Source: Elusimicrobiota bacterium (GTDB taxonomy: Bacteria > Elusimicrobiota > UBA8919). Taken from it: a stretch of 46,066 bases of DNA. Below, in pieces: positions 1-46,066 of the stretch; the first letter of the stretch is position 1; the number at the start of each line of letters is the position of its first letter. The stretch spans positions 1-46,066 of the forward strand of contig JACRDL010000029.1 in NCBI GenBank assembly GCA_016218625.1, given 5' to 3'. Position numbers and translations under genes: made by a program. A model generated the notes under the pieces. It saw only the letters and a program-made list of their open reading frames with translations. It was not told the DNA's origin and did not search any database.

Positions 1-57
1 CGCAGAGAGTTTAAACTCCCTGTCAAACCGCTTCTTCTTCACTTCTTGACCTTCCAT
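1..57 (-). CDS. IS3-type transposase OrfA, N-terminal fragment (partial at window edge)
   Basis: 19 in-frame codons MEGQEVKKKRFDREFKLSA; RBS upstream. Confidence 0.55.
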   Translation of the reverse strand, partial: MEGQEVKKKRFDREFKLSA

Positions 58-131
58 TGGACACCTCCCACTTTTTGAGGTCAGCGGCTATTATACCACT
101 AACTCTTCTAAGTGTCCACTTTTTTGGGGGA
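1..131 (-). mobile_element. 5' end of an IS3-family-like insertion sequence, truncated by the left window edge
   Basis: Reverse complement reads CCCCCAAAAAAGTGGACACTT... followed by an RBS (GGAGGTG) and an ORF starting MEGQEVKKKRFDREFKLSA, typical of IS3 OrfA N-termini. Confidence 0.6.
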
Positions 132-134
132 AGA

Positions 135-323
135 TCAGTTAGGGTCATTAAGTTTGCCGTCTAATATATGTATATTGATAAATTCGGGATAGGCATTCAA
201 TAATTCTTTCATTACAGTAAAAGATCTTTTGATTTTCAATTGAAATCGCAATGTTTTGACATTATAGGTTATTTCAAACTGTTTTTTCTCTTCATTTAAT
301 ATTCTAAAACTATAATTTTTCAT
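135..323 (-). CDS. hypothetical protein, 62 aa, possibly truncated by the adjacent IS
   Basis: ORF only; ends next to the IS-like end. Confidence 0.3.
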   Translation of the reverse strand: MKNYSFRILNEEKKQFEITYNVKTLRFQLKIKRSFTVMKELLNAYPEFINIHILDGKLNDPN

Positions 324-351
324 CTATTTTTTTGTCCCTCATTTCATTCTT

Positions 352-1425
352 TCACAGACATTTAGATATAGCATCCAAAGAAACCATTATGTCGGTTTCC
401 AAGCAGTAGCCGAGATGCCCTATGCGGAAGATTTTTCCTTTTAAGTCCTCTTGACCGCCGGCCAAAACAACGCTGTAATTCTGTTTAACCTTTTTTCTTA
501 AATCATCGGCATTGATGTTTTCAGGCGGAAATACTGCCGTTACAGCACAAGAAGCAACATCGTCGGATGCAAGAAGTTTTAGGTTCAATTTTTTCAACCC
601 ATCTCTTGTTATATCACGCAATTTTTTATGTCTTTCAAAAATATTTTCCAGCCCTTCTTCGTCAATCATTTTGAGTGATTCTTCAAGTCCGTAATAAAGT
701 GAAACCGGCGGTGTAAACGGATTTTGTCCTTTATCAGCCCAGTCCTTCATTGACTTAAAATCCCAATAAAAGCGCGGCATCTTTGATTTTTCATAATATT
801 GCCAGGCCTTTTTTGAAAATGAAACAAATGAAAGCCCGGGCGGAAGCATAAATGCTTTTTGTGAAGCAGCAACGACGACATCCAGCCCCCATTCGTCAGT
901 TCTTAAATCCGCAGTTATCAGTCCGGAAACCGCATCAACAACTATTAAAGTATCATATTTTTTTATTACTTGGGCGAGTGATTGAACATCATTCAAGACA
1001 CCCGTTGATGTCTCATTTTGCTGAAAAAAAACCGCACTGTATTTTTTTGATTTCAATTTTTTTTCTACGGTCTCAACATCGGCCGCTGTTCCTCTGGCAA
1101 ATTTTATTTCGTCAACATTCGCCCTGTATGCTTTTAATATCTTTGTCCATCGCGAGCCGAAGGCACCGATATTCAAAACGAGAACTTCATCGCCTTCCGA
1201 GAGAATATTTACAACCGCTGCTTCCATTCCACCGGTGCCTGACGACGGAATTATGAACAAATCATTTTTTGTCTTGAAACATTTTTTCACACCTTCCGTC
1301 ACAGCCGTCAAAATTTTTGTGAACTCCGGTCCCCTGTGGTTTATCATTTCCCTGACCATCGCCCTTAAAATCCTTTCTGGAACCATCGTTGGACCCGGAA
1401 TCATCAAGTACTGTTTTTTAATCAT
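352..1425 (-). CDS. class V aminotransferase (alanine-glyoxylate / serine-pyruvate aminotransferase family)
   Basis: LMIPGPTMVPERILRAM start, SSGTGGMEAAVVN, VDAVSGL, AASQKAFMLPPGLSF PLP-lysine region. Confidence 0.88.
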   Translation of the reverse strand: MIKKQYLMIPGPTMVPERILRAMVREMINHRGPEFTKILTAVTEGVKKCFKTKNDLFIIPSSGTGGMEAAVVNILSEGDEVLVLNIGAFGSRWTKILKAYRANVDEIKFARGTAADVETVEKKLKSKKYSAVFFQQNETSTGVLNDVQSLAQVIKKYDTLIVVDAVSGLITADLRTDEWGLDVVVAASQKAFMLPPGLSFVSFSKKAWQYYEKSKMPRFYWDFKSMKDWADKGQNPFTPPVSLYYGLEESLKMIDEEGLENIFERHKKLRDITRDGLKKLNLKLLASDDVASCAVTAVFPPENINADDLRKKVKQNYSVVLAGGQEDLKGKIFRIGHLGYCLETDIMVSLDAISKCL

Positions 1426-1426
1426 C

Positions 1427-3763
1427 TCACACCCCCAATGTTTTTTCTATAACTTCATCCATCATTTTTACCGTTATGAATTTTATCTTACCGACAATCT
1501 CCTTCGGTATTTCTTCCATATCTTTCTGATTTTCAAACGGCATAATAATCGTTTTTATTCCGCTCCTGTAAGCCGCAAGAACTTTTTCTTTAAGACCGCC
1601 TATTGACAAAACCCGTCCGCGCAAAGTTATCTCGCCGGTCATTGCAATATCTTTCTTTACCGGCTTGTTAGTTATAGCGGATAACATCGCAACCGCCATC
1701 GTTATTCCAGCAGATGGACCGTCTTTGGGAATTGCTCCTTCGGGAACATGAATGTGAATGTCCTTGTCTTTGAAAAAATCCTCTTTTATTTTGAATTTTT
1801 TTGAGTTTGAACGAATGTACGAAAGCGCCGCCTGAGCCGACTCTTTCATCACATCGCCGAGTTTGCCTGTGAGGGTAAGCACGCCTTTTCCTTTCATCAC
1901 GGAAACCTCAATTGACATTGTATCTCCGCCGACTTCGGTCCACGCAAGACCGGTCGCAGTGCCGACCTGATTTTCTGATTTTTTATCGGCGTGATATTTC
2001 GGAACCCCGAGATATTTTTTGGCATTTTTTTCGGTTACCTTAATAACCTCTTTTTGCTTCTCGGATACGATTTCCTTGACGACTTTTCTTACGATGTTAG
2101 CGATCTCCCTCTCCAGATTTCTTACTCCCGCTTCAAGCGTATATTCTTTTATGGTGAATTTTATCGCTTCGTCGGTAATTTCCAATTGTTTGTCGGTTAA
2201 TCCGTGTTCTTTGAGTTGTTTGGGAATAAGAAATTTTTTCGCTATGTGGATTTTTTCTTCCATCGTGTAACCGGCAAAACGCAAAATTTCCATTCTGTCA
2301 ATTAGAGCCGGCGGAATTGAATAAAGCGTGTTCGCAGTAGTAATAAACATCACATCCGACAGGTCAAAATCAACTTCTAAATAATGGTCGGAAAATGTGG
2401 AGTTCTGTTCGGGGTCTAAAACCTCCAGAAGAGCGGATGCCGGGTCACCGCGAAAATCCATCCCCAATTTATCTATTTCATCCATAAGAAAAACCGGGTT
2501 TTTTGATTTCGCTTTTTTCAGCGATTGTAAAATCCGGCCCGGAAGAGCGCCGATATATGTGCGGCGGTGGCCTCTTATCTCTGCTTCGTCGCGAACGCCG
2601 CCGAGTGAAATGCGGACAAATTTTCTGCCGAGAGACCGGGCGATTGATTTTCCGATAGATGTTTTACCGGTGCCGGGCGGGCCGACGAAACATAAAATAG
2701 GACCTTTCAGTTTTTTCGCCATTTTACAGACGGCGAGATATTCAACTATTCTTTCTTTGATTTTATCAAGTCCGTAATGGTCTTCGTCCAAAATATTTTG
2801 GGCATGTTTAAGGTCAAGATTGTCCGTTGTTTTAACATCCCACGGAAGAGCGATAAGCCAGTCAATATAAGTCCTTATGACGGTTGCCTCCGGAGAAAAC
2901 GGCATCATTTTTTCCATCCGCGAGAGTTCTTTCATCGCGACCGTTTCCGCATCTTTCGGCATTTTTGATTCTTTTATTTTTGAACGCAATTCATCTATTT
3001 CTCTCGCATTTTCATCTTTCTGTTTTAGTTCTTTTTGGATTGCTTTCATCTGCTCGGTAAGATAGTACTCTTTCTGTGATTTCTCAATCTGCCCTCTCAC
3101 CCTTGACTGTATTTTTTTTTCAATGTTTAGAATTTCCAGTTCGCTGTTGAGTATTTCAATTATTTTTTCCAGACGTTCCGAGGGATTTACGGTTTCAAGT
3201 ATCGTCTGTTTTTGGGCATTTTTTATGATAAGATGAGCGGCTATCATATCTGCAAGACGGCCGGGTTCTTCAATTGTATTCAATGCAGTTATCGTCTCAA
3301 AAGGGAGCCGCGGATTCAATCCGATATACTGCTCAAAAAGATGAATCGTCTGTCTCATCAACGCCTCAACATTCGGCGTTCTTTCAACGGAGAACTCAAT
3401 TTTTTCCACGTTAACTTCAATATAATTTTTGCCGGTTACCAGTTTAAAATCACTGAATTTCGCTCTGACTAATCCCTCTATAAGAATTTTGGCGCTGCCG
3501 TCCGGCATTTTTAATAGTTGAAGAACCTCTGCGATGGTTCCTATTTCATAAATGTCCGCCGACGAAGGGTCTTCCGTCTGATATTTTTTCTGCGTGGCAA
3601 GAAAAATCAGACGGTTGCCCGACATAGCCGCCTCCAATGCTTTCTGCGATTTTTCACGGCCGACGACCAAAGGAAGCACCATAAACGGGAAAATTACTAC
3701 ATCCCTTACCGGTAAAAGCGGAAGTGTTTTCGGAATTAAATTGTTTTTGTTATTTTGTGCCAT
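1427..3763 (-). CDS. lon: ATP-dependent protease Lon
   Basis: LON N-terminal [88 protein letters not shown] catalytic Ser. Confidence 0.97.
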
Positions 3764-3780
3764 ATAACTCCTTCAAAAAA

Positions 3781-4386
3781 TTATATTCTCTTTTCAATAA
3801 CCTCGTCTATAATACCGTATTTTTTTGACTCATCCGCCGTCATAAAAAAATCCCGATCTGTATCTTTTTCTATTTTGTCAAGCGAAAGCCCCGTGTGTTT
3901 CGCAAGAATTTCGTTGAGCCGTTTTTTCACTCTTAAAATCTCATTTGCCTGAATTCCGATATCGGTCGCCTGTCCCTGAACGCCGCCTAACGGCTGGTGA
4001 ATCATAATTCTGGAATTAGGCAGGGCAAATCTTTTTCCTTTAGCGCCGGCAGCAAGAATAATCGCGCCCATTGATGCTGCTTGACCTATGCATATCGTTG
4101 AGACCTTTGATTTTATAAACTGCATCGTGTCATAAATCGCAAGACCGGCAGTAACAAGACCGCCGGGACTGTTGATATACAGAGAAATTTCTTTTTCGGC
4201 GCGCTCCGACTCAAGAAATAAAAGTTGCGCGATAATGATGTTCGCGAATTCATCGTCAATAGGAGAACCGATAAAAATAATTCTGTCTTTTAATAATCTA
4301 GAATAAATATCATATGCCCGTTCGCCGCGGGCCGACTGTTCTACCACCATCGGTATGAGATTTGCTTTTGCATGTCTAATAGACAT
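3781..4386 (-). CDS. clpP: ATP-dependent Clp protease proteolytic subunit
   Basis: [36 protein letters not shown]. Confidence 0.97.
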
Positions 4387-4397
4387 TTATTGCCTCC

Positions 4398-5639
4398 TCA
4401 TTCAACCTGTTCTTCTTTTATTTTTGCATATGAGAGAAGAATATCAAAAAGTTTTTTTTCCTTAATCTGAAGCGAAAGATACTCGCGGTATTTTTGGTAA
4501 TTTTCTGCGACTTTTTTATCGCCGGCGGATATTTCCGCTATTTTTCCGTCAATTTCACCGTCGGTTACGGTTATATTTTCACTTTTTGCAATTTTTGATA
4601 AAAGATACGAAATGCGGACGGTTTTTCCCGCATCAACTCTGTATTTGTCTTTCATTGCGGGAATTGATTTTTTAAATTCTTCTTCGTTAAAATTGCGGTT
4701 GCTTACAAGATACTGTTTCGTTCTTTCTATCATATGATTAATTTCTTCGTCTACAAGCGACTCGGGAACGGCGAAATTATTGTTAGCCAAAAGCGACTCA
4801 ACAATTTGACCCTCCATATCCTGTCTTGATTTTTCATCCTCGGCTTTCTCAAGTTCCGCTTTTATTTTTTCCCGCAATTGACTGATGTTTTCATGTCCTA
4901 AATCCTTGGCAAACTCATCATCAACTTTCGGCGATACCTTCTTTTTTATCGCTTTTACTTTTACATCAAATTTTGTGGACTTCTGGGAAATTTTTGTTTC
5001 TATCGTTTTGCTTTCGCCTATTTTCATTCCGATTAGTCCCGTTGCAAAACCGGAGGGCAGCGATTCATGGGATAAATCAATTATCTGGTTTTCGGCAGGC
5101 CTTTCCATCTTCTTTCCGTCCACTGTGCTTTCATAATCGGCAACGAGAAAATGATGCTGTTCGGCGGCAACATCACCGGCATCCACCAAAGTTGTCTGTC
5201 TGTCCTGAAGATTTTTGAGCACGCTATCTATCTCTTTGTCCGTTATTTTTTTAACCTTTTTTGTGATTTTTATTTTTTTATAGTCCTTCGGTTCAAATTC
5301 GGGAACACTTTCAATTTTTAACTTAAAGGAAAACGGTTTATCGTCGGCAAAATCAAGCGGTTCAACAATAGGCGTAATGACGGGATGAAGATTTTTTTCC
5401 TTGATAATTTTTTCCGTTGAGGACGTCATTAAATTGTGAATCGTTTTTTCAACTGCAGTTCTGGCGAATTCCCTTTTGACAAATTCCATCGGAGCATGTC
5501 CTTTTCTGAACCCGTCAATAGCGGCATTTTTCCGAATATCCGTAAAAACCGACTCCATTTCGCTTTTAACTTCTTCCGACGGGATTTCAACCTTAATTTC
5601 TACCGAACAACCTTTTTTTTCAAAAAAATCAATTTTCAT
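4398..5639 (-). CDS. tig: trigger factor
   Basis: IDGFRKGHAPMEFVKREF N-terminal ribosome-binding region, PPIase and C-terminal domains, upstream of clpP. Confidence 0.93.
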   Translation of the reverse strand: MKIDFFEKKGCSVEIKVEIPSEEVKSEMESVFTDIRKNAAIDGFRKGHAPMEFVKREFARTAVEKTIHNLMTSSTEKIIKEKNLHPVITPIVEPLDFADDKPFSFKLKIESVPEFEPKDYKKIKITKKVKKITDKEIDSVLKNLQDRQTTLVDAGDVAAEQHHFLVADYESTVDGKKMERPAENQIIDLSHESLPSGFATGLIGMKIGESKTIETKISQKSTKFDVKVKAIKKKVSPKVDDEFAKDLGHENISQLREKIKAELEKAEDEKSRQDMEGQIVESLLANNNFAVPESLVDEEINHMIERTKQYLVSNRNFNEEEFKKSIPAMKDKYRVDAGKTVRISYLLSKIAKSENITVTDGEIDGKIAEISAGDKKVAENYQKYREYLSLQIKEKKLFDILLSYAKIKEEQVE

Positions 5640-5688
5640 AATTTTCTAATCTATAATTCTCCAATTCTCTAATATCTCGTTTTTTAAT

Positions 5689-5768
5689 TGCCGCGGGAGG
5701 GAGTTGAACCCACACCCAAAAGGACACGGTCCTAAGCCGTGCGCGTCTGCCAGTTCCGCCACCGCGGC
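5689..5768 (-). tRNA. tRNA-Leu (anticodon TAG)
   Basis: GCCGCGG/CCGCGGC acceptor pairing, CACGG-CTTAGGA-CCGTG anticodon arm, long variable region, GGGTTCAACTCCC T-arm. Confidence 0.9.
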
Positions 5769-5780
5769 ATTTTTTAATCG

Positions 5781-5925
5781 TGAGTGAGTAAGAAATTTCT
5801 GAAGAACCTCAATCGACGAAGTCGTTGCGAGGCGGAGCCGAAGCAATCTCATGAGATTGCCACGAGCCCCGATGTTCATTGGGGCTCTCGTAATGACACT
5901 TCGTGTCAATTTGCTTATGAGCGAA
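5781..5925. repeat. Interspersed hairpin repeat family R1, copy A (about 145 bp)
   Basis: gagtaagaaatttc...gaagtcgttgcgaggcggagccgaagcaatctc-at-gagattgccacgag...ctcgtaatgacacttcgtgtcaatttgct; nested inverted arms; shared with copies at 8414 and 14371. Confidence 0.85.
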
Positions 5926-5928
5926 CCT

Positions 5929-6001
<73 letters not shown>

Positions 6002-6012
6002 TCATTTTCAGT

Positions 6013-8349
<2,337 letters not shown>

Positions 8350-8413
8350 TTTGATTTCATTATACGATATTTGACTCGGAAATCAAGGCAGGCATTTTTA
8401 TTTATTTTCACAT

Positions 8414-8549
8414 TAGCGAGCAAGAAATTTCCGCAGAGCCTCAATTAATGAAGTCATTGCGAGGCAAAGCCGAAGCAATCTCACAGGAATTGCCACGGTC
8501 GCTTCGCTCCCTCGCAATGACACTTCGTGTCAATTTGCTTGCAAGCGAC
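8414..8549. repeat. Interspersed hairpin repeat family R1, copy B
   Basis: agcgagcaagaaatttccgcagagcctcaattaatgaagtcattgcgaggcaaagccgaagcaatctc...gccacgg...cctcgcaatgacacttcgtgtcaatttgcttgcaagcgac. Confidence 0.88.
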
Positions 8550-8893
8550 TATTCTCCTTCTATGGAAGCGACATAAACATCTTTCCCAGAGAGAATTTCA
8601 ATTTCTTTGCTTTTGCAGGAGGGACAGTCAAAAATCATTTCTGAAGGTTCAAATTCGGTGGAACATTTTTTGCATTTTGCTTTGACATCTTCTTTTGAGA
8701 TTTCAAGATAACAATTTTCTGCAATCGTTCCCGACAAAAGATGGTCAATTAGAGAATGTCTTAAGAAGTCCTCTTCAATGCCGGATGCTTCGCCTAACAT
8801 CAGCGAAATTTTTGTGATTTTATTGAGATGATTTTCTTTTGCCTTCAATAATACAATGTCTAATAAATCCTTCGCAATTCCTAACTCATGCAT
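8549..8893 (-). CDS. hypA: hydrogenase nickel incorporation protein HypA
   Basis: Starts MHELGIAKDLLDIV (internal ATG preferred over the listed ORF start); two CxxC zinc motifs CKKC...CPSC. Confidence 0.9.
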   Translation of the reverse strand: MHELGIAKDLLDIVLLKAKENHLNKITKISLMLGEASGIEEDFLRHSLIDHLLSGTIAENCYLEISKEDVKAKCKKCSTEFEPSEMIFDCPSCKSKEIEILSGKDVYVASIEGE

Positions 8894-8986
8894 GATAATA
8901 AGAAAACTTTGTAAACACAGATTAGCACAGACATACGGCACAGAAATTCACTGAATTTTCTACACGGCTTTAGCCGATGGTTTATT

Positions 8987-9040
8987 GTAGTCGTGGATTT
9001 TCAATCCATGAAAATCCGCCGATTAAAAATCGGCGACTAC
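8987..9040. repeat. 54 bp imperfect palindromic element (GTAGTCG...CGACTAC)
   Basis: gtagtcgtggattttcaatccatgaaaatccgccgattaaaaatcggcgactac; two internal hairpins; supplies the stop codon of the adjacent ORF6N ORF. Confidence 0.8.
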
Positions 9041-9300
9041 TCTGTGAAGATATATGGCAAATAACGGCAACCGCCCCAACTTGAGGTCGCAAAATGCGAC
9101 CTCAAGATTTTAAATTCATCTCTTGTCAATTGAAACATAAAATCCTCTGGGAAACGTTTTATATTCCTTTTCACCTGTTCAACCAATCGTTTTGTTGGTA
9201 CTCCATAAAGTTCAGCAAGATCTCTGTCCAACATTACATTCAGATCCCTAATCAAAAATATCTTTTTCTCAATAATATTTTGTTTAATAATATCTGTCAT
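9037..9300 (-). pseudogene. ORF6N-domain (KilA-N associated) protein, C-terminally truncated
   Basis: IFLIRDLNVMLDRDLAELYGVPTKRLVEQVKRNIKRFPEDFMFQLT...SSWGGCRYLPYIFTE then stop, where the family normally continues QGV. Confidence 0.75.
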
Positions 9301-9374
9301 ATTTTTTCTTTCATTCTAAAACTATCGGATTGCCTTATCAATTAAAAAAATATTATAAATGATTTCCATTAAAA

Positions 9375-9836
9375 TTAAAAATCTGAATATGATTTAGAAT
9401 ATACTTCTCCATCTTTAGGATTATACTCCCATTCATTTTCGGGTTCAGGAATTTTCCTCAAATATTTTGGGACCAAATCCTGTAAAGATTTTGGATAAAT
9501 ACCCTCGTGCACACCATAATAAATCGTAAGTGCTGACCTTAATGCGCCGAGATTCTCCATCATTTCTCTTTTTTTCTTTTCTTTTTTACTTTCAAAAATT
9601 AGTTTAATTTTTTCAATAAATCTGATGAACAAATTTTCTTTACCAATTCTATTCCAACTGCCGCCAAAGTGGTTTTCTTCTACAACGCCAGTAATTTTAT
9701 TACAGCGAACATGTCCAGTACCAGTAAAATAATATTTAGGATATACAATATAAAAAACCGCACCTATTGCAATAACAATCAAAATCCATTGCCACCACTT
9801 AAAGTTTTTCAATTTATCCTCCTCTTGAAAATTCAA
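9375..9836 (-). CDS. membrane-anchored pseudopilin-like protein
   Basis: N-terminal TM WWQWILIVIAIGAVFYIVY; C-terminal ENLGALRSALTIYYGVHEGIYPKSLQDLVPKYLRKIPE resembles type II secretion pseudopilins. Confidence 0.5.
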   Translation of the reverse strand: MNFQEEDKLKNFKWWQWILIVIAIGAVFYIVYPKYYFTGTGHVRCNKITGVVEENHFGGSWNRIGKENLFIRFIEKIKLIFESKKEKKKREMMENLGALRSALTIYYGVHEGIYPKSLQDLVPKYLRKIPEPENEWEYNPKDGEVYSKSYSDF

Positions 9837-11161
9837 TACTCTTCTACTTTATCTTTTGTCACTCTTGCGTAAAAGAATTTTGGCGGTTTGACTTTTTTAG
9901 CGCCTATGGTGTAGGCATTCAGGAATTTATTCTTCGCTTCGTTGAATTTTTTTTCATCGCCGTCGGTGTGGAAGATTGCAAGCGGCTCGCCTTTTTCAAT
10001 TTTGTCGCCGATTTTTTTCTTTAAGTAAATGCCGACCGACGGGTTCACAATATCTTCTTTCTTGGTTCTGCCGGCGCCCAAAATCAAAGATGAAATACCG
10101 ACTTCAAGTGCATTTATTTTTTCAACATAGCCGGATTTTTCCGATTTAATTTCAACCAATTTTTTACATTGAGGTAAAAGTGAAGGATTATCAATCGCAT
10201 CGGGATTCCCGCCCTGTGCCTTCGCCATCTGTTTCAGTTTTTCAAGCCCTTTCTTCGAGGTGATTATTTCTTTCAGTTTTTTCTTGCCTTCTTCCACCGT
10301 CTTAACAAGCCCGGAAATCAAAAGCATATTGCTTCCGAGTTCAACGCATAAATCGGTCAAGTCCGCAGGTCCCACGCCGCTTAATGTGTCAATCGCTTCC
10401 TTGACCTCAATTGAATTTCCGATAGCAAATCCCAACGGCTCTTCCATACTGGTGATAAACGCAACCATTTTTTTGCCAGCACCTTCGCCGATATCAACCA
10501 TCGCTTTTGCAAGTTTGAGAGCATCTTCATATTTTTCCATAAATGCGCCGGAACCGGTTTTCACATCAAGCACGATTCCGTCGCTTCCGGCGGCAAGTTT
10601 TTTTGACATAATGCTTCCGGCGATAAGAGGAATTGAATCCACCGTCGCCGTAACATCTCGCAGTGAATAGATAACTTTATCGGCAGGTGCAAGTTTTGCC
10701 GTCTGACCCATCAGCGCAAGCCCGATACTATTTACATTCTCAACAAATTTTTCTTTTGACAATGAACAGGTAAAACCCGGAATTGACTCAAGTTTATCAA
10801 TAGTTCCGCCAGTATGTCCCAGACCGCGGCCGGTCATTTTTGCCACTTTGCCACCACATGCAGCGACAATCGGACCGAGCACAAGCGAGGTCGTATCGCC
10901 GACGCCGCCGGTTGAGTGTTTATCAACTTTGAAACCTTTTATTTTTGAGAGGTTCACCCTTTCGCCTGAATCAACCATAGCCATCGTCAAATCGGTCGAT
11001 TCCCTCGCCGTCATTGAGCGGAAATAAACGGTCATCAAAAACGCCGCCATCTGGTAATCTGGAATTTCGCCTTTTGTAAAACCACTGATAATAAAATTGA
11101 TTTCCCCTTTTGATAGTTCCGCCCCGTTCCTCTTTTTGTAAATCAAATCGTACATTCTCAT
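9833..11161 (-). CDS. deoA: pyrimidine-nucleoside / thymidine phosphorylase
   Basis: VDKHSTGGVGDTTSLVLGPIVAACGGKVAKMTGRGLGHTGGTIDKLESIPGF; start at MRMYDLI preceded by GGAGGG. Confidence 0.95.
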   Translation of the reverse strand: MRMYDLIYKKRNGAELSKGEINFIISGFTKGEIPDYQMAAFLMTVYFRSMTARESTDLTMAMVDSGERVNLSKIKGFKVDKHSTGGVGDTTSLVLGPIVAACGGKVAKMTGRGLGHTGGTIDKLESIPGFTCSLSKEKFVENVNSIGLALMGQTAKLAPADKVIYSLRDVTATVDSIPLIAGSIMSKKLAAGSDGIVLDVKTGSGAFMEKYEDALKLAKAMVDIGEGAGKKMVAFITSMEEPLGFAIGNSIEVKEAIDTLSGVGPADLTDLCVELGSNMLLISGLVKTVEEGKKKLKEIITSKKGLEKLKQMAKAQGGNPDAIDNPSLLPQCKKLVEIKSEKSGYVEKINALEVGISSLILGAGRTKKEDIVNPSVGIYLKKKIGDKIEKGEPLAIFHTDGDEKKFNEAKNKFLNAYTIGAKKVKPPKFFYARVTKDKVEEY

Positions 11162-11180
11162 AAAATCCCTCCGTCTAAAA

Positions 11181-11200
11181 ATCACTACAAATGTAGTGAT
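11181..11200. promoter_or_regulatory. Candidate operator or palindromic repeat upstream of deoA
   Basis: atcactacaaatgtagtgat perfect 9+2+9 palindrome; related sequence upstream of recJ at 13473-13500. Confidence 0.35.
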
Positions 11201-11234
11201 TTACCGTCGGTCATTTTTATCTGTGTAATCGTCC

Positions 11235-13454
11235 CTACAAATCTGTATAATCTGCGGTTGGCTTTATATCCAAAATCATAAGTTGTGCCGATTCTCTTGA
11301 TTGCCACACGTTTATTTCAAGATGGAATACAACATCAACCTTTTGACCTTTTCTGAAATCCGCGGCGCGACGACCCAACTGCCAACCGATACCGCCGATG
11401 CCCATTTTATCATTCTTAAAACGAGCACGCAAATGTGCCCCATCAATTCCTACACTTGAAAAATCGCCTAATATGACATCACTGGCAATAAAAATTGGAT
11501 GTTCATTGCCAAAACCATATGGTTCTAAAAGTTCAAGTTCTTTTATAAGATTAACTGAAATATCCGAAACTGAAATCGCCGTGTCAATTGAAAGATGAGG
11601 CACGAGCATTTCGTCCGTTATCAAACTATTTGCCACAAATTTTATACGCTTTATAAATTCTTCCAGATTTTTTTTGGCGACGGTTAAACCCGCAGCAGCC
11701 TTGTGCCCACCGTATTTTACAACAATATCTTTACATTTTTCAATCGCAGACACGATGTCAAATCCGCTGATGCTTCTTGCCGCGCCCATTGCCTCATCAT
11801 TTTCCAAAATCAGAAGTATTACCGGCTTTCCGAACTCTCTTATTATTTGGTTAGCGGCGATTCCGGTAACGCCATGTTTTAGATGAGCAACTATCGTGAC
11901 AAAAATTTTATCGTTTTCAATATCATTTTGCTTAACGGTCTCGTCAATAAAACTTTTTATGTTGATTTTCTGCAGGTCCTTTCTTTCGCCGTTAATCTCA
12001 AGAATTTCATCAAGCAGAAACTCGGCGCGGGCTTTATCGTCGGTAATAAGCAACTCTGCAGATAATACTGCTTTTCCGTAACGGCCGGCGGCGTTCAAAA
12101 GCGGAACTATTGACCAAGATACCTTTTTTGCCGTGAAAGATTTTTTTTCAATTTGGAGGTTATCAATCATCGCACATATCCCTGGTTTTTTTGAACCATA
12201 AAGAAGTGGCACACCGTATTTTACAAAAATTCTGTTCTCCGATACCAGCGGGACTATGTCGGCGATAGTACCTAATGAAACAAGATAAAGATACCCCTCA
12301 ATAAATTTCCGTTGTTTTTTTTCCGTAAATATTACAAGTCGTTCAAAAACTTTTGAAGCAGTCGCCGCATCGCTTAATGCACGGTGATATCGCGATATTT
12401 CTATGTCCATATCTTTTGCGAGGGCGTCAAGCCCGTGTGACTTAAAAGGATATAATTTACGGGAAAGTTCAAGCGTATCTACAACATCATTCGGAATTTC
12501 TCTTTTTATTTTTTTTGCAGCGCGGTATAAAAATGCCATGTCAAAATTTGAATTGTGGGCGACAAGAATTGAATCGCCGATAAAACTTAAAAACTTTTTC
12601 ATAACCTCGGAAATATCCGGCGAAAGTTTACAATCGTCATCCGTTATACCGTGGATGGCGCTGACATTTTTAGGAATTGATTTTTTGGGCTTGACAAGTG
12701 CGGAGAATTTTTCAATTTCAATAAAATTGCGAATTTTTACGGCGCCGATTTCAACAATTTCATCCATCAACGGCGAAAGACCCGTCGTCTCAATATCCAG
12801 AACAACAATATCTTTTGCAAAATAATCAGAGTATGAAAATGCGACCGCCTGAAAAAGTTTGAATGCAACTCCGCATCCGGCAAGTTCCTTAAAAGGATAT
12901 AATTCATTCGGACATTTCGGGTCAATTATCGCGACTGCTTTCGGAAGTTCTCTCGGCGGTTCGTGATGGTCGGTAATTATTATATCAAGCCCGAGCGAAT
13001 TCGCAAAATTAACTTCTTCAACGGCGGTTATCCCGCAGTCAACCGTTATTATCAGACCGACCCCTTCCTTTTTATATTTTTCAATTAACTCATTATGCAA
13101 ACCGTATCCCTCGCCCGACGGTATATACCACAGTACATCCGCACCGAGTTCTTTGAGATACAAATAAGCGATATTGGTTGAAGTGATACCGTCGACATCC
13201 CGGTCGCCGTAAATAAGAATTTTTTCTCTTTTGTCTATAGCGAGACGGATTCTGTTAACCGCTTTTTCCATATCCGCAAATAAAAACGGATTATGTAAGT
13301 CGGATATCCGCGGATGAATAAATTTTTCTATTTGTCGGGGCGTGCTTATCCCTTTCTGCAAAAGAATAGAAATAACTATTTTGGAATAACCGGTTTTTGT
13401 CGAAAGTTCGTCTATTAACGCGATATCGGATTGTTTAATTTTCCACTGTTTCAT
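11235..13454 (-). CDS. recJ: single-stranded-DNA exonuclease RecJ with an inserted DnaQ/PolC-like DEDDh exonuclease domain
   Basis: DHH motifs YGDRDVDGITST, IITVDCGI, IITDHHEP, AIIDPKCP, DHHA1 GGHKAAAGL; insert VVLDIETTGL...HNSNFDMAFL...HRALSDAAT. Confidence 0.9.
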   Translation of the reverse strand: MKQWKIKQSDIALIDELSTKTGYSKIVISILLQKGISTPRQIEKFIHPRISDLHNPFLFADMEKAVNRIRLAIDKREKILIYGDRDVDGITSTNIAYLYLKELGADVLWYIPSGEGYGLHNELIEKYKKEGVGLIITVDCGITAVEEVNFANSLGLDIIITDHHEPPRELPKAVAIIDPKCPNELYPFKELAGCGVAFKLFQAVAFSYSDYFAKDIVVLDIETTGLSPLMDEIVEIGAVKIRNFIEIEKFSALVKPKKSIPKNVSAIHGITDDDCKLSPDISEVMKKFLSFIGDSILVAHNSNFDMAFLYRAAKKIKREIPNDVVDTLELSRKLYPFKSHGLDALAKDMDIEISRYHRALSDAATASKVFERLVIFTEKKQRKFIEGYLYLVSLGTIADIVPLVSENRIFVKYGVPLLYGSKKPGICAMIDNLQIEKKSFTAKKVSWSIVPLLNAAGRYGKAVLSAELLITDDKARAEFLLDEILEINGERKDLQKINIKSFIDETVKQNDIENDKIFVTIVAHLKHGVTGIAANQIIREFGKPVILLILENDEAMGAARSISGFDIVSAIEKCKDIVVKYGGHKAAAGLTVAKKNLEEFIKRIKFVANSLITDEMLVPHLSIDTAISVSDISVNLIKELELLEPYGFGNEHPIFIASDVILGDFSSVGIDGAHLRARFKNDKMGIGGIGWQLGRRAADFRKGQKVDVVFHLEINVWQSRESAQLMILDIKPTADYTDL

Positions 13455-13517
13455 AAAATTTCACCGAGAGAAAATCACTACACTTGTATCACTTTACCGT
13501 CTAAAAAATCTGTTCAA

Positions 13518-14336
13518 TCAAATCACTTTCACTATTTCTTTGATATAACTGCTTAATCGTTTTTCAATTTTTTTGCCGATTGCAATCACTTCCTGATGAT
13601 TCAGCGGCTGTTTCAGAATGCCGGCGGCCATATTGGAAATGTATGAGATGCCGAGAACTTTTATTCCACAGTGATTGGCGACAATCGCTTCGGGGACGGT
13701 TGACATCCCGACAACATCCGCACCCAAAATCCGGGCCATATTCACCTCCGCCGGCGTTTCATATGATGGACCCGTACCGGCAAAATATACTCCTTTTTGA
13801 ATTTTGATTTTTAATGCTTTCGCACACTTTTGTGCTTTTTCAATTAACTCGCTTTTATACACCGTCGACATATCGGGGAAACGGGTTCCCTGCAAGGCGC
13901 CCTCGGTGCCCATTAGAGGATTTTCTCCCATAAAATTGATATGGTCGCGAATCAGCATAATATCGCCGGGATGGAATTTTTTGTTTACCGCGCCTACAGC
14001 GGCGGTGATAATAAGTTTTTCAACCCCGAGATGTTTCATAAGCCGCTGGGGATAAGTTATGTCTTTCATTGTATGTCCTTCATAAAAATGAATGCGGCCA
14101 GCCATAATCATAACATTTCTGCCGGATAATTTTCCGATGACAAGTTCGCCTTTATGTCCTTCAACGGTTGATTTCGTAAAATGGGGAATTTCTCCGAAAG
14201 GAATCCGGACGGCATCCGAAACTGCATCGGCAATAGACGATAAACCCGAACCGAGAATTAAAGCGACTTCCGGTTTTAATTTTGTTCTGCCCTCAATAAA
14301 CTTTTTTGATTCTTCCAAGTTTTCTAATAATCCCAT
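13518..14336 (-). CDS. punA: purine nucleoside phosphorylase
   Basis: ALILGSGLSSIAD, HFTKSTVEGHKGELVIGKL, GDIMLIRDHINFMGENPLMG, GTGPSYETPAEVNMARILGADVVGMSTVPEAIVANH. Confidence 0.93.
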   Translation of the reverse strand: MGLLENLEESKKFIEGRTKLKPEVALILGSGLSSIADAVSDAVRIPFGEIPHFTKSTVEGHKGELVIGKLSGRNVMIMAGRIHFYEGHTMKDITYPQRLMKHLGVEKLIITAAVGAVNKKFHPGDIMLIRDHINFMGENPLMGTEGALQGTRFPDMSTVYKSELIEKAQKCAKALKIKIQKGVYFAGTGPSYETPAEVNMARILGADVVGMSTVPEAIVANHCGIKVLGISYISNMAAGILKQPLNHQEVIAIGKKIEKRLSSYIKEIVKVI

Positions 14337-14370
14337 TATGACTCCTTTTTAATTTAATTTCCTTTTAATC

Positions 14371-14520
14371 GTGGAGCGAGGGAAAAATTTCTGCAGAGCC
14401 TCAATTCGTGAAGTCATTGTGAGCGATAGCGAAACAATCTCGATTTTAACAACGAGATTGCCACGAGCCGATAAATCGGCTCTCGCAATGACACTTCGTG
14501 TCAATTTGCTCCCGAGCGAC
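14371..14520. repeat. Interspersed hairpin repeat family R1, copy C
   Basis: gtggagcgagggaaaaatttctgcagagcctcaattcgtgaagtcattgtgagcg...ctctcgcaatgacacttcgtgtcaatttgctcccgagcgac. Confidence 0.85.
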
Positions 14521-14522
14521 CG

Positions 14523-15125
14523 TTATGTAATTTTTACCAAAATATCATTTACTATATCGGCGGATTCAGCGGCGCGGTCGGCGGCGTTTGAAAGATGTCT
14601 ATAAATCTCCCGTTTCTTTAAAATACAAATAATGTCGGTCGTCTTAAAAAGTTCAACTAAACCTTCACGATAACGATGCTCTACGAAATTTTCTGCCTTC
14701 CTTGCGCGGACGAGATGTTCGGCAGCGACACTCGGATGGTTTTTTATCTGCTTAACTGCATGGGAAATATCTTTTGCCGCAGTATGCAATGCCTCAACCA
14801 TTTTTTTCATATAACCGTCTGGTTTTATTTCAAAAAGCGTCATCTCCTCAACGGTGGATTTCGCATAATCCATCATATCATCCACAACACGGGACAACGC
14901 AAAAATATCCTCGCGGTCAATCGGCGTGACAAACGACCTGTTCAGTTCATCAACAAGAATCCTTCTTACTTCATCCGCGTTCTCTTCGGCATCATTCACT
15001 TTTTTCCCGTTTTCAGGTGTAGGATTGTTAATGAACTCAACGAACAACCCGAGCCCTTCTTCCACTGCCGCCAGTTGGTCCATCAACAATTTAAAAAAAT
15101 CCCTTCTCTTCGGAAATGGCCACAT
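14523..15125 (-). CDS. PhoU-like DUF47 family phosphate transport accessory protein
   Basis: Helical ORF; RVVDDMMDYAKSTVEEMTLFEI, ADRAAESADIVNDILVKIT; adjacent to a PiT permease. Confidence 0.85.
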   Translation of the reverse strand: MWPFPKRRDFFKLLMDQLAAVEEGLGLFVEFINNPTPENGKKVNDAEENADEVRRILVDELNRSFVTPIDREDIFALSRVVDDMMDYAKSTVEEMTLFEIKPDGYMKKMVEALHTAAKDISHAVKQIKNHPSVAAEHLVRARKAENFVEHRYREGLVELFKTTDIICILKKREIYRHLSNAADRAAESADIVNDILVKIT

Positions 15126-15142
15126 ACTCTTTATCCTCCTTT

Positions 15143-16162
15143 TTATTTAAATATCCTGCTTAATATAAAAAAACATAAACCCGCTATCAAACCGCTGGAA
15201 GGTATAGTTATCAGCCATGCAACCGCCATATCCTGGGCGACCTGCCATCTTATCATTTTAGGACGGAAAGCGGCGCCGGCGCCCATCACCGACGACGAAA
15301 TTACCTGAGTTGTGGAAATAGGAAATCCAAAAACAGCGGTAAAATAAATGATTAAAGTTGAAGCCGTCTGGGAAGCAAAACCATGAATCGGTCTTATTTT
15401 ATAAAGTCCGGACCCCAAAGTTTTGATTATACGCCAGCCGCCAAGAGCGGTGCCAAGACACATCGCAATTGAACAGGAAATAATTATCCAATGCGGAACA
15501 GTAATATGTCCCTCGGGCGGCTTATATAGTCCAAGAATTATCAGCGCGAATACAATAACACCCATTGTCTTTTGAGCGTCATTTGTTCCATGCGAAAGTG
15601 CCTGAGTTATAGAAGACACTATCTGCAATTTTTTGAAAACCTCATTTGCTTTAGGTGTTGACCATTGGGAAAAAACCAGCGTAAGCCGTGTAAAAATATA
15701 TGTGATAATAAGTCCGACGAAAGGTGACGCAATCATTATTAAAATTATATGCCAGACCTTGTTCCAATTGATGGGCTGGGGGCCCCAACCAAAAAAGAAA
15801 GCACCAATAAGACCACCAATCAAAGAATGGGAAGAGGATGATGGAATGCCAAAATACCATGTTATAAGATTCCATAAAATTGCTCCAACTAAGGCAGATA
15901 TAATAACAACGGAACCAGATATGCCGACCATTTTCGTAGGATCAACAATTCCTTTTCCTATTGTTTCCGCAACAGCAGTTCCCAAAAAATATGCTCCGAT
16001 AAAATTTGCGGCTGCGGCAGAAAGCAATGCAACTTCCGGCGAAAGGGTGCGAGAAGCAATTACCGTAGCAACCTGGTTGGCACTGTCATGAAAACCATTT
16101 GTAAAATCAAAAAATAATGCGAGAACCACAACAACACCGGCAATTAAAATAGTTGTATCCAT
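15143..16162 (-). CDS. PiT family inorganic phosphate permease
   Basis: FDFTNGFHDSANQVATVIASRTLSP and GFPISTTQVISSSVMGAG duplicated signature. Confidence 0.95.
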   Translation of the reverse strand: MDTTILIAGVVVVLALFFDFTNGFHDSANQVATVIASRTLSPEVALLSAAAANFIGAYFLGTAVAETIGKGIVDPTKMVGISGSVVIISALVGAILWNLITWYFGIPSSSSHSLIGGLIGAFFFGWGPQPINWNKVWHIILIMIASPFVGLIITYIFTRLTLVFSQWSTPKANEVFKKLQIVSSITQALSHGTNDAQKTMGVIVFALIILGLYKPPEGHITVPHWIIISCSIAMCLGTALGGWRIIKTLGSGLYKIRPIHGFASQTASTLIIYFTAVFGFPISTTQVISSSVMGAGAAFRPKMIRWQVAQDMAVAWLITIPSSGLIAGLCFFILSRIFK

Positions 16163-16236
16163 TTAAAAATCTCCTATGATAATTTTGAAACCACAGATTA
16201 ACACAGATTATTTAATCCGTCAAATCCGTGGTTTCA

Positions 16237-17418
16237 TTATATTATCTCTTTTAAAAAACTTTTTCCATTTTTAAGTTCTATTTTAAAAATTTCCGCAATC
16301 GTTTGACCCAAATCCGCAAATGTCTCTCTTGTTCCGAGATTAACGCCTTTTTTTAATTTTTTTCCGAATACAAAAAGCGGAACATATTCTCGGGTGTGGT
16401 CAGTGTGCACGGTGTGAGTTGGGTCGCAACCGTGATCGGCGGTAATAAAAAGAATGTCGTCATCAGCCATAGCATCAAAAAATTTCAGAAGATATTCATC
16501 AAACTCTTTTAAGCCGTTGTAATACGCCTGAACATCCCGTCGGTGGCCCCAGAGCATATCAAAATCAACAAGATTGGTAAAAATAAATTGACGGATGACG
16601 GATGACGGATGACGGATGACGGCTTCAAGGGTTTTTTCCATACCATCCATATTGGATTTTGTAGTCGCAAAATTGCTAATTCCGTGACCGTTAAAAATAT
16701 CTTTAATTTTCCCGATACCGTGAACCTCACCGCCGGATTTTACTATTTTATCAAGCAAAGTTTCGTCTGGGGGGTCTATTGCGTAATCGTGCCTGTTTGA
16801 TGTCCGTTTGAAATTTCCGGGAGTTCCTATAAACGGCCTCGCTATTACCCTTCCTATATTATGCGGCGCAACGAACATTTTTCTGGCAATCTCGCAAATT
16901 TGATATAAACGTTTTAGACCAAAAATTTTTTCATCCTCGTGTGCAGCAATCTGAAAAACACTGTCGGCAGAAGTATAGACAATTGGATAACCGGTTTTGT
17001 AATGTTCGTCGCCGAGTGCTTTTATTATTTCAGTCCCCGATGATGCGTAATTTCCGAGCGTTTTTGTGCCGATTTTATTTTCATATTCGGCAATTAAGTC
17101 CTTCGGAAAACCGTTCGGATAAGTCGGAAGCGGTTTTTCTGTAATTATTCCCGTCATTTCCCAGTGGCCTATCGGAGTATCTTTGACGTTTGATGCTTCG
17201 TTCATCTTGCCGTAAGAACCAATTAAATCAGTATTAAGTGGTAAGTGGTAAGTGGTAAGTAAGTGATAGAGTCCTAATTTTGCCAAATTCGGAAGATTAA
17301 AATCCATAACCTGTTTTGCGATGTTGCCGAGTGTGTTGGCACCCGCATCGTTATATTTTTCAGCATCGGGCAAAGCCCCAACACCGACAGAATCAAGAAC
17401 AATTAAAATGATTTTCAT
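16237..17418 (-). CDS. deoB: phosphopentomutase
   Basis: IILIVLDSVGVGALPDAEKYNDAGANTLGNIA; GHWEMTGI; FITADHGCDPTHTVHTDHTREYVPL. Confidence 0.96.
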   Translation of the reverse strand: MKIILIVLDSVGVGALPDAEKYNDAGANTLGNIAKQVMDFNLPNLAKLGLYHLLTTYHLPLNTDLIGSYGKMNEASNVKDTPIGHWEMTGIITEKPLPTYPNGFPKDLIAEYENKIGTKTLGNYASSGTEIIKALGDEHYKTGYPIVYTSADSVFQIAAHEDEKIFGLKRLYQICEIARKMFVAPHNIGRVIARPFIGTPGNFKRTSNRHDYAIDPPDETLLDKIVKSGGEVHGIGKIKDIFNGHGISNFATTKSNMDGMEKTLEAVIRHPSSVIRQFIFTNLVDFDMLWGHRRDVQAYYNGLKEFDEYLLKFFDAMADDDILFITADHGCDPTHTVHTDHTREYVPLFVFGKKLKKGVNLGTRETFADLGQTIAEIFKIELKNGKSFLKEII

Positions 17419-19124
17419 ACAAAAAGTTCTACAAGTTTCATCTTACTGACATCTACAAGTCCTTTGTCGGTTAATTTTAATTCGGGGATTACAGGCAGAG
17501 CCAGAAACGAAATTGTCATAAACGGGTCGTCTAATTTACAGCCGAGCTTTTTCGTCACAGCAACCAATTTTTCAAGTTCAGATACAACTTTTTCAAGCGG
17601 CTTGTCCGTCATAAGCCCGGCAATGGGAAGAGGTAAATGCCCGAGAACTTTTTCACCGTCGGCAACGCATAAACCGCCGCCCATTTTCACAATTTCAACG
17701 CAGGCGGTAAAAATTGACTTATCATCAACACCGACGCAGATGATATTGTGAGAATCATGTGACACCGATGATGCAATTGCACCTTTTTTTAAACCGAAAC
17801 CTTTCACGAAACCCTTGCCGATATTTCCCGAAGCAAGATGTCTTTCCACTACAACCATTTTTAATATATCATTTTTTATATCGGAGACAGCTATCTTATT
17901 TTCAATTTTTGCCCGGCAAATCTTTTTTTTCGTAATTATCTGGTGCGGAACAATTTCTACAACACGAATCTTTTTTGCTTGAGGTAACGCGGAAATTTTG
18001 AAATCGTTATCACGAAGCCATCTGACATTTATTGAACCGCGAAGCATCCCGGTAAGTTTCACCTTTTTTGCTACGAATTCACCGTTGACTGAAGCCAAGT
18101 CGCCACGGCGGAAAACCATAACGGGCTTTATCTCTTTCAGATTATTTAGTATAACAATATCCGCCTGATAACCAGGAGCAATGGCACCGATTCTCGGCAG
18201 ACGAAAATACTCGGCAGTGTTAATGGTAGCCATTTTTATCGCAGTAATAGGGTTTAACCCAAGTGAAATTGCTTTTCTTATTATAAAATCAATAGAGCCC
18301 TCTTTCACCAAATCCTGAGGATGCCGGTCGTCGGTTACAAAAAAGAAACGGGAATAATTTTCTTCATTGACAAGCGGAATTATATCTTTTAAATTTTTTT
18401 CAGAAGTTCCTTCTCTCACCATTACATACATTCCCTTTTCAAGTTTTTCTTTCGCTTCCAACATTGTTGTTGACTCATGGTCAGATGCAATGCCGGATGT
18501 TATGTATGACGATAATGCTTTTCCCATTAGCCCCGGGGAATGACCGTCTACCCTTTTTCCGGATGCGATTTTCATTTTATTTAACAGGTCATCGTCGGCA
18601 GATATAACGCCCGGAAAATTCATAACCTCACCCAAGCCCACAACCCATTTTTCTTTTAGAAACGGATACAAATCAAAACCGGTAAGATGCGCCCCGGCCG
18701 TTTCCATCTGAGTTGCCGGCACACAGGACGGAAGCATAAAGAAAACATTTAGCGGCTGGTTTTTAGACGATTCCAACATATATTTTATGCCGTCAATTCC
18801 GAGAACATTTGCAATCTCATGAGCATCTGTGATAACGGATGTGACGCCTTTCGGGACAACTGCGCGGGCAAATTCGGAGACGGAAACCATTGAACTTTCT
18901 ATGTGAACATGCCCGTCAATAAATCCCGGGGCGATGTATTTTCCGCTTAAGTCCAAAACCTTTTTTGACTTGTAATTTCCGAAACCGACGACAAAACCCT
19001 TGTGAATGGCAACACTTTCTTTGCGAATCTCACCTGAAAAAACATTTATCAGTTTCCCGTTTTTTAACAAAAGGTCAACCGTAATTTCGCCTCTAGCCGC
19101 TTTGATAATTTCACGAATATCCAT
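17415..19124 (-). CDS. ade: adenine deaminase
   Basis: YIAPGFIDGHVHIESSMVSVSEFARAVVPKGVTSVITDAHEIANV; SHDSHNIICVGVD; MAVGGGL-like region; 4 nt overlap with deoB. Confidence 0.94.
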   Translation of the reverse strand: MDIREIIKAARGEITVDLLLKNGKLINVFSGEIRKESVAIHKGFVVGFGNYKSKKVLDLSGKYIAPGFIDGHVHIESSMVSVSEFARAVVPKGVTSVITDAHEIANVLGIDGIKYMLESSKNQPLNVFFMLPSCVPATQMETAGAHLTGFDLYPFLKEKWVVGLGEVMNFPGVISADDDLLNKMKIASGKRVDGHSPGLMGKALSSYITSGIASDHESTTMLEAKEKLEKGMYVMVREGTSEKNLKDIIPLVNEENYSRFFFVTDDRHPQDLVKEGSIDFIIRKAISLGLNPITAIKMATINTAEYFRLPRIGAIAPGYQADIVILNNLKEIKPVMVFRRGDLASVNGEFVAKKVKLTGMLRGSINVRWLRDNDFKISALPQAKKIRVVEIVPHQIITKKKICRAKIENKIAVSDIKNDILKMVVVERHLASGNIGKGFVKGFGLKKGAIASSVSHDSHNIICVGVDDKSIFTACVEIVKMGGGLCVADGEKVLGHLPLPIAGLMTDKPLEKVVSELEKLVAVTKKLGCKLDDPFMTISFLALPVIPELKLTDKGLVDVSKMKLVELFV

Positions 19125-19197
19125 AAATAAATCAGCGAGTAGCGAGTAGTAAGTGGTAAGTAGTAAAACCCAAAAACTACTTCCTACTTGCTACTTA

Positions 19198-21519
19198 CTA
19201 CTTACTGCCTCTTGTGTTCTTTACGAATTCCTTAATGGATGCAATCTGTGATTTAACATCCAGGCCAGCCTGTTTCAGCACTTCACCGCCGGGGCCACTT
19301 CCGAGAAAAACTCCTTTCCTGAACGGGTGAAGCGAAAAATATCTGCCTTTTTCCGAAAGCAGATATTCGTACATCGTATCTATCGTAAAACCGGTTACCG
19401 CCATCGCATTGCGTTTTAGTTCCTCCGGCAGAATTTCTTCCTGCTTTTTTTCCGGCAGATATGAAAACAACTCCGAAGACGAAATATAAAATATATTGAC
19501 ATCAATTTTTTCTTTGTCAAGTTCCGATACCACCGCCGGAAGTTCTATGCCGACTTCCGCACCCTGATAAATAACTGTTGCTTTTGATTTTTTGGCGCGG
19601 CGAACACAATAAATACCGTTAGCCGAAGTTGAAACATCCGGAAAACCGAGTTTTTCTCTGTCAATTACTATTTCTGCCGGACGCGTGACATATGGTAATA
19701 CGACTGCCGGATTATGCTTTAATGCGGCGGCCATAAGCGGCCAAATTTCGTTGGCATCCCACGGAGTTAGTGTTATGACTTTCAATTGTAATTTTGAGAA
19801 ACTCTTCCAGAAAGACAGCGTCTGGGGACAGGCATGAGTCGGACCATCCTCTCCGGTTTTAAGCCCGGCATGAGCGTTTATCAATATCATCGGCGACATT
19901 TCTTTCCCGTGCTTCGCCTGAAAAGCTATACAAAATAATCTGGCGGCTGTAAAACCCATCGGACTCATAAATGTAGCATATGAACTTCCCACACCTATGT
20001 AATGTCCGGTTGCGGAAATACCGGATACCAAACTTGCACCACCATCCTCGCATATACCGGTAGGTATAATTTTTGCGAACGGATTATCTAATGAAAGAAA
20101 ACCCTTTTTCTGAAAATCATCGCATATAAGATTCAAACTTGTTGAACCGACTAAATCCGCGGCAAAACCATATAGCCCGCCCTTTGTAATTCTGTTAAAA
20201 TAATGTAAAGTTCTGCCAAGTGATTCCCGCAGAGTAACGGAACTGCCCGGCTTATTCCAAACTTCTTCCGGCGGTTTTTTTATGTCAAGTTGTTCCGGTT
20301 TATTAAACAAAACAGACAGGGTTGCATGTTCCTTTTTCGGCTTACGGGCAGAAGAGTTCAGGCGGTCACGCGACGCTATCAAACCGTTAAAACAAAAATC
20401 AAGCAGTTTACCATCGGAACGCAAACCCTCCTCAATGATAAGCAGATTTTTGTAAAAATATTCTTCCCTGATTTCAGGGGTGACCGGCGTAGGAGTTTTG
20501 ATGAGTTTCACATTAAAGGTCGTTTCAAAAATTTTCTGCGAGTTAAAATACTCATCAGAATCCATCTTGTATCCGGCTCCGTGCGATTTTCTGCCTTCCC
20601 AATAGCCCTCGCCTTTTATAGTGCGATACACAAGCATATTAGGGGAATGTTTTTGCGGAATAAAATTATCAAAAGCAAAATCCTGGGCGGCCTTGATATA
20701 ATTATTATCGGAACCGTTTTCTATATATGCTACATTGTGTCCGTGCAAAAGTCCGAGTTCGTAGGGTTTCCAATTGACATATTGTCCGACACATTTCTCA
20801 TCGGTACAAACAGCATCGGCGTCTATGCTCGCATTGTTCCAGTCAACATGAACTATCAGATTATATAAAGAAACCGCCCAGAAATGGGCAAGGTTCTCGT
20901 GAACGCGGCCGGGAGTCATACCGCCTTCGCCTTCTATAATATTTATTATCGGAGGAGAATCAAAATATTCTTTTTTCGCAAACGCATAACCGCCTAATGC
21001 ACCGAAACCCACGCCGGATGCACCGGTTGCAACCACAACACCCGGCGTTTCAGGAGTCGGATGGCCGTCCAGACGTTTAGAGTTAAATTTTTTCATCAAA
21101 GGCGTTACAGTCGCAGGATTTTTTCTGAAACCGAGCAGGTCCTCAAACCGCATTTTATGTTTTATTGAATTGTAAAGTTTTTTATCCTTAAGTTTTACTA
21201 TTTCAAACAGCAGCCCGAGATACGAATACAACCCAAGCGCCTTGTGGCCGGCTGCCATTCCTATAATATCCGAATCGGAACGGTTCAAATCCGTAATATC
21301 AATTTTCGTGTTTTTGTTGAAAAGGAGATTCAAAATAATTCTGCCGGCGGAAATAGAGCCTCCGGGGTGCCCCGATTGGACAAAATTAAACAGAAGTATG
21401 ACAATTGCACGGTATGCTATAAACAACCGCTCCATTATTTGCAAATCCTGTTCGGGATATTTTTCTTTTTCGTTAACCAATACCGACGACCTTACAAGTT
21501 TTTCGCTTTTCCCGTCCAT
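19198..21519 (-). CDS. transketolase-like thiamine-diphosphate enzyme (divergent, 773 aa)
   Basis: QSGHPGGSISAGRIILNLLF, GEGGMTPGRVHE, GPTHACPQTL; transketolase N, Pyr and C domains recognisable. Confidence 0.8.
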   Translation of the reverse strand: MDGKSEKLVRSSVLVNEKEKYPEQDLQIMERLFIAYRAIVILLFNFVQSGHPGGSISAGRIILNLLFNKNTKIDITDLNRSDSDIIGMAAGHKALGLYSYLGLLFEIVKLKDKKLYNSIKHKMRFEDLLGFRKNPATVTPLMKKFNSKRLDGHPTPETPGVVVATGASGVGFGALGGYAFAKKEYFDSPPIINIIEGEGGMTPGRVHENLAHFWAVSLYNLIVHVDWNNASIDADAVCTDEKCVGQYVNWKPYELGLLHGHNVAYIENGSDNNYIKAAQDFAFDNFIPQKHSPNMLVYRTIKGEGYWEGRKSHGAGYKMDSDEYFNSQKIFETTFNVKLIKTPTPVTPEIREEYFYKNLLIIEEGLRSDGKLLDFCFNGLIASRDRLNSSARKPKKEHATLSVLFNKPEQLDIKKPPEEVWNKPGSSVTLRESLGRTLHYFNRITKGGLYGFAADLVGSTSLNLICDDFQKKGFLSLDNPFAKIIPTGICEDGGASLVSGISATGHYIGVGSSYATFMSPMGFTAARLFCIAFQAKHGKEMSPMILINAHAGLKTGEDGPTHACPQTLSFWKSFSKLQLKVITLTPWDANEIWPLMAAALKHNPAVVLPYVTRPAEIVIDREKLGFPDVSTSANGIYCVRRAKKSKATVIYQGAEVGIELPAVVSELDKEKIDVNIFYISSSELFSYLPEKKQEEILPEELKRNAMAVTGFTIDTMYEYLLSEKGRYFSLHPFRKGVFLGSGPGGEVLKQAGLDVKSQIASIKEFVKNTRGSK

Positions 21520-21653
21520 TTTCCCTCCATTTTTCTTACATTAAGATTGTTTTTTATTTCTCCAGTTAATAAAAGAAAAACTGGCAAATTTATTCCAAAA
21601 TGATTACTGTCAAATTCGTTGAAAGATGGAAAAGTTAAACTCAGAACACTTTA

Positions 21654-22838
21654 TTAAACAGAAACGGGAACTCGGAAATCAAATTCTTTTTGTTTTTTAA
21701 ATGATCTTATGGGAATAAATTTCTCCGCTTTATTACGCGAAATAAAAAACAGATATTCTATGTTCCTTTGATTGTTTAGCGACGCGTCTGCCGAACCATT
21801 AAGCCATTCTTTCGTCCAAACCATACCAGCCATTACATTTTTTCTATAATTAATTTCTAAAACATCGTATTTTAATTTTAACTCGTCAAGTATATCAAGA
21901 ATTTCTTTGTAAGTGCTTCTTCCTTCATTACTATACGAAAGAATTACATATTTGGAATGTGTGTTATCAATGAGTTTTTTTATCGCTTCGGAAACAATAT
22001 ATTTTCCATTTTCCGTTTTTCTGAATTCCTCAAATACCGACGAACTTATTGTATCGGCCGCGTCTTCCCGTCTGTTTGACACGCCTACAAGTTTTGGTTT
22101 GTCGTTAAGACAAATCGTTTTCCAAATATGATAATATGAGGCATATCTTACACGGGAAGGCGGCATTTTTTCGTTGGCAGAACCATATGGAGGGTCAAAA
22201 TATGCCAAATCAATTTTTATATTTTTTATCAGTTCAAAAATATCTTTCTGAAATACTTTATGTTTTTTATCATCAATAATCAGTTTTGGCACTTCCATTT
22301 TCATTGTGGAATAAGCCCGCGGCGCCCACTCCCTCAAATAAGAAACTTGATGCCCTAATGTGCTATCTATTTTATCCATAGCAAGAATTAAACTTGTCAG
22401 CAAGACGGATTTTTCTACTTCGTTTTTTGCGATATTATCTATTTCTTCACGGATGGCATCCAATTTCATTGTGTTGTGCATCTGCCAGATCCTTTTTTTC
22501 CCGTCTTTCTGAATAGAACATCTACCGTTAGGTTTACCGCCGTAATTTTCAGAAAACCATCCGTATTTACCTTTTAGTTTGTTAAGATATTCGATAATCG
22601 GCAGATAATAATTTGGCGGTTTCCGATTTATAAGATAACATTCGGCAAAGACCTTTGACCAAACCGCTACATCGTTAGAAAAAACGGTATAACCGCCCTT
22701 TTTTAATGCCTGTGAAACACGGGTTGTGCCGGAAAACCCGTCCAAAACAGTTTTTACTTTTAATGGTTTTATCAATTCTAAAATATGAGAAATAATTAAT
22801 CTTTTTGAACCGGTATATTTTATGCCTTCTGTTTCCAT
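21654..22838 (-). CDS. D12-class adenine-specific DNA methyltransferase
   Basis: KYTGSKRLIISHILELI, VLDGFSGTTRVSQALKKGGYTVFSND, AYFDPPYG. Confidence 0.88.
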   Translation of the reverse strand: METEGIKYTGSKRLIISHILELIKPLKVKTVLDGFSGTTRVSQALKKGGYTVFSNDVAVWSKVFAECYLINRKPPNYYLPIIEYLNKLKGKYGWFSENYGGKPNGRCSIQKDGKKRIWQMHNTMKLDAIREEIDNIAKNEVEKSVLLTSLILAMDKIDSTLGHQVSYLREWAPRAYSTMKMEVPKLIIDDKKHKVFQKDIFELIKNIKIDLAYFDPPYGSANEKMPPSRVRYASYYHIWKTICLNDKPKLVGVSNRREDAADTISSSVFEEFRKTENGKYIVSEAIKKLIDNTHSKYVILSYSNEGRSTYKEILDILDELKLKYDVLEINYRKNVMAGMVWTKEWLNGSADASLNNQRNIEYLFFISRNKAEKFIPIRSFKKQKEFDFRVPVSV

Positions 22839-22849
22839 ATAATAATTTG

Positions 22850-23677
22850 TTAAGAGTCGCCGTTTAATTGACGGAGTAAATCCAGTATTTTTTCGTGTTT
22901 TTCTCTCGGCGAAACAAGAATTTTGGTTATTAACTTAATCAACGGTTCGTTTATTTCATATGTCCCGTTTAATATTTCATTAAAAAACGGTTTTGCATTT
23001 TCAGTATGCGTCCACATCCCGCGTTGTAATGCATTGGCGCCGGCGCCCCCGTATCTTACTTCAAAAATATATTGTTCATCAGTAGCAAAGAATTTATAAA
23101 TAGGAAATGTCTCTCTATTTTTCCCATATTTTCTCGGCGGGAAATACTTTATTTTACTAACTGAATTATATGCCTTTTCAAGATCAAATAAAATAATTTT
23201 GAATGTTTTATTTTTTTCGTCATAAATAAGCGGAAGAACATTAACTTTACCGAAATCAAAAAAACAGGGATTTTTCAATATGTCTTTTATCTTTTGTGAA
23301 TTTATAATTTCACTCTTACCGATAATTTCGGTTAAACATGAAAACATAGAGCCGGTTTTATTCGTAGATAATTGTAAGGGGCCTACGCCATATGTTTTTA
23401 TGCTTATAGGAAAAATTGCACCGGTAAGTTTATTGGTTACACTTATATCTTCTTCAAATTTTTTTGCCCGAAATTTTTCTTTGCCCGTATGTATCGCCGA
23501 ATAATCTTCAACAAATTCGTTTATATATTCCGTCAGAGCAATTTCGGCAAGGTCGCCGTGTGTTTTGTTGCCGATAACTCTCATAGAAAAAACATTTCCC
23601 AAAACACTGTGAATAACCGGTTTCGTTCCCTTAAAACTTTCTCTGAATTTTAATAAAAAATCTTCAAAAATAGACAT
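22850..23677 (-). CDS. probable type II restriction endonuclease (PD-(D/E)XK type suspected)
   Basis: Directly upstream of the D12 methyltransferase; THGDLAEIALTEYINEF ... EEDISVTNKLTGAIFPISIKTYG compatible with a PD-(D/E)XK core. Confidence 0.6.
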   Translation of the reverse strand: MSIFEDFLLKFRESFKGTKPVIHSVLGNVFSMRVIGNKTHGDLAEIALTEYINEFVEDYSAIHTGKEKFRAKKFEEDISVTNKLTGAIFPISIKTYGVGPLQLSTNKTGSMFSCLTEIIGKSEIINSQKIKDILKNPCFFDFGKVNVLPLIYDEKNKTFKIILFDLEKAYNSVSKIKYFPPRKYGKNRETFPIYKFFATDEQYIFEVRYGGAGANALQRGMWTHTENAKPFFNEILNGTYEINEPLIKLITKILVSPREKHEKILDLLRQLNGDS

Positions 23678-23796
23678 TATTATTATTTAAAAACGGCGGA
23701 AATCAAGTATCAGAACCGTCCCAATTACACACACAATTATATTGTTTTTGCTTCTGCAATTAAACGGTTCCATAATAATTCAATACCTAACTCTTT

Positions 23797-24012
23797 TTAA
23801 TAATTCCTGTTGTGACATTTTTCCAATCGCTCCATTAGTATCCTTTTAAATTCCACTTCTGTTAGATTTGGAAATCTTTTATGTAATCCATAAATAAAAA
23901 GTTGTTTTGAAAATTCAGATAGTTCAAATGCCTTTAATAATCTTTTTTCAGGAGACATTTGTTTTAATATTTGAATATACTTTTTGTGATTGGGCCGATT
24001 TTTTATATTCAC
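23797..24012 (-). CDS. small conserved hypothetical protein (71 aa)
   Basis: Compact ORF with MSPEKRLLKAFELSEFSKQLFIYGLHKRFPNLTEVEFKRI.LERLEKCHNRNY, overlapping the aminotransferase start region. Confidence 0.6.
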   Translation of the reverse strand: MNIKNRPNHKKYIQILKQMSPEKRLLKAFELSEFSKQLFIYGLHKRFPNLTEVEFKRILMERLEKCHNRNY

Positions 24013-25181
24013 AGTTTCTTTACCGCATCATCAATTTTTTTCAGTGCCTTTTTGATATTCTCAACGGAATTGGCATATGAAAATCTTAAATAGCCCTTGC
24101 CGTAAGCGCCGAAAGATGTTCCGGATAATCCCGCCACACCCGCCTCGTTTAATAAATAATCTGCAAGTTCCTTTGATGATTTTTTTGTTTTAGTTATATT
24201 CGGGAAAACATAAAAAGCACCGTGCGGATTTTTGCAGGAAAAACCGGGAATTTTATTAAGACCGTCAACGATAACATCGCGCCTTTTTTTAAACTCCGCT
24301 ACCATTTTTTTGACATCATCTTGTGGACCTTTGAGTGCTTCAATACAGGCAATCTGTGTAAATGTTGCTGTACAGGAATTAGAATTAGTTTGCAGGCGGG
24401 CAACATGAGTTGCAAGTTCTTTATTCATCACGCCGTAGCCGGCTCGCCAGCCAGTCATCGCAAAAGTTTTTGAAAACCCGTCCAAAAGAACTGTCTGATT
24501 TTTTATTCCGGGAATTGATGCGATTGAGTGATGAACTCCGTCGTAAATTATTTCGGAATAAACCTCGTCGGAAAGAATAAGTATGTCATCGTCGCCGCCG
24601 ATAATTTCTGCGATACCTTTCAATGTTTCTTTATCCACAACGCCGCCGGTCGGATTTTGAGGCGAATTAAGTATCACCATTTTTGTTAAGGGCGTCACCA
24701 GTTTTTTAAAATCGTCTACGGTAAAAGAAAAATCATTCTCCTCTCTCAAAGGAAGCAATATCGGTTTTGCACCGACGAAATTAACCATTGATTCATAAAT
24801 CGGGAATCCGGGCGAAGGTAAAATTACTTCATCACCGGGACGAAGCCATGTTAAAATTGTGAAAAATAGAATCGGCTTGGCGCCTGGGGTTACAACTACC
24901 TCGTCGGGTTCAACCCTCATATTTCTCGTTTTAGAAATATACTCGGCGATAACACTTCTTAACTCCGGAAGGCCCGCTGAAGGACCATAATGGGTGTAGC
25001 CGGCATCAATTGCTTTTTTTGCCGCTTCTCTGATGTTTTTGGGTGTGTCAAAATCCGGCTCGCCTATTTCAAGATGAACAACCTCTTTTCCTTTTGCCTC
25101 CAGAGCCCGTGCTTTTGCCAAAACCTCAAACGCCGTCTCTGTTCCCAACCGCGACATCCTGATAGCTGTTCTCATTTTCAA
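24009..25181 (-). CDS. class I/II pyridoxal-phosphate aminotransferase (aspartate aminotransferase-like)
   Basis: LEIGEPDFDTPKNIREAAKKAI, LNSPQNPTGGVV, LLDGFSKTFAMTGWRAGY. Confidence 0.94.
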   Translation of the reverse strand: MKMRTAIRMSRLGTETAFEVLAKARALEAKGKEVVHLEIGEPDFDTPKNIREAAKKAIDAGYTHYGPSAGLPELRSVIAEYISKTRNMRVEPDEVVVTPGAKPILFFTILTWLRPGDEVILPSPGFPIYESMVNFVGAKPILLPLREENDFSFTVDDFKKLVTPLTKMVILNSPQNPTGGVVDKETLKGIAEIIGGDDDILILSDEVYSEIIYDGVHHSIASIPGIKNQTVLLDGFSKTFAMTGWRAGYGVMNKELATHVARLQTNSNSCTATFTQIACIEALKGPQDDVKKMVAEFKKRRDVIVDGLNKIPGFSCKNPHGAFYVFPNITKTKKSSKELADYLLNEAGVAGLSGTSFGAYGKGYLRFSYANSVENIKKALKKIDDAVKKL

Positions 25182-25194
25182 CCTCCGTTAATGT

Positions 25195-25283
25195 CAGGAT
25201 TAAGTTATAAGTTGTAGCGGTCGCATTGCTATACGACGAATATAGCGGGATAGCAATCCCGCCGCTACATAATCCTTAATCCT
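25195..25283. repeat. Inverted-repeat element P1, copy 1 (55 bp core 25214-25268)
   Basis: gtagcggtcgcattgctatacgacgaatatagcgggatagcaatcccgccgctac; 54/55 match to reverse complement of 33584-33638; flanking caggattaag/cttaatcct also shared. Confidence 0.9.
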
Positions 25284-25647
25284 ATTTATTTATCAGTTTT
25301 TCTATGCTTTCTAATAAATTATCCGGTTCAAACGGTTTTACGATATATCCGTCGCTGCCCGCCATAAGTCCCCGCATAACCTCTACATCCTGACTTAACG
25401 CCGACAAAAATAAAATAGGAATTTTCGCAGTTTTTTCGTCGGCCCGCAATTTTTTACAGACCTCAATGCCGTCCATCTGAGGCATCATCACATCCAAAAG
25501 AATCAAATCAGGCATAATTTCTTGCGCTTTTTTAATCCCGTTAACACCGTTAGTTGCCACCGTAACCTCATATTTGTGTTTGGTTAGAAAAAAATCCAAT
25601 AACTGTAATGTTGTGGTATCATCGTCTATCGCTAATATTTTTGACAC
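25282..25647 (-). CDS. single-domain response regulator (CheY-like receiver)
   Basis: LAIDDDTTTLQLLDFFL, DLILLDVMMPQMDGIEVCKKLR, PILFLSAL, DGYIVKPF. Confidence 0.94.
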   Translation of the reverse strand: MSKILAIDDDTTTLQLLDFFLTKHKYEVTVATNGVNGIKKAQEIMPDLILLDVMMPQMDGIEVCKKLRADEKTAKIPILFLSALSQDVEVMRGLMAGSDGYIVKPFEPDNLLESIEKLINK

Positions 25648-25715
25648 GGTCCCTCCATTCAGGATTAAGGATTAAGACGCTTCGCTTTAAGGATTAGGCC
25701 AAAACTTAATTCTTA

Positions 25716-28352
25716 TCACTTACCACTTAATCCTGTCTTCTTAATCCTTACAACTTTATCACTTAATCCTGCCCTTTTTATTTTCGGTATCAAAAATGAA
25801 AATGTTGAGCCAGAGCCAGGCGTTGAATCAAGCCAGATATTGCCGCCATGTAGTTCAATAATTGTTCTTACTATAAAAAGCCCCAAACCCGTTCCGCCGA
25901 CAATACGGGTATGCGTTGAATCAACCTGATAAAACTTTTCAAATATCTTTTTATGCTCTTCTTTGGGAATTCCTATGCCATTATCTGAAATGGAAGAACA
26001 AACAAAATCACCTTTCTCTCTCACAGTAATTGTGATTTGTCCTCTAATGTCGGTAAATTTCACGGCATTTGAGATAAGATTGTTGTAGACCTGCATTAAC
26101 CGCGAATGGTCGCCGTTAATTTTAGGAAGTTCTCTATCAATTTCAATTTGCAGATTTATATTTTTGTTTTTAATCTGATTGATGTTCGTTTCAACCGATT
26201 TTCGTATGACATCAGCCAAATCAAGTTGCTCTAATTTAAGTGTTATAAGTCCGCTTTCAATTTTTGAAAGATCCAAAAGGTCTCCGATGAGCCGGTTCAG
26301 ATGATTGCTTGACTGGTCCACTATGCCTAAAAATTTTTTTTGCTGTTCGTTAATTTTTCCCGCCTCTTCGTTCAAGATAACATGAACAAAACCTTTTATG
26401 GCGGTAAGCGGTGTTCTCAATTCATGGGAGACCATAGACACAAAATCATTTTTAACTGAATTCAGCCGCTCTAATTCCACATTTACTTTTTTAAGATGGT
26501 TGTGAATCCTGGCATTTTCAACGATAGCAGCCGTCTGTCCCGCCATAAGTTCCGCAAGCTGTATTTTGTCATCGTTGAAAAAATTCTGCAACTTGGAGTA
26601 AAAACAGAAAAGCCCTATATTTTTTTCTTCCACTTTTAACGGGACAAAAAGATGCGACTTGATGCCAGATGTTTCCCGCAAATTATTATATGCTTCGTTC
26701 TGAAATTTCATCTCATTTGTCGTTTGTACCTTCTCTTCTGCGAATATCTTGGAAATAAGTGCATCCGATTCTACCGGGATTTTCATTATATCTTTTTCGG
26801 CGTAATCCGGCGGAAACAGCGGCATAAGAAATTTTTGAGAATCATCTACGAGCCAGAATATGGCGTAATCCGACTCCAATGCCCTTATGGTTTTATCGGC
26901 AAGAACTTCAATTATTTCATCTAATTGCGGTTCCGTCTTTATTGTATTTGATATGTCTCTCAAAGTTATTAAATCGTTTACTCGTCGGGAAAGTTGTTCG
27001 TAAATTTTCGCGCGGTCTATCAGCCCCGCTATCTGGGAGGCAACCACCGATAAAAACCTTAAATCATCATGAGAGAATTTTCCCGTTACTTTGTTGCCCA
27101 AAACAAAAAGTCCGATAGTTTTCTTTTCCACCAGGGGAAGTACTATCAGGGAAGTCGCACCGTAGTCCTTATAAAGTTTTTGAATATCCGGCGACGATTC
27201 CATAAATAATTCGTTGGAAATAAATGTTGAGACATTTTTGAATGATTTTGCCAGTATGGAAGAGGGTTCGTCTGATAATGCCAATTCAAAACCCTTGAAA
27301 TCGCCAACACCGACCAGCGTATCATTTTGTTCGTCGTAAAGGATGAATCCGACAAGTGAAACGCTGGTAACAAACTTGATTTTGTCAATTACCGTTGCAA
27401 ACATTTCGTCTATGTTAATCTTGCCGGTAGCGGAAAAAATTATGTCGTTGAGCGCTTTCATTTCCTTTACTTTTGATATCAGACGAAGATTCGTATTTGT
27501 TAATTCTTCCGTTGTCGCCTCTACTTCTAATTCAAGCCGTCTGCTAAACTCCTGCATATCCTGATACATTTTTGAGTTTCCCACCGCAACCGCAAGATAA
27601 TCGGCGAGCGTAATGAGCGTTTTAACAAGATTGGTATCAAAAAATCTTTTGGTCCTTGAATTGACATTAAAAACGCCTATCGCCTTATCGTTGACTATTA
27701 TAGGAATGTGCACATATGACATTATGCCTTCCTTTTCTTCCAATATGGCGGTTTCGGGATTTTTTTCTTTCGTGGCATCGTTTATGATGAGCGTTTCTTT
27801 TGTTAAAAATGCTCGGCCGGCAAAACCTTCGCCGGGATGAAGATGAATGTTCCTTACAAACTGGTCGGTTAATCCGCGTGAGGCCTTAATCCGTAAAAGC
27901 CCGTCATCATCCAAAAACAGTATGCTTGTTGAAGGCATCATCATTTTCTGATGAACTAAATCCAAAAGCATATTTACAACATCGTTAATTTCTATCCGAG
28001 AAGTAATTGTTTTTGATGCGGCGAATAAAATATTCAGTGATTCCTGAGATACCATCTGGCGGTTGAAAAGCAGATTAAGTTCTTCCCCAATTCTTCCCGC
28101 TTTACCTAATATGTTTTTCTTTATTGAAACTTGTCCCAAACTTGTTCCAGAATAATCGCCGTTTATGGCCGAAGATACCATTTTTTCAACAAAAACAACC
28201 GGTCTAAAAATAAACATATATCCGAAAATAATAATCGCTACAAGAAACGAATAGTAAATAAGGGGAATATCGGCAATGAATTTTACAAATATAAAAAATA
28301 CTGCAATAAGCACAATAAAAAATATCAATCTAAAACTCAATCCTTTTTTCAT
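25716..28352 (-). CDS. membrane-anchored sensor histidine kinase with multiple GAF domains
   Basis: Two N-terminal TMs, several GAF repeats, H-box FVSMVSHELRTPLTAIKGFV, HATPase NLISNAVKFTD, DNGIGIPKEE, GGTGLGLFIV. Confidence 0.93.
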   Translation of the reverse strand: MKKGLSFRLIFFIVLIAVFFIFVKFIADIPLIYYSFLVAIIIFGYMFIFRPVVFVEKMVSSAINGDYSGTSLGQVSIKKNILGKAGRIGEELNLLFNRQMVSQESLNILFAASKTITSRIEINDVVNMLLDLVHQKMMMPSTSILFLDDDGLLRIKASRGLTDQFVRNIHLHPGEGFAGRAFLTKETLIINDATKEKNPETAILEEKEGIMSYVHIPIIVNDKAIGVFNVNSRTKRFFDTNLVKTLITLADYLAVAVGNSKMYQDMQEFSRRLELEVEATTEELTNTNLRLISKVKEMKALNDIIFSATGKINIDEMFATVIDKIKFVTSVSLVGFILYDEQNDTLVGVGDFKGFELALSDEPSSILAKSFKNVSTFISNELFMESSPDIQKLYKDYGATSLIVLPLVEKKTIGLFVLGNKVTGKFSHDDLRFLSVVASQIAGLIDRAKIYEQLSRRVNDLITLRDISNTIKTEPQLDEIIEVLADKTIRALESDYAIFWLVDDSQKFLMPLFPPDYAEKDIMKIPVESDALISKIFAEEKVQTTNEMKFQNEAYNNLRETSGIKSHLFVPLKVEEKNIGLFCFYSKLQNFFNDDKIQLAELMAGQTAAIVENARIHNHLKKVNVELERLNSVKNDFVSMVSHELRTPLTAIKGFVHVILNEEAGKINEQQKKFLGIVDQSSNHLNRLIGDLLDLSKIESGLITLKLEQLDLADVIRKSVETNINQIKNKNINLQIEIDRELPKINGDHSRLMQVYNNLISNAVKFTDIRGQITITVREKGDFVCSSISDNGIGIPKEEHKKIFEKFYQVDSTHTRIVGGTGLGLFIVRTIIELHGGNIWLDSTPGSGSTFSFLIPKIKRAGLSDKVVRIKKTGLSGK

Positions 28353-30088
28353 TTGTTATTTCCCGGTGCATTTTTTATAAGCGTTATATCAAGTGCGATA
28401 TTTAAGTATTTATACTGCTTCGTTAAATCGGCAAACGGAACTATTTCCGCCGAGATATTGTGAGCATCACATTCTTCAATAAGCATATTGTTAAAATCAT
28501 CCTCGGCAATAAATTGGGAAGGCGGAGGACCGAGCAGAACCATAATAGATACATTATTTGTAATGCATAGTTGTGCAAAAAGGGAATAATTTATCTTTTT
28601 ATCAAAATCATAACTTTTTTCAAAAATACCGGCGAGACGGAATTTTAATTTATGTTTTTTTATTACTTCCCTAAACTGTTCTTTCATTTTTTCAAAGTCC
28701 TTTTCATGTTTTTCGGGATAAAAATAAGCGACCTCCACCGGTTTAAGCAAATCATATTCGTCCTTAACAACGGGCTTCGGTGAAACAACTTGAGGCGGGG
28801 CGGGAGGAATTGTTTTTTTTGCCTCCTCAGATGGCACAACCGGTTCGGGTTCTTTTATCACTGCGCTTGGTTCAAGTTTTACTGGCTGCACCGGGATAGG
28901 TTTTGCCGGCGGCGGTTCCATCACTTCCAGTTCTGTTTCTGGAAGAAGTTCGCCTATAAACTCTTTTACCAACTCCATATTCATCGGAAGATTGGTCATT
29001 GCAGAATATGCTTTAATTCTTTTTAGGAAACCTTCAAGTTCTCTGATGTTTGATTTCAATTTACTGGCGATATAGATAAGAATTTTATCGTCCACTTCAA
29101 CTTGCTCGTTCTGAGCCTTTTTCTTTAATATCGCGACGCGCGTTTCCAAATCCGGCGGTTTTATATCTGCTATAAGCCCCCACTCAAACCTGGATTTCAG
29201 GCGGTCTTCAATACCGGCAAGTTTTTTCGGCGGCTTATCGCTTGTCATGACTATCTGCTTCTGATTTTCGTGCAGTATGTTGAAAGTATGAAAAAATTCC
29301 TCCTGGGTGGATTCCGCCTCCGATAAAAACTGAATATCATCTACAAGAAGTAAATCCAACGACCTGTAATGTTCTCTGAATTCCAGAAGTGTACCGTTTT
29401 TCACCGCCTCAATAACTTCTGCAGTGAATTTTTCGGTTGTGATATAAAGTACTTTTGCCGAACTATTTCTGTCTTTTATCGTGTTTCCTATTGACTGCAT
29501 TATATGGGTTTTTCCCAAACCGACGCCGCCGTAAATGAAAAGCGGGTTATATGTTTTACCGGGATTTTGAGAAACTGCCCATGCTGCCGCCTGAACAAAA
29601 CGGTTGCTGGATCCGACGATAAACTCGTCGAAAATATACCGTATATTAAGTTTCGGTTTCCAGAAATTATCCATTTTTTCCGTGGTAGGAGGGGCGGATT
29701 TCTCTTCCTTAATCTTTGACGGCTGATTTTGAACTGCCTGAATCTCTTCAACTTTCACTTCCGGGGGAATGGATGCTGACGGGGCCGTTTCAGCCACTTT
29801 TTCCAAAATTTCTTCAAGGTCGCTTCCGACACCGGCGATATCAACTTTCCCTACGGAACATTTTTCTTTAAGAAATTTTTCTACTGCCGATTTTTTTACA
29901 TCCGAAAGGTTATAAATATACATTGCAAAATTGTACTCCTGAGAAAGCGGCGTGAAAGGTTTCCCTGCGTCGCTGCCGACAAGTTTTACAATCTCGGCAA
30001 GGTCAATGTCAGAACAGGATATTAAAAGTTTATATCTGTTTTTATCGCGGTCACATGGCGATGGCATCAAATCCCATTTTTTAATCAT
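28349..30088 (-). CDS. DnaA-family AAA+ ATPase with novel N- and C-terminal domains and no DnaA domain IV
   Basis: FIYGGVGLGKTHIMQSIGN (Walker A), LDLLLVDDIQFLSE (Walker B), SNIRELEGFLKRI (sensor 2); ends match 30173 and 31162 proteins; 4 nt overlap with histidine kinase. Confidence 0.85.
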   Translation of the reverse strand: MIKKWDLMPSPCDRDKNRYKLLISCSDIDLAEIVKLVGSDAGKPFTPLSQEYNFAMYIYNLSDVKKSAVEKFLKEKCSVGKVDIAGVGSDLEEILEKVAETAPSASIPPEVKVEEIQAVQNQPSKIKEEKSAPPTTEKMDNFWKPKLNIRYIFDEFIVGSSNRFVQAAAWAVSQNPGKTYNPLFIYGGVGLGKTHIMQSIGNTIKDRNSSAKVLYITTEKFTAEVIEAVKNGTLLEFREHYRSLDLLLVDDIQFLSEAESTQEEFFHTFNILHENQKQIVMTSDKPPKKLAGIEDRLKSRFEWGLIADIKPPDLETRVAILKKKAQNEQVEVDDKILIYIASKLKSNIRELEGFLKRIKAYSAMTNLPMNMELVKEFIGELLPETELEVMEPPPAKPIPVQPVKLEPSAVIKEPEPVVPSEEAKKTIPPAPPQVVSPKPVVKDEYDLLKPVEVAYFYPEKHEKDFEKMKEQFREVIKKHKLKFRLAGIFEKSYDFDKKINYSLFAQLCITNNVSIMVLLGPPPSQFIAEDDFNNMLIEECDAHNISAEIVPFADLTKQYKYLNIALDITLIKNAPGNNK

Positions 30089-30172
30089 AGTTTGCTTCGC
30101 AAATACACTGAACTGACACGGAACTTCTACACGGAACTGAAGCGGAACTTTTCCGTGTCTGTTCCGTGTTCC

Positions 30173-31072
30173 TTACTTCCGCGTCTGTTCCGTGTTTTTT
30201 TCTGTTTCTGCTAAAATAATACTTGTCGCTATGTTAAAGTAAAGCGATTTCTTATTCACATCCGTTGTGTTTATGTGCTCGGTAAAAATACCGGCGGAAT
30301 TTAGTGTTTCATGTAAAACCTCGGCAAGTTTTGACTCACCCGCTATAATTACCGAAGATACATTTTTCTCATAGCATTCCGCAATCACATCATTTATATC
30401 ATCTTTTGAGAAAACCAAAAACCCTTTTGCGAATACAACCTTAATTTTATATTTTAGTTTTTTGCCGGCAACGCTCCTTAAAAGATTTTGCTCAATAATT
30501 TTTGAGGATTCATTCTGCCCGCTGCGAAAAACTATTCCTACTGATATTGTCCTTTGTTCTATTCTTTCTGATTTTTCCTGAATAATCGTAGCGGATACAG
30601 AAACCGGCTCCTCTCCCTTCTTAATCTCCTGTTCTTTGTTTTCCTTTTTTATTTCTATAGCTTCTAACTTTTCCGGTTCAAAAACATCAAAATCAATAAT
30701 TGCAGAAATTTCTTTTGCTATTTTTAGTTCCTCGGAAGTTGCTTGTTTTTTCGAAGAGCGAGGCGGAAAAACTGACGACCTTATTTCCCTATCAGTTTTT
30801 TTCGCAAAGCGTTCAATTATCTGTGGGGATTCCGCCCTACTCTGCAATTCTTTAATTTTATTTTCAAAACCCTCAACTCCTTTCGGAGACATCTTGTAGA
30901 TATAAAACGAAAAACTGAACTCTGCAGATTTTGATTTCCACGGTAAACCACAACGTTTCCCGTAAAAATCCATTATTTTTTTTAAGTCGGCATAATCGCA
31001 ACTGATGTTAACTTTGTATCTGTCCGGATATTTTTCCGACGGATAAGGAATTATCTCCCATTTGTTTATCAT
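30173..31072 (-). CDS. paralog of the DnaA-like protein termini (N-domain + linker + C-domain, no AAA+)
   Basis: MINKWEIIPYPSEKYPDRYKVNIS... and ...SSVIIAGESKLAEVLHETLNSAGIFTEHINTTDVNKKSLYFNIATSIILAE align by eye to the DnaA-like protein. Confidence 0.7.
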   Translation of the reverse strand: MINKWEIIPYPSEKYPDRYKVNISCDYADLKKIMDFYGKRCGLPWKSKSAEFSFSFYIYKMSPKGVEGFENKIKELQSRAESPQIIERFAKKTDREIRSSVFPPRSSKKQATSEELKIAKEISAIIDFDVFEPEKLEAIEIKKENKEQEIKKGEEPVSVSATIIQEKSERIEQRTISVGIVFRSGQNESSKIIEQNLLRSVAGKKLKYKIKVVFAKGFLVFSKDDINDVIAECYEKNVSSVIIAGESKLAEVLHETLNSAGIFTEHINTTDVNKKSLYFNIATSIILAETEKNTEQTRK

Positions 31073-31078
31073 AACTTA

Positions 31079-31160
31079 AAACGATTCAAACAGATAAAAG
31101 CACGGATGTAAACGGATTTCAATCTGTCTGAATCCGTTTTCTATCTGTCTTCATCGTTTC
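31079..31160. repeat. Intergenic imperfect inverted repeat
   Basis: aaacgattcaaacagataaaag...acggatttcaatctgtctgaatccgttttctatctgtcttcatcgttt. Confidence 0.6.
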
Positions 31161-31161
31161 A

Positions 31162-32268
31162 TTAAGACCTTAATTTTTTCTTTATAAGAAGTAACTCAAT
31201 CGCCATATCCACAAATAAAAATTTTTTATCAAGTTGGCTCTGCTGGGCGACCATATATAAAATTTCATTTCTCCTGCAAGCAGTATCTATAAAAAGTCGT
31301 ATATCATCAATACCATCGGGGATAACGGCTAAAATAATGTCCGCTTTTTTTAATTTTGCGGCCGCGATAATTGAATTAAAATCATTAGGTCCGGTAGTGT
31401 TATATCCGGTTTCTGACACTTTTTCAAGATAAATCGGAATTTTCATTGATTTTTCAGTTATCATTTTTAATTGACTGATAAATTTTTCAAGTGACTCCGG
31501 AGACGGCAACGGATATAAATAGCCGACTTTTATTGATTCGGCAACCGGAACCGACGGAGCGGGTTGAGACGGAACCACCGTTTCTTTAACAGCGGGCAAC
31601 GACGCAACCGATATTTCTTCTTTCGCAGGATAAGACGATACTGATAAAGATGCAAGTTCGCCGAAGCGTTCAATCTCAATTTTCAAATCTTTCGGTGTTT
31701 CCTGTTTTGTTTCTACGGATACGGAAGGCGGTGAAATTTCTGTCTTTGTTTCGGCCGATGGAACGGACACTTTTGTTGAAATATCAGCCGATTCAACAAG
31801 CGTAACATCCTGAGGTTTTGCCTCTTCTTTTACAACAGGAACAGTTTCTAAAGTGTTCGCTTCAACTATTTTTTCCTCAGATTGTTTTTCGGCAAGTTTT
31901 TCTATAATTTCTATTTTTTCCGGTATTTCTTCCTCTATATGCCTTTGTTCGTCTTTTGTTAAAGTAGAAAAAATATTTTTGAGTTCCGAAATAACATCCT
32001 TAATTTCTTCTTCTTTTTTCAGTTCCTGAACGCTGTCCGTTTCACCTAAAAAAAATTTATAAATGTTTTTTCTTTCATCACGGGTTGAATTATCAACATA
32101 AAGTCCCCATGAGTATCTGTCGTTTTTCAATTCAAACGGCTCTGAGCAAATTTTTGGAAATTTTTTTGCGACACTGTCGGCAACGGGCCGGTCGGATACC
32201 ATAACGATATACCTATTCTGATGACCTTCGTCAAATTCCGGAAGTATAGTCCAATTATTATCAGCCAT
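31162..32268 (-). CDS. third paralog (N-domain + long disordered linker + C-domain)
   Basis: MADNNWTILPEFDEGHQNRYIVMVS... and ...ADIILAVIPDGIDDIRLFIDTACRRNEILYMVAQQSQLDKKFLFVDMAIELLLIKKK; start moved from 32301 because the extension lies in a repeat. Confidence 0.7.
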   Translation of the reverse strand: MADNNWTILPEFDEGHQNRYIVMVSDRPVADSVAKKFPKICSEPFELKNDRYSWGLYVDNSTRDERKNIYKFFLGETDSVQELKKEEEIKDVISELKNIFSTLTKDEQRHIEEEIPEKIEIIEKLAEKQSEEKIVEANTLETVPVVKEEAKPQDVTLVESADISTKVSVPSAETKTEISPPSVSVETKQETPKDLKIEIERFGELASLSVSSYPAKEEISVASLPAVKETVVPSQPAPSVPVAESIKVGYLYPLPSPESLEKFISQLKMITEKSMKIPIYLEKVSETGYNTTGPNDFNSIIAAAKLKKADIILAVIPDGIDDIRLFIDTACRRNEILYMVAQQSQLDKKFLFVDMAIELLLIKKKLRS

Positions 32269-32288
32269 TTTTCTACCTATTTCTATCG

Positions 32289-32460
32289 TGGAGCGAAGCA
32301 AGAAATTTATTTTGCTTATATGCTTATACGGTGATACGGTGATACGATTTTACATATCAGCATATCATCATATCACCGCCGTTATTCTCTTACGGATGAG
32401 CGTTTCCGTTTCCGAGAAATTTGCTTGCGGGCGACCAACGGAAGTCCCTTTAGGGACGAC
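32289..32460. repeat. Composite intergenic repeat with R1-like ends and a GTCCCTTTAGGGAC palindrome
   Basis: gtggagcgaagcaagaaattt ... gagaaatttgcttgcgggcgacc..ggaagtccctttagggacgac; last motif recurs near 40391-40413. Confidence 0.6.
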
Positions 32461-33536
32461 TATTTTTCTTCCCTGTCAATCCCTTTTATTTTCAGCATTA
32501 AATCATCTGGATTTGTTGCATTTTCAAGTGCATCCTCAAGCGTAATTTTTTTATCCTTGTAAAGTTTGATTATATCATTGTCAAATGTCTTCATACCATA
32601 ATACTCGCCCTGCTCCATCAGTTTATAAATTTCAGATGATTTACCCTCCGAGATATTTTTTCTTATAAGTGAAGTTCCTATTAGAATTTCTGTGGCAGGA
32701 ATGCGTACATCCCCCCTGATGGTCGGGATGAGCCGCTGCGCTATGATGCCTTTTACTACATTTGACAGGGCAATCCTTACCTGATGCTGCTGGTGCGGCG
32801 GATAGGCATCAACAATCCTGTCCATCGTCTGAACGGCATCCATAGTATGAATCGTTGATAAAACAAGATGTCCTGTTTCGGCGGCGGTTAGCCCTGCTGA
32901 TATCGCCTCAAAATCCCGCATTTCACCGATACAAACTACATCCGGGTCCTGTCTTAATACATATTTCAATCCGCGACCAAATGACTTCGTATCGGCACCG
33001 ACTTCCCGCTGGCTTATAAATGATTTTTGATCTTTGTGAAAATATTCTATAGGGTCTTCAATGGTTACAATTTTATAGGCAAAACTTTCGTTTATGTAAT
33101 CTAATACCGCATTCATCGTAGTGGTCTTTCCGGCGCCGGTTATACCTGCGAATAAAATAAGACCTCTTGGTTCTTCTGCAAGTTTCTTTAATATGTTAGT
33201 GGGCAGATTCAGTTCTTCAAATGTTTTTACCTTTAATGGAATTACTCGGAGTGTAAGTGCAACTGTTCCGCGCTGACGGTAGATATTAACCCTAAACCTT
33301 GAAACATCTTCTAAACCATATGACATATCAATTTCATCTTCAGCATCAAATATCTCTTTCTGTTCTTTTGTCAAAAGCCCATATGCAATTTCTTCTATAT
33401 GTTTGGAAGTAAAACTTTCAAAACCGGTTGACACGAGTTTTCCATTAATTCTGATTGTGGGAGGACTGCCGACCTTAAAATGTATGTCCGAAATACCTTT
33501 TTTCAACATTGTTTGCAAAAGTTCAGGAATATTCAT
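32460..33536 (-). CDS. pilT: type IV pilus retraction ATPase PilT
   Basis: LILFAGITGAGKTTTMNAVLDYIN, TIEDPIEYFHKDQKSFISQREVGADTKSF, VLSTIHTMDAVQTMDRIVDAYPPHQQHQVR. Confidence 0.95.
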   Translation of the reverse strand: MNIPELLQTMLKKGISDIHFKVGSPPTIRINGKLVSTGFESFTSKHIEEIAYGLLTKEQKEIFDAEDEIDMSYGLEDVSRFRVNIYRQRGTVALTLRVIPLKVKTFEELNLPTNILKKLAEEPRGLILFAGITGAGKTTTMNAVLDYINESFAYKIVTIEDPIEYFHKDQKSFISQREVGADTKSFGRGLKYVLRQDPDVVCIGEMRDFEAISAGLTAAETGHLVLSTIHTMDAVQTMDRIVDAYPPHQQHQVRIALSNVVKGIIAQRLIPTIRGDVRIPATEILIGTSLIRKNISEGKSSEIYKLMEQGEYYGMKTFDNDIIKLYKDKKITLEDALENATNPDDLMLKIKGIDREEK

Positions 33537-33552
33537 AATAACCCCTTTTTTT

Positions 33553-33657
33553 CAGGATTAAGACGCTTCGCTTTAAGGATTATGTAGCGGCGGGATTGCT
33601 ATCCCGCTATATTCGTCGCATAGCAATGCGACCGCTACCACTTACCACTTAATCCTG
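33553..33657. repeat. Inverted-repeat element P1, copy 2 (55 bp core 33584-33638)
   Basis: gtagcggcgggattgctatcccgctatattcgtcgcatagcaatgcgaccgctac, inverted relative to 25214-25268. Confidence 0.9.
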
Positions 33658-33682
33658 CCTCTTAATCCTTACCGCTTAATCC

Positions 33683-33991
33683 TTAATCCTGCCTTATTAT
33701 CTTAATTCCTTTTTCCTGAATAATTTCAAGAGCAAGCGGGCCTATAATAGTATCCTTAGAAATTTCTAATGTTTTCGCTCCCACTACAATTATTTTTCTT
33801 ACTTCAAACTCCGTAATAAGATTTTTTTTTGTTGTAAGAGTAGAATGCGATTTGAGCCACTTATCCTTTGTGAAAAAACCGCTTTTGCCTGCCCGACGGT
33901 CGTCAGGCGGGTACAATGCAACGCTTCCGCCTGACATTTTACCAGCCATTTCGTCCGCTATCACATCAATAATTTCTTTCTCGGTAACCAT
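33683..33991 (-). CDS. small BMC-associated protein of unknown function with encapsulation-peptide-like N-terminus
   Basis: MVTEKEIIDVIADEMAGKM amphipathic helix; C-terminal ITEFEVRKIIVVGAKTLEISKDTIIGPLALEIIQEKGIKIIRQD; next to BMC-H; start moved from 34021 (extension lies in a repeat). Confidence 0.6.
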   Translation of the reverse strand: MVTEKEIIDVIADEMAGKMSGGSVALYPPDDRRAGKSGFFTKDKWLKSHSTLTTKKNLITEFEVRKIIVVGAKTLEISKDTIIGPLALEIIQEKGIKIIRQD

Positions 33992-34106
33992 ATTTGCTTC
34001 GCAAATACACTGAACTGACACAGAACTTTGAAAAACACACGGAACTAACGCGGAACTGTTCCGTGCCTGTTCCGTGTTCCTTCATTCTGTGTCTGTTCCG
34101 TGTTTT

Positions 34107-34400
34107 TTAGAAGTTGGATTCTATTTTTTTGAGAACTTTTTCCAACTGTTCGTCGGGTCGCGGAATTACATGAATTGCCACAAGTTCACCGACTTTCTGT
34201 GCAGCGGCGGCGCCGGCTTCAACTGCGGCGCGCACTGCTCCGACTTCTCCTCTGACCATAGTTGTGACAAGTCCCGTGCCGATTTTTTCAAACCCAACAA
34301 GACGAACCTTCGCTGCCTTAACCATCGCATCCGATGCCTCAATCATACCGATAAGTCCCCGCGTCTCAATCATCCCCAATGCATCTTTTACTTCTGCCAT
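34107..34400 (-). CDS. bacterial microcompartment shell protein, BMC-H
   Basis: [64 protein letters not shown] domain. Confidence 0.97.
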
Positions 34401-34494
34401 CTTCCCTCCCCTTAAAGTCAGGGAGTAGACAGTAGTAAGTAGAAAGTAGTTAAATCAAAACCACTTACCACTTACCACTTACCACTTCCTGTTT

Positions 34495-35493
34495 TTAATA
34501 TTTTCCTTTCCCTGCATCCTTACCTTCAACAATTGCAACAGACGCCGATGCACCAACTCTCGTAGCGCCCGCCTCAACCATTTTTCGCGCGTCATCCTGA
34601 GTTCTAATTCCGCCGGAGGCCTTGATACCCATCAACGGCCCGACTGTTGCACGCATAAGTTGTATATCTTCAACCGTTGCACCTGACGGACCAAAACCCG
34701 TAGATGTTTTTACAAAATCCGCACCGGTATCTTTTGACAACTGACATGCTTTTATTTTTTCTTCGGATGTTAGATAAGATGTTTCAAGAATTACCTTTAA
34801 AATTTTCCCGCGGGTTGCCTCACGAACCGCTTTTATGTCATCCAACACAAGTTGATAATTCCCGCTTTTTAATGCGCCTACATTTATAACCATATCTATT
34901 TCGCCGGCACCGTTTGCAATCGCATCCCTTGCCTCAATCGCTTTTACCGTCGGGGTCGTAGCGCCGAGCGGGAAACCAATTACCGTGCAGACCTTAACGG
35001 ATGTGCCGGCAAGAAGTTTGCTCGCCTGCGAAACATAACCCGGATTTATACAAACGGATGCAAACCCGTATTTTTTTGCTTCCTCACAGAGTTTTCCAAT
35101 TTCTTCCTGTGTGGCATTTGCTTTCAATAGTGTATGGTCAATCATCGGTGCCAACTGCTCTCCGATGTTTTTTGTATCCTTCGCAGAAATTCTATCTGCA
35201 CCGGCGGCAACGATTGTTTGCACAGAACCCGACTTTTTTTCTACACATTTCCCGCATTCTACACATTCTATCTCCGGTTTTGTAAATGCCGGGCATTCAT
35301 CGCCGACAATCGCTTTGAGTTTGAAAGATGACTTGCTTGTTTCCAAAGACGGTCCGCCGATTTTAGAGCCGCTGTCAAAAATTTTCCCCGCAGTTGAGAC
35401 GGTAATTTTCGGCTTTTGTTCGGTCTTTCCCTTTTCCCGTGAATAACGTTCAATCACTTCTCTTACAATTCTTTCCACAAGTTCTTTGTCCAT
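34495..35493 (-). CDS. deoC: deoxyribose-phosphate aldolase with about 110-aa N-terminal extension (encapsulation helix + Cys motif)
   Basis: [64 protein letters not shown]-terminus [22 protein letters not shown]. Confidence 0.95.
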
Positions 35494-35534
35494 TTTTTTT
35501 CTCCTAATCTCTCAATCTCTTAATCTCTGTCTTT

Positions 35535-36947
35535 TCAGTCCCACCAGTAATGCACCGTATATGTAATAGTATTCTCGCCGTTCTTTGGAATCTTTAATTT
35601 ATACTCTATTGTCCGTGAATCTTTTTTCTCGTAGTCCTGTGATTTCTGAGTTATCTTCCAGTTAGACCACCTGTAAAGTTTTTCAACGACACAAACCTCA
35701 ACCGGCTCTTCTTTGTGATTTCTAATTGTTATTTTGAATGTCTCATCGCAGAAATCATCCCCGTTTTTGAAGTCCGTCTGGACTCTTTCGCCGACGATAT
35801 CAAATGCATCACCAAGATAAATTCTTACTTGTTCATCTTTGGGCGTATGATCAATAAAATCCTCGCCGATAAATTCTAATGACTTGTCGGAGTCCTCTTT
35901 ATAAACACGCATTTTGCCTTTCGGGAGCGGAATGCCCAGATTATTTTCTTTTGAATTTTTGAAATCAAGCATTACATAGACCTTTTTATTTGATTGAACT
36001 CCGTAATTTCTGTCCGCCCGAGACCATTGATTATATCCGTAAAATTTTTGTGCGACGCCATCGTAAATAAAAAGTTTTTTAATTGGGACATTTGTCCCAG
36101 AAACAAATTCTATCTGCTTTGTCTCATTATCCCGAACAGTTGTTCGGCGTTGCAAAGTATAGAGATGATATTCAAAAAAAGATTTTTCTTCAAACTGCGG
36201 GACTGCGGCTTTTGTTCTTGCTGCATACATCACATTTTCAGCCGCCACGCCGGTCGGTGATGCGCGATGAATATCTCCAGCAATTAGTTTCAGTTTCGCA
36301 TCTTTGTAAGTCGCACCCGATTTGTTGTCAATCGTAACCCAACCGGTTAAATCCAGATTTTTATCATCCTTATCGGAAACAATAACATAATCAGCATTCC
36401 AGTTTATTCCGTTTGTCAGATAATCAACTTCTATCTTATGCTCTCCGGAAATTTCGTTTTCCAATAACCACGAAAGTGTCGGTTTAAGTATAAGCCCTTC
36501 GGGAAGTTTTGATAAGGAAATTTCGCCCGACGGATTGACAAGAATTTTGTCGCCGGATTTTATCGTAAGCCCGCCCGCGGTTGAAAGAAGCGTGCCTTTG
36601 ATAATTTCTTTTTTCTCGCCGTCTTTTCCGAATCGTCTTTCAAGTTCTATTTCTTTACCAATATATTTCTGTAAAAGTTTCTCTCTGGAAATTAAATCAT
36701 ACTCAAAATTCTGCTCCAAAACCGAACATTTGTTCGGAAATGATAATGACTTAAAATGAACGCTCGTCGGGTCAATCTGCGCTGCGACATCCGAGAACTC
36801 AATTTTCTGCACACCCTTATCAATTTTTATTTCCCGCCTATCCTTAACTAGCCCCAGATTCTGGTTATACACAGTCAAATCAATTTCCTGTGAAAAGGAA
36901 CTCGCTGAAAATAAAACAAAAATTATGAAAAATAATATTTTCTTCAT
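35535..36947 (-). CDS. secreted DUF4139 domain-containing protein
   Basis: Signal peptide MKKILFFIIFVLFSASSFSQ; VYNQNLGLVKDRREI; GWVTIDNKSGATYKDAKLKLIAGDI. Confidence 0.8.
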   Translation of the reverse strand: MKKILFFIIFVLFSASSFSQEIDLTVYNQNLGLVKDRREIKIDKGVQKIEFSDVAAQIDPTSVHFKSLSFPNKCSVLEQNFEYDLISREKLLQKYIGKEIELERRFGKDGEKKEIIKGTLLSTAGGLTIKSGDKILVNPSGEISLSKLPEGLILKPTLSWLLENEISGEHKIEVDYLTNGINWNADYVIVSDKDDKNLDLTGWVTIDNKSGATYKDAKLKLIAGDIHRASPTGVAAENVMYAARTKAAVPQFEEKSFFEYHLYTLQRRTTVRDNETKQIEFVSGTNVPIKKLFIYDGVAQKFYGYNQWSRADRNYGVQSNKKVYVMLDFKNSKENNLGIPLPKGKMRVYKEDSDKSLEFIGEDFIDHTPKDEQVRIYLGDAFDIVGERVQTDFKNGDDFCDETFKITIRNHKEEPVEVCVVEKLYRWSNWKITQKSQDYEKKDSRTIEYKLKIPKNGENTITYTVHYWWD

Positions 36948-36948
36948 T

Positions 36949-37137
36949 TCAGCCCTCTACATATCCGCCACAATAGGGACAAGTAATAACACCCATATAT
37001 TCAATTTCTATCCCAAATTTTTCTTTACAATGAGGACATTTAAGTTTAGCACCTATAAAATAAAATTTTTCAGAATCAAATTTTTTTAAATTTTTAAAAG
37101 TTTTATCCAAAAAACCGCTTTTATCTAATTGGCTCAT
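36949..37137 (-). CDS. small zinc-ribbon protein
   Basis: CPHC...CPYC in a 62-aa ORF overlapping the methyltransferase stop. Confidence 0.6.
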   Translation of the reverse strand: MSQLDKSGFLDKTFKNLKKFDSEKFYFIGAKLKCPHCKEKFGIEIEYMGVITCPYCGGYVEG

Positions 37138-38081
37138 AACACTCCAACAAGAGAAACCTTCGTGCCGAAATTGAATTTTCTTGGGTCAAGTAATTTATCG
37201 TTTATACGATATTGTTTTCTGTTTTTTGTCCTTCTTTCAAATTTTGGTTTTCCGTTTTGGGAAATTATTTCATAATGTTGATTCTTATTAAATAACTCCT
37301 GTTGTTTTATCCCCAATTTTTCTTTGATAACTTCTAAAAATTCCGGATTTACTTCATAGCCAATTGAATTTCTCTCTAAAAAAGCAGCAACTTTTGATGT
37401 TGTTCCGCTTCCTAAAAATGGGTCAAGGACAGTATCTCCAACAAAACTATACATTTTTATTAAACGACGCGGAAGTTCTTCGGGGAACATCGCTAAATGT
37501 CCGTTTTGTTTTTCACCGGCAAAATTCCAATGCCCGTAAAAATATTTTACCCATTCTTCATATGTCATTTTTGACTTTTCTTTTTGCTCTTTTGTAGGAA
37601 CGGGTGCTTTGCCCAATTTTTTAAATAACAAAATAAATTCATAATCAATAGAAATCATTCCGTTACGCGGATACGGATAAGAACCCATCACCGTCGCACC
37701 GCCTGTCGTTTTACATGTTGTAACTTTCTGCCAAATAATCGCTCCCATATAATCAAAACCGATTTTTTCACAAAAATTTACAACCGTTTCTCTAATCGGA
37801 ATAATTTTATATCTGCCGTAAATTACAGCACGAGCAAATTGGTCGCCGATATTTACACATAGACGACAGCCCGGATGTAAGACACGATAACACTCCGACC
37901 AGACCTTATTAAGCGAATCAACATATTCTTCATAATTCTGATGAAAACCAATCTGATTTTTACAACCATAGTCCTTCAATTGCCAGTAGGGCGGAGATGT
38001 AACTACCAAATGAACCGAATCATTTTTCAGTTCATTCATATTCCTTGAATCGCCAATAATAATTTTATGGTTGGTTTTCAT
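37134..38081 (-). CDS. beta-class DNA methyltransferase (TSPPY, N4-cytosine-like)
   Basis: IIIGDSRNMNELKNDSVHLVVTSPPYWQLKDYG and VLDPFLGSGTTSKVAAFLERNSIGYEVN; start set at internal MKTNHKIIIGD, just past the preceding gene's stop. Confidence 0.9.
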   Translation of the reverse strand: MKTNHKIIIGDSRNMNELKNDSVHLVVTSPPYWQLKDYGCKNQIGFHQNYEEYVDSLNKVWSECYRVLHPGCRLCVNIGDQFARAVIYGRYKIIPIRETVVNFCEKIGFDYMGAIIWQKVTTCKTTGGATVMGSYPYPRNGMISIDYEFILLFKKLGKAPVPTKEQKEKSKMTYEEWVKYFYGHWNFAGEKQNGHLAMFPEELPRRLIKMYSFVGDTVLDPFLGSGTTSKVAAFLERNSIGYEVNPEFLEVIKEKLGIKQQELFNKNQHYEIISQNGKPKFERRTKNRKQYRINDKLLDPRKFNFGTKVSLVGVL

Positions 38082-38085
38082 CTTT

Positions 38086-39075
38086 TCAATAAGCGAATAA
38101 TTGTATCTCTGTTTGTTTTTGTTTATAACTCGGAATTGCTTCTCTACCCTGACGAACATTTTCTAATCTTCTTTCTGCGATTTCAATATATTCTTTATTA
38201 CTGTCTATTCCAATAAATCTGCGTCCCAATTCTTTCGCCGCTACCGCAGTCGTTCCACTACCGACAAAGGGATCCAAAACAATAGCGGACTTTGAAAAAG
38301 ATGTAAGTTTAATTAAATATTTGCATAGTTCCAACGGTTTTACCGTCTTATGAATATTAAAATCACCTTTTTCTTCTTTTGATGGTTTCGGCAAAAGAAA
38401 ATACTTATCTATCTGTGTATCAATACTTTGTGCGGTTGCAACATTGGAAGGAAACATATTCTGCCCGATTTTTACATTTGTGTTTATAAGTCCTACTTTG
38501 TGTTTCATCATATTTTTTAGGAAAGTTTCGCTTACATTTTTTTGAGCCATAACAATGGGCTCAAAACAGGACTTTACTTGCGGGGTTTTCCATCCATATA
38601 ATTTATCTTTGAGCATCATTTTATTTTTTTCATCGGCAGGCAACTTATCTATAAAATGATTTAATGACATTGCTTTGGGTTGATTCTGAGTGTAAAGCCA
38701 TATAAAACAATCTCTGACTAAAAAACCGGCATCATCAATCGCCGAAGCCATTCTATGATAAAGTCGCGGACTTGAAAAAGAAAAAAAGAATCCGCCGGGT
38801 TTTAAGACCCTGTGTAATTCACTTGATATTTTTAAGTACCATTTATAAAACCTTTTCCCCTGTTCCTTGTCAAATTTCATCCCCGGGGGAAGTGACTTTA
38901 TAGTATTACAATAATCGGTTATATTTGAAACCGTTTTATGACTCCAGTTATTATCCATTTTATCTAAAAAATAAGGCGGGTCGGTTAGCACAAGGTCAAC
39001 CGAATTATTTTTTATTTTTTTTAATACTTCTTCCGCATTGCCTAATATAATTTTATTTATCATTTCTTTATTCAT
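38086..39075 (-). CDS. beta-class DNA methyltransferase (DPPY, N6-adenine)
   Basis: IILGNAEEVLKKIKNNSVDLVLTDPPYF; IVLDPFVGSGTTAVAAKELGRRFIGID. Confidence 0.92.
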   Translation of the reverse strand: MNKEMINKIILGNAEEVLKKIKNNSVDLVLTDPPYFLDKMDNNWSHKTVSNITDYCNTIKSLPPGMKFDKEQGKRFYKWYLKISSELHRVLKPGGFFFSFSSPRLYHRMASAIDDAGFLVRDCFIWLYTQNQPKAMSLNHFIDKLPADEKNKMMLKDKLYGWKTPQVKSCFEPIVMAQKNVSETFLKNMMKHKVGLINTNVKIGQNMFPSNVATAQSIDTQIDKYFLLPKPSKEEKGDFNIHKTVKPLELCKYLIKLTSFSKSAIVLDPFVGSGTTAVAAKELGRRFIGIDSNKEYIEIAERRLENVRQGREAIPSYKQKQTEIQLFAY

Positions 39076-39787
39076 TTGGATTTTTTCCCTTAAATTCTTC
39101 GTATAATATTTTGTAAACTTGCCATCTGATTTCTTTATCCGACCTTTTAATCACGAGCGGGTTGGCTAATTTTATAACACGACCCCTTTCATCATAAACC
39201 CAGTTATTTCTATCGGCACGATTACATTTTTGACATTGCGGAATGATATTCCCGGATATCAAAGGTTTCGTGGGATCTATGTGACTTTTTTGCAACTGCG
39301 TAATTGTATTGGGCCAATGAATATTCGGTTTGCCTCGTTCTGAACCGCAAGTGGCACATCTGTTTCCATATTGAGATTTTATACTATCCCAATTAGCTGT
39401 TTTTTCTATTCTGTGCCCGTGAAAAGCAGGATAAGTTGTTTTTAAAGTTATAAGTTTGTACCCTCCGACAGGCAAATTAATATCTCCTCTTCCTCCTGCA
39501 ACAATGAACCAACCTTTTTGTGCTCCCAAATGTCTTGCCTGCTGGACATCATTTGTATCAGGATAATACTGACGAACAAATTGAGTCAATTCACTTTTTG
39601 AAATTACCTTTGTTTTTGGATAATCTTGCGCAAGATAAACTAACACGAGTGCATCTTTTGTATAATTTCCTTTATTATCGGTTAATTTTGGAAGTTTTAC
39701 TCCGTGTATTTTTAAATACTTATCGTAATAATCGCAAATCATTTTGTAAGTATCTTTAATTTCATTATCTGAAAATTGTTTTATCAT
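39068..39787 (-). CDS. HNH-family restriction endonuclease
   Basis: RCATCGSERGKPNIHWPNTITQLQKSHIDPTKPLISGNIIPQCQKCNRADRNNW zinc-HNH signature; adjacent to two methyltransferases. Confidence 0.82.
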   Translation of the reverse strand: MIKQFSDNEIKDTYKMICDYYDKYLKIHGVKLPKLTDNKGNYTKDALVLVYLAQDYPKTKVISKSELTQFVRQYYPDTNDVQQARHLGAQKGWFIVAGGRGDINLPVGGYKLITLKTTYPAFHGHRIEKTANWDSIKSQYGNRCATCGSERGKPNIHWPNTITQLQKSHIDPTKPLISGNIIPQCQKCNRADRNNWVYDERGRVIKLANPLVIKRSDKEIRWQVYKILYEEFKGKNPNE

Positions 39788-40008
39788 AAAGATTTATTAT
39801 ACCTGTATTTTTCCACTTTTCTTCTATAAAAATATTTTTTTAATATGGAAACTATTTGCCGACCTGTTTCAGCCATATCTGACAAATCATCAATAGTCCA
39901 TTGCCCGTCTGTCGGCGGGTTTTTCCGCTCTTTAACATAGAAAATGTCTTCGTATATTTTGCACATCTTAATAAGTTCTTTTTTATCGTTTGAAGTCATT
40001 TTAACCAT
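39784..40008 (-). CDS. hypothetical protein (74 aa), possible R-M accessory
   Basis: 4 nt overlap with the HNH gene. Confidence 0.45.
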   Translation of the reverse strand: MVKMTSNDKKELIKMCKIYEDIFYVKERKNPPTDGQWTIDDLSDMAETGRQIVSILKKYFYRRKVEKYRYNKSL

Positions 40009-40014
40009 GTTTTT

Positions 40015-40314
40015 TCAATGCCATTTTTTGGTTTGACCTTTGGAAAAGACCGTATCAACAATCCCGCAGATGACGGTTCGCACCGGCGCTTTTTTGTCGT
40101 TTAATATCTGGCGTGCGGAATTTCCTTCGTCCATAATCAAAACGGTATTGCCAACGCCGGCACCAATGTATTTGTCAACTGCAAGCATAATATCCTCGTC
40201 AATAAACTTTCCGGAAATGCCGTCCATTCTTCTCACCAGAAGAAGTTTTGTGCTTTCTAATGCTTTGTGTTTTCTGGTCGCCCAGACATTACCTACAACT
40301 TTTGCTATGAACAT
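40015..40314 (-). CDS. BMC pentameric vertex protein (EutN/CcmL family), copy 1
   Basis: MFIAKVVGNVWATRKHKALESTKLLLVRRMD ... VDKYIGAGVGNTVLIMDEGNSARQ ... AVICGIVDTV-like end. Confidence 0.93.
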   Translation of the reverse strand: MFIAKVVGNVWATRKHKALESTKLLLVRRMDGISGKFIDEDIMLAVDKYIGAGVGNTVLIMDEGNSARQILNDKKAPVRTVICGIVDTVFSKGQTKKWH

Positions 40315-40329
40315 TTCTTATCCCTTCCT

Positions 40330-40490
40330 TTTTAATCGCGAGCAATGGAGAAATTCTTTCAAGACCCTTGAGGAGCGACTACACTTTCAAGAGCGCCCGC
40401 AGGAAGTCCCTTTAGGGACGACGATTAGAGCGAAGCCGACAGGGTGGTCGGCGAAGCGTGTCTGAAAGAATTTACTCCTGAGCGAGCTTT
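40330..40490. repeat. Intergenic repeat with R1-like ends, extending into the 3' end of the second pentamer gene
   Basis: gcgagcaatggagaaattctttcaagac...ggaagtccctttagggacgac...gaaagaatttactcctgagcgagc; agaaattctttca/tgaaagaattt inverted arms. Confidence 0.55.
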
Positions 40491-40756
40491 ACTCCGTCGA
40501 TTATTCCTACGATTGCGGCATCAATAGGCGGAGTATCCGCCAGAGAAGTTCCGCCGCAGGCAACTGCCGCTTCACGGGCAGCAACATAAAATATAAATTC
40601 ACCGGTACCTGAACCTACAACATCTACTGCAACAAGCGGTTCGCCTTTTGGCTTTTTATCCCAACTCATCGGTTGAACCAAAAGAAGTTTTTTTCCTTCT
40701 AACGATTCGTATTTTTGAGTTGCAACAACCCTTCCTATAATTTTTCCCGCAAACAT
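40472..40756 (-). CDS. BMC pentameric vertex protein (EutN/CcmL family), copy 2
   Basis: MFAGKIIGRVVATQKYESLEGKKLLLVQPMSWDKKPKGEPLVAVDVVGSGTGEFIFYVAAREAA ... DAAIVGIIDGV. Confidence 0.94.
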   Translation of the reverse strand: MFAGKIIGRVVATQKYESLEGKKLLLVQPMSWDKKPKGEPLVAVDVVGSGTGEFIFYVAAREAAVACGGTSLADTPPIDAAIVGIIDGVKLAQE

Positions 40757-41386
40757 TTATTGTAATTCCTTCCAAAAAGGTTTCAGCGATTTTTTAAGCG
40801 AATTAACAACTAATCCAACTGCTGTATTTATATCCAATGCTTCATAACTTTTCGAATCACTCCATACAACTTCGCCAGTTGAAACATCTGTAATTTTTGC
40901 GGAAATAGAAACAGAGGCAGATACACTATAAACATTTGCATCCTCCAAACCAAAAGCAGAACCCGTCGGAAGAACAGTGGTCCCGCTTATTGGATATGCC
41001 CTATCTGAAATTGTGATTTTGCCTTTTTCTTTAAATACTAACAGCTTGTTTGACGGATTAAACTCAACAACATTTCCAGAGACAACAGCATCAACACCGA
41101 GTGATTTCACATCAGCGGTGTTTTCTATATCTGTTCTGTCTACAACGCTAACACCAGCAGACAATAATTGTCTTATGAATTCATTACTAACCGCTTCACC
41201 ACCATCACCGGAAAATTTCAAGACAGCAATTTTTTTTATATTAGAAAAATCATAACCTTTTTTTACTACCGTTTTTGTTGTAGCGCAACCGGTAAAGATA
41301 GCAAGTAGGGAGTAGGCAGTAGCAAGTAGTAAAAGATTTAATCTGTGCAATCTGTTTCCGCTATCTGTGTAATCTGCGTTTTTCAT
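40757..41386 (-). CDS. lipoprotein, CsgG/LpoB-like (DUF-type envelope lipoprotein)
   Basis: Lipobox LLAIFTGC; IKKIAVLKFSGDGGEAVSNEFIRQLLSAGVSVVDRTDIEN; SISAKITDVSTGEVVWSDSKSYEA. Confidence 0.65.
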   Translation of the reverse strand: MKNADYTDSGNRLHRLNLLLLATAYSLLAIFTGCATTKTVVKKGYDFSNIKKIAVLKFSGDGGEAVSNEFIRQLLSAGVSVVDRTDIENTADVKSLGVDAVVSGNVVEFNPSNKLLVFKEKGKITISDRAYPISGTTVLPTGSAFGLEDANVYSVSASVSISAKITDVSTGEVVWSDSKSYEALDINTAVGLVVNSLKKSLKPFWKELQ

Positions 41387-41838
41387 TTTTCACCTCCTAA
41401 AAACTGAAGGTGCTTTTTAGCAATGTTTTTAAAATCAGGATTTTTACTGAGTTTATTCCAATAGTTTATGGCATTTTCTTTCTCACCATTTTTTTCGTAA
41501 AGAAGTGCAAGCGTATACTGGATTCCGCACAGTTCAGGGTCAAGTTTTTCGGCAGATTTCAGATGCGTTTCGGCCTCCCACAAACTGTCTCTGCGTAAAA
41601 ACATCATTCCAAGCGCAACATCGGGAAGCGGCGATTTGTCGTCTAACTTTTTTGCTTCCAAGAGCATTTTTATCGCCTCATCATACTTTTTTTCTTTTAT
41701 AAGTTTATTGCTCTCCACAACAAGTTGATTTACATCTTGAGAATAACAAAAGGTGAGTAAGTGAGTAAGTGAGTAAGTGAGTAAGAAAAAAATCCAACAA
41801 CTTTTAACCTTTAACCTTTTACTTTTAACCTGCCTCAT
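41383..41838 (-). CDS. secreted TPR-repeat protein
   Basis: NKLIKEKKYDEAIKMLLEAKKLDDKSPLPDVALGMMFLRRDSLWEAETHLKSAEKLDPELCGIQYTLALLYEKNGEKENAINYW. Confidence 0.75.
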   Translation of the reverse strand: MRQVKSKRLKVKSCWIFFLLTYSLTHLLTFCYSQDVNQLVVESNKLIKEKKYDEAIKMLLEAKKLDDKSPLPDVALGMMFLRRDSLWEAETHLKSAEKLDPELCGIQYTLALLYEKNGEKENAINYWNKLSKNPDFKNIAKKHLQFLGGEK

Positions 41839-42272
41839 TGTGTCTCCTCAATTTTTTTTATTTTTTGAATTCTCATTAAATGACGACCGCCTTCAAATTT
41901 TGCTGCAAGGAATTTTTCAACCGCTTTTTTTACAGTCGCAAACGGAAAATCCTCCGAAAAACAGATTATGTTGGCGTTATTGTGCCTTACAGAAAACTCC
42001 GCCGCTTTTTCCGAATATCCGATTGCGGCGCGAATGCCTTTAACTTTGTTTGCAGCAATACATATACCGTTGCCGGAACCGCAGATTAAAATTCCTTTTT
42101 CAAATTTTTTTGATGCCACTGATTTTGCGACGATATTCGCGTAATCGGGATAATCGCAGGACTCTTCTGAAAATGTCCCGAAGTCCTTTACATTATATTT
42201 TTTTGAGAGATATTTTATCAGTTCAGTTTTATGTTTAAATCCCCGATGGTCACTACCGATTGCAATTTTCAT
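41835..42272 (-). CDS. rpiB: ribose-5-phosphate isomerase B, paralog 1 (catalytic Cys present)
   Basis: MKIAIGSDHRGFKHKTELIKYL, GILICGSGNGICIAANKVKGIRA, RHNNANI, EGGRHLMRI. Confidence 0.93.
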   Translation of the reverse strand: MKIAIGSDHRGFKHKTELIKYLSKKYNVKDFGTFSEESCDYPDYANIVAKSVASKKFEKGILICGSGNGICIAANKVKGIRAAIGYSEKAAEFSVRHNNANIICFSEDFPFATVKKAVEKFLAAKFEGGRHLMRIQKIKKIEETQ

Positions 42273-42303
42273 TTTTGCATTTTCCTATTTAGGCAAATTA
42301 GAA

Positions 42304-42756
42304 TTATTTATTAAAGTATTTTTTTTCTATTTCAGAGACCTTGTCAAGACGGCGTTGATGACGACCGCCGGCATATTTTGTTTCAAGCCAGACCTTTACA
42401 ATTTCCTGACATTCCAAATCGCCAACCATTCTCGCACCGAGACACAAAATATTTGCGTCATCGTGTTCAGCCGCAAATTTTCCGGTAAGTTCGTTATATG
42501 CGCAAACGGCGCGGATACCCGGCACTTTGTTTGCAGCAATCGGCATTGCACCGCCGGTACCATCTATCAAAATACCCTTTTCATAATCTTTTTTTGAAAT
42601 CGATTCCGCAACAAGAAACGCTATATCAGGCCAGTCAATTGCTTCCTCAGAATAACAACCGAAATCAAAAACGGTGTGTCCCAACCCCTGTAAAAATTTT
42701 TTCAGGTTTTCTTTCAACTTAAACCCCGAATGATCCGAACCAATAACGATGTTCAT
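42304..42756 (-). CDS. RpiB-family sugar-phosphate isomerase, paralog 2 (catalytic Cys replaced)
   Basis: MNIVIGSDHSGFKLKENLKKFLQ, GILIDGTGGAMPIAANKVPGIRA, EHDDANILCLGARMVG, AGGRHQRRLDKV; ATGA overlap with BMC-T stop, so the listed upstream start is wrong. Confidence 0.9.
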   Translation of the reverse strand: MNIVIGSDHSGFKLKENLKKFLQGLGHTVFDFGCYSEEAIDWPDIAFLVAESISKKDYEKGILIDGTGGAMPIAANKVPGIRAVCAYNELTGKFAAEHDDANILCLGARMVGDLECQEIVKVWLETKYAGGRHQRRLDKVSEIEKKYFNK

Positions 42757-43307
42757 AATAAAGTCCTTTTTAATTCCTGATGGGCTTTTGGGATTACCAC
42801 ACGGCTGATTAGCACGCCGTCGTCTTTTATTATTTCGCAACCGGCATTGACTGCTGAACGGACAGCGCCGATATCGTCCGAACAAAGTGTGACGAATGAT
42901 TTCCCGCCGAGCCCTTTTGCAAGCCGAATTTCTATCAAAGAAATTTTTGCGGATTTTGCGGCGGCATCTGACGCACGGATACAACTTGCAACCGTAAACG
43001 TTTCTATTACGCCGACCGCCTCAAAATTATCTATTTTTGAAGTTCCCAAAATCGCGGGGACTATCTGCTGATTAACATTTGGTATTATAAACTTATCAAT
43101 TAGCGTTACACCGGCGGTTTCTGCACCCAGTTCCACTGACGGTTGCACATCGGCAAGCGGACCAGTTATAAAAACCAGATATTTACCCGGACAGATGGGG
43201 TATGCATCTATGAGTTCCACATTCGCAACTTTCATCATCGCATCGGATGCCTCTATCCCTTTTGCAATTGAATTCGTCTCAATAAATCCTATCGCCGGCT
43301 GAATCAT
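42753..43307 (-). CDS. tandem-domain BMC shell protein, BMC-T (PduT-like)
   Basis: Two BMC domains: AIGFIETNSIAKGIEASDAMMKVANVELIDAYPICPGKYLVFITG and AVGVIETFTVASCIRASDAAAKSAKISLIEIRLAKGLGGKSFVTLCSDDIGAVRSAVNAG. Confidence 0.94.
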   Translation of the reverse strand: MIQPAIGFIETNSIAKGIEASDAMMKVANVELIDAYPICPGKYLVFITGPLADVQPSVELGAETAGVTLIDKFIIPNVNQQIVPAILGTSKIDNFEAVGVIETFTVASCIRASDAAAKSAKISLIEIRLAKGLGGKSFVTLCSDDIGAVRSAVNAGCEIIKDDGVLISRVVIPKAHQELKRTLL

Positions 43308-43309
43308 AC

Positions 43310-44611
43310 TTACCTCTCAATTTTTATGGAACTGTTTATTTCCGTAATTTTACCGTCTATGGATGCGTGAATGTTCGCTGATAATTTTCCATCTGGAATT
43401 TTCGCTATGAGTTGTCCTTTCTTTACAACATCACCCATTTTGACTATGGATTCTGCAGGCACACCGACATTTTGATGAAGCGGAATAGCAACTTTTGAAA
43501 TATCAAATTTTTTATCTGTAAACGGAGCGGGTTTGTCATATTTGATTAAATCCAGCCGACCTAAAACCCTTTCAATCGGGACCCGCCTGTAATCCATCAT
43601 TGGATGAACTGCTGTCGGTGTTTTGTGATGCGGATTTTCTACGCCCTGTTTGAATAGAAGTTTTTTACTTTCCTGATTTACGCGGCGAGGTAAAAGTTTT
43701 ACCGGACAAATCCAGTCGCAAAGCCCGCACTCGCAGCACATAAATGCCTGCGTGATATTGTCTTGTAATCCCACAGAAGTTGAACGCTGAATTTTATGAC
43801 ATTCAAGTTCGTGCCCCAATAAAAATCTCGGACAAATCTCGGTGCAGTCCTGACACTGCTCGCAGGCGCTTTTTATCTGTTTCACTGCATGCCTGTTCGT
43901 TTTTTGATAAACTACTTCGCTGTCCGACGGAAGCACAAGTATTCCGGATGTTTTTTTTGTAATTGAGGATTTTTCCGGAATTATTATTCCCATCATAGGT
44001 CCGCCGTCAAGGATTACATATTCGGCAAGATTTGGACCGCCGGCAAAATTTATTATTTCTGAGACGGAAGTTCCGATGGGAAAAAACGCCGTGAAAGGAT
44101 TTTTCACCGCACCACAGACGGTTAAAGGTCTATCGGTAACGGGTTTCTCGTCAACAGCATTTGCTATATTCATTAAGGTGACCGCGTTATTAACGACAAT
44201 CCCCACATTCAGCGGAAGCCCGCTTTCGGGAATGATTTTTCCGGTGACTTCATAAACCAAAACAAACTCGTCACCGGCAGGATAAAAATTATCAAGAAGA
44301 TGTAAGGAAATTGTGCGATTGTGCAATTGTGCAATTGTGCGATTGAGTGATTCTATTGCTTTATGATATTTTTCCTTTAAGGCAATAATGCCGTTTTTGG
44401 CACCGGTTGATTCAACTGCCAATTGAAGTCCGCGGACGACCCGCTCGGCATAAAAATCCATTATCTGCTGGTCGCAGCGTAAAAGCGGCTCGCATTCGGC
44501 ACCGTTGACAATAACTGTATCAACTTTTGCTTGAAGTTTAATATGAGTCGGAAAACCTGCACCGCCGGCGCCAACGACACCGGCATTTTTTACAAGTTCA
44601 GCAATATTCAT
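43310..44611 (-). CDS. pduS: PduS/RnfC-like ferredoxin-type flavoprotein (BMC cofactor recycling)
   Basis: VVGAGGAGFPTHIKLQAKVDTVIVNGAECEPLLRCDQQIM; CEQCQDCTEICPRFLLG...CCECGLCDWICPVKLLPRRVN Fe-S motifs; SLBB region. Confidence 0.92.
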   Translation of the reverse strand: MNIAELVKNAGVVGAGGAGFPTHIKLQAKVDTVIVNGAECEPLLRCDQQIMDFYAERVVRGLQLAVESTGAKNGIIALKEKYHKAIESLNRTIAQLHNRTISLHLLDNFYPAGDEFVLVYEVTGKIIPESGLPLNVGIVVNNAVTLMNIANAVDEKPVTDRPLTVCGAVKNPFTAFFPIGTSVSEIINFAGGPNLAEYVILDGGPMMGIIIPEKSSITKKTSGILVLPSDSEVVYQKTNRHAVKQIKSACEQCQDCTEICPRFLLGHELECHKIQRSTSVGLQDNITQAFMCCECGLCDWICPVKLLPRRVNQESKKLLFKQGVENPHHKTPTAVHPMMDYRRVPIERVLGRLDLIKYDKPAPFTDKKFDISKVAIPLHQNVGVPAESIVKMGDVVKKGQLIAKIPDGKLSANIHASIDGKITEINSSIKIER

Positions 44612-44665
44612 TTTTCCACAATTTCAATCGCTTTTCTTTTATTTCTTCTTTCAGTGAATGTTTTT

Positions 44666-44920
44666 TCATTCTGATTTACTTTTCTTCAAAACTTTAATCG
44701 CCCAAATGACCGACCTGACAAATTGTAATAGAAAATATGGGCTTAAAACAAAAAAATAAGCTTCTATTTCTAACTTACAGAAAGCTTCAATTAATTCTTC
44801 AGTTGTTCCCAAGGCAATACATAATATAAAAATGCAAGTAATACCGAATAAAATGCTTCCTAATAGCAACAACCATTCTTTGGCAATTATTTTCTTAATC
44901 ATATTTTTCCCATTATGCAA
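44666..44920 (-). CDS. small membrane protein, unknown function
   Basis: 84 aa, hydrophobic WLLLLGSILFGITCIFILCIALG; overlaps the aldehyde dehydrogenase stop. Confidence 0.5.
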   Translation of the reverse strand: MHNGKNMIKKIIAKEWLLLLGSILFGITCIFILCIALGTTEELIEAFCKLEIEAYFFVLSPYFLLQFVRSVIWAIKVLKKSKSE

Positions 44921-46066
44921 TCCTAAAATAATCCACTAAAACGCAGCGAAGGGGTCTTGTAAAATTTCTGGCTTTTACCAAACCGTCGCCCGTCGGTGTC
45001 GCGATTGAAAGCGAGGCATAACCCTCGCCCATTCCGAGCCCCATATATGAAGGACCGTTTTTTACAAAAATTGAGCCCTGACACAGCCGAGCCATTTTTG
45101 TAAGATTTGCAACATTTAACGAATGCATTATAAATGTGTGATGATTACCACCCTCAACTTCAACAGCAAACTCAATCGCTTCATCGGAATCCTTCATTTT
45201 TACAACCGGCATTACCGGCATTAACTGTTCCGTCCATATGAACGGATGGTTTTTATCAACGATACCCCAGAGGAGCCGAACATCTTCAGATATATTCAAC
45301 CCGATTGCTTTTGCAATAACAGATGCATCTCTTCCAACGAAATCACGGTTCATCACGCCTTCTTTGCATTTTCCGCCCGGCTCTTTTATTACGATTTTTG
45401 CCAGTTCATCCATCTGTTTTATTGAGAGTTCAAACGCTCTTTTATCTTTTCTTAACGCTGATAAAAACTGTTCAAAAATTTCGGCAACGACCAGCGTTTC
45501 TTTTTCCGCCGTGCATAAAATTCCGTTGTCAAAACTTGCACCTGAAACCATATCGGTAGCGGCTTTTTCTATAATTGCAGTTTCGTCAACTATACAGGGT
45601 GGATTTCCGGGACCTGCGGCAATAGTTTTTTTACCGGCGGACATTGCAGTTTTTACAATCGCGGGACCGCCTGTGACTATATTCATTTTCACTTTCGGAT
45701 GTTTGAGTAGTGATTGCGTGAATTCTACCGACGGCGGATTTACAGTTGATATAAGAGCAGAAGGACCACTGGCTGAAACGATTGCATCGTTCAAAATTTT
45801 TATTGTCTCGTGAGAGCAATTTTTCGCGGCGGGATGCGGAGCAAAAATTACGGAGTTGCCCGCTGCGATTATTGAAATCGCATTGTTAATTATTGTTGAT
45901 GCCGGATTTGTAGAGGGTGTGACGGAAGCGATAATCCCGTAAGGCGCATTTTCTACAAGCGTCAGTCCGCGGTCGCCTGTGTAAGAAACCGGCTGCAAGT
46001 CCTCAATGCCCGGCGTTTTTTCTGCGGCAAGAATGTTTTTTTTCACTTTGTCTTCCCACCGCCCCA
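44913..46066 (-). CDS. CoA-acylating aldehyde dehydrogenase (PduP/EutE-like), partial at right window edge
   Basis: LVENAPYGIIASVTPSTNPASTIINNAISIIAAGNSVIFAPHPAAKNCSHETI; catalytic FDNGILCTAEKE; frame stays open upstream (GRWEDKVKKNILAAEKTPG) to the window end. Confidence 0.93.
   Translation of the reverse strand, partial: GRWEDKVKKNILAAEKTPGIEDLQPVSYTGDRGLTLVENAPYGIIASVTPSTNPASTIINNAISIIAAGNSVIFAPHPAAKNCSHETIKILNDAIVSASGPSALISTVNPPSVEFTQSLLKHPKVKMNIVTGGPAIVKTAMSAGKKTIAAGPGNPPCIVDETAIIEKAATDMVSGASFDNGILCTAEKETLVVAEIFEQFLSALRKDKRAFELSIKQMDELAKIVIKEPGGKCKEGVMNRDFVGRDASVIAKAIGLNISEDVRLLWGIVDKNHPFIWTEQLMPVMPVVKMKDSDEAIEFAVEVEGGNHHTFIMHSLNVANLTKMARLCQGSIFVKNGPSYMGLGMGEGYASLSIATPTGDGLVKARNFTRPLRCVLVDYFRIA

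Follow-up and report, generated by a model that had tools for sequence, protein, structure and literature searches.

A DEDDh exonuclease domain nested inside the RecJ nuclease of some Elusimicrobiota

Introduction

RecJ is a 5'-3' single-strand exonuclease. To our knowledge, few enzymes sit complete within the catalytic domain of another; among those acting on DNA, PolC is the well-known example. One gene of an Elusimicrobiota bacterium raises the question of whether RecJ can house a second nuclease of opposite polarity and, if so, where that domain came from and what the combined protein may do. The gene lies in a 46,066-nucleotide stretch of DNA (contig JACRDL010000029.1 of assembly GCA_016218625.1), here called the window. 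A first-pass annotation of the window had proposed that a complete DEDDh exonuclease interrupts an otherwise intact RecJ.

Results and Discussion

The open reading frame at 11235–13454 on the reverse strand starts with ATG and runs for 739 codons in one frame with zero internal stops. Pfam domains follow in the order DHH (residues 78–206, 1.7e-25), RNase_T (217–370, 2.3e-38), DHHA1 (514–605, 1.3e-12), and RecJ_OB (623–729, 1.4e-27). The RNase_T match covers the full profile (1–164 of 164, 132.8 bits), and the match to a PolC-type exonuclease profile is confined to residues 213–375 (4e-48). The NCBIfam recJ model TIGR00644 spans residues 24–730 (3e-160) and scores 534 bits against a cut-off of 397. 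The features of the gene are as follows.

11235–13454, reverse strand: RecJ-exonuclease coding sequence, 739 aa (ORF, Pfam, NCBIfam)
12837–13223, reverse strand: RecJ DHH domain, first part, residues 78–206, with motif I GDRDVDG and motif III TDHH (Pfam PF01368, 1.7e-25; catalytic columns conserved)
12297–12833, reverse strand: inserted segment, residues ~208–386, not in canonical RecJ (two-piece alignment to 8y30; insert-free orthologues with the same junction)
12345–12806, reverse strand: DEDDh exonuclease domain (RNase_T, residues 217–370), PolC/DnaQ-like (profiles; AF2 model against Pol III epsilon)
12789–12797, reverse strand: DEDDh motif I, D220 and E222 (invariant in 13 orthologues; in all 21 intact inserts)
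12540–12542, reverse strand: DEDDh motif II, D305 (orthologue alignment)
12369–12386, reverse strand: DEDDh motif III, H357 to D362 (orthologue alignment; modelled helix 359–398 continues to D399 of RecJ motif IV)
11262–12293, reverse strand: RecJ second part, residues 388–731, with motif IV D399, NAAGR, DHHA1, GGHKAAAG, and OB (Pfam, 8y30 alignment, orthologues)
11640–11915, reverse strand: DHHA1 domain (Pfam)
11268–11588, reverse strand: RecJ_OB domain (Pfam)

Alignment to Staphylococcus aureus RecJ (8y30) splits the window protein into two blocks, residues 3–213 and 390–731, which correspond to target residues 7–218 and 219–558. Because the two blocks abut in the target (218/219), the insert is about 175–180 aa long. 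It separates RecJ motif III (TDHH) from motif IV (GTIADIVPL). The first-pass annotation had placed it at about 12330–12815, and the RNase_T domain indeed falls within those bounds, whereas its estimate of about 160 aa was slightly short. The five DEDDh residues are D220, E222, D305, H357, and D362. On the RecJ side, D84/D86/D88, D139, D162-H163-H164, D399, R458, and H584 are all present, and the metal-binding motifs (DxDxDG, D139, DHH, the motif IV Asp, and GGH) are kept in every orthologue covering those columns. By each sequence criterion applied, the window protein is a RecJ, with DHH, DHHA1, and RecJ OB in order and a score above the TIGR00644 cut-off, and the insert qualifies as a DEDDh domain, with a full-length RNase_T profile and the D-E-D-H-D set. 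Pfam, NCBIfam, the 8y30 alignment, and the orthologue columns thus uphold the proposal of a nested architecture that contains both catalytic residue sets and has intact RecJ motifs on either side.

Structure prediction agrees with this architecture, with both folds modelled confidently by AF2 (mean pLDDT 91.3, pTM 0.82). The model was built on an alignment (A7) combining RecJ rows with exonuclease rows; an earlier alignment lacking the exonuclease rows left the insert unfolded. The composition of A7 was picked by trial until the catalytic residues lined up, and the alignment is therefore not independent evidence. In the model, the exonuclease domain has strands at 216–223, 233–242, and 245–253 and subsequent helices, and a single helix (359–398) links its last motif (D362) to RecJ motif IV (D399). 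Foldseek matched the model to RecJ structures along its whole length (8y30, E = 1.3e-45) and the insert region to Escherichia coli Pol III epsilon (2gui, rmsd 1.7 Å, TMt 0.85–0.86) as well as to the PolC exonuclease 2p1j. No structure joining RecJ and DEDDh was found among the matches listed in the PDB or in BFVD, a collection of viral structures. The way in which the model positions one domain against the other calls for a cautious reading.

We searched 295 Elusimicrobiota genomes, followed by ORF extraction and alignment. An intact insert is found in 21 distinct RecJ sequences from six families (f1, f2, f9, f11, f13, and f23), with an insert region of 184–187 aa and the complete DEDDh set; contig ends or a frame break leave four of the 21 sequences incomplete. 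Within the window's own family, seven of eight genomes, the window's included, encode RecJ with the insert, at 68–91% identity for the relatives. Over all insert bearers, identity is 62–91% in close kin and about 41–45% in distant families. The window genome is a draft of 124 contigs, which leaves room for an assembly chimera or frameshift artefact, but six families, whose genomes were assembled separately, have the insert at the identical position. So does PEVQ01000043 from Elusimicrobia bacterium CG06, which is probably the same assembly as genome G005 of the set searched. We therefore give practically no weight to an artefact; a chimera was one of two outcomes that the first-pass annotation had named as fatal to its proposal. 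Neither does the architecture appear to be already common: among the RecJ matches listed in plasmid, phage, and viral collections none carries the insert, as in the PDB and viral structures. One candidate second case, a 740-aa protein on a viral contig (L216:151-2370), was rejected, since it combines FtsK gamma, RNase_T, and BRCT without a RecJ domain.

The intact inserts form one clade (100/100). Pairwise dN/dS is 0.05–0.22 for the insert and 0.08–0.20 for RecJ in the same pairs, with synonymous sites saturated in several of them; the most reliable comparison, that of the nearest kin, gives 0.047 for the insert and 0.134 for RecJ. By this measure, the intact insert is under purifying selection at about the rate of RecJ itself.

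Other families carry altered versions of the segment. Inserts of 145–167 aa in f12 and f19 are missing some or most catalytic residues, and segments of 103–150 aa in f7, f10, f17, f21, and f3 lack the catalytic pattern. Outside f3, HMM comparison connects these segments directly to the intact domain (L022, 3e-51; L021, 1e-48; L024, 3e-15; L037, 7e-9; L028, 8e-9; L034, 2e-7; L035, 6e-5), while the inserts of L033 and L036 are not significant on their own. The f3 remnant matches the intact domain only weakly when compared directly (6%); its homology is transitive, through intermediates that match f3 (95.7% probability, E = 1e-8) and the intact domain (99.3%, E = 4e-20). In two f3 RecJs (L147 and L148), the remnant is wholly gone and the boundary residues EYNK are kept, a deletion scar. 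Judged from these alignments, the short, dead, and deleted inserts of the sister lineages are a decay series of one ancestral insert.

Loss appears to have occurred repeatedly. The f15 RecJ (L040) has no insert, yet it falls in a 100/99 clade beside f23 (intact) and f12 (dead). Like f25, also insert-free, it resembles the insert bearers in two respects: AGC precedes the junction, and the Tyr of motif I is replaced by a basic residue. The insert-free RecJs of f22 and f8 instead show the canonical sequences GDYDVDG and SGAG. This placement and these shared residues indicate that the insert was lost more than once. Well-supported branches of the tree imply that the intact state changed at least twice, the backbone being too poorly resolved for a higher count. 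RecJ catalytic columns are unchanged in all sequences covering them, whatever the state of the insert.

Two further observations concern RecJ itself. The basic residue of motif I (GDRDVDG, window 13188–13208) and the AGC ahead of the junction (C194, 12873–12875), common to bearers and likely insert-free descendants, could be an adaptation of RecJ to the insert. In f4, f6, and f18, RecJ was undetected in most genomes, including nearly complete ones.

The persistence of dead or remnant inserts beside an intact RecJ in f12, f19, f10, f17, f21, f7, and f3 means that the segment can endure without catalysis. Together with the modelled helix that joins the last exonuclease motif to D399, this could be taken to mean that the insert serves as a structural element or grips nucleic acid, its catalysis being incidental. 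We consider such a role unlikely: all DEDDh residues are kept in 21 of 21 intact inserts at low dN/dS, and the remnants change faster than RecJ at the protein level, with insert dN about 1.7–4.4 times RecJ dN in remnant pairs.

The phylogenetic distribution of other RNase_T genes offers a clue to what the nested domain may do. Among RecJ-bearing genomes, another RNase_T is absent from 19 of the 21 with an intact insert, the exceptions being G149 and G034, the latter with a divergent 187-aa protein; of the 39 genomes whose insert is dead, remnant, or absent, 33 have a stand-alone RNase_T and six have none. Gene gaps in draft genomes add noise to these counts (the window genome is 86% complete). 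The raw Fisher p of 1e-8 ignores phylogeny, and the tree gives only 2–3 independent contrasts, which favor neither direction. This pattern suggests that the nested domain replaced a stand-alone RNase_T exonuclease. Two genomes with a dead or absent insert (G077 and G067) contain no RNase_T at all, indicating that RNase_T function is dispensable.

The stand-alone RNase_T genes of the phylum form their own group in trees. With all outgroups included, the nested domain clusters with PolC-like and viral exonucleases (97/81); once the long-branch rows are taken out, its nearest group is the stand-alone exonucleases of the phylum (95/90), and the AU test on its placement gave p = 0.136. Either one of these stand-alone genes or a PolC-like gene may have been the donor. 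Four stand-alone RNase_T frames (L070, L107, L110, and L140; 278–331 aa) have an additional C-terminal region.

Given that the nested domain is the sole RNase_T in most of the intact-insert genomes and that PolC exonuclease domains are its top family matches, it could be a cryptic Pol III epsilon, serving replicative proofreading from within RecJ. Its host chain is RecJ rather than a replicative polymerase. Moreover, in each of the 20 genomes tested, whether or not they have the insert, DnaE retains nine of nine metal-site residues of its PHP domain, so a nested proofreader would probably not be needed, and G077 and G067 do without any RNase_T. In a 2026 survey, PHP domains with such sites are treated as active, and the majority of DnaE1-only bacteria have just one candidate proofreader, either PHP or DnaQ (PMC12926913), which also speaks against a second one here. 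A replication-fork or proofreading role is thus unlikely, and the specific identity of a hidden epsilon subunit strikes us as improbable.

In the window, recJ belongs to a same-strand cluster that encodes a transketolase-like protein, adenine deaminase, phosphopentomutase, a PiT-like phosphate transporter with a PhoU-like partner, purine-nucleoside phosphorylase (PNP), RecJ-exonuclease, and pyrimidine-nucleoside phosphorylase.

9833–11185, reverse strand: pyrimidine-nucleoside phosphorylase, immediately downstream of recJ (TIGR02644, 1.4e-171)
13518–14336, reverse strand: PNP, immediately upstream of recJ (PRK08202, 5.9e-112; conserved neighbour)
16237–17418, reverse strand: phosphopentomutase deoB, same cluster (TIGR01696, 2e-142; conserved neighbour)
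17415–19124, reverse strand: adenine deaminase, same cluster (TIGR01178, 1e-196)

Across genomes with both genes among the matches listed, recJ adjoins pyrimidine-nucleoside phosphorylase in 53 of 58, with gaps of 53–218 bp; in the remaining five, the two lie on different contigs. Among 20 relatives, recJ occurs with pyrimidine phosphorylase, and usually with PNP and DeoB, in f1, f2, f9, f10, f11, f13, f21, and f3 and not in f12. Because it is kept with an intact or a dead insert, the link belongs to RecJ and not to the insert. Nor is it obligatory, as several recJ genomes lack pyrimidine phosphorylase and many phosphorylase genomes lack RecJ.

This mutual independence would be expected if the protein were an ordinary repair RecJ, linked to the phosphorylases by history alone and without metabolic significance. 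We hold that reading to be rather less probable than a functional one, since the genes are adjacent in 53 of the 58 genomes across distant families. In addition, one genome of the window's genus (G004, 96% complete) lacks recJ-exo, pyrimidine phosphorylase, and a close PNP together, though these may lie in unassembled DNA; either co-loss or one missing stretch would account for it. Elsewhere in the window, a 579-aa protein (28349–30088) has a DnaA ATPase domain (1.5e-69) and is longer than usual DnaA, and a GAF-domain histidine kinase (25716–28352) comes directly after it.

How does the nested RecJ compare with known systems? It shares all domains and catalytic residues with RecJ (TIGR00644; 8y30, 5f55, and 2zxo), but the ~175-aa DEDDh domain between motifs III and IV is in none of the RecJ matches listed in the PDB or BFVD. 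Its insert is closest, by exonuclease profile and PDB sequence, to the PolC-type exonuclease domain (2p1j; PRK00448), although the host in PolC is a polymerase and here a predicted 5'-3' exonuclease. The closest design precedent is PolC, in which the DEDDh exonuclease is itself inserted inside the PHP domain (PMC3919608). DinG proteins of S. aureus and Bacillus subtilis likewise combine, within a single chain, a 3'-5' DEDDh domain and a different DNA enzyme (PMC12345164, PMC12525004), but as an N-terminal end fusion to a helicase rather than as a nested domain. Chains of the DHH family, B. subtilis NrnA and Methanocaldococcus jannaschii RecJ2, are reported to act as nucleases 3'-5' or in both directions (PMC5593865; PDB titles), and do so with a single DHH site and no DEDDh domain. 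We found no description of a DEDDh domain inside RecJ in the open-access literature, where absence is weak evidence. Within the scope scanned (Elusimicrobiota, PDB, BFVD, and the plasmid, phage, and viral collections), the protein is, from sequence, a variant of RecJ with an architecture for which no description was found. What is new here is the evolutionary history of the insert, through intact, dead, remnant, and deleted states.

Conclusions

The explanation that we favor, at a rough probability of 0.55, is that a PolC/DnaQ-type DEDDh 3'-5' exonuclease entered RecJ a single time, in the loop separating motifs III and IV, and that the resulting protein digests from both ends, took over a stand-alone enzyme's task, and feeds nucleoside and pentose salvage besides repair. 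Because both sites are intact and constrained in the window lineage, single-stranded nucleic acid would most likely be digested from either end, with RecJ starting at 5' ends, the nested DEDDh domain starting at 3' ends, and mononucleotides as the product. Once dephosphorylated by some further enzyme, these could undergo phosphorolysis by the purine and pyrimidine phosphorylases. The nested domain probably took over the job done in related families by a stand-alone RNase_T/DnaQ-like exonuclease, and the enzyme is probably a source of nucleotides for nucleoside and pentose salvage in addition to serving repair. The sequences themselves show the nested architecture, the two catalytic residue sets, the single origin of the insert, its purifying selection, its decay in sister lineages, and the conserved neighborhood; the two activities with their polarity and substrate, the takeover, and the coupling to salvage are inferred. 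A stricter version, in which the 3'-5' site is nested via the shared helix, the two-ended enzyme replaced the stand-alone RNase_T to become the nucleolytic front end of a salvage operon, and the nested copy decays where the stand-alone gene is kept, we advance only tentatively.

If the favored explanation is true, the window protein would be a candidate single-chain exonuclease acting from both ends. The steady link between recJ and nucleoside phosphorylases is unexpected. Elusimicrobiota relatives hold every stage, with the insert absent, intact, dead, shrunken, or deleted with a scar, so that how a single chain acquires and sheds a second active site becomes directly testable.
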